Shown in pieces: positions 1 through 39,076 of a stretch of DNA of 39,076 nucleotides (position 1 is its first letter; every line of letters starts with the position of its first letter). Below the pieces are notes generated by a model that did no database searches, was not told the origin of the DNA, and was given only the letters and a program-made list of their open reading frames with translations. Source of the DNA: Kiritimatiellia bacterium (GTDB taxonomy: Bacteria; Verrucomicrobiota; Kiritimatiellia; RFP12; UBA3636); contig JAFUOX010000029.1 of NCBI GenBank assembly GCA_017481725.1, forward strand, positions 1 through 39,076. The letters run 5' to 3'. The translations under genes were made by a program, and so were the position numbers.

Positions 1-1
1 C

Positions 2-100
2 GATTATCCTAGACGAAAATTCGGAGGAAAATCTGCTAGACAAATGCTTAAAGAAGTATATGGAATTTACATTCCCCCTGCATCTACAGAAGATTGCTAA
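2..100 (+). CDS. 3' end of an ORF cut by the window edge, possibly an IS30-like transposase tail
   Basis: An open frame runs from the window edge to TAA at 98-100 and encodes 32 residues beginning DYPRRKFGGKSARQ and ending PASTEDC. A basic Y-P-R-R-K-x-x-G block followed by a short helix resembles the extreme C-terminus of IS30-family transposases, where (N)xxPRKxLGxxTP is common. The similarity is to a short motif only, so the assignment is tentative. No start is visible and the rest of the gene lies outside the window. It could equally be the end of an unrelated DNA-binding protein. Confidence 0.35.
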   Translation, partial: DYPRRKFGGKSARQMLKEVYGIYIPPASTEDC

Positions 101-181
101 AAGTGAAATAAAAATCGTGCATTTAATCTTGCATTTTACGGCTAGGAACATATATAGTTTTTCTACCTATTAAAACAAATT

Positions 182-213
182 TAGACAAATAAACGCCATG
201 CTCAATTTGTCTA
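182..213. repeat. 9-bp perfect inverted repeat (hairpin) in the left intergenic region
   Basis: TAGACAAAT at 182-190 is repeated in inverted form as ATTTGTCTA at 205-213 with a 14-nt loop. It lies between the convergent ends of the truncated plus-strand ORF (stop 100) and the ThuA-like gene (stop 266). It could act as a terminator for either, though no clear T-tract follows, or be part of a mobile element end. Nothing else is recognised in 101-265. Confidence 0.4.
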
Positions 214-265
214 TACTTTATATATTAACATGCTGTCTACTAAAGACTTATATCAATACAAATAT

Positions 266-922
266 TTATTTGTTTAGCATTTTTAAAATTATTGCTGAAA
301 TATTAGCAACACATTCAGGTGCAGAAGCATATTTATGACCTGGCAAAAAATGTATTAATTCTCCACCAAATTCAGAAGAAACAGCCATACATTGAGGAAA
401 GGTTCCTTCTGCAATAGTTGTCTCCATTAGAACTATTCCATCGCGATTTTGTTCCAAATTAATATAAACCTCATCAGCCGGGAGAGAAAAATCTTTTAAA
501 ACAGACACAAGCGGATGTTTAGCAGTTTTATTTGTTTTGACGTTGAATGGAACAATTGGATGGGTAGATGGCTTTCCATTATTTGGATCATTGGGTCTTA
601 CCCAGCGGAAGCCTACAAGCTTTCTCCACCAAGAAGATTTCCAAAATGCAGCACTTGAGCCATGAAGAAGCAACACATCGCCACCTTGCTTTATATAACG
701 TTCTACATGCCCAATTGCTCTTTCGGGATAAGAAACATCACATGTTTCTCCAATCATATTTAAAATTAGCAATTCGCAATCTTCTTCCCATAATTCATTC
801 TCAAAAACAGACCAATCATCCTCAAAAAACAATATTTTTCTCTTAAGCTCTGGAGCCAATGCCTCAAAGATACATTTGCCTGGGTGTGCCCCATAGTGAT
901 TATCTGCGAAAAAATAAATCAT
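266..922 (-). CDS. ThuA-like domain protein
   Basis: This 218-residue protein looks like the ThuA (trehalose utilization) family, which has a class I glutamine-amidotransferase-like fold and occurs widely in PVC and Bacteroidota genomes, often with sugar catabolism. Visible support: an N-terminal strand ending in a D-N-H segment (MIYFFADNHYG), a central G-G-D-V-L-L-L-H-G turn at about residues 80-88 where ThuA proteins have a GG-x(3)-LHG motif, a WW-containing stretch after it, and a C-terminal LPGHK segment before a final helix. No catalytic Cys/His/Glu triad of true amidotransferases can be assigned, so no reaction is proposed. No signal peptide is present, so it is probably cytoplasmic. 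It is the last gene of a probable guaB operon, 33 nt after the metallophosphoesterase. There is no strong ribosome-binding site before the ATG. Confidence 0.6.
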   Translation of the reverse strand: MIYFFADNHYGAHPGKCIFEALAPELKRKILFFEDDWSVFENELWEEDCELLILNMIGETCDVSYPERAIGHVERYIKQGGDVLLLHGSSAAFWKSSWWRKLVGFRWVRPNDPNNGKPSTHPIVPFNVKTNKTAKHPLVSVLKDFSLPADEVYINLEQNRDGIVLMETTIAEGTFPQCMAVSSEFGGELIHFLPGHKYASAPECVANISAIILKMLNK

Positions 923-955
923 AGCATAAAAAACTGTGTATTAATTATTCACTTT

Positions 956-1927
956 TTAAGGTTGTCGAAGAGTTATTAAACCAATCTCAGGTGGACAATT
1001 AAAACGCAAAGGCACACCACAAGAGCCTACTCCACGAGAAGTCCATCCTTGAGTATGCTCACCCTCTTGCCAATGACCAACCCAAACTCGATCAGGACTT
1101 GGATCATTTTTCCAACCAATAACTTTATGAAGCATCACACCACCAGGAAAACAAATCTGCCCTCCATGAACATGACCAGCAAGCACAAGGTCCACACCTT
1201 CTGCTGCTGCTTTCGCATAGGTACTAGGTGTGTGTGAAAGAAGAAGCTTAAAAGAATTTGTTGGTGCTAATGAAAACGCACGAGCTATATCATCACTTTT
1301 ATAAATATTAGCATCATCCACACCGCCAATCCAAATAGAAGCACCATCACGCTTTAATTCAACACCTTCATTTAAAAGGACATTAACTCCAGCAGCTTCA
1401 AGATAAGGCACATCTAACAAAGAATCATGATTCCCCAAGCACGCATATATAGGAGATTTAATCGCTCTAGCCAGCTGCTCGGTTTCTGGCATAGCACTAC
1501 CACTTTTATGAACCGTGAGATTATTAAAATCTCCTGTGATTACACATAAATCGTACTCTAAATTTTTGATCGAGTCTATAATCTCAGGAACAAGCTTAGC
1601 ATCTAAATCTAGATGCAAGTCTGAGAGATGAAGAATGCGAAAGCCATCAAACTCCTTTGGAAGTCGTGGCAGTGTCAGCGGATGTTCTTCCACCTTAGGT
1701 GACAAATAATTCCTGTATCCTCGCTTCCAAAGAAATGTTACCTTAAAAACAATTGTTAGAATAAACTTAAAGATTGGCACTGGACAAAACCGCACCTTCC
1801 CATTAAGCTTTAATTCCCGCTCATTTTCATGGCGCAAGCGTTTTTCATACAAATCACGCCCGAAGCGCTGAGCAACAGCTAAATCTTCGGGCGTTTTTGG
1901 AGAATATGGCATAATTATTTTAAGCAT
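956..1927 (-). CDS. Calcineurin-like metallophosphoesterase (YkuE/YaeI type)
   Basis: This is a 323-residue dinuclear-metal phosphoesterase. The metal ligand motifs appear in order: LSDLHLD (D103, H105), TGDFNN (D133), LGNHDS (N166, H167), LSHTP (H232) and AGHVHGGQ (H252, H254). The GHVHGGQ signature and length match the YkuE/YaeI branch, whose members act on phosphodiester bonds, some in lipid A or UDP-linked lipids; the substrate here cannot be read. An N-terminal extension of about 90 residues contains a hydrophobic stretch at 48-67 that may anchor it to the inner face of the membrane. It starts 15 nt after the guaB stop, so it is probably co-transcribed with guaB. The ATG has no obvious Shine-Dalgarno, and an alternative ATG lies five codons in. 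Confidence 0.85.
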   Translation of the reverse strand: MLKIIMPYSPKTPEDLAVAQRFGRDLYEKRLRHENERELKLNGKVRFCPVPIFKFILTIVFKVTFLWKRGYRNYLSPKVEEHPLTLPRLPKEFDGFRILHLSDLHLDLDAKLVPEIIDSIKNLEYDLCVITGDFNNLTVHKSGSAMPETEQLARAIKSPIYACLGNHDSLLDVPYLEAAGVNVLLNEGVELKRDGASIWIGGVDDANIYKSDDIARAFSLAPTNSFKLLLSHTPSTYAKAAAEGVDLVLAGHVHGGQICFPGGVMLHKVIGWKNDPSPDRVWVGHWQEGEHTQGWTSRGVGSCGVPLRFNCPPEIGLITLRQP

Positions 1928-1942
1928 ATATCACAATTTCTA

Positions 1943-3439
1943 TTAAGAGCGATAGTTTGGAGCTTCGCGAGTGATGCGAACATCATGAGGGTGAGCCTCA
2001 CGGAAGCCTGCTAGGGATACGCGAACAAACTTACCCTTTGCGTGGAGCTCTTGTAGATTATGTGCACCATTGTAGCCCAATGAAGCACGTAAACCACCGC
2101 AGAACTGAGTCATTACCTTTTGAACTGTGCCGACATATGGGATAATACCCTCAATACCCTCTGGAACTAGGTCTGCAGACTTACGTGCAGACTGGAAGTA
2201 ACGCTCACGAGAGCCCTTACCAGACTGCATTGCAGCAAGAGAGCCCATGCCACGATAAACAACATATTGGCGACCATCTTGGATAATCTTCTCACCAGGG
2301 CTTTCCTCTGTACCTGCAAGAACAGAGCCAAGCATTACACTCTCTGCACCAGCAACGATTGCTTTAGGAATATCACCTGAATAACGGATACCACCATCAG
2401 CAATACATGGAATTGTGCGCTCCAATGCCTTTGCTACATTATAAACAGCTGTAATCTGAGGAACACCAACACCACAAACAACACGAGTTGTGCAAATTGA
2501 ACCTGGTCCGATACCTACCTTAACAGCATGAGCACCAGCATCACGTAGTGCAATCGCAGCCTCACCAGTTACGATATTACCAGCAATAATATCAATATCA
2601 GGATAATTCTTTGAAATCCACTTAACCATATCGATAATGCCCTTGGTGTGACCATGAGCAGAATCAACAACAAGAACGTCAACATTAGCATCTGCCAATG
2701 CTTCAACACGCTCATAATCTGCACCACCAGAAACTGCAGCTGCACAACGTAGGCGGTAGCGAGAATCGCGATTAGCCATTGGAAGGCTTTTTTCAACTAG
2801 ATTACGTACATCCGTAAAAGAATATAGGCCAGCCAATTTTCCATCAGCATCAACCAAAGGTAGCTTACCCTTACGTGCCTTACGCATAATATCATATGCT
2901 TCTGCATGTGAAGTACCAGCAACTGCTGTGATTGGGTTACGGGTCATCACATCCTCAACCTTTACAGAATGATCATCTGTGTAATCAATATCCTTTGATG
3001 TAATAACACCAACCACGCGCTCATTATCATCTAGAATTGGGAAGCCAGAAAACTTGTAGCCTTTTTCTTCACGAATTGCCATGATTTCTGCAATTGTCTG
3101 ACCACAGTGGAAAGTAATTGGTGCGTGAATAAGACCATTAAGATGATGCTTAACGCGGCTTACCTTATCTGCTTGAAGCTCTGCAGAAAGATTTTTATGA
3201 ATTACACCGATACCACCAAGCATTGCCATTGCAATTGCCATACGGCTTTCTGTAACCGTATCCATTGCTGCACTTATAAAAGGAATATTAATATTAATTC
3301 TTGAGGTTAGGCGTGTTTCTGTAGATGTTGAATCAGGCAAGAAATCAGCGTATTGTGTAACAAGGGAAACATCGTCAAAAGTTAAACCATCAAATTTAAA
3401 ATGGCTCATAAATTCATCGGTATAAGAATTAATCTGCAC
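1943..3439 (-). CDS. guaB: IMP dehydrogenase
   Basis: GuaB oxidises IMP to XMP with NAD+, the committed step of GMP synthesis, as a cytoplasmic tetramer or octamer. The 498-residue length is typical. The TIM-barrel N-terminus (FDGLTFDDVSLV, 16-27) is followed by two CBS domains at about 105-215 (for example MTRNPITAV), then the active-site loop G-x-G-S-I-C-T-T-R with the catalytic Cys316, the AHGHTKG segment at 261-267, and the mobile flap containing R-x-Y-x-x-M-G (YRGMGSL). The start is GTG: an AGGAGG ribosome-binding site ends 5 nt upstream, while the internal ATG at codon 11 has none. It has its own promoter at 3506-3535 and heads an operon with the phosphoesterase and ThuA-like gene. Confidence 0.97.
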   Translation of the reverse strand: MQINSYTDEFMSHFKFDGLTFDDVSLVTQYADFLPDSTSTETRLTSRININIPFISAAMDTVTESRMAIAMAMLGGIGVIHKNLSAELQADKVSRVKHHLNGLIHAPITFHCGQTIAEIMAIREEKGYKFSGFPILDDNERVVGVITSKDIDYTDDHSVKVEDVMTRNPITAVAGTSHAEAYDIMRKARKGKLPLVDADGKLAGLYSFTDVRNLVEKSLPMANRDSRYRLRCAAAVSGGADYERVEALADANVDVLVVDSAHGHTKGIIDMVKWISKNYPDIDIIAGNIVTGEAAIALRDAGAHAVKVGIGPGSICTTRVVCGVGVPQITAVYNVAKALERTIPCIADGGIRYSGDIPKAIVAGAESVMLGSVLAGTEESPGEKIIQDGRQYVVYRGMGSLAAMQSGKGSRERYFQSARKSADLVPEGIEGIIPYVGTVQKVMTQFCGGLRASLGYNGAHNLQELHAKGKFVRVSLAGFREAHPHDVRITREAPNYRS

Positions 3440-3505
3440 GGCTACCTCCTAAATGGTATTTTATATTGATTTGTAAAGGCACATTTTGTGTGCTTTTGCC
3501 AATTT

Positions 3506-3535
3506 ATTATATCACTTAAATTACATTACATTCAA
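3506..3535 (-). promoter_or_regulatory. Sigma70-type promoter of guaB
   Basis: Reading the minus strand, TTGAAT (3530-3535) and TATAAT (3506-3511) are separated by 18 nt, about 60 nt upstream of the GTG. The leader between promoter and start holds a small hairpin, GCACA-CAAAA-TGTGC (about 3480-3494). I saw no known riboswitch fold there. Confidence 0.65.
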
Positions 3536-3622
3536 GTAAAAAATAATTGTTACGCAAAATAAAGGGATTGTTTCAATGGGAACCCTAAAAAACCACAATT
3601 TAATGATTGTTTTATACCCTTT

Positions 3623-4177
3623 TTATGGATTATAAATAGTTTTCCAATCATCAAGCAATCTAATCGTTAATTCTTTTGTCTCTGAATCATATAAACCAAA
3701 GGTACGTGGATGACCACCCTTTGGAAGAGAGATAGAACCAGGATTAAATACTCTGAAGCCTTTTTCTGAAAGCTTATTCACAGGAATGTGGGTATGTCCA
3801 TGAACTAATATAGCATTCCCATCAAAAATCTTTTCAAAGTTTGATTCATCCCAAATATGACCATGAGTTAGAAAAAAAACTGTTCCATCCTCGAGCATAA
3901 TATGTGCGCTACGAGCTAATATAGGGAATGAGAGCATCATTTGATCCACCTCTGTATCGCAATTGCCACGCACTACTACAAATTGTTTTTTGTTAGAATT
4001 AAGCAGCTCTGCAACCTTTTGTGGATTATAAAATTCTGGAACACCATTACGAGGTCCATGATACAGAACATCTCCCAAAACCGCTATTTTTGCCGGAGAG
4101 ATTTCCCCAGCTATCTCTAAAACCTTCTCTAAAGTGCTATCTACACCATGAATATCTGAAATAAACATTATTTTCAT
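3623..4177 (-). CDS. yfcE: YfcE-family metallo-phosphodiesterase
   Basis: This is a small calcineurin-like phosphodiesterase of the YfcE/MJ0936 family, which hydrolyses artificial phosphodiesters and whose physiological substrate is unknown. Metal motifs in order are ISDIHG (N-terminus), LGDVLYHGPRN, VVRGNCDTE, LTHGH and VHGHTHIP. The family-typical GDxLYHGPRN box is complete. I start at the ATG at 4177 because GGAG lies just upstream; a longer frame opens with a TTG at 4189 that overlaps this ribosome-binding site. The resulting length, 184 residues, equals E. coli YfcE. It appears to be a single-gene unit with its own promoter. Confidence 0.9.
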   Translation of the reverse strand: MKIMFISDIHGVDSTLEKVLEIAGEISPAKIAVLGDVLYHGPRNGVPEFYNPQKVAELLNSNKKQFVVVRGNCDTEVDQMMLSFPILARSAHIMLEDGTVFFLTHGHIWDESNFEKIFDGNAILVHGHTHIPVNKLSEKGFRVFNPGSISLPKGGHPRTFGLYDSETKELTIRLLDDWKTIYNP

Positions 4178-4202
4178 TATTTTCTCCAAAAATTTATACT
4201 AA

Positions 4203-4232
4203 ATTGTAGCACATTATTTAAGCATTAATCAA
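4203..4232 (-). promoter_or_regulatory. Probable promoter of yfcE
   Basis: On the minus strand TTGATT (4227-4232) and TACAAT (4203-4208) are spaced by 18 nt and lie about 25 nt upstream of the yfcE ATG. Match to consensus is reasonable in an AT-rich setting, so confidence is moderate. Confidence 0.5.
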
Positions 4233-4384
4233 CAATTGCTTTTTAAGAACACAAGCATACAATTTGCAGATAAATGGACAGAACAACATTCCAAAATCGC
4301 GACAATGCAAGCAGCTTAACTATCATACAATTACCCCTACTCATTTAATTATGCAATTTTCCTTCTCCATACTCTTCCAGCCCG

Positions 4385-4926
4385 CGAGCGTGATGCACGA
4401 GATGCGGAGCGTGATGCACGGGACGCCGAAGGGACGCAGAGACGCGGAGGTCGCTGAGGTCGCTGAGACGTGACGCCGAAAAAATACACTAGCGGAATGA
4501 GCTTTGCCTTGGATATTGCTTTATCTTTCAAAGCAATTGGGCAAATCTCATCCACTAGTGTCCTCGCCCAGAATACTATTAAGATGCGGAGGCGATGCAT
4601 TATAATGAATGAAGAATGATGAATGAAGAATTCAGGTAGAGTTGAGTGTTTTTTCTCCATTCTCGCGTCTAATCTCGTTCGTTGCGTCCTCCGCGACGCA
4701 GCGTCCCTTTTTCGCACTTCTAGCCACCACATACATAAGCTCCGCGTCTTTGCCTTCTCGTGGTCGTACACACTAGCGCTTGGAAATTGCCTTTGCGACA
4801 ACAGGAGCAAAACTAGGCAACGACAAGCGGTAGTGTTATCATCGATACCACCATACAAGCCACCACACAAGCCTCTGCGTCCTCTGCGTCTCTGCGTCCC
4901 TTTTTCGCACTTCTAGCCACCACGTA
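4385..4926 (-). repeat. Dispersed composite repeat, copy 1 (full length), filling a gene-free stretch
   Basis: No gene is supported between 4178 and 4926. The stretch holds a GC-rich repeat unlike the AT-rich flanks. It is bounded by GGGACGCAGAGACGC (from 4431) and its exact reverse complement ending at 4898. Inside are palindrome A (4486-4561, arms ACACTAG...CTAGTGT with TGAG, TTTGCC and ATTGCTTT pairings), a short GAATGAA-type heptamer run near 4600-4630, and palindrome B (4770-4836, ACACTAGCGCTTG / CAAGCGGTAGTGT). Left of the inverted end, GTGATGCACG-type motifs occur twice (about 4390 and 4411). The right end runs into the stop codon of the glycosidase gene. Open frames across this block are low-complexity artefacts. 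Confidence 0.85.
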
Positions 4927-6357
4927 TTACCGTGATGCACAGGGTGCATCCTGTTCAAAGAGGAGGAAGAGAGGATAGTCGCGCAATGGAATATGATTTA
5001 GGTGGAATGCGATTTCGCTCTTCCACTCTACCATTTCATCTGGCAGGGCGTAAATTGTACCTGTCATTGGGTCAATAAGCTTTGGTAGCTTTTTAAAGCC
5101 GCCGAATGCTATGGTCATTGTTTCATCTATTGACATATTTATTAGGTCAGTAGGCTTCCAATATGTGAAAAGCACATTCCCGTTTGGCATATTAAAGCCA
5201 CCAGAAATAATGTCGTTATGGCAGACCTCCTGCTTATAATTCATCAATTTTGAGCTCTGAGGCTTTAGGAAATAAATAATATCCTCAGTGACCTCAGGCT
5301 CTTCCTTAAATAACGAGGCAAGAACCTGCAATGCCTTGAAGGACTTTTTGGGTGTATATTCGCCTGTGGATCTTCCGTCCTCATCAAAGGTTGCTGAGAG
5401 TATGCCAAAGTATCCATAATCCATGTAGGAGCTTTTATCACCGACTGTGCCACATAATGCTTCTACCATATCCATTGTGGAGAAAAAGGACATAAATTCT
5501 ACATCACACAACAAATCTGAAACTGTGTGACGCAGTAGCTGCTTTGCTTGCTTTTCTTGCGTCCATGCCAAGCCATTTAATGCACCTGCTCCATCTGGGC
5601 GAGATTGCGAGCCAGATTCGCCTTGTATGATTTTTATGGCTGGGTTATATTTTTTTAGGATGGATTTATAAAATCTTACAACGTGTGGGTTTTCTGTCTC
5701 ATCAGCTGAGTAGCAGTGATATGTAAAGCCCCATACATTGTCAAGACAACCTGTTTCGCACATATCAATCGTCCACTCAAGGGTGTGCATACATACGGAG
5801 CCAACAATAACCTTTGCTGCTGAATTTGCCTCATGAATTGCCGCAGCTGTTGCTTTAACAAATTCGCCATACTCTTTTCCAGAGGGACCATGCTTCCAGC
5901 ACCAAGGACCATCTGGCTCATTCCACACCTCAAATCTATCAACTCCTCGAGCCTTATAACGGGAAACTAGAGTAAACACATAGCGATACCATGCTTTTCT
6001 TTCCTCCTCTGTTTTTACAGGAGGAATACCAACGGCTCCAAAAACCGTTTTTGCTGCTTCGGAATATAGTGCATTGCCATAGCAGAGGCAAACCCACGGC
6101 ATCGTTCCGATTTTAAGTAGATTATCTACAATCGCATCAAGCCACGCAAAATCGTACTCGCCTTTTACCTTTTCGGTGCGTGCCCAGCCTGATTGAATGC
6201 GTATCCATTTTACACCGGTCTGAGCAACATAGGGGTAAGCCTTCTCAGGATCAAAAACATCTCTATCCAGTTTTTCAAACCCCAGCCCGAGTTTGGAGCG
6301 TTTTACATTTATACTTGCTACAGGCTGAACCTCACCAATTTTCTTTAATCTAAACAT
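4927..6357 (-). CDS. Clan GH-A glycoside hydrolase (GH39-like), cytoplasmic
   Basis: A 476-residue (beta/alpha)8-barrel glycosidase. Visible features: GVKWIRIQSGWAR (48-60) on an early strand; the acid/base motif FEVWNEPDG with E147; a YHCYS segment near 213; and a strand IIQGESGS with E247, placed as the nucleophile. The NEP plus a second Glu about 100 residues later is the clan GH-A signature, and the overall pattern is closest to GH39 beta-xylosidase-like proteins. Substrate cannot be stated. There is no signal peptide, so it acts inside the cell on imported oligosaccharides, if active. It starts 32 nt after the aroQ/pheA fusion with a clear GGAG site, so it may be carried on the aromatic transcript although its role is unrelated. 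The last codons (APCASR, stop) lie in a GATGCAC-AGG-GTGCATC palindrome related to the adjoining repeat, so the original C-terminus may have been replaced. Confidence 0.75.
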   Translation of the reverse strand: MFRLKKIGEVQPVASINVKRSKLGLGFEKLDRDVFDPEKAYPYVAQTGVKWIRIQSGWARTEKVKGEYDFAWLDAIVDNLLKIGTMPWVCLCYGNALYSEAAKTVFGAVGIPPVKTEEERKAWYRYVFTLVSRYKARGVDRFEVWNEPDGPWCWKHGPSGKEYGEFVKATAAAIHEANSAAKVIVGSVCMHTLEWTIDMCETGCLDNVWGFTYHCYSADETENPHVVRFYKSILKKYNPAIKIIQGESGSQSRPDGAGALNGLAWTQEKQAKQLLRHTVSDLLCDVEFMSFFSTMDMVEALCGTVGDKSSYMDYGYFGILSATFDEDGRSTGEYTPKKSFKALQVLASLFKEEPEVTEDIIYFLKPQSSKLMNYKQEVCHNDIISGGFNMPNGNVLFTYWKPTDLINMSIDETMTIAFGGFKKLPKLIDPMTGTIYALPDEMVEWKSEIAFHLNHIPLRDYPLFLLFEQDAPCASR

Positions 6358-6389
6358 AAATTACTCCGTAAAATTGCAGTTAAAAGCTA

Positions 6390-8006
6390 TCACTTTGTTG
6401 TAGAACCGTACCAGCCCATAATTTGGAGGCGAGGCAGCTCGTATGAGAGCTGACAAAGTGCACAAATTGCTGCACTATCTAATGCTGGTGCATCAATATC
6501 AACAAAGAATGCATATTCCCAAGGCTTATCAGGAACGGGTTGCGAGCAAATTGATGCAAGGTTCAAGCCTTTATCTGTGAAGACATCAAGTGTTGAGGAC
6601 AATGAACCATGCCTATGTGGTAGTTGCATGATAATGCTAACGCGAGAAGCATCAGGGGTGACAATTAGTTCGCGTGTAACCACAATAAAGCGTGTTTGAT
6701 TACATGTGGTATTGCATGCATTCTCCTCAAGTATCACAAGTCCAGCTTGCTCGGCTGCACTTCTTGAGCAAATTGCTGCGATGGACACATCTCCCTTATC
6801 CAAAATATATTTTGGAGCGTAGGCTGTATTTTCAATACTCTCTTGCACCCAACCACACGCATTTATCTTGTTGGAGCATTGGCTTAGTGCTTGAGGATGG
6901 CTTACCACACATTTTATATCTGCTAAGGTTGCACCAGGAAGAGCTGCCACGCAATGCTCAACTGGAATATCAGCATAGCGAGCAATAAATAGCTTCTGCT
7001 GTAATAACTGATAAACGGTATCTACAGGACCACCTGTTGTATTAGCCAAAGGTAGCACCACTGCATCCACCTTTTGCTCTGTTAGTGACTTACAAGCATC
7101 TGCGAATGACCATGCTGGCTCTAAGGCTGCATCTGGGAAAAATGTGCGGGCAGCCTTTTCTGAATATGACCCTACCTTGCCACCATACGCAACTCGCCTT
7201 ACATTCTCCAATGAACCAGCGGCAACTGATGGAAGAATTGCTGTTGCATTTTGATTTTGTCGTTGAGATGAAAGCATATCGTATTGGCGCTCACGGGAAA
7301 CTCGCATAATTGTGCGCAAAAAGGACTCAACGGCATCCCCATCCTGAGTGCTGACCTTGCCACGAGCATTTGAAATAACAACATTTTCTCTGGCAGCATC
7401 GTAGATTGCGCCACCGCTCTCCCCTTTTGCCTTTGCCACACGCTCTGACACTCGAAGGCGCTTTGCAAATAAATCAATCAGCTGTGCATCAATATCATTG
7501 ATGTCGCGACGACACTGCTGAAGAGAATCATTTTTTGATTCTGTCTCAGCTGGTTTTGTCACTGGTGTTTTTTTTAGGATAAAATCATTTACTAGCTGCT
7601 CCAAGCCCATTGTGTAGCTTTTAATTCCAAAGCCAGCGATTTGCCCAACGCACACAGCCCTAATTACTGATGTATGGCGGAAGCTCTCACGCTCGTGGAT
7701 ATTGGAGATATGCACCTCCATTACAGGAAGTCCTGTAACATCAATCGCATCACGTATTGCATAGCTATAGTGAGTGAATGCACCTGCATTTATGACAATG
7801 CCTGCTGCGGTCTCGCGTGCTTCATGGAGCTTTTGAACAATTTCGCCCTCATGGTTTGATTGGAAGCACTCTGCCTCAAAGCCTAGCTCAGCAGCGCGTT
7901 CCTTAAAAAGCTTCTCAACATCAGCAAGAGTAAAGCTACCATATTGCTTTGGGTCGCGCTTGCCGAGCATATTTAGGTTTGGACCATTTACCAATAATAT
8001 TTTCAT
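6390..8006 (-). CDS. Trifunctional fusion: type II 3-dehydroquinate dehydratase - chorismate mutase - prephenate dehydratase (ACT)
   Basis: One 538-residue frame joins three enzymes. Residues 1-145 are a type II dehydroquinase (AroQ): NGPNLNMLGKRDPKQYG with R17 and Y22, INAGAFTHYS with N73, and EVHISNIHERESFRH. After a linker (about 146-158), residues 160-245 form an all-helical AroQ-class chorismate mutase (R-R-D-I-N-D-I-D, K-A-K-G, R-E-N). Residues 268-450 are prephenate dehydratase: VAYGGKVGSYSEKAA, PLANTTGGPVDTVY and the catalytic TRF at 438-440. Residues about 455-535 are an ACT domain. It would catalyse dehydroquinate to dehydroshikimate, chorismate to prephenate and prephenate to phenylpyruvate. 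The usual ACT motifs GALxxxL and ESRP are here GSLSSTL and CSQP, so Phe feedback may be altered. The chorismate mutase-dehydratase pairing is standard; the N-terminal dehydroquinase is not. It lies 22 nt after aroC. Confidence 0.93.
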   Translation of the reverse strand: MKILLVNGPNLNMLGKRDPKQYGSFTLADVEKLFKERAAELGFEAECFQSNHEGEIVQKLHEARETAAGIVINAGAFTHYSYAIRDAIDVTGLPVMEVHISNIHERESFRHTSVIRAVCVGQIAGFGIKSYTMGLEQLVNDFILKKTPVTKPAETESKNDSLQQCRRDINDIDAQLIDLFAKRLRVSERVAKAKGESGGAIYDAARENVVISNARGKVSTQDGDAVESFLRTIMRVSRERQYDMLSSQRQNQNATAILPSVAAGSLENVRRVAYGGKVGSYSEKAARTFFPDAALEPAWSFADACKSLTEQKVDAVVLPLANTTGGPVDTVYQLLQQKLFIARYADIPVEHCVAALPGATLADIKCVVSHPQALSQCSNKINACGWVQESIENTAYAPKYILDKGDVSIAAICSRSAAEQAGLVILEENACNTTCNQTRFIVVTRELIVTPDASRVSIIMQLPHRHGSLSSTLDVFTDKGLNLASICSQPVPDKPWEYAFFVDIDAPALDSAAICALCQLSYELPRLQIMGWYGSTTK

Positions 8007-8028
8007 AGGGTGCTATCTTCTCTCCAGC

Positions 8029-9108
8029 TCATAAGCCTTTTGATGACTGCTCTAATAAATCAAGCAGAACTATTGCCATTGCACTTTCAACGACTGGCAC
8101 AGCACGTGGCACAATGCATGGGTCGTGGCGACCTGTAATCTCAAGTTCAACATTCTCCTTTGTTTTGAGATTTACGGTTTCTTGTTTTGAATAGATTGAA
8201 GGCGTTGGTTTGAATGCACAGCGCATCACTATTGGCATTCCATTTGTAATGCCTCCCTCAATGCCTCCTGCATTATTTGTCCTATGGGTTAGTTTGCCAT
8301 TAACAAAAATTGGAGAATCATTATTTTCTGAGCCACAAGACTCTGCCACAGCAAAGCCCTTTCCAAATTCCACTCCCTTTACAGCGGGTATTGCAAACAT
8401 CATCTGAGCCAAGCAGCCCTCAACTGTATCAAAGAATGGGCTACCAATTCCAACTGGCATTCCTGTTGCTACACACTCGATAATGCCACCTACGGAATCA
8501 CCGTGAGCATGTGCCTCAGCAATTTTCTTCTGCATTTCATCGCCTTGGACATCATCAACAACTGGGAAAGACTTATCTGCAACAGAAAATGGATACATTG
8601 CATCTCCTACAAATGCGTCCTTTACTCCAGCAATCTCAACAATGCGAGCATGCACGCGAATACCACGTGCAGCAAGAGCTTGCAAGCACACTGCACCAGC
8701 AAACGTCAAAGGAGCCGTAATGCGTCCGGAAAAATGCCCACCGCCACGTGGGTCATTATAGCCTTCGTAACGAACTGCTCCTGTATAATCTGCATGACCA
8801 GGTCGAGGAGTTTCCACAAACTGGCAATAATCCCCTGAACGCGTATTTGTGTTGCGTATAACAGCGGCAAGAGGTGTACCAGTTGTTTTTCCATTATATA
8901 CACCAGAAAGGATTTCTGGCACATCTGGCTCTTTACGGGCTGTTGCCCATGGTGCAGAGCCTGGTGCGCGGCGCTGCAGGTGCTTTGCGATTTGCTCCAT
9001 ATCAAGAGCAATTCCTGCTGGCAAGCCATCGATCACAACACCTATGCCATCGCCATGGGATTCACCGAATAGAGAAACCCTTACGTTCTTTCCATAAATT
9101 GAACTCAT
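8029..9108 (-). CDS. aroC: Chorismate synthase
   Basis: AroC removes phosphate from EPSP to give chorismate, using reduced FMN as cofactor, in the cytoplasm. The 359-residue length is normal. Signature stretches are present: FGESHGDGIG near the N-terminus, RRAPGSAPWATARKEPD, the FMN-binding PRPGHADYTGAVRYEGYND and RGGGHFSGRITA segments, and a C-terminal R-x-D-P-C-I-V-P-R-A-V-P motif. Its ATG overlaps the TGA of aroA (ATGA), so the two are translationally coupled. The trifunctional fusion follows 22 nt later. Confidence 0.97.
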   Translation of the reverse strand: MSSIYGKNVRVSLFGESHGDGIGVVIDGLPAGIALDMEQIAKHLQRRAPGSAPWATARKEPDVPEILSGVYNGKTTGTPLAAVIRNTNTRSGDYCQFVETPRPGHADYTGAVRYEGYNDPRGGGHFSGRITAPLTFAGAVCLQALAARGIRVHARIVEIAGVKDAFVGDAMYPFSVADKSFPVVDDVQGDEMQKKIAEAHAHGDSVGGIIECVATGMPVGIGSPFFDTVEGCLAQMMFAIPAVKGVEFGKGFAVAESCGSENNDSPIFVNGKLTHRTNNAGGIEGGITNGMPIVMRCAFKPTPSIYSKQETVNLKTKENVELEITGRHDPCIVPRAVPVVESAMAIVLLDLLEQSSKGL

Positions 9109-10283
9109 TGAAGCATTCCTCCAAAGGTTGCATAATCCTCAAAGAAATTTGGATAAGATTTATTTACAGCAAATTCATCTGTCAAAACAACCTCATTTGC
9201 AGCACGTGTAGCAAGAATTGCAGCAGTCATCACAATACGGTGATCATTTGCACTCTGCACCTTGCCACGAGGGGTAAGTGTGGTATTCATACCAGTGCCG
9301 TAAATAATGATTGAATCATCTGTGCAATCAACCTCAACGCTAAAGGCACTTAGCATATTGCAAACGCTTTCAATTCTATCGCTTTCCTTCAAACGCAAGC
9401 GCCCCACATTCTCCAAATATGTATCTCCATTTCTAAATACAGCAGCAGCTGCAAGTGCTGGAACAATATCTGGAATATCCTTTGCATCAATGTGGCGTTC
9501 CCCATCACCCCTAAAAGCTTGGTCAAGAATTACACCAAAGACGGCATCGCCTTGATTTGTGTTGCGAGGAAGATTTGAAATTGTAATTTCATTGCCGATA
9601 TAATTTGCAAGCTGCCAGAAGGCTGCCTGTGAGCAATCTGCCTCAGGGATAAACGGCTCTGTGGCAGTGTATCGGCTAGACCCTGCCACATGGAAGCCTG
9701 TCTCTGTGCGTTCAACCTCCACACCAAAGTGACGCATTACATCAAGCGTCAGTTCTACATAGGATGCAGACTCAAGAGGTGAAGTTAGAACAATATCAGA
9801 TGGACCAGACAAAAGAGGCAAAGCAAGAAGCAGTCCTGAAATATATTGAGAGCTAACGTTGCCCGGTATTTTATAGGTACCAGGCTTAAGCTTTCCCTTA
9901 ACAAGCAAAGGCAAATATACGCCCTCTGCATCAGGCATTACAAGCTCGGCTCCATTACCGTCAAAAGCCTGTGCATATTCATCCATTGGGCGCTGAGGAA
10001 GGCGTCCCCTTCCACCAAAGCATACAGGCAAACCAAGAGCTGCGGCAAGCGGCACCATTAGGCGAAGCGTTGTCCCAGATTCGCCGCAATCAAGAAGCGG
10101 CTCACCCTTTGCCAAACCCAGCAAGCAGCGTTGAGTTGCTTTAATATCCTCAGAAGTATTTTTAGGAACAAAGCATTGCCCTCCAGACAATGCAGAGCAA
10201 ATAAGTCCGCGATGAAGAAGGCTCTTTGATGGAGGAACAATTACGGTACCTGAAAGCTTTGTTGGTAAAATGTGTAATGCCAT
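9105..10283 (-). CDS. aroA: EPSP synthase (3-phosphoshikimate 1-carboxyvinyltransferase)
   Basis: AroA transfers the enolpyruvyl group of PEP to shikimate-3-phosphate. Substrate-binding motifs visible are PPSKSLLHR (17-25), GESGTTLRL, R-P-M-D, DCSQAAFWQ, DIPDIVPALA with the catalytic Asp, and RLKESDRI. At 392 residues it is shorter than the roughly 430 of enteric AroA. The loop reads ESGTTLRL rather than the class I NAGTAMRP, so it resembles class II enzymes; no statement on glyphosate sensitivity can be made from this alone. The AGGA site is well placed before the ATG. It sits 22 nt after aroB and its stop overlaps the aroC start. Confidence 0.95.
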   Translation of the reverse strand: MALHILPTKLSGTVIVPPSKSLLHRGLICSALSGGQCFVPKNTSEDIKATQRCLLGLAKGEPLLDCGESGTTLRLMVPLAAALGLPVCFGGRGRLPQRPMDEYAQAFDGNGAELVMPDAEGVYLPLLVKGKLKPGTYKIPGNVSSQYISGLLLALPLLSGPSDIVLTSPLESASYVELTLDVMRHFGVEVERTETGFHVAGSSRYTATEPFIPEADCSQAAFWQLANYIGNEITISNLPRNTNQGDAVFGVILDQAFRGDGERHIDAKDIPDIVPALAAAAVFRNGDTYLENVGRLRLKESDRIESVCNMLSAFSVEVDCTDDSIIIYGTGMNTTLTPRGKVQSANDHRIVMTAAILATRAANEVVLTDEFAVNKSYPNFFEDYATFGGMLQ

Positions 10284-10305
10284 TTGTTTTATCCTAAAAG
10301 AAAAA

Positions 10306-11358
10306 TTAAACTAAAATTGTTGATAGCTCACTAATAAGTGTTATAGGCTCTATTGGATATAATACACCCTTTCCTATATTCTCTAAAAGCACAAAATGCA
10401 ATTTATTTGCCAAATTCTTTTTATCTGAGCAAATTGCCTCTGCAAGCTCCTCAGCAGAAAAAGCTGTGGAAACAGGCAAACCATAGCGCTTCAGCACACC
10501 AACAAGCCTATCAGGAATTGACGCTGGGGTTACCCCTAGACTGACACCAAACCTTGCTGCAACAACCATGCCGATTGCAACAGCCTCGCCATGAGAGATT
10601 CCGCCAAAGCCCATTTTCTTTTCGATGGCGTGACCAACTGTATGGCCAAAGTTTAAGAGCATTCGCTCGCCTAGATCAAACTCATCGCGCTCAACAAAAC
10701 CAGCCTTAATAGCAATAGACTGTGCCACAAAATCCTCTGCACTGACGCTGCCACACTCCAAGCCACGGAAAAGCTCTGCATCATTTATGCAGCCATATTT
10801 AATAACTTCAGCCATACCCTCAACATAGCGGTTTTGTGGCAGGGTCTCAAGCATATTTGAGTCTGTAACAACGGCGATAGGCTGATGGAATGCGCCGGCA
10901 AGATTTTTTCCAAAAGGTAAATCAATGCCTGTTTTCCCGCCAATAGAAGAGTCAACCATAGCAAGGAGCGAGGTTGGCACTTGAATTATTGGGCAACCGC
11001 GCAAATAGGTGGCTGCGGCAAAGCCAGCCAAATCGCCTACCACGCCACCACCTAATGCAATAATCACATCGTGGCGCGTGATTCCAAGCTTATTAAATTC
11101 ACTCCAGAGCTCTATCAGCTTATCTGGTTGCTTTGATGCCTCGCCTGCAGGAACAACAATACCACCACAGGAAAAGCCAGATATAGAGAGTAGCTCTTTT
11201 ACATGCTCTAGGTAAAGAGGAGCAACATTGCTATCAGAAACAATTGCTGCACGACGCCCCTTTACAAGCTCAGCAGCAAGCTCACCTAGTTTTTCAACCG
11301 CCCCCGCTTCCGCCAAAATTTGTGTAACCCTATTAGCTGTCTTAAGATTTATTTTCAT
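10306..11358 (-). CDS. aroB: 3-dehydroquinate synthase
   Basis: AroB cyclises DAHP to 3-dehydroquinate, needing NAD+ and a divalent metal. Motifs: PAGEASK near residue 75, GGGVVGDLAGFAAATYLRG, QVPTSLLAMVDSSIGGKTG, GMAEVIKYG, the metal-binding LNFGHTVGHAIE and SHGEAVAIGM. Length (350) is typical. It is the first gene after the gap that contains repeat copy 2, so it either relies on read-through from aroF or has its own promoter in the AT-rich 11360-11460 stretch; no convincing -35/-10 pair stood out there. Confidence 0.96.
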   Translation of the reverse strand: MKINLKTANRVTQILAEAGAVEKLGELAAELVKGRRAAIVSDSNVAPLYLEHVKELLSISGFSCGGIVVPAGEASKQPDKLIELWSEFNKLGITRHDVIIALGGGVVGDLAGFAAATYLRGCPIIQVPTSLLAMVDSSIGGKTGIDLPFGKNLAGAFHQPIAVVTDSNMLETLPQNRYVEGMAEVIKYGCINDAELFRGLECGSVSAEDFVAQSIAIKAGFVERDEFDLGERMLLNFGHTVGHAIEKKMGFGGISHGEAVAIGMVVAARFGVSLGVTPASIPDRLVGVLKRYGLPVSTAFSAEELAEAICSDKKNLANKLHFVLLENIGKGVLYPIEPITLISELSTILV

Positions 11359-11460
11359 AAAGATATATGTTTAAAGCTTTTTAACACACCAGACTGAAAT
11401 TTGTTTAAATTTTACATTAATTTTAACTTAATTTCTATGTAATTTTATCTTATATGCCAC

Positions 11461-11704
11461 CAATCCTCGCACTTTTAGCCATCACGTGCATACGCCCCGC
11501 GCCTTAATATTCTTGTGGGCGTACACACTAGCGCTTGGCTGTTGCCTTATTGCTTCGTTAGATTTTGCAATAACAAAGGCAACAACAAGCGGTAGTGTTT
11601 TGTCCTCGGACCCACCACACAAGCCACCACGAGAGCTCCGCGCCCTCCGCGACCTTGGCGTCTCTGCGTCCCTTTTTCGCACGCCTAGACATCACGCTTG
11701 TTGA
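11461..11704 (-). repeat. Dispersed composite repeat, copy 2 (right half only), inside the aromatic operon
   Basis: The gap 11359-11719 holds no supported gene. Its left part (11359-11460) is AT-rich and without a recognisable signal. The right part is a half copy of the dispersed repeat: a TCGCAC...CATCACGTGCAT left flank, palindrome B at 11525-11598, then CTCCGCG/CTCTGCGTC runs ending in GCGTCTCTGCGTCCC at 11672 and TTTTTCGCAC. Palindrome A, the heptamer run and the left inverted end are missing. Palindrome B is 74 nt here rather than 67: the loop differs but the outer arms, including TGTTGCCT/AGGCAACA, remain complementary. It begins about 15 bp past the aroF stop. Confidence 0.8.
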
Positions 11705-11719
11705 TTTCTGGCTGCTTCC

Positions 11720-12736
11720 CTAGATTTCTCTGCCACAAGCTTGAGCGATAACAGAGAGCTTTTTCATCAAAGCTGTGAATGCATCAGGTGTTAGGCTCTG
11801 AGGCCCATCGGAAAGAGCAAGCTTTGGATTCTGATGGACCTCAATCTCCAAGCCATCTGCTCCAGCAGCGATAGCAGCCATCGCAAGTGGCTCAACAAGG
11901 CTTGCTTGACCTGCTGCGTGTGATGGATCCACAATAACAGGAAGATGTGTCTTTGCCTTCAATACCGGAATTGCACTAATATCTAGTGTATTACGTGTTG
12001 AGGTTTCAAAGGTACGGATACCACGCTCGCAAAGAATAACCTTTGAATTACCCTCTGACATGATGTACTCAGCTGACATTAGTAGCTCATTGATGCTATT
12101 TGAGAAGCCACGCTTCAAAAGCACTGGTCTATCTATGCGGCCAAGCTCCTTCAATAGCTCGAAGTTCTGCATATTGCGTGCACCCACCTGAATAACATCA
12201 GCATAATCCAAGAACAAGTCAAGCTGAGATGGGTTTGTAATTTCTGTCACCACTGGCAAGCCTGTTAGTGAGTGAGCTCTACGCAAGTATAGCAAGCCCT
12301 CTGCACGCAAGCCTTGGAAAGAGTAAGGAGAGGTACGAGGCTTGAAGGCACCACCACGAAGCATTGTTGCTCCAGCCTCGCGCACAATCTGAGCGAGCTC
12401 TGCAATCTGCTCCTCTGATTCAACTGCACAAGGACCCGCTGCAACAACAATCTTCTTCCCACCGATTGCTTCGCGCCCTACCTTGATAATAGTATCATCT
12501 GGGTGGAACTTGCGGTTTGCACGCTTATAAGGCTCCTGCACCTTAACGATTCGCTCAATTTCCTCATGCATTTCAATTTCTTGTGCAGAAATATGTGAAG
12601 TATCGCCGACAAGACCGATAATTGTTGCCTCTGAGCCAATAATTGGGTTTGTTTTTACATTATATTTTGTTGTGAGCCAATCGCATAGGGTATCGATTGC
12701 TTCTCTATTTGTACCTTGCTTTAGTACTAGTATCAT
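11720..12736 (-). CDS. aroF: DAHP synthase (3-deoxy-7-phosphoheptulonate synthase), class I-beta with N-terminal regulatory domain
   Basis: This enzyme condenses PEP and erythrose-4-phosphate, the entry step of the shikimate pathway. Residues 1-70 form a ferredoxin-like domain (MILVLKQGT...), as in Thermotoga-type DAHP synthase where it mediates Tyr/Phe inhibition. The barrel shows VAAGPCAVES, MLRGGAFKPRTSPYSFQG, RNMQNFELLKE, LLKRG, CERGIRTFE and PVIVDPSHAAG. I start at the ATG at 12736, preceded by GAAGGAAA; the longer frame from a TTG at 12769 overlaps the end of the previous gene. This gives 338 residues, the same as the Thermotoga enzyme. It lies 22 nt after the aroE/aroK fusion. Confidence 0.95.
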   Translation of the reverse strand: MILVLKQGTNREAIDTLCDWLTTKYNVKTNPIIGSEATIIGLVGDTSHISAQEIEMHEEIERIVKVQEPYKRANRKFHPDDTIIKVGREAIGGKKIVVAAGPCAVESEEQIAELAQIVREAGATMLRGGAFKPRTSPYSFQGLRAEGLLYLRRAHSLTGLPVVTEITNPSQLDLFLDYADVIQVGARNMQNFELLKELGRIDRPVLLKRGFSNSINELLMSAEYIMSEGNSKVILCERGIRTFETSTRNTLDISAIPVLKAKTHLPVIVDPSHAAGQASLVEPLAMAAIAAGADGLEIEVHQNPKLALSDGPQSLTPDAFTALMKKLSVIAQACGREI

Positions 12737-12758
12737 AATATATTTCCTTCTCTTGTAA

Positions 12759-14108
12759 TTATTTATCAACTAGGCGGGCTAATGCTTTAGCGATGTCCGT
12801 TGACGAATTATTTAAATTTGTTGTTATTTTGAAATCTGCAAATGCTTCATATATAGGCTTACGTGTATTATAAAGAGCTTCAAAGCGAGCTTTATCCTGA
12901 GCGAGTGGTCTATGTGCATCTCCTGCTACACGGCGAGCTGCCTCATCAAACGGTACATCAAGATAAACAACCATAGCTTGTGAGCAATCTCTAACCAGCC
13001 TACGATTTGCCTCCTGAATTGGGAAGCCACCACCCGTAGCAATTACAGCCAATTCACTCGAAGCAAGCACCTCGCGTGCTATAGCTGTTTCTATTGCTCT
13101 AAAGCCAGACTCTCCTTCTGCTGCAAAAATCTCAGGAATTGAGCGTCCCTCACGAGCCTCTATTTCTACATCTAAATCTACAAAGCGTAAACCAAGCATT
13201 GAGGCAAGCTCCTTACCTACACTGCTCTTGCCTGAGCCCATAAAGCCAGTTAGCACGATGTGGCGTCCAAACACATTCCTTTGAGCAGCCTTAATTTGGG
13301 CAAGCACCTTTGCTTCCACCAGAGCAACATCAATAGCTAGCTCCGGATTCCAAATGCGTTGTGCCTCTATAGCTTGACGTACAAGCATTTTCAATCCTGC
13401 ATGTGCCTCTGCCCCGCTATCCTCTGCCTTAATGAGCAGGTTGCTTGGCAATGGGTTATAAATTGGGTCAAACACCACCACGCCCGGGCGAAGCAATTTC
13501 TCTACACCTGCTGGAATTGCATGAGGATGAGGAAACATACCCACAGGCGTACCATTTAAAATAACATCTGCCTCAAACCCGTCAGGTGGCAATTCCCCGC
13601 AATACTTTGGCATTGCAATTTCTGCCACACTTCCACCAACTGCCTCTACAACCGCAGAAATCATTTCTTTTGCTGTTGCCCCATTGCGTGCGGCAACAAC
13701 CACCTCTATAGCACCACCAGCAAGAGCTGCTGCAAGCATCATACGGCAGGTGCCTCCGCTTCCAAGCACAAGCACACGCTTCCCTGTAAACGCAATTCCG
13801 TATGAACCAAAGCCTAAAATATCTGTGTTATACCCAACGCCCTTGTAAACTGTATTTACGCAGGTGCAGAATTTTGCGCTATCAGAAACACAATCCAGAA
13901 ATGGAACTATTGCATTTTTATGAGGGATTGTGCAATTAAAGCCATCTAGCTTTTTCAATAGCTCAGGAATTTCCTTTGCCATATTTTCAGGAGCAATATC
14001 ATAGAGCTTATATTCTCCATCTAGCCCAATCTCCTGCATTATTGCAGCATGAATTTGAGGAGAAAGGCTATGCCCCAAAGGATGACCAATTAAACCAAAA
14101 TGCTTCAT
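12759..14108 (-). CDS. Bifunctional shikimate dehydrogenase - shikimate kinase fusion
   Basis: Residues 1 to about 265 are AroE, which reduces dehydroshikimate with NADPH: GHPLGHSLSP (8-17), FNCTIPHK with catalytic K64, GYNTD with D96, Rossmann GSGGTCR (117-122) and NGTPVGM. Residues about 278-449 are AroK, which phosphorylates shikimate with ATP: P-loop GFMGSGKS (288-295), FVDLD (D311, D313), FRAIE (R337), TGGG (358-361), HRPL (R400) and RKPIY. Catalytic residues of both halves are intact, so both activities are expected. A short helical linker joins them. The ATG overlaps the TGA of tyrA (ATGA), and aroF follows 22 nt downstream. The order kinase after dehydrogenase puts two consecutive steps in one chain. 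Confidence 0.94.
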   Translation of the reverse strand: MKHFGLIGHPLGHSLSPQIHAAIMQEIGLDGEYKLYDIAPENMAKEIPELLKKLDGFNCTIPHKNAIVPFLDCVSDSAKFCTCVNTVYKGVGYNTDILGFGSYGIAFTGKRVLVLGSGGTCRMMLAAALAGGAIEVVVAARNGATAKEMISAVVEAVGGSVAEIAMPKYCGELPPDGFEADVILNGTPVGMFPHPHAIPAGVEKLLRPGVVVFDPIYNPLPSNLLIKAEDSGAEAHAGLKMLVRQAIEAQRIWNPELAIDVALVEAKVLAQIKAAQRNVFGRHIVLTGFMGSGKSSVGKELASMLGLRFVDLDVEIEAREGRSIPEIFAAEGESGFRAIETAIAREVLASSELAVIATGGGFPIQEANRRLVRDCSQAMVVYLDVPFDEAARRVAGDAHRPLAQDKARFEALYNTRKPIYEAFADFKITTNLNNSSTDIAKALARLVDK

Positions 14109-15007
14109 TTTGCTTCTCCTTCTATATCCAAATGACTCTTTGCACGCAAGCCCTCAGGTATTGACCTACGGAACTCAGCTGCTGTTATGAGGTGAGCCTT
14201 TATTCCCTGAAGCTCACTATGCTTTAGAAGAGCTAAATAATCCTCTAAATGTTTTATATATTCCTCAAGCGAAGGAATTAGCTCACTAGACTCTGAGAAA
14301 ATATCCGTCCATAGGCTTGGTGAGGATGCAGCAATGCGTGTTGTATCCTTAAAGCCACCGCCAATAAGCTGCTTCATAGCAGTATCGTTAGTATTTGCAA
14401 CAATTTCAGAAAGAGCAAACGCTGCCACATGTGGAAGATGAGAAATCATTGCCACACGGCGATCATGCTCCACTGCATCCATAAGAATAGCCTCAGCCCC
14501 AAGCGTGCGAATAAGCTTTGTTAGCATTGCAAGCATATTTCCTGGCACAGCGCAATTCTCAGGAATAGAAAGCACCCAGCGAGCATTCTTGAAAAGCCCC
14601 TCCTCTGCTGAAGAGTAGCCCGAGCCTTCAGAGCCCGCCATTGGGTGTCCACCAACAAAGTTGGTCAATATTGACGCAGCAGCCATTACAGGAGCCTTAA
14701 CAGATGCCACATCTGTGATAATGCCAAACCTCTCTCCATCAATGCGAGAAAGAAGCTCACATACGATGCGAGGTGGAGTGCAAAGAAAAAGCACCTCACA
14801 ATTATGAAAATCAAGTGTGGCAATATCTACACCACGAGTGGCAGCACCCTCGTCAATGGCTGCTTTAACTGCGGCTTGATTAACATCTGCCACTTCAATA
14901 ATTGCTTCAGGGTAAGCACAACGCAATGCCTTAACAAGTGAGCCACCGATAAGACCAAGACCTATAACGCCGAAGCTTGTGAAATTTGATTGATTTTGTG
15001 TAAACAT
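14105..15007 (-). CDS. tyrA: Prephenate dehydrogenase
   Basis: TyrA oxidatively decarboxylates prephenate to 4-hydroxyphenylpyruvate for tyrosine synthesis. The NAD-binding motif GLGLIGGS is at 16-23, TDVASVK follows strand six, the catalytic HPMAGSE is present, and SHLPHVAAFAL carries the second conserved His. At 300 residues it lacks a C-terminal ACT domain. No Shine-Dalgarno lies directly before the ATG; the nearest, AGGAGAAAGGA (15041-15051), is over 30 nt upstream and separated by a 20-nt hairpin. In-frame codons upstream reach a TAA, so an earlier start is excluded. It is the first enzyme gene after the Phe/Tyr-rich leader ORF and overlaps the next gene by ATGA. Confidence 0.93.
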   Translation of the reverse strand: MFTQNQSNFTSFGVIGLGLIGGSLVKALRCAYPEAIIEVADVNQAAVKAAIDEGAATRGVDIATLDFHNCEVLFLCTPPRIVCELLSRIDGERFGIITDVASVKAPVMAAASILTNFVGGHPMAGSEGSGYSSAEEGLFKNARWVLSIPENCAVPGNMLAMLTKLIRTLGAEAILMDAVEHDRRVAMISHLPHVAAFALSEIVANTNDTAMKQLIGGGFKDTTRIAASSPSLWTDIFSESSELIPSLEEYIKHLEDYLALLKHSELQGIKAHLITAAEFRRSIPEGLRAKSHLDIEGEAK

Positions 15008-15015
15008 GACTATGA

Positions 15016-15101
15016 CCGATTATTTTCATAACCGGCTTCGTCCTTTCTCCTAAAATTGTGAATAAAAATGTACCTAACTAGGATTACAGAGTAACGAAGC
15101 C
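15016..15101 (-). promoter_or_regulatory. Overlapping alternative hairpins between leader ORF and tyrA
   Basis: On the minus strand, GGCTTCGT inside the last codons of the leader ORF (15094-15101) can pair with ACGAAGCC (15034-15041); the loop contains the leader stop codon and the AGGAGAAAGGA ribosome-binding-like sequence. The second arm shares bases with another hairpin, CCGGTTAT-GAAA-ATAATCGG (15016-15035), an 8-bp stem with one G-U pair and a GAAA tetraloop. The two cannot form together. Folding of the second would bring the Shine-Dalgarno to about 13 nt from the tyrA ATG. A switch is inferred, not shown. Confidence 0.45.
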
Positions 15102-15299
15102 GTTGCTTGTAAAGTAAAAGTAAAAATAAAAGTAAAAATACTTACTAAATCGATCAAGTCCAAAAAAAGAAACCGCACGGTCAAAGAATGAACGAGCGGT
15201 CTTATTCTCAAGTGTTGAAGCGACAATATTTGCAGAAGTGCTAGATACGTTATCTAGTACTGAAATACTGCTGTTTGTCATAATAATTGCTTCACACAT
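15084..15299 (-). CDS. Putative Phe/Tyr-rich leader peptide of the aromatic operon
   Basis: A 71-codon ORF opens with ATG at 15299, 7 nt after an AGGA site and about 25 nt after the probable transcription start. Residues 1-37 contain no Phe or Tyr. Residues 38-68 contain 11 Phe and 5 Tyr: FF at 38-39, FF at 45-46, F51, ten alternating Tyr-Phe codons at 54-63 and F68. Tyr codons mix TAT and TAC while the Phe codons of the run are all TTT. Classical pheA and related leader peptides are short and rich in the end-product amino acid; this one is longer but sits directly before tyrA in an operon making both Phe and Tyr. No domain or signal peptide is recognised. It could instead be a random frame over a TAAAAG-type microsatellite (about 15113-15140), which would also give alternating codons. 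Confidence 0.55.
   Translation of the reverse strand: MCEAIIMTNSSISVLDNVSSTSANIVASTLENKTARSFFDRAVSFFGLDRFSKYFYFYFYFYFTSNGFVTL
15160..15200 (-). terminator. Intrinsic-terminator-like hairpin within the leader ORF
   Basis: Minus-strand arms ACCGCTCG (15193-15200) and CGTGCGGT (15172-15179) pair with one T-T mismatch and a 13-nt loop, followed by TTCTTTTTTT. The loop encodes the first Phe-Phe pair of the leader peptide. A ribosome delayed there would prevent the stem, giving read-through when charged Phe-tRNA is scarce. As a simple terminator it would be inside a coding frame, which argues for a regulatory role. Confidence 0.5.
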
Positions 15300-15330
15300 A
15301 GAGTTGTCCTATTTGAAATTTGATGTGGTT

Positions 15331-15359
15331 ATTATTGCACAATCAGAAAACGCTTTCAA
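15331..15359 (-). promoter_or_regulatory. Promoter of the aromatic operon
   Basis: TTGAAA (15354-15359) and AATAAT (15331-15336) on the minus strand are spaced by exactly 17 nt, each one base from consensus. Start of transcription would be near 15324, leaving a short leader before the ORF at 15299. Confidence 0.65.
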
Positions 15360-15435
15360 GATTTTTTTTTACGGATACGGAGAAAAAATTGCCAATTCCA
15401 AAATTTCTCATGCAATTTCCTACACTATGCCAGCG

Positions 15436-15843
15436 ATTGATGGAGATGCATTATAATGAATGAAGAATGAAAAATGAAGAATGAAGAATGAAAAATGAAG
15501 AATGAAGAATGAAGAATGAAGAATTCAGGTAGAGTTGAGTGGTTTTTTCTCCATTCTCGCGTCTAATCTCGTCCGCTGCGTCCTCCGCGTCGCAGCGTCC
15601 CTTTTTTTCGCACGTCTTGACACCACGTGCAGAAGCTCTGCGTCTTTGCCTTCTTGTGGGCGAACACACTAGCGCTTGGAAGTTGACTTTGCGACAACAG
15701 GAGCAAAACAAGGCAACGACAAGCGGTAGTGTTATCATCGATACCACCATACAAGCCACCACGCAAGCCTCTGCGACCTCTGCGTCCTCTGCGTCTCTGC
15801 GTCCCTTTTTCGCACTTTTAGCCATCACGTGCATAAGCTATAG
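15436..15843 (-). repeat. Dispersed composite repeat, copy 3 (left part missing)
   Basis: The repeat starts at the GATGCATTATAATGAATG segment and lacks palindrome A and the left inverted end. It has an expanded run of nine 7-nt units (TGAAGAA or TGAAAAA) at 15461-15523, then the TTCAGGTAGAGTTGAGTG and TCTCCATTCTCGCGTC segments shared with copies 1 and 4, palindrome B at 15666-15732, and the GCGTCTCTGCGTCCC end at 15791-15805. It finishes about 10 bp from the stop codon of the recombinase gene. Frames through it on both strands are low-complexity artefacts. Between it and the operon promoter (15360-15435) I see nothing else. Confidence 0.85.
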
Positions 15844-15852
15844 ATACCAAAA

Positions 15853-17028
15853 TTACGTTGTGAGAGGTCTGATTTCCCAATATTTGCTAGCGACATCACG
15901 AGGAACAACACCCATATAATATCGTTCAAGCACAGTTGAAGAATGTCCATGCCCTAAATTCAATGCGGTTGCACTAGCATTGCGGAAAAAGCCAACATGC
16001 ATTGTAGCATAAGTATGCCGCATCACGTTATGATTTGAATCATTTCCCCAGCTAAGCCCTAATGGCTCTAGCACCTGTTTTTTCCATTCTGTCATTCGTG
16101 TAGTAATGATTTTTCCCTGCTTTCCATGTTGAAAATACTTTTTTACCCACGCCAAAGCATTAGGCTCCAATTCTACAATTCTAGGCTTAACTCCTCTTGA
16201 AAACCCCTTTGGTTGTCTCACTCGAATTGTCCCGGCATCTAAATCTATATCCCTCCACTCTAGTCGCAAAATCTCTGCCGAACGAATGCCACAAAAAAAC
16301 CCAAGAACAAAAAACAAAATTCCTCCTGCTTCTGGAGGATTTTCTTCAATTACACGCATAATTTCTGCCACTTTCTCTGGCATAAAATACACAGGCTCTC
16401 TATATGGAACTTGCTTAGGCTTCTGCTGCTTCATAGGGCTTATTTCAAGCATACCTTCTGAAACAAACCAATTAAATATGCTCCTGAGTCTAGAATGGTT
16501 TGAATTATACGTAATTATTGAGGTAAATTGAGAAAGATGCTTTAATATATCATGCTTTGAAATATCATTTAAAAGGATATTCTGTGAAATTGATTTTAAA
16601 AAGCTATTTATTGCACTATTATAGCTCTGGATGCTACGGGGTTGCAAATTAGAAAGGGTCTCAACAAAAAGATTGAGAGCTTTGCCTATCGTTATTTTCT
16701 TATTAAAATTATCCCCTAACCTTTTTGTTCTTTTTATATAATCATAAGCAATTTGTGTTAGAGGAATTTCACCAAATCCGTTTGCAGCAAGGTATTCAAT
16801 GGCATTTGCAGCATCGATTATTTCTTTTCTTTTCAGTATCTGGTGTGCCGGAGAATGTCTACTAAGAGATATGTATTGAAGTGCTTTTTCTTCTACTAAA
16901 AACTTATCCTTGGAGTAAAAACGGATTGGCCGACCTCCTACAGTGCCACAATAGGCACACCAATCTACATAATTGTGCCCAGAAAAGATTCTTTCTCGTT
17001 TGCGGATAACAGGTATCTCATAAAGCAT
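15853..17028 (-). CDS. Tyrosine recombinase / integrase, solitary
   Basis: A 391-residue phage-integrase-family protein. The N-terminal 100 residues carry a CAYC pair (24-27); 105-200 is a SAM-like core-binding domain; 215-375 is the catalytic domain with GIRSAEILRLEW (R249), a beta-hairpin Lys (K274), N-V-M-R-H-T (R337, H338), LGHGH (H360) and the nucleophile Tyr370 or 371 in ERYYMG. At the usual HxxR His position there is Asn334, with a His one residue earlier; N-x-x-R variants occur in some PVC-type integrases. No excisionase, phage or cargo gene is nearby. It begins 11 nt after the antiporter stop without a good ribosome-binding site, so it may be read from the uppS transcript. It borders repeat copy 3, but a functional link is only a guess. 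Confidence 0.85.
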   Translation of the reverse strand: MLYEIPVIRKRERIFSGHNYVDWCAYCGTVGGRPIRFYSKDKFLVEEKALQYISLSRHSPAHQILKRKEIIDAANAIEYLAANGFGEIPLTQIAYDYIKRTKRLGDNFNKKITIGKALNLFVETLSNLQPRSIQSYNSAINSFLKSISQNILLNDISKHDILKHLSQFTSIITYNSNHSRLRSIFNWFVSEGMLEISPMKQQKPKQVPYREPVYFMPEKVAEIMRVIEENPPEAGGILFFVLGFFCGIRSAEILRLEWRDIDLDAGTIRVRQPKGFSRGVKPRIVELEPNALAWVKKYFQHGKQGKIITTRMTEWKKQVLEPLGLSWGNDSNHNVMRHTYATMHVGFFRNASATALNLGHGHSSTVLERYYMGVVPRDVASKYWEIRPLTT

Positions 17029-17039
17029 TTTAAAAATAT

Positions 17040-18080
17040 TTAGCTATTTGGAGATACAAATGCTAAGGAGATCAAATATACAGTATAAATGCAATATAAT
17101 AATAACAGAACACCACCAAAGATTCTTGAAATGCGTGGCTTCTTAGAGCCAAACGCCATAGGAATCAGTGGCAAAAATAACAATGCAGTAAAGAAAAGAA
17201 CAAGAGAATAATCTCTAAAAAGCACCTCTTTTTCTAAAGTAAAAGATTTTACAGAGGATGCTAGTCCAACAACCATAAGTGTATTAAACAAGTTAGAACC
17301 AATAATATTACCTAATGCAATATCGTGCTCCTTCTTTAATGCTGCTGCAACAGAGCTTGCTAATTCAGGAAGAGAGGTGCCGATTGCTACAATTGTTAGC
17401 CCTACTACTAAATCACTAACGTGGCAACGGAACGCAATATCCTTTGCACCCCAAACAAGCATCTGTGAGCTTGCCACAAGTACAACAAGACCCACTAAGA
17501 GCCAAAAAATTGATATCCAAATAGAGTCGTATTCTTTTACTTCCTCATCAGCTTTTATATGCTCAGGCTCTTCATCATTCTTTGCCTGTTTGCTCTTAAG
17601 AGAAAGTATAACCATAGAAACAATGAATATGGCAATCATTAAAATGCCTTCTAAACTCGTAAGCTCAAAATCCAGCAGCATTGGTAAGCATAATAATGTT
17701 GCAATAAACAAAACTGGAAGCTCTTTTTTCATAACTGAGCGAGCATAAAAAATAGGAGAAATCAATGCAGTAAGACCCAAAATCAAAGCAATATTTGCAA
17801 TGTTTGAACCATAGGCATTACCCAAAGCTATATTTGGAGAATTATTTACTGCAGCCAAAACAGAGACGCACATTTCTGGTGCAGATGTACCAAAGCCTAC
17901 AATAACCATACCAATCAGCAATGGCGACATACCCAATATCTTAGCCAAAGAAGCAGATCCTGCCACGAATCGTTCTGCACTCCACACTAGCAAAAGAAGC
18001 CCTACAACAACTGCTAAAATAGGCCATATTACATGAACTGACGAAGCAGAGGCATTACAAAAAAACAACATATTATTCAT
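17040..18080 (-). CDS. Na+/Ca2+ antiporter, CaCA family (YrbG-like)
   Basis: An inner-membrane exchanger of 346 residues with about ten hydrophobic segments. The two inverted alpha-repeats are clear: repeat 1 has GFGTSAPEM and GNAYGSNIAN, repeat 2 has AIGTSLPEL and GNIIGSNLFN; their acidic residues bind the cation. A charged loop rich in Lys and Glu (near residues 165-185) separates the halves as expected. The direction and ion cannot be confirmed from sequence, but Ca2+ export coupled to Na+ or H+ is the family role. It starts 16 nt after the hemolysin III family gene. Confidence 0.92.
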   Translation of the reverse strand: MNNMLFFCNASASSVHVIWPILAVVVGLLLLVWSAERFVAGSASLAKILGMSPLLIGMVIVGFGTSAPEMCVSVLAAVNNSPNIALGNAYGSNIANIALILGLTALISPIFYARSVMKKELPVLFIATLLCLPMLLDFELTSLEGILMIAIFIVSMVILSLKSKQAKNDEEPEHIKADEEVKEYDSIWISIFWLLVGLVVLVASSQMLVWGAKDIAFRCHVSDLVVGLTIVAIGTSLPELASSVAAALKKEHDIALGNIIGSNLFNTLMVVGLASSVKSFTLEKEVLFRDYSLVLFFTALLFLPLIPMAFGSKKPRISRIFGGVLLLLYCIYTVYLISLAFVSPNS

Positions 18081-18096
18081 AAAATTTTAATTAAAT

Positions 18097-18753
18097 TTAT
18101 TTACAAATTAACTTATATAGTAACAAACCAAAATGAATAAGTGTTCCAGCAAGTACAAATACATGCCAAATCGCATGCATATACTTAACTTGCTTCATAG
18201 CGTAAAAAATTACACCCAAGGAATAAATTACACCACCTAATGCTATCCACAAAACAGAAGCTAACCCCATAGCATTATACAATGGGTATATTGCAATTAT
18301 AACAATCCAACCCATTAAAACATAAGTTGTTGTAGATAAAGCACGAAATTTATTTATAAAGATACTTTGAAAAACTATACCAATTATTGCCAAACCCCAA
18401 ATAACACCAAAAATCGCCCACCCCCAACCTGGGGATTTTGCTCGCATAAAATACAAACAGAAAGGTGTATAGCTACCTGCTATCAGCAGATAAATTGCTG
18501 AATGATCAAAAATATTAAGAACAGCCTTTGCTTTTGGTGTAACAACTGCATGGTAAAGGGTTGAGCACAAATAAAGAATAAACATACAGCTACCGAATAT
18601 ACTCATACTTACGACTGCCCATGCAGAAGGGATTAATGCAGCATAAACGACACCGATTACCAAGCATGCAATTGACAAAACTGCACCTATACCATGAGTA
18701 ATTGCATTAGCAATTTCCTCTCCCATTGTTTGCTCTCGAACAACTTTTCCCAT
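18097..18753 (-). CDS. Hemolysin III / PAQR family membrane protein (YqfA-like)
   Basis: A seven-helix integral membrane protein of 218 residues. Family marks are EEIANAITHGIGA near the N-terminus, LYHA after the third helix, HSAIYLLIAGSYTPF and the C-terminal IWHVFVLAGTLIHF, whose His residues form the zinc site of PAQR proteins. Despite the family name, bacterial members are not established haemolysins and probably act in membrane lipid homeostasis. I start at the ATG at 18753; a TTG four codons earlier is the only longer option and has no ribosome-binding site. It follows cdsA by 56 nt. Confidence 0.92.
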   Translation of the reverse strand: MGKVVREQTMGEEIANAITHGIGAVLSIACLVIGVVYAALIPSAWAVVSMSIFGSCMFILYLCSTLYHAVVTPKAKAVLNIFDHSAIYLLIAGSYTPFCLYFMRAKSPGWGWAIFGVIWGLAIIGIVFQSIFINKFRALSTTTYVLMGWIVIIAIYPLYNAMGLASVLWIALGGVIYSLGVIFYAMKQVKYMHAIWHVFVLAGTLIHFGLLLYKLICK

Positions 18754-18809
18754 GTATAAACCCAACTATAATATCAACATAAACGTTAAAATTAAAACAA
18801 AATAAATCC

Positions 18810-19766
18810 TTAGCAGACAAGCCTATATGACTCTTTAATTATATCTAAAATTGTTACTGCAGAATTTGGCTTCATAAACATTAATAAGTAAACATACATT
18901 ACAGGTGCTGCAAATAGTAAGCTATCCAAAATATCTAAAATTCCGCCCATACCTGGGAAGCGGGTGCTTGAATCCTTCACATTTACAGAACGTTTAATTA
19001 ATGACTCTGCCAAATCTCCTATAACACCAAAGGTTGTCAAAAGAATAGGCAAAATTATTGCATTTGCAAAATGGAATGGTAGCTCTCCTATATAACCATT
19101 GTTTGTTACCTTAGAAATCGTCCATACAATTAAACTAATAGCTATAGAGAAGAGATAACCACCAAACAATCCCTCAACGGATTTCTTTGGAGAAATCTCT
19201 GGAATTAATCGGTGCTTACCAAAAAGCATTCCAATTGTATATGCACCAATATCGCTAAATTTTACAATCAGAACAAAAATCAACAAGAAAAGGCGACCTG
19301 TGTAATTTGTGTTTCCATTTTCGTAAACGCCCCATTCAAAAGCCAGACGCATAACAAATCCAAGCAAAACCGCCACATACCAAAAACCAGCAAAGCTAAG
19401 TGCGAAGGTTTCCATTGCATGCTCTGTCTTTCTACGAAATACACCACATGCCAACAAAACAGCTGGAGCAAGACAAATAACAAAGCAAGACAAATCCATT
19501 ACTCCAGAGACCTTCAGAGATGGGAAACGAGACATTACAACAGGCGACTCTATTGCTGATGCAACTAGAAATAAAACACCCAAAATCGATGTAACAATCA
19601 TCTCATATTTATAGCCACCGCGAACAACCATATCATTAAACTCTAACTGTGCTAATGCGAATAGCACAAAAATTAGAATTAGATGCGTCCAAGCAGGAAG
19701 CAAAAATAAGATAGCTAAAAAAACTAGAGCAAATGTAAAGCCTGTAATCAATCTATGTTTAAGCAT
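18810..19766 (-). CDS. cdsA: Phosphatidate cytidylyltransferase
   Basis: CdsA makes CDP-diacylglycerol from phosphatidic acid and CTP in the inner membrane. The 318-residue protein has about eight hydrophobic segments and the C-terminal signature S-L-I-K-R-S-x(3)-K-D with a downstream PGMGGILDILDS, where many homologues have PGHGGxxDRxDS; the His to Met and Arg to Ile changes are noted but the acidic metal ligands remain. A KFSDIGAYTIG segment and SPKKSVEGLFGG also match the family. It begins 12 nt after uppS, the usual uppS-cdsA pairing. Confidence 0.93.
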   Translation of the reverse strand: MLKHRLITGFTFALVFLAILFLLPAWTHLILIFVLFALAQLEFNDMVVRGGYKYEMIVTSILGVLFLVASAIESPVVMSRFPSLKVSGVMDLSCFVICLAPAVLLACGVFRRKTEHAMETFALSFAGFWYVAVLLGFVMRLAFEWGVYENGNTNYTGRLFLLIFVLIVKFSDIGAYTIGMLFGKHRLIPEISPKKSVEGLFGGYLFSIAISLIVWTISKVTNNGYIGELPFHFANAIILPILLTTFGVIGDLAESLIKRSVNVKDSSTRFPGMGGILDILDSLLFAAPVMYVYLLMFMKPNSAVTILDIIKESYRLVC

Positions 19767-19778
19767 ATAAATTTTTCC

Positions 19779-20522
19779 CTATTTATTCTCTTCAATTACT
19801 GTGCCACGAATATTTTTAAGCCCACCAAAGCGTCTATCCCTAGAATCAAAGGATGCGATGGCTTTATTTAGCTCTGACTCATCAAAATCTGGCCAGCAAA
19901 TAGGAGTTATATAAAATTCGCTATAGGCACATTGCCACAAAAGGAAGTTACTAACCCTAAATTCTCCGCTTGTCCTAATAATTAAATCTGGATCAGGAAC
20001 ATCTGGCAAATATAATTCTGACATAAAGCTTTTTTCATCTATTTCACTTGCCTTTAATTCACCAGACTCCACTCTTTCAGCAAGTTTCTTTGCTGCATTA
20101 ACTAGCTCTACTCTGCCACCATAGCTCAAAGCGATAATTAAAGTATAGTCAGCATATGAAGAAGTCGCCTCTTCTACACGCTCTATTTCTTTGAGAATTT
20201 TTGATGGAAGATCAGATTTTCTACCCATAATGCGTAGACGAATTTTATTCTCATGAAACTCTTGCTCATAATTAGAAAGAAAATGCTTCAAAAGGCGCAT
20301 AAGAGCCTCAACCTCAAGCTTTGGGCGATTCCAATTTTCTACACTAAACGCATAGAGAGTAAGATATTTAACGCCTGCACTTTTGGCAGCCTTCATTATA
20401 CGGCGAACATTTTGTGCACCCGCTTCATGGCCTTTCACACGTGGCAACCCTTTTGCTTGGGCCCACCTACCATTGCCATCCATTATAATTGCTATATGCT
20501 TTACACTCATAGTATTTTTCAT
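19779..20522 (-). CDS. uppS: Isoprenyl (undecaprenyl) diphosphate synthase
   Basis: UppS adds isopentenyl units to farnesyl diphosphate to make the C55 lipid carrier for peptidoglycan. Motifs: AIIMDGNGRWA with the catalytic Asp, the GHEAG turn, LYAFSVENWNRP, the DLIIRTSGEFRVSNFLLWQ segment and a W-P-D-F near the C-terminus. I use the ATG at 20522 (247 residues); the frame continues upstream to 20627 but that extension covers the probable promoter and has no family similarity. An ATG at 20510 is an alternative. First gene of the uppS-cdsA-hlyIII-antiporter group. Confidence 0.95.
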   Translation of the reverse strand: MKNTMSVKHIAIIMDGNGRWAQAKGLPRVKGHEAGAQNVRRIMKAAKSAGVKYLTLYAFSVENWNRPKLEVEALMRLLKHFLSNYEQEFHENKIRLRIMGRKSDLPSKILKEIERVEEATSSYADYTLIIALSYGGRVELVNAAKKLAERVESGELKASEIDEKSFMSELYLPDVPDPDLIIRTSGEFRVSNFLLWQCAYSEFYITPICWPDFDESELNKAIASFDSRDRRFGGLKNIRGTVIEENK

Positions 20523-20541
20523 AAAATAAAATTTGTCTAAA

Positions 20542-20570
20542 ATTTTACCAAAATTGCGGTAAAATAGCAA
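20542..20570 (-). promoter_or_regulatory. Probable uppS promoter with inverted repeat in the spacer
   Basis: Minus-strand TTGCTA (20565-20570) and TAAAAT (20542-20547) are 17 nt apart, about 20 nt before the ATG. A TTTTACC / GGTAAAA inverted repeat with an 8-nt loop covers the spacer and -10, a possible operator. Confidence 0.5.
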
Positions 20571-20639
20571 TGCCACATTGATAGCTAAAAATTTAGGGAA
20601 AATTGCATAATTAAATGAACGACGCAAATTGCATAAAGT

Positions 20640-20700
20640 CTAGATGCTTGGATTGCGTGATGCACGTGCCTGTGATGCACGAGACAAGACGATTAGACGC
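20640..20700. repeat. GTGATGCACG-type motif pair, fragment related to the dispersed repeat flank
   Basis: CGTGATGCACGTG and TGTGATGCACGAGAC occur about 18 bp apart (near 20657 and 20671), matching motifs left of repeat copy 1 and at the glycosidase 3' end. The segment GACGATTAGACGCG also resembles the TCGCGTCTAATCG piece of repeat copy 4 in reverse. The divergent gap between uppS and the next gene (20523-20926) otherwise holds only the promoters and the hairpin listed separately. Confidence 0.45.
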
Positions 20701-20759
20701 GTGAATTGCGAAAGTGATGCTGACACTCTAGCCTCCGGCACTAACTTGGAGATTAGTAG

Positions 20760-20783
20760 ACAGCATAATTTGCTGTTTTTTTT
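20760..20783 (+). terminator. Rho-independent terminator-like hairpin, plus strand
   Basis: ACAGCA-TAATT-TGCTGT followed by eight T. It lies upstream of the plus-strand operon promoter and there is no plus-strand gene before it, so it may insulate the operon or end an unannotated transcript. Confidence 0.55.
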
Positions 20784-20856
20784 CAACTCTTAAATCGTGC
20801 ATTTAATTTTACAGAAAACACATGCAATTTTCCTCATAAAAAACGGTTATTTCTAT

Positions 20857-20885
20857 TTGCATTAAATCAAATAAAAGTATATAAT
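20857..20885 (+). promoter_or_regulatory. Promoter of the plus-strand kinase/ABC operon
   Basis: TTGCAT (20857-20862) and a perfect TATAAT (20880-20885) spaced by 17 nt. Transcription would start near 20892, after the TTG at 20897 is only just covered, which favours the ATG at 20927 as first start. Confidence 0.7.
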
Positions 20886-20926
20886 AAGGTTATGTTTTGA
20901 GACATAATTTTACATCAGATTTAGTT

Positions 20927-22180
20927 ATGAAAAGAATATCCTCTTTTTTGTTTGTTTTTTTACTTAGTTTTTTTGCAATTTCAATTCATTCTTATGCAGA
21001 AGAGATACGAATTTGCAACTCATGTGGCTATGAGCTTTACCCTGCCACAGCCAAGTTTTGTGGTAATTGTGGTGTATCTGCAGCGGGTGCTCCATCTGCA
21101 CAACAAGATGTTAAGCAACAATCTAACACATCAGACACATCTCAACAGGATGTAGCCGCTACCGAACAGGAAGAATTAACTCCTCTGGATATTAGTTTAC
21201 TGCCTCTTGGTGAAAAAGAATATAAAATCATCCAAGATTCCTTCGACTTTTACTACCATAAGGCTGGCTCATTTATTACAAAAAAGCTATCGTCACAATC
21301 AATACTAAATGCATTTACTTGCTATTTTTACCTATGCAACGCTGAGGCGATGCTTCGTCTCCTTCCTAACACGCCAGAGAATACAAAAAAGCTAAACCAA
21401 ATCACTTCTGCAAAACGGCAAATAAATAGCATTGTTCCAAAAGACTACACTAGAGATTGCCCTCGATGCGAAGGAGATGGTTTTACAGATTTTTATTATC
21501 TATCACACGATGATAAGGTTGAGAAAAAAGAGAACTCTGTTGAATGCACCTTTTGTTTTACCCGTAAAACATTTCCTTATGTGCTAGATCACTCTACACT
21601 AAACCGCTATTTCACAAAAGCAAAGTTTGATGTTTTTGAGCAAACACAATCAAATGCCAATACAAGTCAGTTAATTGAGCAACAAATAACTACTACCCGG
21701 CTTACTGTACCTCAAAAAGCAGCATATGCAAAGGCAATGGCACTACCATGCGAGCAATGCTTTGGTTTCAAAATTGAGCAATGCCGTAAGTGCGATGGAC
21801 TTGGATTGATTAAATGCAATGATAATTCATGCAATAACGGTTATAAGAAAAATACCGCATCTGGATCAAGTTCAGGATCAGGTGGAAACAAAATCAAACG
21901 CATTGAAGCACTAAAGAACATACAAAAATGCAAAACGTGCGACGGCACAACCTTTATTGAGTGCAATACGTGTAAGCGAAGGGGTGCTATTACCTGCACA
22001 CAATGCCACGGAACAGGAAGTAAAGACATCTGTAGAACATGTGATGGCGTTGGGTATTTAGAATGTACACGCTGCAAAAAATATGCAAATCAGCCTAATA
22101 AAAAACAGCGAATATGCACAGCATGCTCAGGGAAGCTTCTTGTACTTTGCAAAACCTGCGATGGTGCAGGTGTTAAATAA
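20927..22180 (+). CDS. Exported Cys-rich protein: zinc ribbon plus DnaJ-like CxxCxG repeats
   Basis: From the ATG at 20927 the protein is 417 residues; an upstream TTG at 20897 would add ten residues and sits too close to the transcription start. Residues 1-25 are a signal peptide (basic start, long hydrophobic core, SYAEE). Then comes a zinc ribbon (CNSCGYEL ... CGNCG), a Ser/Gln/Thr-rich linker, a helical middle, and many DnaJ-type cysteine knuckles in the second half: CPRCEGDG, CEQCFG, CRKCDGLG, CKTCDG, CTQCHGTG, CRTCDGVG and a final CKTCDGAG. Such domains bind zinc and unfolded protein. Cysteine-dense zinc modules behind a secretion signal are unusual. The Ser/Thr kinase gene follows 20 nt later, so a partnership with the kinase is likely. 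Function is not known to me. Confidence 0.8.
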   Translation: MKRISSFLFVFLLSFFAISIHSYAEEIRICNSCGYELYPATAKFCGNCGVSAAGAPSAQQDVKQQSNTSDTSQQDVAATEQEELTPLDISLLPLGEKEYKIIQDSFDFYYHKAGSFITKKLSSQSILNAFTCYFYLCNAEAMLRLLPNTPENTKKLNQITSAKRQINSIVPKDYTRDCPRCEGDGFTDFYYLSHDDKVEKKENSVECTFCFTRKTFPYVLDHSTLNRYFTKAKFDVFEQTQSNANTSQLIEQQITTTRLTVPQKAAYAKAMALPCEQCFGFKIEQCRKCDGLGLIKCNDNSCNNGYKKNTASGSSSGSGGNKIKRIEALKNIQKCKTCDGTTFIECNTCKRRGAITCTQCHGTGSKDICRTCDGVGYLECTRCKKYANQPNKKQRICTACSGKLLVLCKTCDGAGVK

Positions 22181-22200
22181 TTTACTTAAAAGATTGTATT

Positions 22201-23703
22201 ATGGAATTAGAATTACACGGTTACGATAACTTTGAAAAAATTGGCCAAGGAGGAATGGCTACGGTTTGGAAGGCTCGCCAAATTTCTCTTGATAGACCTG
22301 TTGCTATAAAAATTTTATCTTCATCACAGGATGCGAATGATGAAGACATTGATCAATTTCAGTCTGAGGCACGCGTTGCAGCAAGTCTTAATCACAATGG
22401 AATTGTTCAAGTGTATGATGCTTTTTACAGAAACAATCTATTCTGCTTTGTGATGGAATATGTTGATGGACAAACAATTAGCCAATGGATTAAAAGTCGT
22501 GGCAGGCTCACAGAGCAGGAATGTCTTTTTGTAGCAAAGGGAGTTGCTACTGCCCTTGATTATGCGTGGAATTATAAGAAGCTAGTTCATTGCGATATTA
22601 AGCCAGATAACGTTATGATAGATTCCGATGGCACAGTCAAGGTTACAGATCTAGGGCTTTGTCGTGGAATTGGAGCTATTCATACACGCAGAGCAATCCG
22701 TGAGGCAAATAATCCAGAAGAATTGCTTGTTTTTGGAACACCTTCATTTGTTTCTCCAGAACAGGCATTAGGAAGAGACAATCTTTTGCCACAGGCAGAT
22801 ATGTATTCCCTTGGAGCAATGCTTTACAATATGATTTTAGGCAGGTTCCTTTTTGCTTCGCATAATATTGATGATATTATGGAGCTTCAAGTATCCTCAC
22901 AGGATGAAGATATATATGATCAAATGACAGATGTATCTCCTATATTCTGTGATTTCATTGAACGCCTACTTTCTAAACAACCAGAGCATCGTTTTGATTC
23001 ATGGGGAGATATTCTGATAGAAATCGATAGAATTTCACAAAACTGCCCTCTTTCAGTTGGACCACTAGATCTTACAAAAGCAGTAAGCACAATGAAGCGC
23101 TCCGAGCGTCGCCAAAAAAAACATCAAGCATATGCAAAGCTAGAAGCGTTGCACTTGAAAGAGCACACCAAAATTCAAGTCAGTGCACAAAAGCTCCATG
23201 AAGCATACGAAAGCATCGAGATAAACAAACTGAGAAAACGAATGATAAGTAGGCTTATTGGAATTGCGTCGACAATAATCGTTATTGCATTAATCATCGG
23301 AATTTCCATAGGTGTATTAATAAACAAGCCAGCTAAGGTTGACGAATCAATTACACAAGAAATAGTTATAGCTTTTGAAGATATAAACAAAAAGCATTTT
23401 TCAAAAATCATTACTGACAAAGATGCAATTAATCGTTATGACGCACTACTAGAAACAAGGAATGTTGATCCTAGTGTTATAACTCGAATCAAAATTGCAA
23501 AAAATGATGTTTCATCGAAATACGAGCGCAATAAGAAACGAGCACTAGATTCTCTAAAGAAAAAAGCGGAGTTTTTTGCAGCAAATGGTGATGTACATAA
23601 AGCTGTTAATATGCTTGAATATTACAATGGCGATTTTGCAGATGAAACAATTGAAGAACGCATCGCATTCAGTAAGGACATAGCAAAACGCTATGGAAAT
23701 TGA
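22201..23703 (+). CDS. Membrane-anchored Ser/Thr protein kinase (PknB-like)
   Basis: A 500-residue Hanks-type kinase. The kinase domain spans about 8-280: glycine loop GQGGMATVWKA, Lys37 in VAIKIL, Glu56, catalytic loop HCDIKPDN (130-137), DLG at 150-152 in place of DFG, and GTPSFVSPEQ as the activation-segment end. The HRD Arg is Cys131, making it a non-RD kinase. A basic region (298-350) leads to one transmembrane helix (352-375), then a helical C-terminal domain of about 125 residues outside, with no PASTA repeats. The kinase is predicted inside, with the C-terminal domain in the same compartment as the upstream zinc-ribbon protein. The NAD kinase ATG is 45 nt past its stop. Confidence 0.9.
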   Translation: MELELHGYDNFEKIGQGGMATVWKARQISLDRPVAIKILSSSQDANDEDIDQFQSEARVAASLNHNGIVQVYDAFYRNNLFCFVMEYVDGQTISQWIKSRGRLTEQECLFVAKGVATALDYAWNYKKLVHCDIKPDNVMIDSDGTVKVTDLGLCRGIGAIHTRRAIREANNPEELLVFGTPSFVSPEQALGRDNLLPQADMYSLGAMLYNMILGRFLFASHNIDDIMELQVSSQDEDIYDQMTDVSPIFCDFIERLLSKQPEHRFDSWGDILIEIDRISQNCPLSVGPLDLTKAVSTMKRSERRQKKHQAYAKLEALHLKEHTKIQVSAQKLHEAYESIEINKLRKRMISRLIGIASTIIVIALIIGISIGVLINKPAKVDESITQEIVIAFEDINKKHFSKIITDKDAINRYDALLETRNVDPSVITRIKIAKNDVSSKYERNKKRALDSLKKKAEFFAANGDVHKAVNMLEYYNGDFADETIEERIAFSKDIAKRYGN

Positions 23704-23747
23704 TTGGTACAATTCTAAGGTTAACACATTTTAAGGGAATAACAACC

Positions 23748-24590
23748 ATGAAGCTTTGTATAAAGGCAAATATGACGCTGGATAAGAACCAGCAAGCAAT
23801 AGAAGAGTTAAGAACAAAGGCAATTGAGCTTGGTTTTGAATTAATTGACGCTGATTCTGAAGAAAAGCCTGATTTTTATATAGCACTTGGTGGTGATGGT
23901 TCAATATTGCGTGCTATTCATTCTGCAAAATTTAAGGACATCCCATTTGCAAGCATTAACACTGGTTCTCTTGGATACCTAACAACAGCACATATCACAA
24001 AGCTAAATGATGTTCTTGTTGCTCTAAAAAATGAGGATTACATTATAGATTCACGCACAACACTTGCTGGTGCAGTCAAGAAAGCGATGGATTCTGAGCC
24101 ACAAAAGGAATTTATGGCTCTTAATGATTTTGTAATCATGCGTACGGACTCTGGCAGAACAAATGGCTTTGAGTTGTTTGTTAACAATGTGAGAATTACA
24201 GAATTTTTATGTGATGGAATGATTTTTGCAACACCAACAGGCAGTACAGCATACTCCCTTTCAGCGGGAGGTCCAATTGTGCTACCTGGTGCCGCAGCAA
24301 TTATTGTAAACGTCATTTGCCCACACACACTAACCTCACGCCCATTGGTACTGCCTGATACTGATAATATTGAGCTGCGAGTATCAAAAGCAAATGCCGC
24401 ATCAACATTCTCACATGATGGCGTTGTGACAAGCTATATTGAGGCTGGAGATACAATTAGAATCACAAAATCGACTCAGCAGATAAAGCTTGTAAAGCTT
24501 TCTGATTACGATCCATTTGTTACCCTTTCTAAAAAGCTTGGTTGGAATGGATGTCTTGCACAATGCAGCTTTTCGCAAAGCAATAACTAA
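23748..24590 (+). CDS. nadK: NAD kinase
   Basis: NadK phosphorylates NAD+ to NADP+. Diagnostic motifs: the GGDGS box (ALGGDGSILRAIH), NTGSLGYL, ALNDFVI (the Asn-Asp binds NAD) and TPTGSTAYSLSAGGPI. The frame extends upstream to 23700, overlapping the kinase gene, but the ATG at 23748 has an AAGGGA site and starts MKLCIKANM, a usual Rossmann-like first strand, giving 280 residues. It stands between a signalling kinase and an exporter, and the operon spacing suggests co-expression without an obvious functional tie. Confidence 0.95.
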   Translation: MKLCIKANMTLDKNQQAIEELRTKAIELGFELIDADSEEKPDFYIALGGDGSILRAIHSAKFKDIPFASINTGSLGYLTTAHITKLNDVLVALKNEDYIIDSRTTLAGAVKKAMDSEPQKEFMALNDFVIMRTDSGRTNGFELFVNNVRITEFLCDGMIFATPTGSTAYSLSAGGPIVLPGAAAIIVNVICPHTLTSRPLVLPDTDNIELRVSKANAASTFSHDGVVTSYIEAGDTIRITKSTQQIKLVKLSDYDPFVTLSKKLGWNGCLAQCSFSQSNN

Positions 24591-24602
24591 CAGTAACGCA
24601 CC

Positions 24603-26336
24603 ATGCTAAAAATATTCCGTTTTTTAAAACCGTATAAATTTTTGCTATTCCTTGCTCCACTATGTATGTTTATAGAAGTTGCAATGGACTTGATGCAGCC
24701 TGCCTTAATGAGTCAAATAATCGATGAAGGCATTGCTAATGGCAATTCTCAAGCAGTTGTAGAAAACGGTTCAAAAATGCTATTGTTTGCATTGCTCGGT
24801 CTACTTGGCGGTGTTGGTTGCACATATTTTTCATCAAGAGCCGCCTTAAATTTTGCAATAGATTTAAGGCTTGCCCTTTTTGACAGAATACAAAGCTTCT
24901 CCACAGCAGAGACGGAGCATTTTACAGCAGGCTCTCTTGTGACAAGAATCGTAAATGATGTTAGAGTGATGCAGCACATTGTCATAATGATTACGCGTAT
25001 GTTCATTCGTGCTCCACTGACCCTTATTGGAAGTATTGTGCTTGTACTTGTCACAGACCCCAAAATGTCCGTTCCCATTTTACTTGCCTCCCCTATCCTT
25101 GCATGGCTTGTAATCTCACGCATCAAGCGTATGCGACCAAAGTTTAAGGAAATGCAGGAATGTATTGACAAGGTAAACTCTACACTGCAAGAGGATTTAA
25201 CCGGTATTCGAGTAATTAAAACCTTTATAGCAGAGCAAACAGAGCATAAAAAGTTCGAGCAGGCTAATTTAGAGTTAGCAGACGTAGGCATAGAAACTGG
25301 CAGAATTATGATTTCATTAGGGCCTATGCTTGCGGCGGTTCAGCAAATTGCAATTTTTATAATTATCCTGATTGCTGTACGCGATGCAAGCCTTGAGCTA
25401 CTTAAAATTGGCGAAATTGTTGCAGTTATAAACTATGCCACACAGGTAATGAGCTCACTCGTTATGGTTAGCTTCCATCTAATGCACTTCTCACGTGCAC
25501 AGGTATCGGCAGAACGCATAAACGAGGTTTTAAATGAGCCTGTTAGATTATCTGATGGGGAAATTACTCTTCCGCCACAAAAGGGAGATATACGCTTTGA
25601 AAATGTTTCCTTCACCTACCCAGGTGCAAGCGGGCTACCTGCACTAATTGATGCAACACTAGAGCTAAAGGCTGGTGGACACTATGCTTTCGTTGGCTCA
25701 ACAGGCTCAGGTAAAACCACACTTGTAAATTTAATCCCTCGCTTCTACGATGTTGACAAAGGAGAAATTTACATAGACAATCGTGATGTAAAAACATATA
25801 CGCTTGAGGCCCTCCGTAGCTCTATTGCATATGTGATGCAGGAGATTACATTGTTTTCAGGAACAATCGCAGACAATATTCGCTGGGGAAAGCCAGATGC
25901 CACTGATGAAGAGGTTATAGAGGCCGCAAAGCTAGCAGAAGCAGATGGTTTTATTTCGCAGCTCAAGGACGGCTATAATTCCGAGCTTGCACAAGGAGGA
26001 GTTACACTTTCTGGAGGGCAGCGCCAACGCGTTGCCATTGCACGAGCTCTTGTTAAGAAGGCTCCAATCCTTATTATGGACGATAGCCTTTCAGCTCTTG
26101 ACACAACAACCTCTCGTAAGCTATTAAATAATCTCCGAGAAAAAGCAAAGAATCTAACCTTTATAACTGTTGCTCAACGAATTTCCGCCGTATGTGATGC
26201 AGATAAAATCATCATTATGGATAACGGAAAAATTTCTGCAATCGGCACACACCAAGAATTACTTGCAAATTCAACAATCTATCGCGAGATATTTGAATCT
26301 CAAATAGAAAAGGACGAGGTGACAAATGAGCAATAA
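24603..26336 (+). CDS. ABC exporter subunit with degenerate ATP site
   Basis: A 577-residue half-transporter: six transmembrane helices (1 to about 300) and an ATPase domain. Walker A is GSTGSGKT (365-372), the Q-loop VMQE, and signature LSGGQ (469-473). The catalytic Glu after Walker B is Asp (ILIMDD, D494) and the switch His is Gln (TVAQR, Q525), so its own ATP site should be poorly hydrolytic. This pattern is known from heterodimeric exporters of the TM287/288, BmrCD and LmrCD type. The next gene overlaps it by 11 bp and supplies the complementary changes. Exported substrate is unknown; multidrug or lipid is typical for the class. Confidence 0.92.
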   Translation: MLKIFRFLKPYKFLLFLAPLCMFIEVAMDLMQPALMSQIIDEGIANGNSQAVVENGSKMLLFALLGLLGGVGCTYFSSRAALNFAIDLRLALFDRIQSFSTAETEHFTAGSLVTRIVNDVRVMQHIVIMITRMFIRAPLTLIGSIVLVLVTDPKMSVPILLASPILAWLVISRIKRMRPKFKEMQECIDKVNSTLQEDLTGIRVIKTFIAEQTEHKKFEQANLELADVGIETGRIMISLGPMLAAVQQIAIFIIILIAVRDASLELLKIGEIVAVINYATQVMSSLVMVSFHLMHFSRAQVSAERINEVLNEPVRLSDGEITLPPQKGDIRFENVSFTYPGASGLPALIDATLELKAGGHYAFVGSTGSGKTTLVNLIPRFYDVDKGEIYIDNRDVKTYTLEALRSSIAYVMQEITLFSGTIADNIRWGKPDATDEEVIEAAKLAEADGFISQLKDGYNSELAQGGVTLSGGQRQRVAIARALVKKAPILIMDDSLSALDTTTSRKLLNNLREKAKNLTFITVAQRISAVCDADKIIIMDNGKISAIGTHQELLANSTIYREIFESQIEKDEVTNEQ

Positions 26337-28185
26337 TCGTCCACAAAGTAAAGCAACAAAAAATACAGATGCACCAAATCGGGGGATGCATCACCACCAT
26401 CACAACCAATTTGCTGAGGTGCAGCACGCTCACGCACCACTAAAAACTGTGCTTAGACTACTCTCCTACCTGAGAAGCCAAAGAAAAACTGTAGCACTAC
26501 TGCTTATTCCGGTTGCCATTTCAGTTGCCACATCACTTGTTGGACCTAAGATTTTAGGTCAAATAATTGATACAATTCGTGAAGCAGTTGGGAACGATAA
26601 CCTAGCAAGCACATACAAAACTATCGGCATTCTAATTTTCTATTCTGCTAGTGCCTTTTTAGTTCAACAGGTTTGTGCTTTGATACAGGGCTACACAACA
26701 AACTTACTTTCAAACAACACTGTTAAACAGCTCAGGACTGAGTTATTTGGACATGTGCTTGATTTCAAGGTTAGCGAATTTACAGAAACCACACATGGCG
26801 AATTTATGAGCCGACTAACTAATGATGTGGATATGGTTTCAAATACACTTGGACAAGGCATCACACGCTTCTTTGAAACAATACTGATGCTTATACTCAC
26901 CTTTTCTTACATGCTTTACCTAAGCCCAATTCTAACGCTTGTGTCTTGTATAACCTTGCCACTAACATATATTTTTGGACGCATAATTGTAATTACCTCA
27001 CGCAAGCTTTTTAGAGCACGCCAAAAATGTCTAGGAGAGATAAATGGTTTTGTAGAGCAGATTTTTACAGGACAAAAGACCGTTGCAGCTTTTTCTCGCG
27101 AGCAAATTTGTAAATCACAATTCCGCGAAATGGTTGAACAATTGCGTTCAATCAGCATAAAGGCAGAAACACTTGGTGGCGTAATGGGTCCAACAATGAA
27201 TATGCTCAACAACCTAAACTTTCTCCTTGTTGCAGCTGTTGGCGGTTGGCTAGCAAGTAAGCCAGAAAGTGCTATTTCCGTTGGTATGATAGTCACATTT
27301 ACGCTCTTCTCACGCAATTTTGGGCGTCCTGTGAATATGCTTGCAAACCAATTTAATGAAATTCAATCTGCCATCGCAGGAGCAGAACGCGTCTTCCGTT
27401 TGCTTGACACCCCTAAAGAATTGCCACCAGAAAATCCAGTTGAATTTAACACACAAGCAATGCGTGGAGAGCTTGTATTCAAAAATGTGACATTTGGATA
27501 CATCCCAGGACAAACTGTTTTGAAAAACTTTAACGCAATTTTCTCTCCAGGCAAAAAGATTGCCCTTGTCGGTGAAACAGGCTGTGGCAAAACAACGATT
27601 ATAAGTCTAATTTCTCGCTTCTATGAAATCAATGAGGGCTCAATTGAGCTTGACGGAATTGATATTCGACAAATCCCTCATAAAGCCCTACGTTCACGAA
27701 TGGCAGTTGTTCTTCAAGACACGCATCTTTTTAGCGGAACGATTAGAGAAAATATTGCATTTGGCAATAGCGACGCCACAGAGGAAGAAATTATCGCTGC
27801 AGCAAAGCTCGCCTTTGCAGACAATTTCATAGATCGCCTACCTAACAAGTACGACACGCATATCAATCAAGCAGATACAGCCCTTTCACAAGGACAATGT
27901 CAGCTGCTTGCAATAGCCCGTGCGGCACTTGCAGATCCATCAATTTTAATTCTTGATGAAGCAACCTCCTATGTTGACACACGCACAGAGAAGCATATTC
28001 AAGAGGCTATGCTACGCCTAATGCAAAACCGCACATCAATTATCATTGCTCACCGACTATCTACCATCCGCAATGCAGATACAATTCTCGTATTAGACAA
28101 GGGACAAATTGTTGAGCAAGGCACACACAGCGAGCTGATGGCACTAAATGGGCGCTATGCTCAAATGAATAAGGCGGCATTATAG
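26326..28185 (+). CDS. ABC exporter subunit, partner with canonical catalytic Glu
   Basis: A 619-residue half-transporter with an N-terminal tail, six helices and an ATPase domain. Walker A GETGCGKT, Walker B ILILDEATS with the catalytic Glu and switch IIAHR are canonical, but the signature is LSQGQ rather than LSGGQ. Because each ATP site uses Walker motifs from one subunit and the signature from the other, the pair has one active site and one degenerate site. Residues 21-38 are His-rich, with five consecutive His at 22-26 and three more by 36, a possible metal-binding tail before the first helix. It ends the operon; uvrB converges with a 6-bp gap. Confidence 0.92.
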   Translation: MSNNRPQSKATKNTDAPNRGMHHHHHNQFAEVQHAHAPLKTVLRLLSYLRSQRKTVALLLIPVAISVATSLVGPKILGQIIDTIREAVGNDNLASTYKTIGILIFYSASAFLVQQVCALIQGYTTNLLSNNTVKQLRTELFGHVLDFKVSEFTETTHGEFMSRLTNDVDMVSNTLGQGITRFFETILMLILTFSYMLYLSPILTLVSCITLPLTYIFGRIIVITSRKLFRARQKCLGEINGFVEQIFTGQKTVAAFSREQICKSQFREMVEQLRSISIKAETLGGVMGPTMNMLNNLNFLLVAAVGGWLASKPESAISVGMIVTFTLFSRNFGRPVNMLANQFNEIQSAIAGAERVFRLLDTPKELPPENPVEFNTQAMRGELVFKNVTFGYIPGQTVLKNFNAIFSPGKKIALVGETGCGKTTIISLISRFYEINEGSIELDGIDIRQIPHKALRSRMAVVLQDTHLFSGTIRENIAFGNSDATEEEIIAAAKLAFADNFIDRLPNKYDTHINQADTALSQGQCQLLAIARAALADPSILILDEATSYVDTRTEKHIQEAMLRLMQNRTSIIIAHRLSTIRNADTILVLDKGQIVEQGTHSELMALNGRYAQMNKAAL

Positions 28186-28204
28186 GGCGGACTACTCCCC
28201 TATA
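28181..28204. terminator. Short hairpin between convergent ABC and uvrB ends
   Basis: TATAGGG (28181-28187) and CCCTATA (28198-28204) form a 7-bp stem holding both stop codons. There is no T-tract on either side, so termination by this stem alone is uncertain. Confidence 0.35.
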
Positions 28205-30177
28205 TGATATTCTGTGGACTGTGTAAGCGATTTAATCTCATCTCGAATTGATGCAGCACGCTCAAATTCAAGTGCAGCAGCAGCCTGGGCCATCTCACGC
28301 TGCAAGTGCTCAATCCGTGCTGCTAGATCATATTCTGTAGCACCATCATTTAGAATTGAGTCAGAAACATCAGCAGTGGCAAATGTTTTAGCAGCAACAT
28401 CCTCATTAAGCGGACGCGATACACTACGAGGCGTTATGCCATGCTCCAAATTGTATGCTTGTTGAGCAGAACGTCTATGCTGAGTAATATTCATCATGTG
28501 GCGCATTGAATCTGTTACATTATCTGCATAAAGTATCACACGACCATTGACATGGCGTGCAGCACGTCCAGCAGTTTGAATTAGAGATGTTGCACTTCGC
28601 AAAAAGCCTTCTTTATCAGCATCCAAGACAGCCACAAGTGCCACCTCTGGCAAATCCAAGCCCTCACGGAGCAAATTGATTCCAATCAAGCAATCAAACT
28701 CGCCTTTTCTTAATCGAGTTAGAATATCAACGCGCTCAAATGCATCAATATCAGAATGCAAGTACTCCACGCGCAGCCCGGCATCGCGCAAATATTGCGA
28801 CAAATCCTCGGCAGTGCGCTTAGTGAGTGTTGTTGCAAGCACACGGTCACCTCTCTCAGAGCAAACACGCACCTCCTCCATCAAATCATCAATTTGTGTA
28901 GCTAGTGGTCGAAGCTCTACCACTGGATCAAGAAGTCCAGTAGGACGAATAATTTGCTCCACAACTTGCTCTGACCGTGCTAATTCAAATTGTGCTGGTG
29001 TAGCAGATACATACAATATTTTGCCTAGCTTTGAAGAAAATTCATCAAAATTCAATGGACGATTATCTAGTGCTGACGGAAGGCGGAAGCCATGCTCAAC
29101 AAGAACTGTTTTTCTAGCTCGGTCACCATTATACATTCCACGGACTTGTGGCACCGTTACATGCGACTCATCGATTATCGTTAAAAATTCACCTTGAAAA
29201 TAATCAATTAGACATTCGCCTGGAGTTCCTTCGGGGCGGCCAGTAAGATGACGTGAATAATTTTCTATTCCTTGGCAATAGCCAATCTCACGAAACATTT
29301 CAAGGTCATATTTGGTGCGTTGAGAAAGGCGCTGAGCCTCTAGTAGCTTTCCATTGCGTTCAAACCATGCCACGCGTTGCTCTAGCTCTGCTTGAATATT
29401 TGCTAATGAAGCCTCAAGCTTATCATGTGGCATAACAAAGTGCTTCGCTGGAGAGATAATCACGCGCTCCATACGCTTGGTAACCTTGCCAGTAGTTGCA
29501 TCTATTTCAGAAAGCTCCTCTACCTCATCACCCCAAAAGGAGATGCGAATACCAACATCACTTTCGTAGGAGAGAAATATATCGACCACATCTCCACGCA
29601 CACGGAAGTTTCCTGGTGCTGCCTCAATATCATTACGCTTATATTGCATTTCTATGAGGCGAGCAAGCATTGCATCTCTATCTAGCTCCTGCCCCACAGC
29701 TACATCAAGCACCATTAGCATATAATCATCTGGTGAGCCCAAACCATAAATGCAAGAAACTGATGCAACCACAATTACATCCTCACGCGTGAGAAGAGAA
29801 TTTGTTGCTGACAATCTAAAGCGTTCAATTCCTTCATTTGTGGCAGCGTCCTTAGCAATATATGTATCTGTTTGGGGAATATATGCCTCTGGCTGATAAT
29901 AATCGTAGTAGCTGACAAAATACTCAACTGCATTTTTTGGAAAAAATGCTTTTAATTCACCAAACAGCTGAGAAGCTAGAGTTTTATTATGAGAAATAAC
30001 AAGCGTAGGCAAACCCATCTCTTTAATGACATTTGCCATTGTAAAGGTTTTACCAGAGCCAGTAACACCCTCTAGTGTTTGAAAATTCATACCCTTTCTA
30101 AAGCCATCGCAAATTCTTGCAATTGCCTCTGGCTGATCGCCGGATGGTTTATATGGGGATGCTAATGAAAAATTCAT
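28192..30177 (-). CDS. uvrB: Excinuclease ABC subunit B
   Basis: UvrB is the damage-verifying helicase-like subunit of nucleotide excision repair. The 661-residue protein has all parts: N-terminal PYKPSGDQPEAI, Walker A GVTGSGKT, the beta-hairpin region YYDYYQPEAYIPQTDTYI that inserts into DNA, DESH-type motif II (IIDESHVT), SATP, helicase motifs INLLREGLDLPEV and QTAGRAARH, and a C-terminal UVR motif (EFERAASIRDEIKSL) that binds UvrA or UvrC. Length is typical. It follows nagA by 59 nt with a small hairpin between. Confidence 0.98.
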   Translation of the reverse strand: MNFSLASPYKPSGDQPEAIARICDGFRKGMNFQTLEGVTGSGKTFTMANVIKEMGLPTLVISHNKTLASQLFGELKAFFPKNAVEYFVSYYDYYQPEAYIPQTDTYIAKDAATNEGIERFRLSATNSLLTREDVIVVASVSCIYGLGSPDDYMLMVLDVAVGQELDRDAMLARLIEMQYKRNDIEAAPGNFRVRGDVVDIFLSYESDVGIRISFWGDEVEELSEIDATTGKVTKRMERVIISPAKHFVMPHDKLEASLANIQAELEQRVAWFERNGKLLEAQRLSQRTKYDLEMFREIGYCQGIENYSRHLTGRPEGTPGECLIDYFQGEFLTIIDESHVTVPQVRGMYNGDRARKTVLVEHGFRLPSALDNRPLNFDEFSSKLGKILYVSATPAQFELARSEQVVEQIIRPTGLLDPVVELRPLATQIDDLMEEVRVCSERGDRVLATTLTKRTAEDLSQYLRDAGLRVEYLHSDIDAFERVDILTRLRKGEFDCLIGINLLREGLDLPEVALVAVLDADKEGFLRSATSLIQTAGRAARHVNGRVILYADNVTDSMRHMMNITQHRRSAQQAYNLEHGITPRSVSRPLNEDVAAKTFATADVSDSILNDGATEYDLAARIEHLQREMAQAAAALEFERAASIRDEIKSLTQSTEYHIGE

Positions 30178-30208
30178 TCCCTACGCTTGCTTTGAACTAA
30201 TTATTGAT

Positions 30209-30227
30209 GGAGGCAGACTATGCCACC
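30209..30227 (-). other. Hairpin between nagA and uvrB
   Basis: Minus-strand GGTGGCA-TAGTC-TGCCTCC forms a 7-bp stem with one mismatch. No T-tract follows; it may stabilise the upstream message or partly separate the two genes. Confidence 0.3.
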
Positions 30228-30236
30228 GAAATAACA

Positions 30237-31397
30237 TTAAGCATTATTGCTTTTGCAAATACCCTTGATGTAAACACGCTGAACATCAAAACTATTCTTA
30301 TCAAGCACAACAATATCAGCCTGATAACCAGGTTCTAGCTTTCCTAGAACATTGCCTAGACCTAATTCCTCTGCCTGATTTAGAGCAGTTGTGCAAACAA
30401 CCTTCTCAATTGGCAAGCCTGTGACCTCAACAACATTCTTTAAAGCGACATTCATCTTAAGCACTGAGCCAGCCAATGCACCATTTGAAGCAAGGCGTGC
30501 CTGACCATCCTTAACGACTACATCCAAGCCACCCAAAGATGAAGGCCCATCTGGAAGATGGCTTGCACGCATAGAGTCAGTAATAAGAGCAATCTTATTC
30601 AAAGGCTTCTTTGCGAATGCTAGGCGGATCATCTCTGGGCAGAGGTGAATTTTGTCGCAAATCATCTCAATCATTACATCATCATGAAGCAAGCCTGCAC
30701 CAACTAGCCCAATATCACGATGATGAAGAGGTGTCATCTGATTGCAGAAATGTGTTAGGTGGCGAAGGCCACGCTTATTTGCTGCAGCAAACTCTGCATA
30801 TGTTGCCTTTGAATGACCACAAGAAGGGATAATACCATTTTCAATGCAGGCATCAGCAAATTCACTTCCTCCCTCTACCTCAGCAGCAAAGGAAACTTGG
30901 CTTACTTTGAAAATTGAATTTAAGCGCATCACCTCATTAATATCAGGGCTACGGACAAATGCAGGATTCTGAGCACCCAAGCATGAAGGATTAATATATG
31001 GGCCCTCTAGATGCACGCCAATTGCTGTTGAATACTCTGATGTCATAGCATACTCTGCCACATATTTCATGCTTTTTGCTAAAGTATCCTCAGGCAGAGT
31101 TAATGTGGTAGGTGCAAAGGATGTGCAGCCCTCTGCAAGCTTTGCCTTAGCAACAGTGTAAATAGCCTCTGGAGACTCATCTGTAACATCGGCACCAGCA
31201 GCACCATGTGTATGTATATCTATGAAGCCCGGCAGAACAAAATTGCCTGCAGCATCATAAACAATATCTGTCTCTGGCAACGGATCTGAAGATGTGTAAA
31301 CCGCAGCAATCTTTCCATCCTCTACTAGGATAGCAGCATTGTCAATACGAACCTCTGGTGAAATTAAAGTAGCATTTGTAATTAAAAGAGACTTCAT
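30237..31397 (-). CDS. nagA: N-acetylglucosamine-6-phosphate deacetylase
   Basis: NagA converts GlcNAc-6-phosphate to glucosamine-6-phosphate and acetate, used in amino-sugar and peptidoglycan recycling. The amidohydrolase fold shows PGFIDIHTHG (H62, H64), LEGPYINP with metal ligand E131, SCGHSKATY (H195), LTHFCNQMTPLHHRD (H216) and the catalytic Asp in ITDSMRA. Length 386 is standard. No nagB or transporter is adjacent. It has its own promoter and is followed by uvrB. Confidence 0.95.
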   Translation of the reverse strand: MKSLLITNATLISPEVRIDNAAILVEDGKIAAVYTSSDPLPETDIVYDAAGNFVLPGFIDIHTHGAAGADVTDESPEAIYTVAKAKLAEGCTSFAPTTLTLPEDTLAKSMKYVAEYAMTSEYSTAIGVHLEGPYINPSCLGAQNPAFVRSPDINEVMRLNSIFKVSQVSFAAEVEGGSEFADACIENGIIPSCGHSKATYAEFAAANKRGLRHLTHFCNQMTPLHHRDIGLVGAGLLHDDVMIEMICDKIHLCPEMIRLAFAKKPLNKIALITDSMRASHLPDGPSSLGGLDVVVKDGQARLASNGALAGSVLKMNVALKNVVEVTGLPIEKVVCTTALNQAEELGLGNVLGKLEPGYQADIVVLDKNSFDVQRVYIKGICKSNNA

Positions 31398-31440
31398 TTT
31401 TTTATTCCTTAAGATAAATATTAAAAATATTTTCTGTAAA

Positions 31441-31469
31441 ATTATACACCAAGTAGAGAAAGATTTCCA
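31441..31469 (-). promoter_or_regulatory. Probable promoter of nagA
   Basis: Minus-strand TGGAAA (31464-31469), 17-nt spacer and TATAAT (31441-31446), about 45 nt before the ATG. The remaining gap 31470-31665 shows only a 5-bp AGAGC/GCTCT stem near 31594-31608. Confidence 0.5.
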
Positions 31470-31665
31470 TAAGTTATTTTAAAGAGAACAAAAAGAAGCA
31501 CATCAAATTTTCTTCCAACCATAGGTGGTGTTAAAAATAATCTCGCACCTTTAGTCAGAAAAAACCTTTCACACATGCTCTAATGTTGAGAACAGAGCCA
31601 CAAGCTCTACACCTATAATTAAAGCATTTCTTAACTCTTTCACACAAAATCATAAAAAAATGCAC

Positions 31666-31695
31666 AAAAAAAAACGCCCTTTTTACGGACGTTTT
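31666..31695 (-). terminator. Rho-independent terminator of the tRNA-Tyr/ftsB unit
   Basis: Minus-strand AAAACGTCC-GTAAAAA-GGGCGTTTT forms a 9-bp stem with one U-G pair and runs into nine T. The stem overlaps the stop codon of the ftsB-like gene. Confidence 0.8.
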
Positions 31696-31981
31696 ATTTG
31701 TTTGATTCTTTAAATATATAAACCTTTTCTTCTGGATAGACCAAACCACGCTGTCTTGCTAAATACTCTAAATACTCTGGATTTTGCAGCTGGGCTTGTC
31801 TCTTCTTTATGGCATCTAATTCTTCTTGAAGCTTCGCATTTCTTTCTAATTCAGCAGCAAGCTGATCATTAAGTTTTTTTTGCTCACGAATATCTTCACC
31901 AAAAAGCATAATAAAAACAGAAAGGAGCGTAACTATGAACACAAACCAACCGATAAATTTAACAAAAGTTGGTACTTTCAT
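31694..31981 (-). CDS. FtsB/DivIC-family septum formation initiator
   Basis: A 95-residue bitopic division protein: a short cytoplasmic tail, one transmembrane helix (about 7-27), a coiled coil rich in Leu, Glu and Gln (30-65) and a C-terminal segment E-Y-L-E-Y-L-A-R-Q-R-G-L-V-Y-P-E-E that matches the conserved (A)RxxLG(Y/M)xxPGE patch of the family. It would act with FtsL and FtsQ in the divisome. The ATG at 31981 has GGGAG upstream; a longer frame to 32023 would run into the tRNA gene and is rejected. It starts 28 nt after the tRNA 3' end and has its own terminator. Confidence 0.85.
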   Translation of the reverse strand: MKVPTFVKFIGWFVFIVTLLSVFIMLFGEDIREQKKLNDQLAAELERNAKLQEELDAIKKRQAQLQNPEYLEYLARQRGLVYPEEKVYIFKESNK

Positions 31982-32009
31982 ATTCGCGCTCCCTTCTCTT
32001 ATCGAAAAA

Positions 32010-32094
32010 TGGTGGTGGGTCAACGATTCGAACGTTGGAAGGCATCGCCAGCAGATTTACAGTCTGCCCCCGTTGGCCACTTGGGTAACCCACC
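32010..32094 (-). tRNA. tRNA-Tyr (GTA)
   Basis: Minus-strand cloverleaf: acceptor GGTGGGT / ACCCACC, discriminator A and encoded CCA (32010-32012). Anticodon stem GCAGA/TCTGC with loop CTGTAAA gives anticodon GTA at 32058-32060. A long variable arm (class II) and a T-loop GTTCGAATC are present. Length 85 nt with CCA. Confidence 0.95.
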
Positions 32095-32116
32095 TATGTG
32101 CAAAAACATGCCAATA

Positions 32117-32145
32117 AATTTATCATTTCTCGTTAAGCAAGTCAA
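32117..32145 (-). promoter_or_regulatory. Promoter of tRNA-Tyr and ftsB-like gene
   Basis: Minus-strand TTGACT (32140-32145), 17-nt spacer and TAAATT (32117-32122), about 20 nt before the tRNA 5' end. No other promoter is evident for the downstream ftsB-like gene. Confidence 0.6.
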
Positions 32146-32155
32146 GCACTATTTT

Positions 32156-32188
32156 AAAAAAAATTCATTTTGTGTAAAAACACACAAA
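32156..32188 (-). terminator. Weak intrinsic terminator after the ROK-like gene
   Basis: Minus-strand TTTGTGT-GTTTTT-ACACAAA stem (32169-32188) followed by ATGAA and eight T. The stem is AT-rich, so efficiency is uncertain. Confidence 0.5.
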
Positions 32189-32207
32189 GACAACAACTAA
32201 AAACGAC

Positions 32208-33533
32208 CTATACCAATGCTGCAGCTGCAACGGATTGGCCTAAGCGTTTTGCTTTTTCGTCAGGCATTGTTATCTGAACATTTGCAAGCTCAGGATATTC
32301 CTCCGCAACAATCTTACGTGCTGTCTCAAGGATTATCTCACCACCCTGTCCTGTTGTTACTCGTCCAAGAATTAGAAGGCTATCAAAATCATAAAATTCA
32401 TGATACCATGCAACATTATGACCTAGATACATACCAATTGTCTTATAAAGCTCCTCTGCTATTGGAGAATTTTCCTTCATCATCGCCTGAACCTTAAGCA
32501 AACGCTCTGGCAAAGGCATATCAGCAGAGAATTCAACCCCTGCCTTAACCGCAAGATGATTTACTGCCTGCTGAGAAAAATACATAGCACCAACACCTGT
32601 ATCACCAGACCATTCATCTGCAGGTGCATTTTCATCAAGGTCTGCAGTTGCAAATGCAAGCTCATTTAAGCGCCCAGTTACCGCACCATTTTTATCAATA
32701 AAGCCAACAGCTTCGCTAGAGCCCATAGCAACACCTAGCACACCATTTGAGCCACTTGTTAAGTATGCAGCAAGAGCTGTGACATCACCATCGTTCTCTA
32801 CATGCACAGGAACATTCCATTCCTTCTGCACACGCTTAAATAGCTGCTGAGCCTCTGCATACTTTTCTGGCACGATTGCACGGAAAAGAGAAGCTACGCG
32901 CATTTGATTATCCACAACAATACCTGCTGTGCTGCCACCAATCGCATCAACACGAGGAAGATGAGAAGCTGCTAGCTTCAAGCCTTCATTTAGCTTTGAA
33001 AAATGATACTCTGGATCTGTTGCATTGCGTGGGTCCCAAGGAAATTCATCGCTGAACTTCACCTCTCCATCCTCAACTGCTGAAATCTTAAAATCACTAG
33101 CACCTAAATCAAAACCAATGCGGCAACCCTTCCAAGAAACACCTGCTCCCTCTGAATTATCTTTTGTTTCAGGAATTTCTATTGCACGAGTGCGAATAAT
33201 TTCCATCTCTTTACCATATGATTTAAACATCATATCACGATCAAAATCACGTGCACCACCAGCTGAATATTGTGCTTCAATATACGCACAAATTGCATCT
33301 GGTCCTGCCATATGTAGCTTCCAACCGCCTGCTGCCCAAAGAACAAATTTAACAGCACGTTCTGCCAAAACAATTACATCTTTATCTTGTTCCATCCCTG
33401 TTGGAACTGGAATTGAAAAACGGAAGCAACGTCCATTATCACGCTCCCATGCAAATACAAAATCAGTACCGCCCTTCTCTGCTTTTAGTGCACGAAGTTT
33501 ATAAAGCTCTTTTGCTGGTGGAATAAAACTCAT
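32208..33533 (-). CDS. Divergent ROK-like sugar kinase with N-terminal extension
   Basis: The 441-residue protein has an ASKHA actin-like kinase core from about 135: phosphate-binding GFDLGASDFKIS (140-151), GGSTAG (199-204), and HVENDGD (244-250) with a catalytic-type Asp, as in ROK proteins. Two ROK marks are missing: the GEIGH/zinc region (CxCGxxGC) has no counterpart, with GRLNELA at the corresponding place. The first 135 residues are an added domain I do not recognise. No signal peptide. It is a monocistronic unit with GGAG before its ATG. Likely a cytoplasmic hexose kinase or a sugar-binding regulator; it has no helix-turn-helix that I can see. Confidence 0.7.
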   Translation of the reverse strand: MSFIPPAKELYKLRALKAEKGGTDFVFAWERDNGRCFRFSIPVPTGMEQDKDVIVLAERAVKFVLWAAGGWKLHMAGPDAICAYIEAQYSAGGARDFDRDMMFKSYGKEMEIIRTRAIEIPETKDNSEGAGVSWKGCRIGFDLGASDFKISAVEDGEVKFSDEFPWDPRNATDPEYHFSKLNEGLKLAASHLPRVDAIGGSTAGIVVDNQMRVASLFRAIVPEKYAEAQQLFKRVQKEWNVPVHVENDGDVTALAAYLTSGSNGVLGVAMGSSEAVGFIDKNGAVTGRLNELAFATADLDENAPADEWSGDTGVGAMYFSQQAVNHLAVKAGVEFSADMPLPERLLKVQAMMKENSPIAEELYKTIGMYLGHNVAWYHEFYDFDSLLILGRVTTGQGGEIILETARKIVAEEYPELANVQITMPDEKAKRLGQSVAAAALV

Positions 33534-33583
33534 ATTTTCTCCAAATCATTAAAGGTAAATATCAAAATATAATTTATGTAAAA

Positions 33584-33612
33584 ATTTTACCATCTTTGGA
33601 GCACAAAAACAA
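33584..33612 (-). promoter_or_regulatory. Probable promoter of the ROK-like gene
   Basis: Minus-strand TTGTTT (33607-33612), 17-nt spacer and TAAAAT (33584-33589), about 50 nt before the ATG. Confidence 0.5.
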
Positions 33613-33850
33613 GCAACATTACAAAATATGACAAAGATAAAAGTACTTCTTTCTTGCTCTCGAATGATTTCACCCTAGATTCCGCACTTAGAAAACACAA
33701 ATACAACTTCTCAGCACACCTAAGATATCACCAGAACTTGCTAACAACCATTACAATAACCCCAGACTCCCTCCGTGTCTCCGTTCTCAGGAAAATCACA
33801 CTACGTGTGCTCCGTGTTTCGCCGAAGGCCATAGCACTAGCGACCAATCT

Positions 33851-34360
33851 GTGTGCACGTGACGCCAATGGGACGCAGAGACGCAAAGGACGCAGAGGTC
33901 GCAGAGCCGTGACGCCGAAAAAACACTAGCGGAATGAGCTTTGCCTTGGATATTGCTTTATCCTTCGAAGCAATTTGGCAAAACTCATCCACTAGTGTCC
34001 TCGCCCAGAAGACTATTAAGATACGGAGGCGATGCATTATAATAAATGAAGAATGAAAAATGAAGAATTCAGGTAGAGTTAATTGGTTTTTTCTCCATTC
34101 TCGCGTCTAATCGTCTTATTGTCCGTTCAACGTCTAACGTCCCACTTCGCACTTCTAGCCATCACGTGCAGATGCTCCGCGTCTTTGCATTCTTGTGGGC
34201 GAACACACTAGCGCTTGGAAGTTGCCTTTGCGATAACAGGAGCAAAACTAGGCAACGACAAGCGGTAGTGTTATTATCGATACCACCATACAAGCCACCA
34301 CGCAAGCCCTGCGTCCTCCGCGTCCTCTGCGTCTCTGCGTCCCTTTTTCGCACTTGTTGC
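33851..34360 (-). repeat. Dispersed composite repeat, copy 4 (full length)
   Basis: The stretch 33613-34514 has no supported gene. Most of it is a full repeat: inverted ends GGGACGCAGAGACGC (33869-33883) and GCGTCTCTGCGTCCC (ending 34343), palindrome A at 33923-33998, a short heptamer run near 34045-34065, and palindrome B at 34205-34271. Palindromes have the same lengths as in copy 1 (76 and 67 nt). Left of it (33760-33850) and right of it (34355-34405) are CTCCGTGT / ACACGGA-type runs. The remainder to 34514 is AT-rich with nothing recognised. Confidence 0.85.
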
Positions 34361-34514
34361 TTTCGCTTAACACGGACACACATAGTATGGTTTTCACGGA
34401 GGATAACAGAAGCGACATCAAATCGCTTTGTCTATCAATACTCTGGATTCTTTTAACAGAATTATGTGCAGATGCTATGCCCTATATTGTTGGGAATGCA
34501 TTTAATATATATAT

Positions 34515-35693
34515 TTATCTAATTATCATTTGAGTGGCTGCTGGGAAGCCATACCAAACAACCTTGTGTGCACCTTTATAGCCCCAGCTGCCTACACTTA
34601 GGGAGGTGTCTTTAGGAGGAAGAGTTAAGCTTACATTAGTATCTGCCAAAGATGCTGCAAAGGCTGCCCAGCCATCCTTTTTTGCAATATCAAAATGGTG
34701 AACTGCTGTTGACTTACCTGCTAGAAGTCCATACGAACCTGTAGTAATTTCTCCTACAGGAGCAACACCCTTCCACCAAACATGAAGCTCAGCATTTCCC
34801 ATATTTCGCATACAATCACCAACTGTTGTTACCGTTGAAGCAATAACAAGATTTGTTAATGAAGTACAATACGGGAAGCAATCCCCGCCGACTGTTTGCA
34901 CACCCTCATGAAGAATTACACTTTCAAGTTTTTGTGCTTGAAAAAATGCATTACGTGTAGAAGTAACTCCACCTCCAAGCTCAACTGACCTAATGCCACA
35001 ATTCTGAAAAGCAATATCACCTAGTGATGTCAATTTCAAAAGCTTAAGATCACGATTATCTCCTGTCAAATTAGGCATTGTATGGAAAGCCATAGTACCG
35101 ACAACTTTAATATCTTCTGGGAATTGATTCTCAAAGGTTGTAACACCTGAACATTTTTCAAATGCTCTTTCTCCAATTGATGTAATCACATTATTCCATT
35201 TAATTGAAGTTAATGCTGAGTTTTCCTTCATAAACCAATTATTAACTTGTTTCATACCAGAGCCAAAAACAACACGTTCAATAGCTGTATTATAAAAAGG
35301 ATGAAATCCTGTTGATGTTAATGAATCAGGAAGAATCAGCTCTCCTCTCAAATTAGTACAACCGATAAAAGCACTTTTACCAATAGTTGTAATCGTATCG
35401 CCAAGCACTAATTTTGTGACATTTAAATTTCCGTTAAAAGCGTCATCAGCAATCCTGTCTAATACATAACCATCAGCGATACCAGAGGAGAAATCTAATT
35501 CACCAGCTGTCGCATTTCCCTTGTTATCTCCAATTGTTAATTTTGTACCAGCCACAGTCACATTGTTAAGAACAACAGAACCCTGTTTTAGTGTCTTTGC
35601 ATCAGAATCAAACACCCATTCAGCATTAGCACATAAAACTGGGAGAACAAATAATACACACAGCAAATATTTTCTTATCATACTATACTCCAT
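34515..35693 (-). CDS. Secreted leucine-rich repeat protein (BspA / LRR_5 type)
   Basis: A 392-residue exported protein. Residues 1 to about 24 are a signal peptide (basic start, LLCVLFVLPVL core, ANA cleavage). From about 75 to 320 there are LRR_5 repeats with the I-x-x-x-A-F-x-x-C or N phrase: IADDAFNGN, IGKSAFIGC, IGERAFEKC, VGTMAFHTM and LGDIAFQNC. This class mediates surface binding in gut and oral bacteria. The C-terminal part ends W-Y-G-F-P-A-A-T-Q-M-I-I-R, a short hydrophobic strand whose meaning is unclear. Both the ATG at 35693 (AAGGA) and that at 35681 (GGAG) have good ribosome-binding sites. It follows the LamG protein by 60 nt, probably on the same transcript. Confidence 0.85.
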   Translation of the reverse strand: MEYSMIRKYLLCVLFVLPVLCANAEWVFDSDAKTLKQGSVVLNNVTVAGTKLTIGDNKGNATAGELDFSSGIADGYVLDRIADDAFNGNLNVTKLVLGDTITTIGKSAFIGCTNLRGELILPDSLTSTGFHPFYNTAIERVVFGSGMKQVNNWFMKENSALTSIKWNNVITSIGERAFEKCSGVTTFENQFPEDIKVVGTMAFHTMPNLTGDNRDLKLLKLTSLGDIAFQNCGIRSVELGGGVTSTRNAFFQAQKLESVILHEGVQTVGGDCFPYCTSLTNLVIASTVTTVGDCMRNMGNAELHVWWKGVAPVGEITTGSYGLLAGKSTAVHHFDIAKKDGWAAFAASLADTNVSLTLPPKDTSLSVGSWGYKGAHKVVWYGFPAATQMIIR

Positions 35694-35753
35694 TTATGTA
35701 TCCTTAATAAAAAACAAATAATACACACAACAATTATGATTTATTAGGCACAC

Positions 35754-38510
35754 CTAATTGAGAATCAATATCGTTCCGGCTGCATACGCTTCATAACACC
35801 CAATATCAATTTTGCTACCAATTAAACGCATCCGCTTGCCTGACAAATCAAGCTCAGGCATACCGTCATAATTTTGACCAGCACCAGCTAATGGACCTAA
35901 TGAGCTTGGAGTTAAATTAGCATTTTGATAATCAACGAAGAACAGCTCAGTTGAACCAACAATTGTACCTTCTGGGTATCCAACATCTGTAATATCTGCA
36001 TCTGTTGCTCCATTTATAAAACGTAATGGAGATTTTACTACAGGAAGCACTGCTGCTCCATCAACATTATTTGTTACACCAGCAACAACAACATTTTGTA
36101 TTGTTGAATTAGCTTCTGCGTAAATTGCAGCAAAAGATGTGCAGTAATTATTTGTCTTTGACAATCCACTATTAACAATTGTGCAATTTCGGACAATAGA
36201 ATTATCGTCTGCTCTTAGCAAATATACAGCTGTTTTTTGATTATTATTGTCGAACAAGCAGTTTTCTACACGTGCTGAATTAGCAACACCTAATACACCA
36301 CTTCTAAACTCATGATGCTGAACGGAATCCTGAGACTCATTTACACAATCACGGAAAACTGTATGTGTTACTAATCCACCTAAAACAAATGCACCTGCAT
36401 TAAAGCATTGGCTTCCTGTTGTGCGAGCCCCTACTACCACACAGTTAGAAACAGTTCCTCCATCTACATTGATACGGAAGCCTCCTCCATAATTACTAGA
36501 ACCTGAGCCCCATGTAGAACCATTGGCCATTGTTAGGTTGGCAACCATAGAGTTTGCATTATTAAGAGTAAAGATGCGATGACTTCCATCTTTATATTGA
36601 GCCCTAACAGTATTTGAAACTACAACACTTGAAGGATCTTCTCCAAGTCCAAGCAAGGTAGTTGGTGTGCTAATTGTCATTGAATTAGTAACAACATATA
36701 AACCTTCTTCAATATAAACAATAGATGAACCAAGTTCTTTTGTATTTGCCAATGCTTTTATTGCTGCATCAATAGTTTTGAATGGCCTTTTTTCTGTAAA
36801 ACCATCATTTTCATCGCTACCTGTTGCAGCACTTACATAACGAACAAGAATATCTCCATCGCCCTTAGCACTTGCTACATTAATTTCTATAGACGAAGCT
36901 TCTTCATTATCAAAATTATTTCCAGAAAAATGTAATTCAAACGTCAAATCTTCTGTTATCTCCGGAGCCCAAATCGGCATTATCTCAACATCAACATACG
37001 AAGAGCCTGCAGGAATTGTAACTGTAGTTAAATTATTTTCAACAATACCAACATCAATTGCTGGACCAGAAAGCTCTACTTGAAATACAAAATCTTTATC
37101 AACTGCTGTTTCGGAGCGAGAGAAACGAACAATACCAGGTGTAAAATTATATTCACTTACATCTAATAATTTCTGAGTAGTTGGTGTTCCAGTATAAACC
37201 CAATCATCACTTTGTATAATAACACTAGGGGAATTTTCATCAAAAATAGATAAAATAGAACAAGTATAATTTCCTACTTCAGAGAAAACAGGATAATCCT
37301 TTACAATAGCAGGTGTTTCTGAGCTTATAGAAGAAAATTCTAGCTCATTAGTAAATGCTGCTCCAGTAAAAGTGTTTTCATAAATAGCAAACATTCTTCC
37401 TGCACCGGTATAAATTTCACAAGAAAATTCAAAAGCAGAGCCATTCCAAATTATTGAAGGAGGAGATTTTATTTCCGCACTTCCCATACCTCCATTGACA
37501 ACATTGCTATAACTAATTATTTCTGTATTACCCATAGCTGCGTATTCTGCTGCCAAATATTCAGGAGAGGCAATACCTTTCATGAGGCGCACCTCGTCAA
37601 TGGCTCCAGAGAACAATTGAGACCACTGATTCCCGCCAATCCACATATCCGTTGGATCTATTTTATTGTTGATATCCTTCGCATCCACCGATGAAGCAAG
37701 TGCACCATTAATGTACAATTTGGCTCCTTTTGACGAAGATTTTGCAAATGTTACGGCAATATGCCACCAATCATTTAGAGGAGGAAGTGACAAACCTTTA
37801 AGTCCGTGATCTGCCTTGCCTGGTGTTGTAATTACAATTAAATTTTGTGACTCTGTGCGAATTGATATAAAATCCCTTTTACCAAAAATTGCCCTATTAC
37901 CACCATAAGTATTAGGATTAATCCACCCCTCAACTGTAAAACCATCAGTTAACTCAGAATTTGGAAGTGTTGCTCCACAATAAATTGAGGAATTGTCTGT
38001 GCCAGGAAATGTTACAGCCTTACCTATTTTACCATCCTCTGTCACAGTTAGGTTTCCGTTACCAATACCATCGTAATCGTTAGCCTTATCCTCAGTATTT
38101 ACATTCTCTAAATGCCAAACACTAACGTATTTTTCCCAAATGTTTTCCATCTTTTGACTTGATGAATAATCAAGACCATAACGAACATCTAAAATCTGGC
38201 CTGATGAAAAATTTGGAACCTTAACCCAAATAGTTGATTCACCACTCTCATTCCATGTGTCAATTTCATAAGAAAGTAAATTTTGATTCTTATCAGTTAT
38301 TTTGAAGGATTTATTAACTACATCGGAATAAAAAAAACCATTTATAGAATCTTCAGACAAACGCAATAGTACAGGCAAGTTCTCAACTGCAGCTCCATCA
38401 TAAGAAATAGTCGCTTTAAAATATTTATATCCTGTACCAGACTCATCAGCAAATGAATTAATAGCAAACAATGACGCAAGAAACGACACAAATAAAGATT
38501 TAAATTTCAT
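35754..38510 (-). CDS. Large secreted protein: DUF2341 - LamG - Calx-beta-like - right-handed beta-helix
   Basis: A 918-residue exported protein. Signal peptide at 1-21 (MKFKSLFVSFLASLFAINSF, then ADE). Residues 25-115 resemble DUF2341 (YKYFKATISYDG, VRYG). Residues about 125-330 are a LamG/concanavalin-like jelly roll (FTVEGWINPN, GAIDEVRLMKG). Residues about 455-545 look Calx-beta-like (VTIPAGSSYVDVEI). From about 555, YVSAATGSDENDGF and KTIDAAIKAL open a DUF1565-type parallel beta-helix with stacked N-C-x-V/I turns, and DIGCYEAY near the end matches a choice-of-anchor Q tail. Carbohydrate binding or processing at the cell surface is likely; no catalytic residues were assigned. GAGG lies before the ATG, and its promoter is overlapped by a 27-bp palindrome. 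Confidence 0.85.
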   Translation of the reverse strand: MKFKSLFVSFLASLFAINSFADESGTGYKYFKATISYDGAAVENLPVLLRLSEDSINGFFYSDVVNKSFKITDKNQNLLSYEIDTWNESGESTIWVKVPNFSSGQILDVRYGLDYSSSQKMENIWEKYVSVWHLENVNTEDKANDYDGIGNGNLTVTEDGKIGKAVTFPGTDNSSIYCGATLPNSELTDGFTVEGWINPNTYGGNRAIFGKRDFISIRTESQNLIVITTPGKADHGLKGLSLPPLNDWWHIAVTFAKSSSKGAKLYINGALASSVDAKDINNKIDPTDMWIGGNQWSQLFSGAIDEVRLMKGIASPEYLAAEYAAMGNTEIISYSNVVNGGMGSAEIKSPPSIIWNGSAFEFSCEIYTGAGRMFAIYENTFTGAAFTNELEFSSISSETPAIVKDYPVFSEVGNYTCSILSIFDENSPSVIIQSDDWVYTGTPTTQKLLDVSEYNFTPGIVRFSRSETAVDKDFVFQVELSGPAIDVGIVENNLTTVTIPAGSSYVDVEIMPIWAPEITEDLTFELHFSGNNFDNEEASSIEINVASAKGDGDILVRYVSAATGSDENDGFTEKRPFKTIDAAIKALANTKELGSSIVYIEEGLYVVTNSMTISTPTTLLGLGEDPSSVVVSNTVRAQYKDGSHRIFTLNNANSMVANLTMANGSTWGSGSSNYGGGFRINVDGGTVSNCVVVGARTTGSQCFNAGAFVLGGLVTHTVFRDCVNESQDSVQHHEFRSGVLGVANSARVENCLFDNNNQKTAVYLLRADDNSIVRNCTIVNSGLSKTNNYCTSFAAIYAEANSTIQNVVVAGVTNNVDGAAVLPVVKSPLRFINGATDADITDVGYPEGTIVGSTELFFVDYQNANLTPSSLGPLAGAGQNYDGMPELDLSGKRMRLIGSKIDIGCYEAYAAGTILILN

Positions 38511-38565
38511 AAATTCCTCAATAATAATTTAACCGAAAAATAAAAAACTTAACCAATTTTGTTAA

Positions 38566-38595
38566 ATAATATCAAAATAAATCGTTATTTGTCAA
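38566..38595 (-). promoter_or_regulatory. Strong promoter of the LamG-LRR unit
   Basis: Minus-strand perfect TTGACA (38590-38595), 18-nt spacer and TATTAT (38566-38571), about 55 nt before the ATG. Confidence 0.7.
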
Positions 38596-38603
38596 CGATT
38601 TAT
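38577..38603. promoter_or_regulatory. Operator-like palindrome over the -35 box
   Basis: ATAAATCGTT (38577-38586) and its exact reverse complement AACGATTTAT (38594-38603) flank a 7-nt centre that includes part of TTGACA. A dimeric repressor binding here would block the polymerase. Confidence 0.55.
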
Positions 38604-39076
38604 AATGGGGAGGATTTCATGGAAAATTGTATTCAAAACCACAAACTTGAGCGACTTTTTGTGGTTACAAATATCCAAGCAAACCCGCCGCGTCTCCTTT
38701 TCTCCGTCACCTCCGTGCTTTGTGCCGCAGGCTAGAAAGCGGCAGCGTTTAAGTCGTTTCACTCGTTGCTTTCGCCAAACACGGAGTACGGAGGACAATG
38801 GAGGCTGGTGCTAATCGTTTCACTCGTTGCTTACGCTTAACACGGAGACGCGGAGGCGCGGAGAGGTTTGGGAAGATATTGGAGAAAGAGGCTTCATCCC
38901 CTTTACGTGCTGACAGTTTGATAGTTGGACAGAGAAATGAGGGTGCATTTGCCGCCCTAGCCCCCCAACTGTCAAACTTTCCAACTCGCCCACTCGCAAA
39001 CTGTCAAACTTTCCAACACCTAAACACCTAAACAGTTCCATTTTTTGTATAGTTTGACAGTATGATAGTTTGATAG
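38604..39076. repeat. Gene-free right end with ACACGGAG runs and TGTCAAAC repeats
   Basis: No gene is supported. The left part has two GTTTCACTCGTTGCTT-type segments (about 38755 and 38816), each followed by AACACGGAG runs, like those at 34355-34375. From about 38918 to the window edge there are repeated words on both strands: AGTTTGATAGTTGGACAG, AACTGTCAAACTTTCCAAC twice, GTTTGACAGTATGATAGTTTGATAG. The opposite-strand copies could pair. The repeat continues beyond the window. Confidence 0.6.

Follow-up and report, generated by a model that had tools for sequence, protein, structure and literature searches.

Leader-peptide attenuation is a textbook form of control for the trp, phe and his operons, and the pheL and trpL leaders of E. 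coli are about 14-15 codons long. The best-documented examples come from Proteobacteria, and cases are also known in Actinobacteria and Firmicutes (PMC2965389, PMC1262725). Two described systems involve Phe or Tyr codons upstream of aroF: the AroR leader of C. glutamicum, which carries Phe-Tyr-Phe, controls aroF and, in the account given by a review, responds to Phe and not to Tyr (Neshat et al. 2014, as reviewed in PMC11802643), and the uORFC-13-1 motif of Acholeplasma consists of an ORF in which a U-run codes for Phe, with a terminator after it (PMC8632094). A literature search, with few subscription papers in reach, returned no report of leader-peptide attenuation in Verrucomicrobiota. Here we describe a locus of this phylum in which the region preceding tyrA is very probably a ribosome-mediated attenuator that senses charged tRNA-Phe and tRNA-Tyr for the tyrA-aroEK-aroF-aroB-aroA-aroC-aroQ/pheA operon.

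Operon and leader organization

We analyzed a window of 39,076 nucleotides (contig JAFUOX010000029.1 of a Kiritimatiellia bacterium), in which the operon and its leader are encoded on the minus strand. The first gene is tyrA (prephenate dehydrogenase, 14105..15007), followed by an aroE-aroK fusion (shikimate dehydrogenase and shikimate kinase, 12759..14108), aroF (DAHP synthase, 11720..12769), aroB (3-dehydroquinate synthase, 10306..11358), aroA (EPSP synthase, 9105..10283), aroC (chorismate synthase, 8029..9108) and a fusion of aroQ (dehydroquinase II), chorismate mutase and prephenate dehydratase (pheA) (6390..8006). These genes provide a nearly complete route to Phe and Tyr, and the amino acids that the leader is predicted to sense are the products of the genes downstream. 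The gene order is kept in two other genomes of the genus, over the whole operon in G002 and, on the shorter G001 contig, from tyrA into aroA. Searches of three genomes of the genus (G000, G001 and G002, 78-88% complete) gave no hit for trpE/pabB-type genes and only weak, paralogue-like matches for trpB, with no true trpB among them, from which the genus appears to be a probable tryptophan auxotroph. The main fate of chorismate in this genus is therefore probably Phe and Tyr synthesis, which fits a leader that has no Trp codons.

The promoter (15331..15359, minus strand) comprises a -35 box TTGAAA (15359-15354), a 17-nt spacer and an extended -10 element TGTGCAATAAT ending at 15331; TGTGC precedes the -10 box, the TTGAAA-N17-AATAAT arrangement gives 10/12 matches, and the counterpart in the alignment with G001 and G002 is TTGAAT...TGTGCAATAAT. 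Between this promoter and the operon we predict a short ORF with a start codon and a ribosome-binding site, a Shine-Dalgarno-like AGGA (15307..15310, minus strand) located 7 nt before the ATG, where the block AAATAGGAC is conserved. The ORF (15084..15299, minus strand) has 71 codons and reads MCEAII...RSFFDRAVSFFGLDRFSKYFYFYFYFYFTSNGFVTL up to its stop codon, which is separated from the tyrA start (15007) by a 76-nt gap. It contains 16 Phe/Tyr codons (F38, F39, F45, F46, F51, Y54-F63 and F68), all within its last 34 codons, including an uninterrupted run of ten alternating Tyr-Phe codons (codons 54-63, 15111..15140, minus strand) as the putative sensing run. The promoter, the ORF and the composition of its aromatic block are thus as the preliminary description had them, the promoter being conserved in both same-genus genomes. 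Searching the Rfam families (amino-acid leaders, T-box, riboswitches) yielded no match at or above the gathering threshold in the window and just two chance-level matches at 14960-15400 (E 2.7 and 3), and an Rfam riboswitch, T-box or known leader was on this basis rejected as the identity of this region.

Several other elements were recorded around the leader. A tyrosine recombinase gene (phage integrase family, 15853-17028, minus strand) is located just upstream of the leader region, and 7-bp TTCATTC/GAATGAA microsatellites occur at 15458-15524, 4605-4631 and 34045-34068, one of them directly upstream of the leader promoter. Intergenic 8-9-bp repeats of the CTCTGCGT type, possibly parts of one dispersed element, are found at 4872-4899, 15768-15804, 33871-33906 and 34309-34342.

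Alternative structures between the leader ORF and tyrA

The preliminary description had proposed that the last leader codons can pair with a segment otherwise engaged in a hairpin before tyrA, and this was confirmed. The 5' strand of the antiterminator (segment 2, CGGCTTCGT, 15094..15102, minus strand) coincides with leader codons 66-69, its 3' strand (segment 3, ACGAAGCCG) lies at 15033..15041 on the same strand, and a 3:4 hairpin, CCGGTTAT-GAAA-ATAATCGG, directly precedes tyrA (15016..15035, minus strand). The 3' part of ACGAAGCCG doubles as the start of the 5' arm of the hairpin 15035-15016, so that the two stems are mutually exclusive. The energy of the antiterminator is approximately -18.5 kcal/mol in the window and -19 kcal/mol in G001 and G002. 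In these two genomes the pre-tyrA hairpin is CCGGTTATC-TCAA-GATAATCGG-TTTTTTTT, immediately followed by the tyrA ATG, its stem and U8 forming an intrinsic terminator. The window retains the stem but has TCATAGTC (15015-15008) in place of the U-tract.

As a control, we performed 5000 dinucleotide shuffles of the ORF tail together with the post-ORF stretch. The tail duplex was matched in strength by 25 of the 5000 window shuffles, none of which (0/5000) had both the duplex and the downstream fold as strong, and the strength of the G002 tail duplex was likewise reached in 0/5000 shuffles; the fold of the whole leader has a z of -4.15. We then folded the leader while masking a ribosome footprint stepwise along its ORF. 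The antiterminator had a probability of 0.80-0.98 with the A site at codons 38-62 and of 0.60 at codon 63, and from codon 66 to the stop codon it fell to 0.00 while the pre-tyrA hairpin reached 1.00. The flip from antiterminator to hairpin occurs just past codon 63, which places the Tyr-Phe sensing run just upstream of the switching point. In this model the antiterminator and the terminator or sequestering stem are mutually exclusive structures switched by ribosome position; for G002 the same thermodynamic treatment allows the upper terminator stem to coexist with the antiterminator.

An additional pairing was noted between GATCGATT (codons 49-51, 15160-15150) and the 3' arm of the hairpin (15022-15014), a possible third alternative structure. 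Its pairs are kept in the relatives, with one both-sided change, and with effectively two independent sequences behind this comparison we do not claim the long-range pairing as part of the switch.

Conservation within the genus

The same-genus comparison covered three genomes (that of the window, G001 and G002), two of which are nearly identical; TyrA of the window is 61% identical to that of G001/G002. The conserved block extends from the -35 box into tyrA and includes the whole leader, and the DNA upstream of the -35 box is unrelated, with a tRNA-like stretch in G002 and the 7-bp microsatellite in the window. Aligning the leader ORFs of the window and its relatives required two gaps, of one and two codons, both in frame. 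Both species have an aromatic residue at 14 of the 16 aligned aromatic columns, among which Tyr/Phe swaps and synonymous TTT/TTC changes occur. Changes at the first, second and third codon positions number 15/10/9 in the first half of the ORF and 3/6/7 in the second; the former distribution indicates that the N-terminal half is unconstrained as a protein, as expected where translation matters more than its product.

With so few sequences, support from covariation is minimal: a single both-sided change was found, in the hairpin P1, while the antiterminator and the terminator core are both invariant. P1 is located early in the ORF (15238..15260, minus strand), where CTAGAT/ATCTAG in the window corresponds to CCAGAT/ATCTGG in the relatives through one compensatory pair, T-A to C-G, and is possibly a pause hairpin. 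Of the alignment in relatives suggested earlier as a check, the part concerning aromatic codons and pre-tyrA stems was borne out, but compensatory changes proved scarce.

Proposed mechanism and alternative explanations

From these features we infer ribosome stalling, a termination or translational block, and a response to Phe and Tyr. Under shortage of either amino acid, the ribosome would stall in the aromatic codons 38-63 and leave the ORF end CGGCTTCGT free to pair with ACGAAGCCG, a pairing that would remove the base of the pre-tyrA hairpin and allow expression of the operon. When both are plentiful, a ribosome at the stop codon would cover CGGCTTCGT and the pre-tyrA hairpin would form. In the sister species, where the hairpin ends in U8 immediately ahead of the tyrA start, transcription should stop there; in the species of the window, where the U-tract is gone, the hairpin is probably either a weakened terminator or a structure that acts at the ribosome-binding region of tyrA. 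The attenuator put forward in the preliminary description keeps its promoter, ORF, aromatic block, pairing and hairpin, all retained in both same-genus genomes, but not its terminator site, and the window has no U-tract after the pre-tyrA hairpin.

That site had been placed on a terminator-like stem with a U-tract over the first Phe codons. The structure is present as hairpin P2 (15162..15202, minus strand; stem 15202-15169, followed by the T-run TTTCTTTTTTT), and at -14.7 kcal/mol it is the sole stem with a T-run in the leader of the window. This, the retention of most of its pairs in the relatives and the rarity of comparable sites (1 of 132 T-rich-flanked CDS windows) favor a scheme with two checkpoints, in which P2 and its T-run would end transcription if the leader is left untranslated and the pre-tyrA hairpin would sense Phe and Tyr. 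The T-run is however forced by Phe codons, an equal stability was reached by 173 of 3000 synonymous recodings (5.8%), and P2 of the relatives has lost two base pairs and reaches just -8.5 to -10.2 kcal/mol, 4-6 kcal/mol weaker than in the window. The recoding control and the weaker fold in relatives argue against P2 as the main switch, make the two-checkpoint scheme unlikely and suggest, from the sequence comparison, that the role of regulated terminator falls to the pre-tyrA hairpin and not to the hairpin inside the ORF. We consider less probable again the fullest version of the scheme, a dual attenuator combining a translation-requiring in-ORF terminator with a Phe/Tyr sensor whose output shifted from termination in the sister species to translational control in the window species, as part of a previously undescribed set of aromatic leaders spanning Verrucomicrobiota. 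A serious contender, falling only somewhat short of probable, is that the leader and the stall are real and the read-out is translational, the pre-tyrA hairpin hiding the start region with no transcription termination at that point. The retention of the stem with TCATAGTC replacing the U-tract agrees with this, as does a Shine-Dalgarno AAGGGA carried by the 3' arm of the corresponding hairpin in a genome of the same family (G006). The tyrA start of the window, close to which we found no Shine-Dalgarno, is also computed to be somewhat less accessible when the ribosome is at the stop codon; this difference (0.62 vs 0.46 unpaired between states) favors the translational reading slightly and is too small to decide by itself. 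Against it stand the U8 directly before tyrA in both sister species and the fact that such gating would directly control tyrA only, reaching the distal genes via coupling or polarity.

Two further readings concern the ORF itself. The Tyr-Phe run could be no more than a TTTTAC microsatellite in an incidental ORF: a tandem repeat finder calls a period of 6/12 at 15111-15140, and other microsatellites are found nearby in the genome. In the relatives, however, the run is imperfect and still aromatic despite Tyr/Phe swaps and synonymous change, it differs in length by exactly two codons, and conservation extends to the promoter, stems and terminator that flank it, so that the free variation in length and frame named in the preliminary description as evidence against an attenuator was not seen. 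(TTYTAY)3 occurs at one other site of the genome only, and this second FYFYFY site (G000 C40), considered as another leader, was rejected as it looks antisense to a coding gene. The aromatic-preserving, imperfect run and the in-frame indels largely refute the microsatellite reading, which we regard as extremely improbable. Only marginally less remote is a functional small protein (basic, aromatic and possibly membrane-active) located by chance before the operon. In its favor, a leader of 71 codons would be long and the C-terminal half is conserved (RSFFxRAVSFFG...SGFVxL); however, the N-terminal half lacks protein-like constraint, the ORF has no Pfam match, the C-terminal codons also serve as the antiterminator strand, and the equivalents in other families, mostly 16-27 codons long and unrelated in sequence, share aromatic codons alone.

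Aromatic leaders in the family, order and phylum

Within the family, the leader of G006 is Phe-rich and 65 codons long (NGFYFFSFF) and comes with a 12-bp antiterminator and a pre-tyrA hairpin; that of G004 is Tyr-rich (CYYRGYYAY), and a U-tailed intrinsic terminator precedes its tyrA. No leader stands before tyrA in G005 and G009. Elsewhere in the order, short leaders precede DAHP synthase in other families, for instance MNGKRTYFYFSYFRSPDTRFGSAQ (L227), MNRYFYGFYFYFTGLMGRARLP (L242) and MNNNRYFYFGFFYFAFTERGVG. To assess their frequency, we counted ORFs having 6 or more Phe/Tyr/Trp codons within a stretch of 9 in 67 distinct 250-nt regions sampled upstream of DAHP synthase genes of the order. 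An aromatic leader was found in 26 of the 67 (~40%) vs 0.13 expected from dinucleotide shuffles, a contrast to which we attach no formal probability since related species are not independent, and the same criterion gave 0 on the reverse strand of these regions. Most aroF leaders of the order carry strong terminators and antiterminators. Short leaders rich in Phe/Tyr(/Trp) were listed at DAHP synthase within the order (L207, L212, L216, L222, L224, L227-L230, L232, L234-L236, L240-L242, L245, L249-L251, L253-L255 and L260-L262), and similar ones elsewhere in the phylum (L265, L268, L270, L272, L279 and L284).

Relatives also have leader ORFs with WWW before trpE or an adjacent trp gene (L124, L125, L127, L130, L131, L140, L143 and L147/L158), which suggests Trp leader attenuation at trpE in the lineage of the window. 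As a whole, the leaders suggest that Verrucomicrobiota commonly use ribosome-mediated sensing, with Phe/Tyr as the signal at aroF or tyrA and Trp at trpE. Separately, Phe/Tyr-rich short ORFs such as MFPFSYFAYKPCRFTAF... lie just upstream of tyrA in rumen Clostridiales (L035, L037 and L047) and are possible independent leaders.

Comparison with known systems

Like pheL-pheA and trpL-trpE of E. coli, the leader of the window combines runs of cognate codons with mutually exclusive antiterminator and terminator-type hairpins in a short 5' UTR. Unlike them, it has 71 codons in which Phe and Tyr are mixed, bears no sequence relation to either, holds its antiterminator strand inside the last leader codons, precedes an operon for nearly all of the shikimate, Phe and Tyr pathway, and is devoid of a U-tract. 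The uORFC-13-1 motif, from a different phylum and with a different sequence, is described with at least one Phe codon only and no mention of Tyr. The leaders found at aroF in the same order resemble that of the window (L227 MNGKRTYFYFSYFRSPDTRFGSAQ, L242 MNRYFYGFYFYFTGLMGRARLP) by their alternating Tyr-Phe codons, an antiterminator in the ORF tail and a terminator before the operon, and differ from it in having 16-27 codons as a rule, a position upstream of aroF and U-tracts.

A leader mixing Phe and Tyr is not without precedent: C. glutamicum AroR is known, and such leaders are frequent at aroF in Verrucomicrobiota. What appears to be new here, judging from the sequences, is an unusually long Phe/Tyr leader in a phylum for which we found no earlier report, and what the genus of the window adds to the set is the length of its leader and, possibly, an altered mode of output. 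C. glutamicum aroR shares with it the use of Phe and Tyr codons for control of a DAHP synthase operon, but has far fewer aromatic codons, belongs to Actinobacteria and precedes aroF, not tyrA. The genus of the window would make it possible to test directly whether leaders that mix Tyr and Phe truly sense both amino acids, a response to Phe only being reported for AroR.
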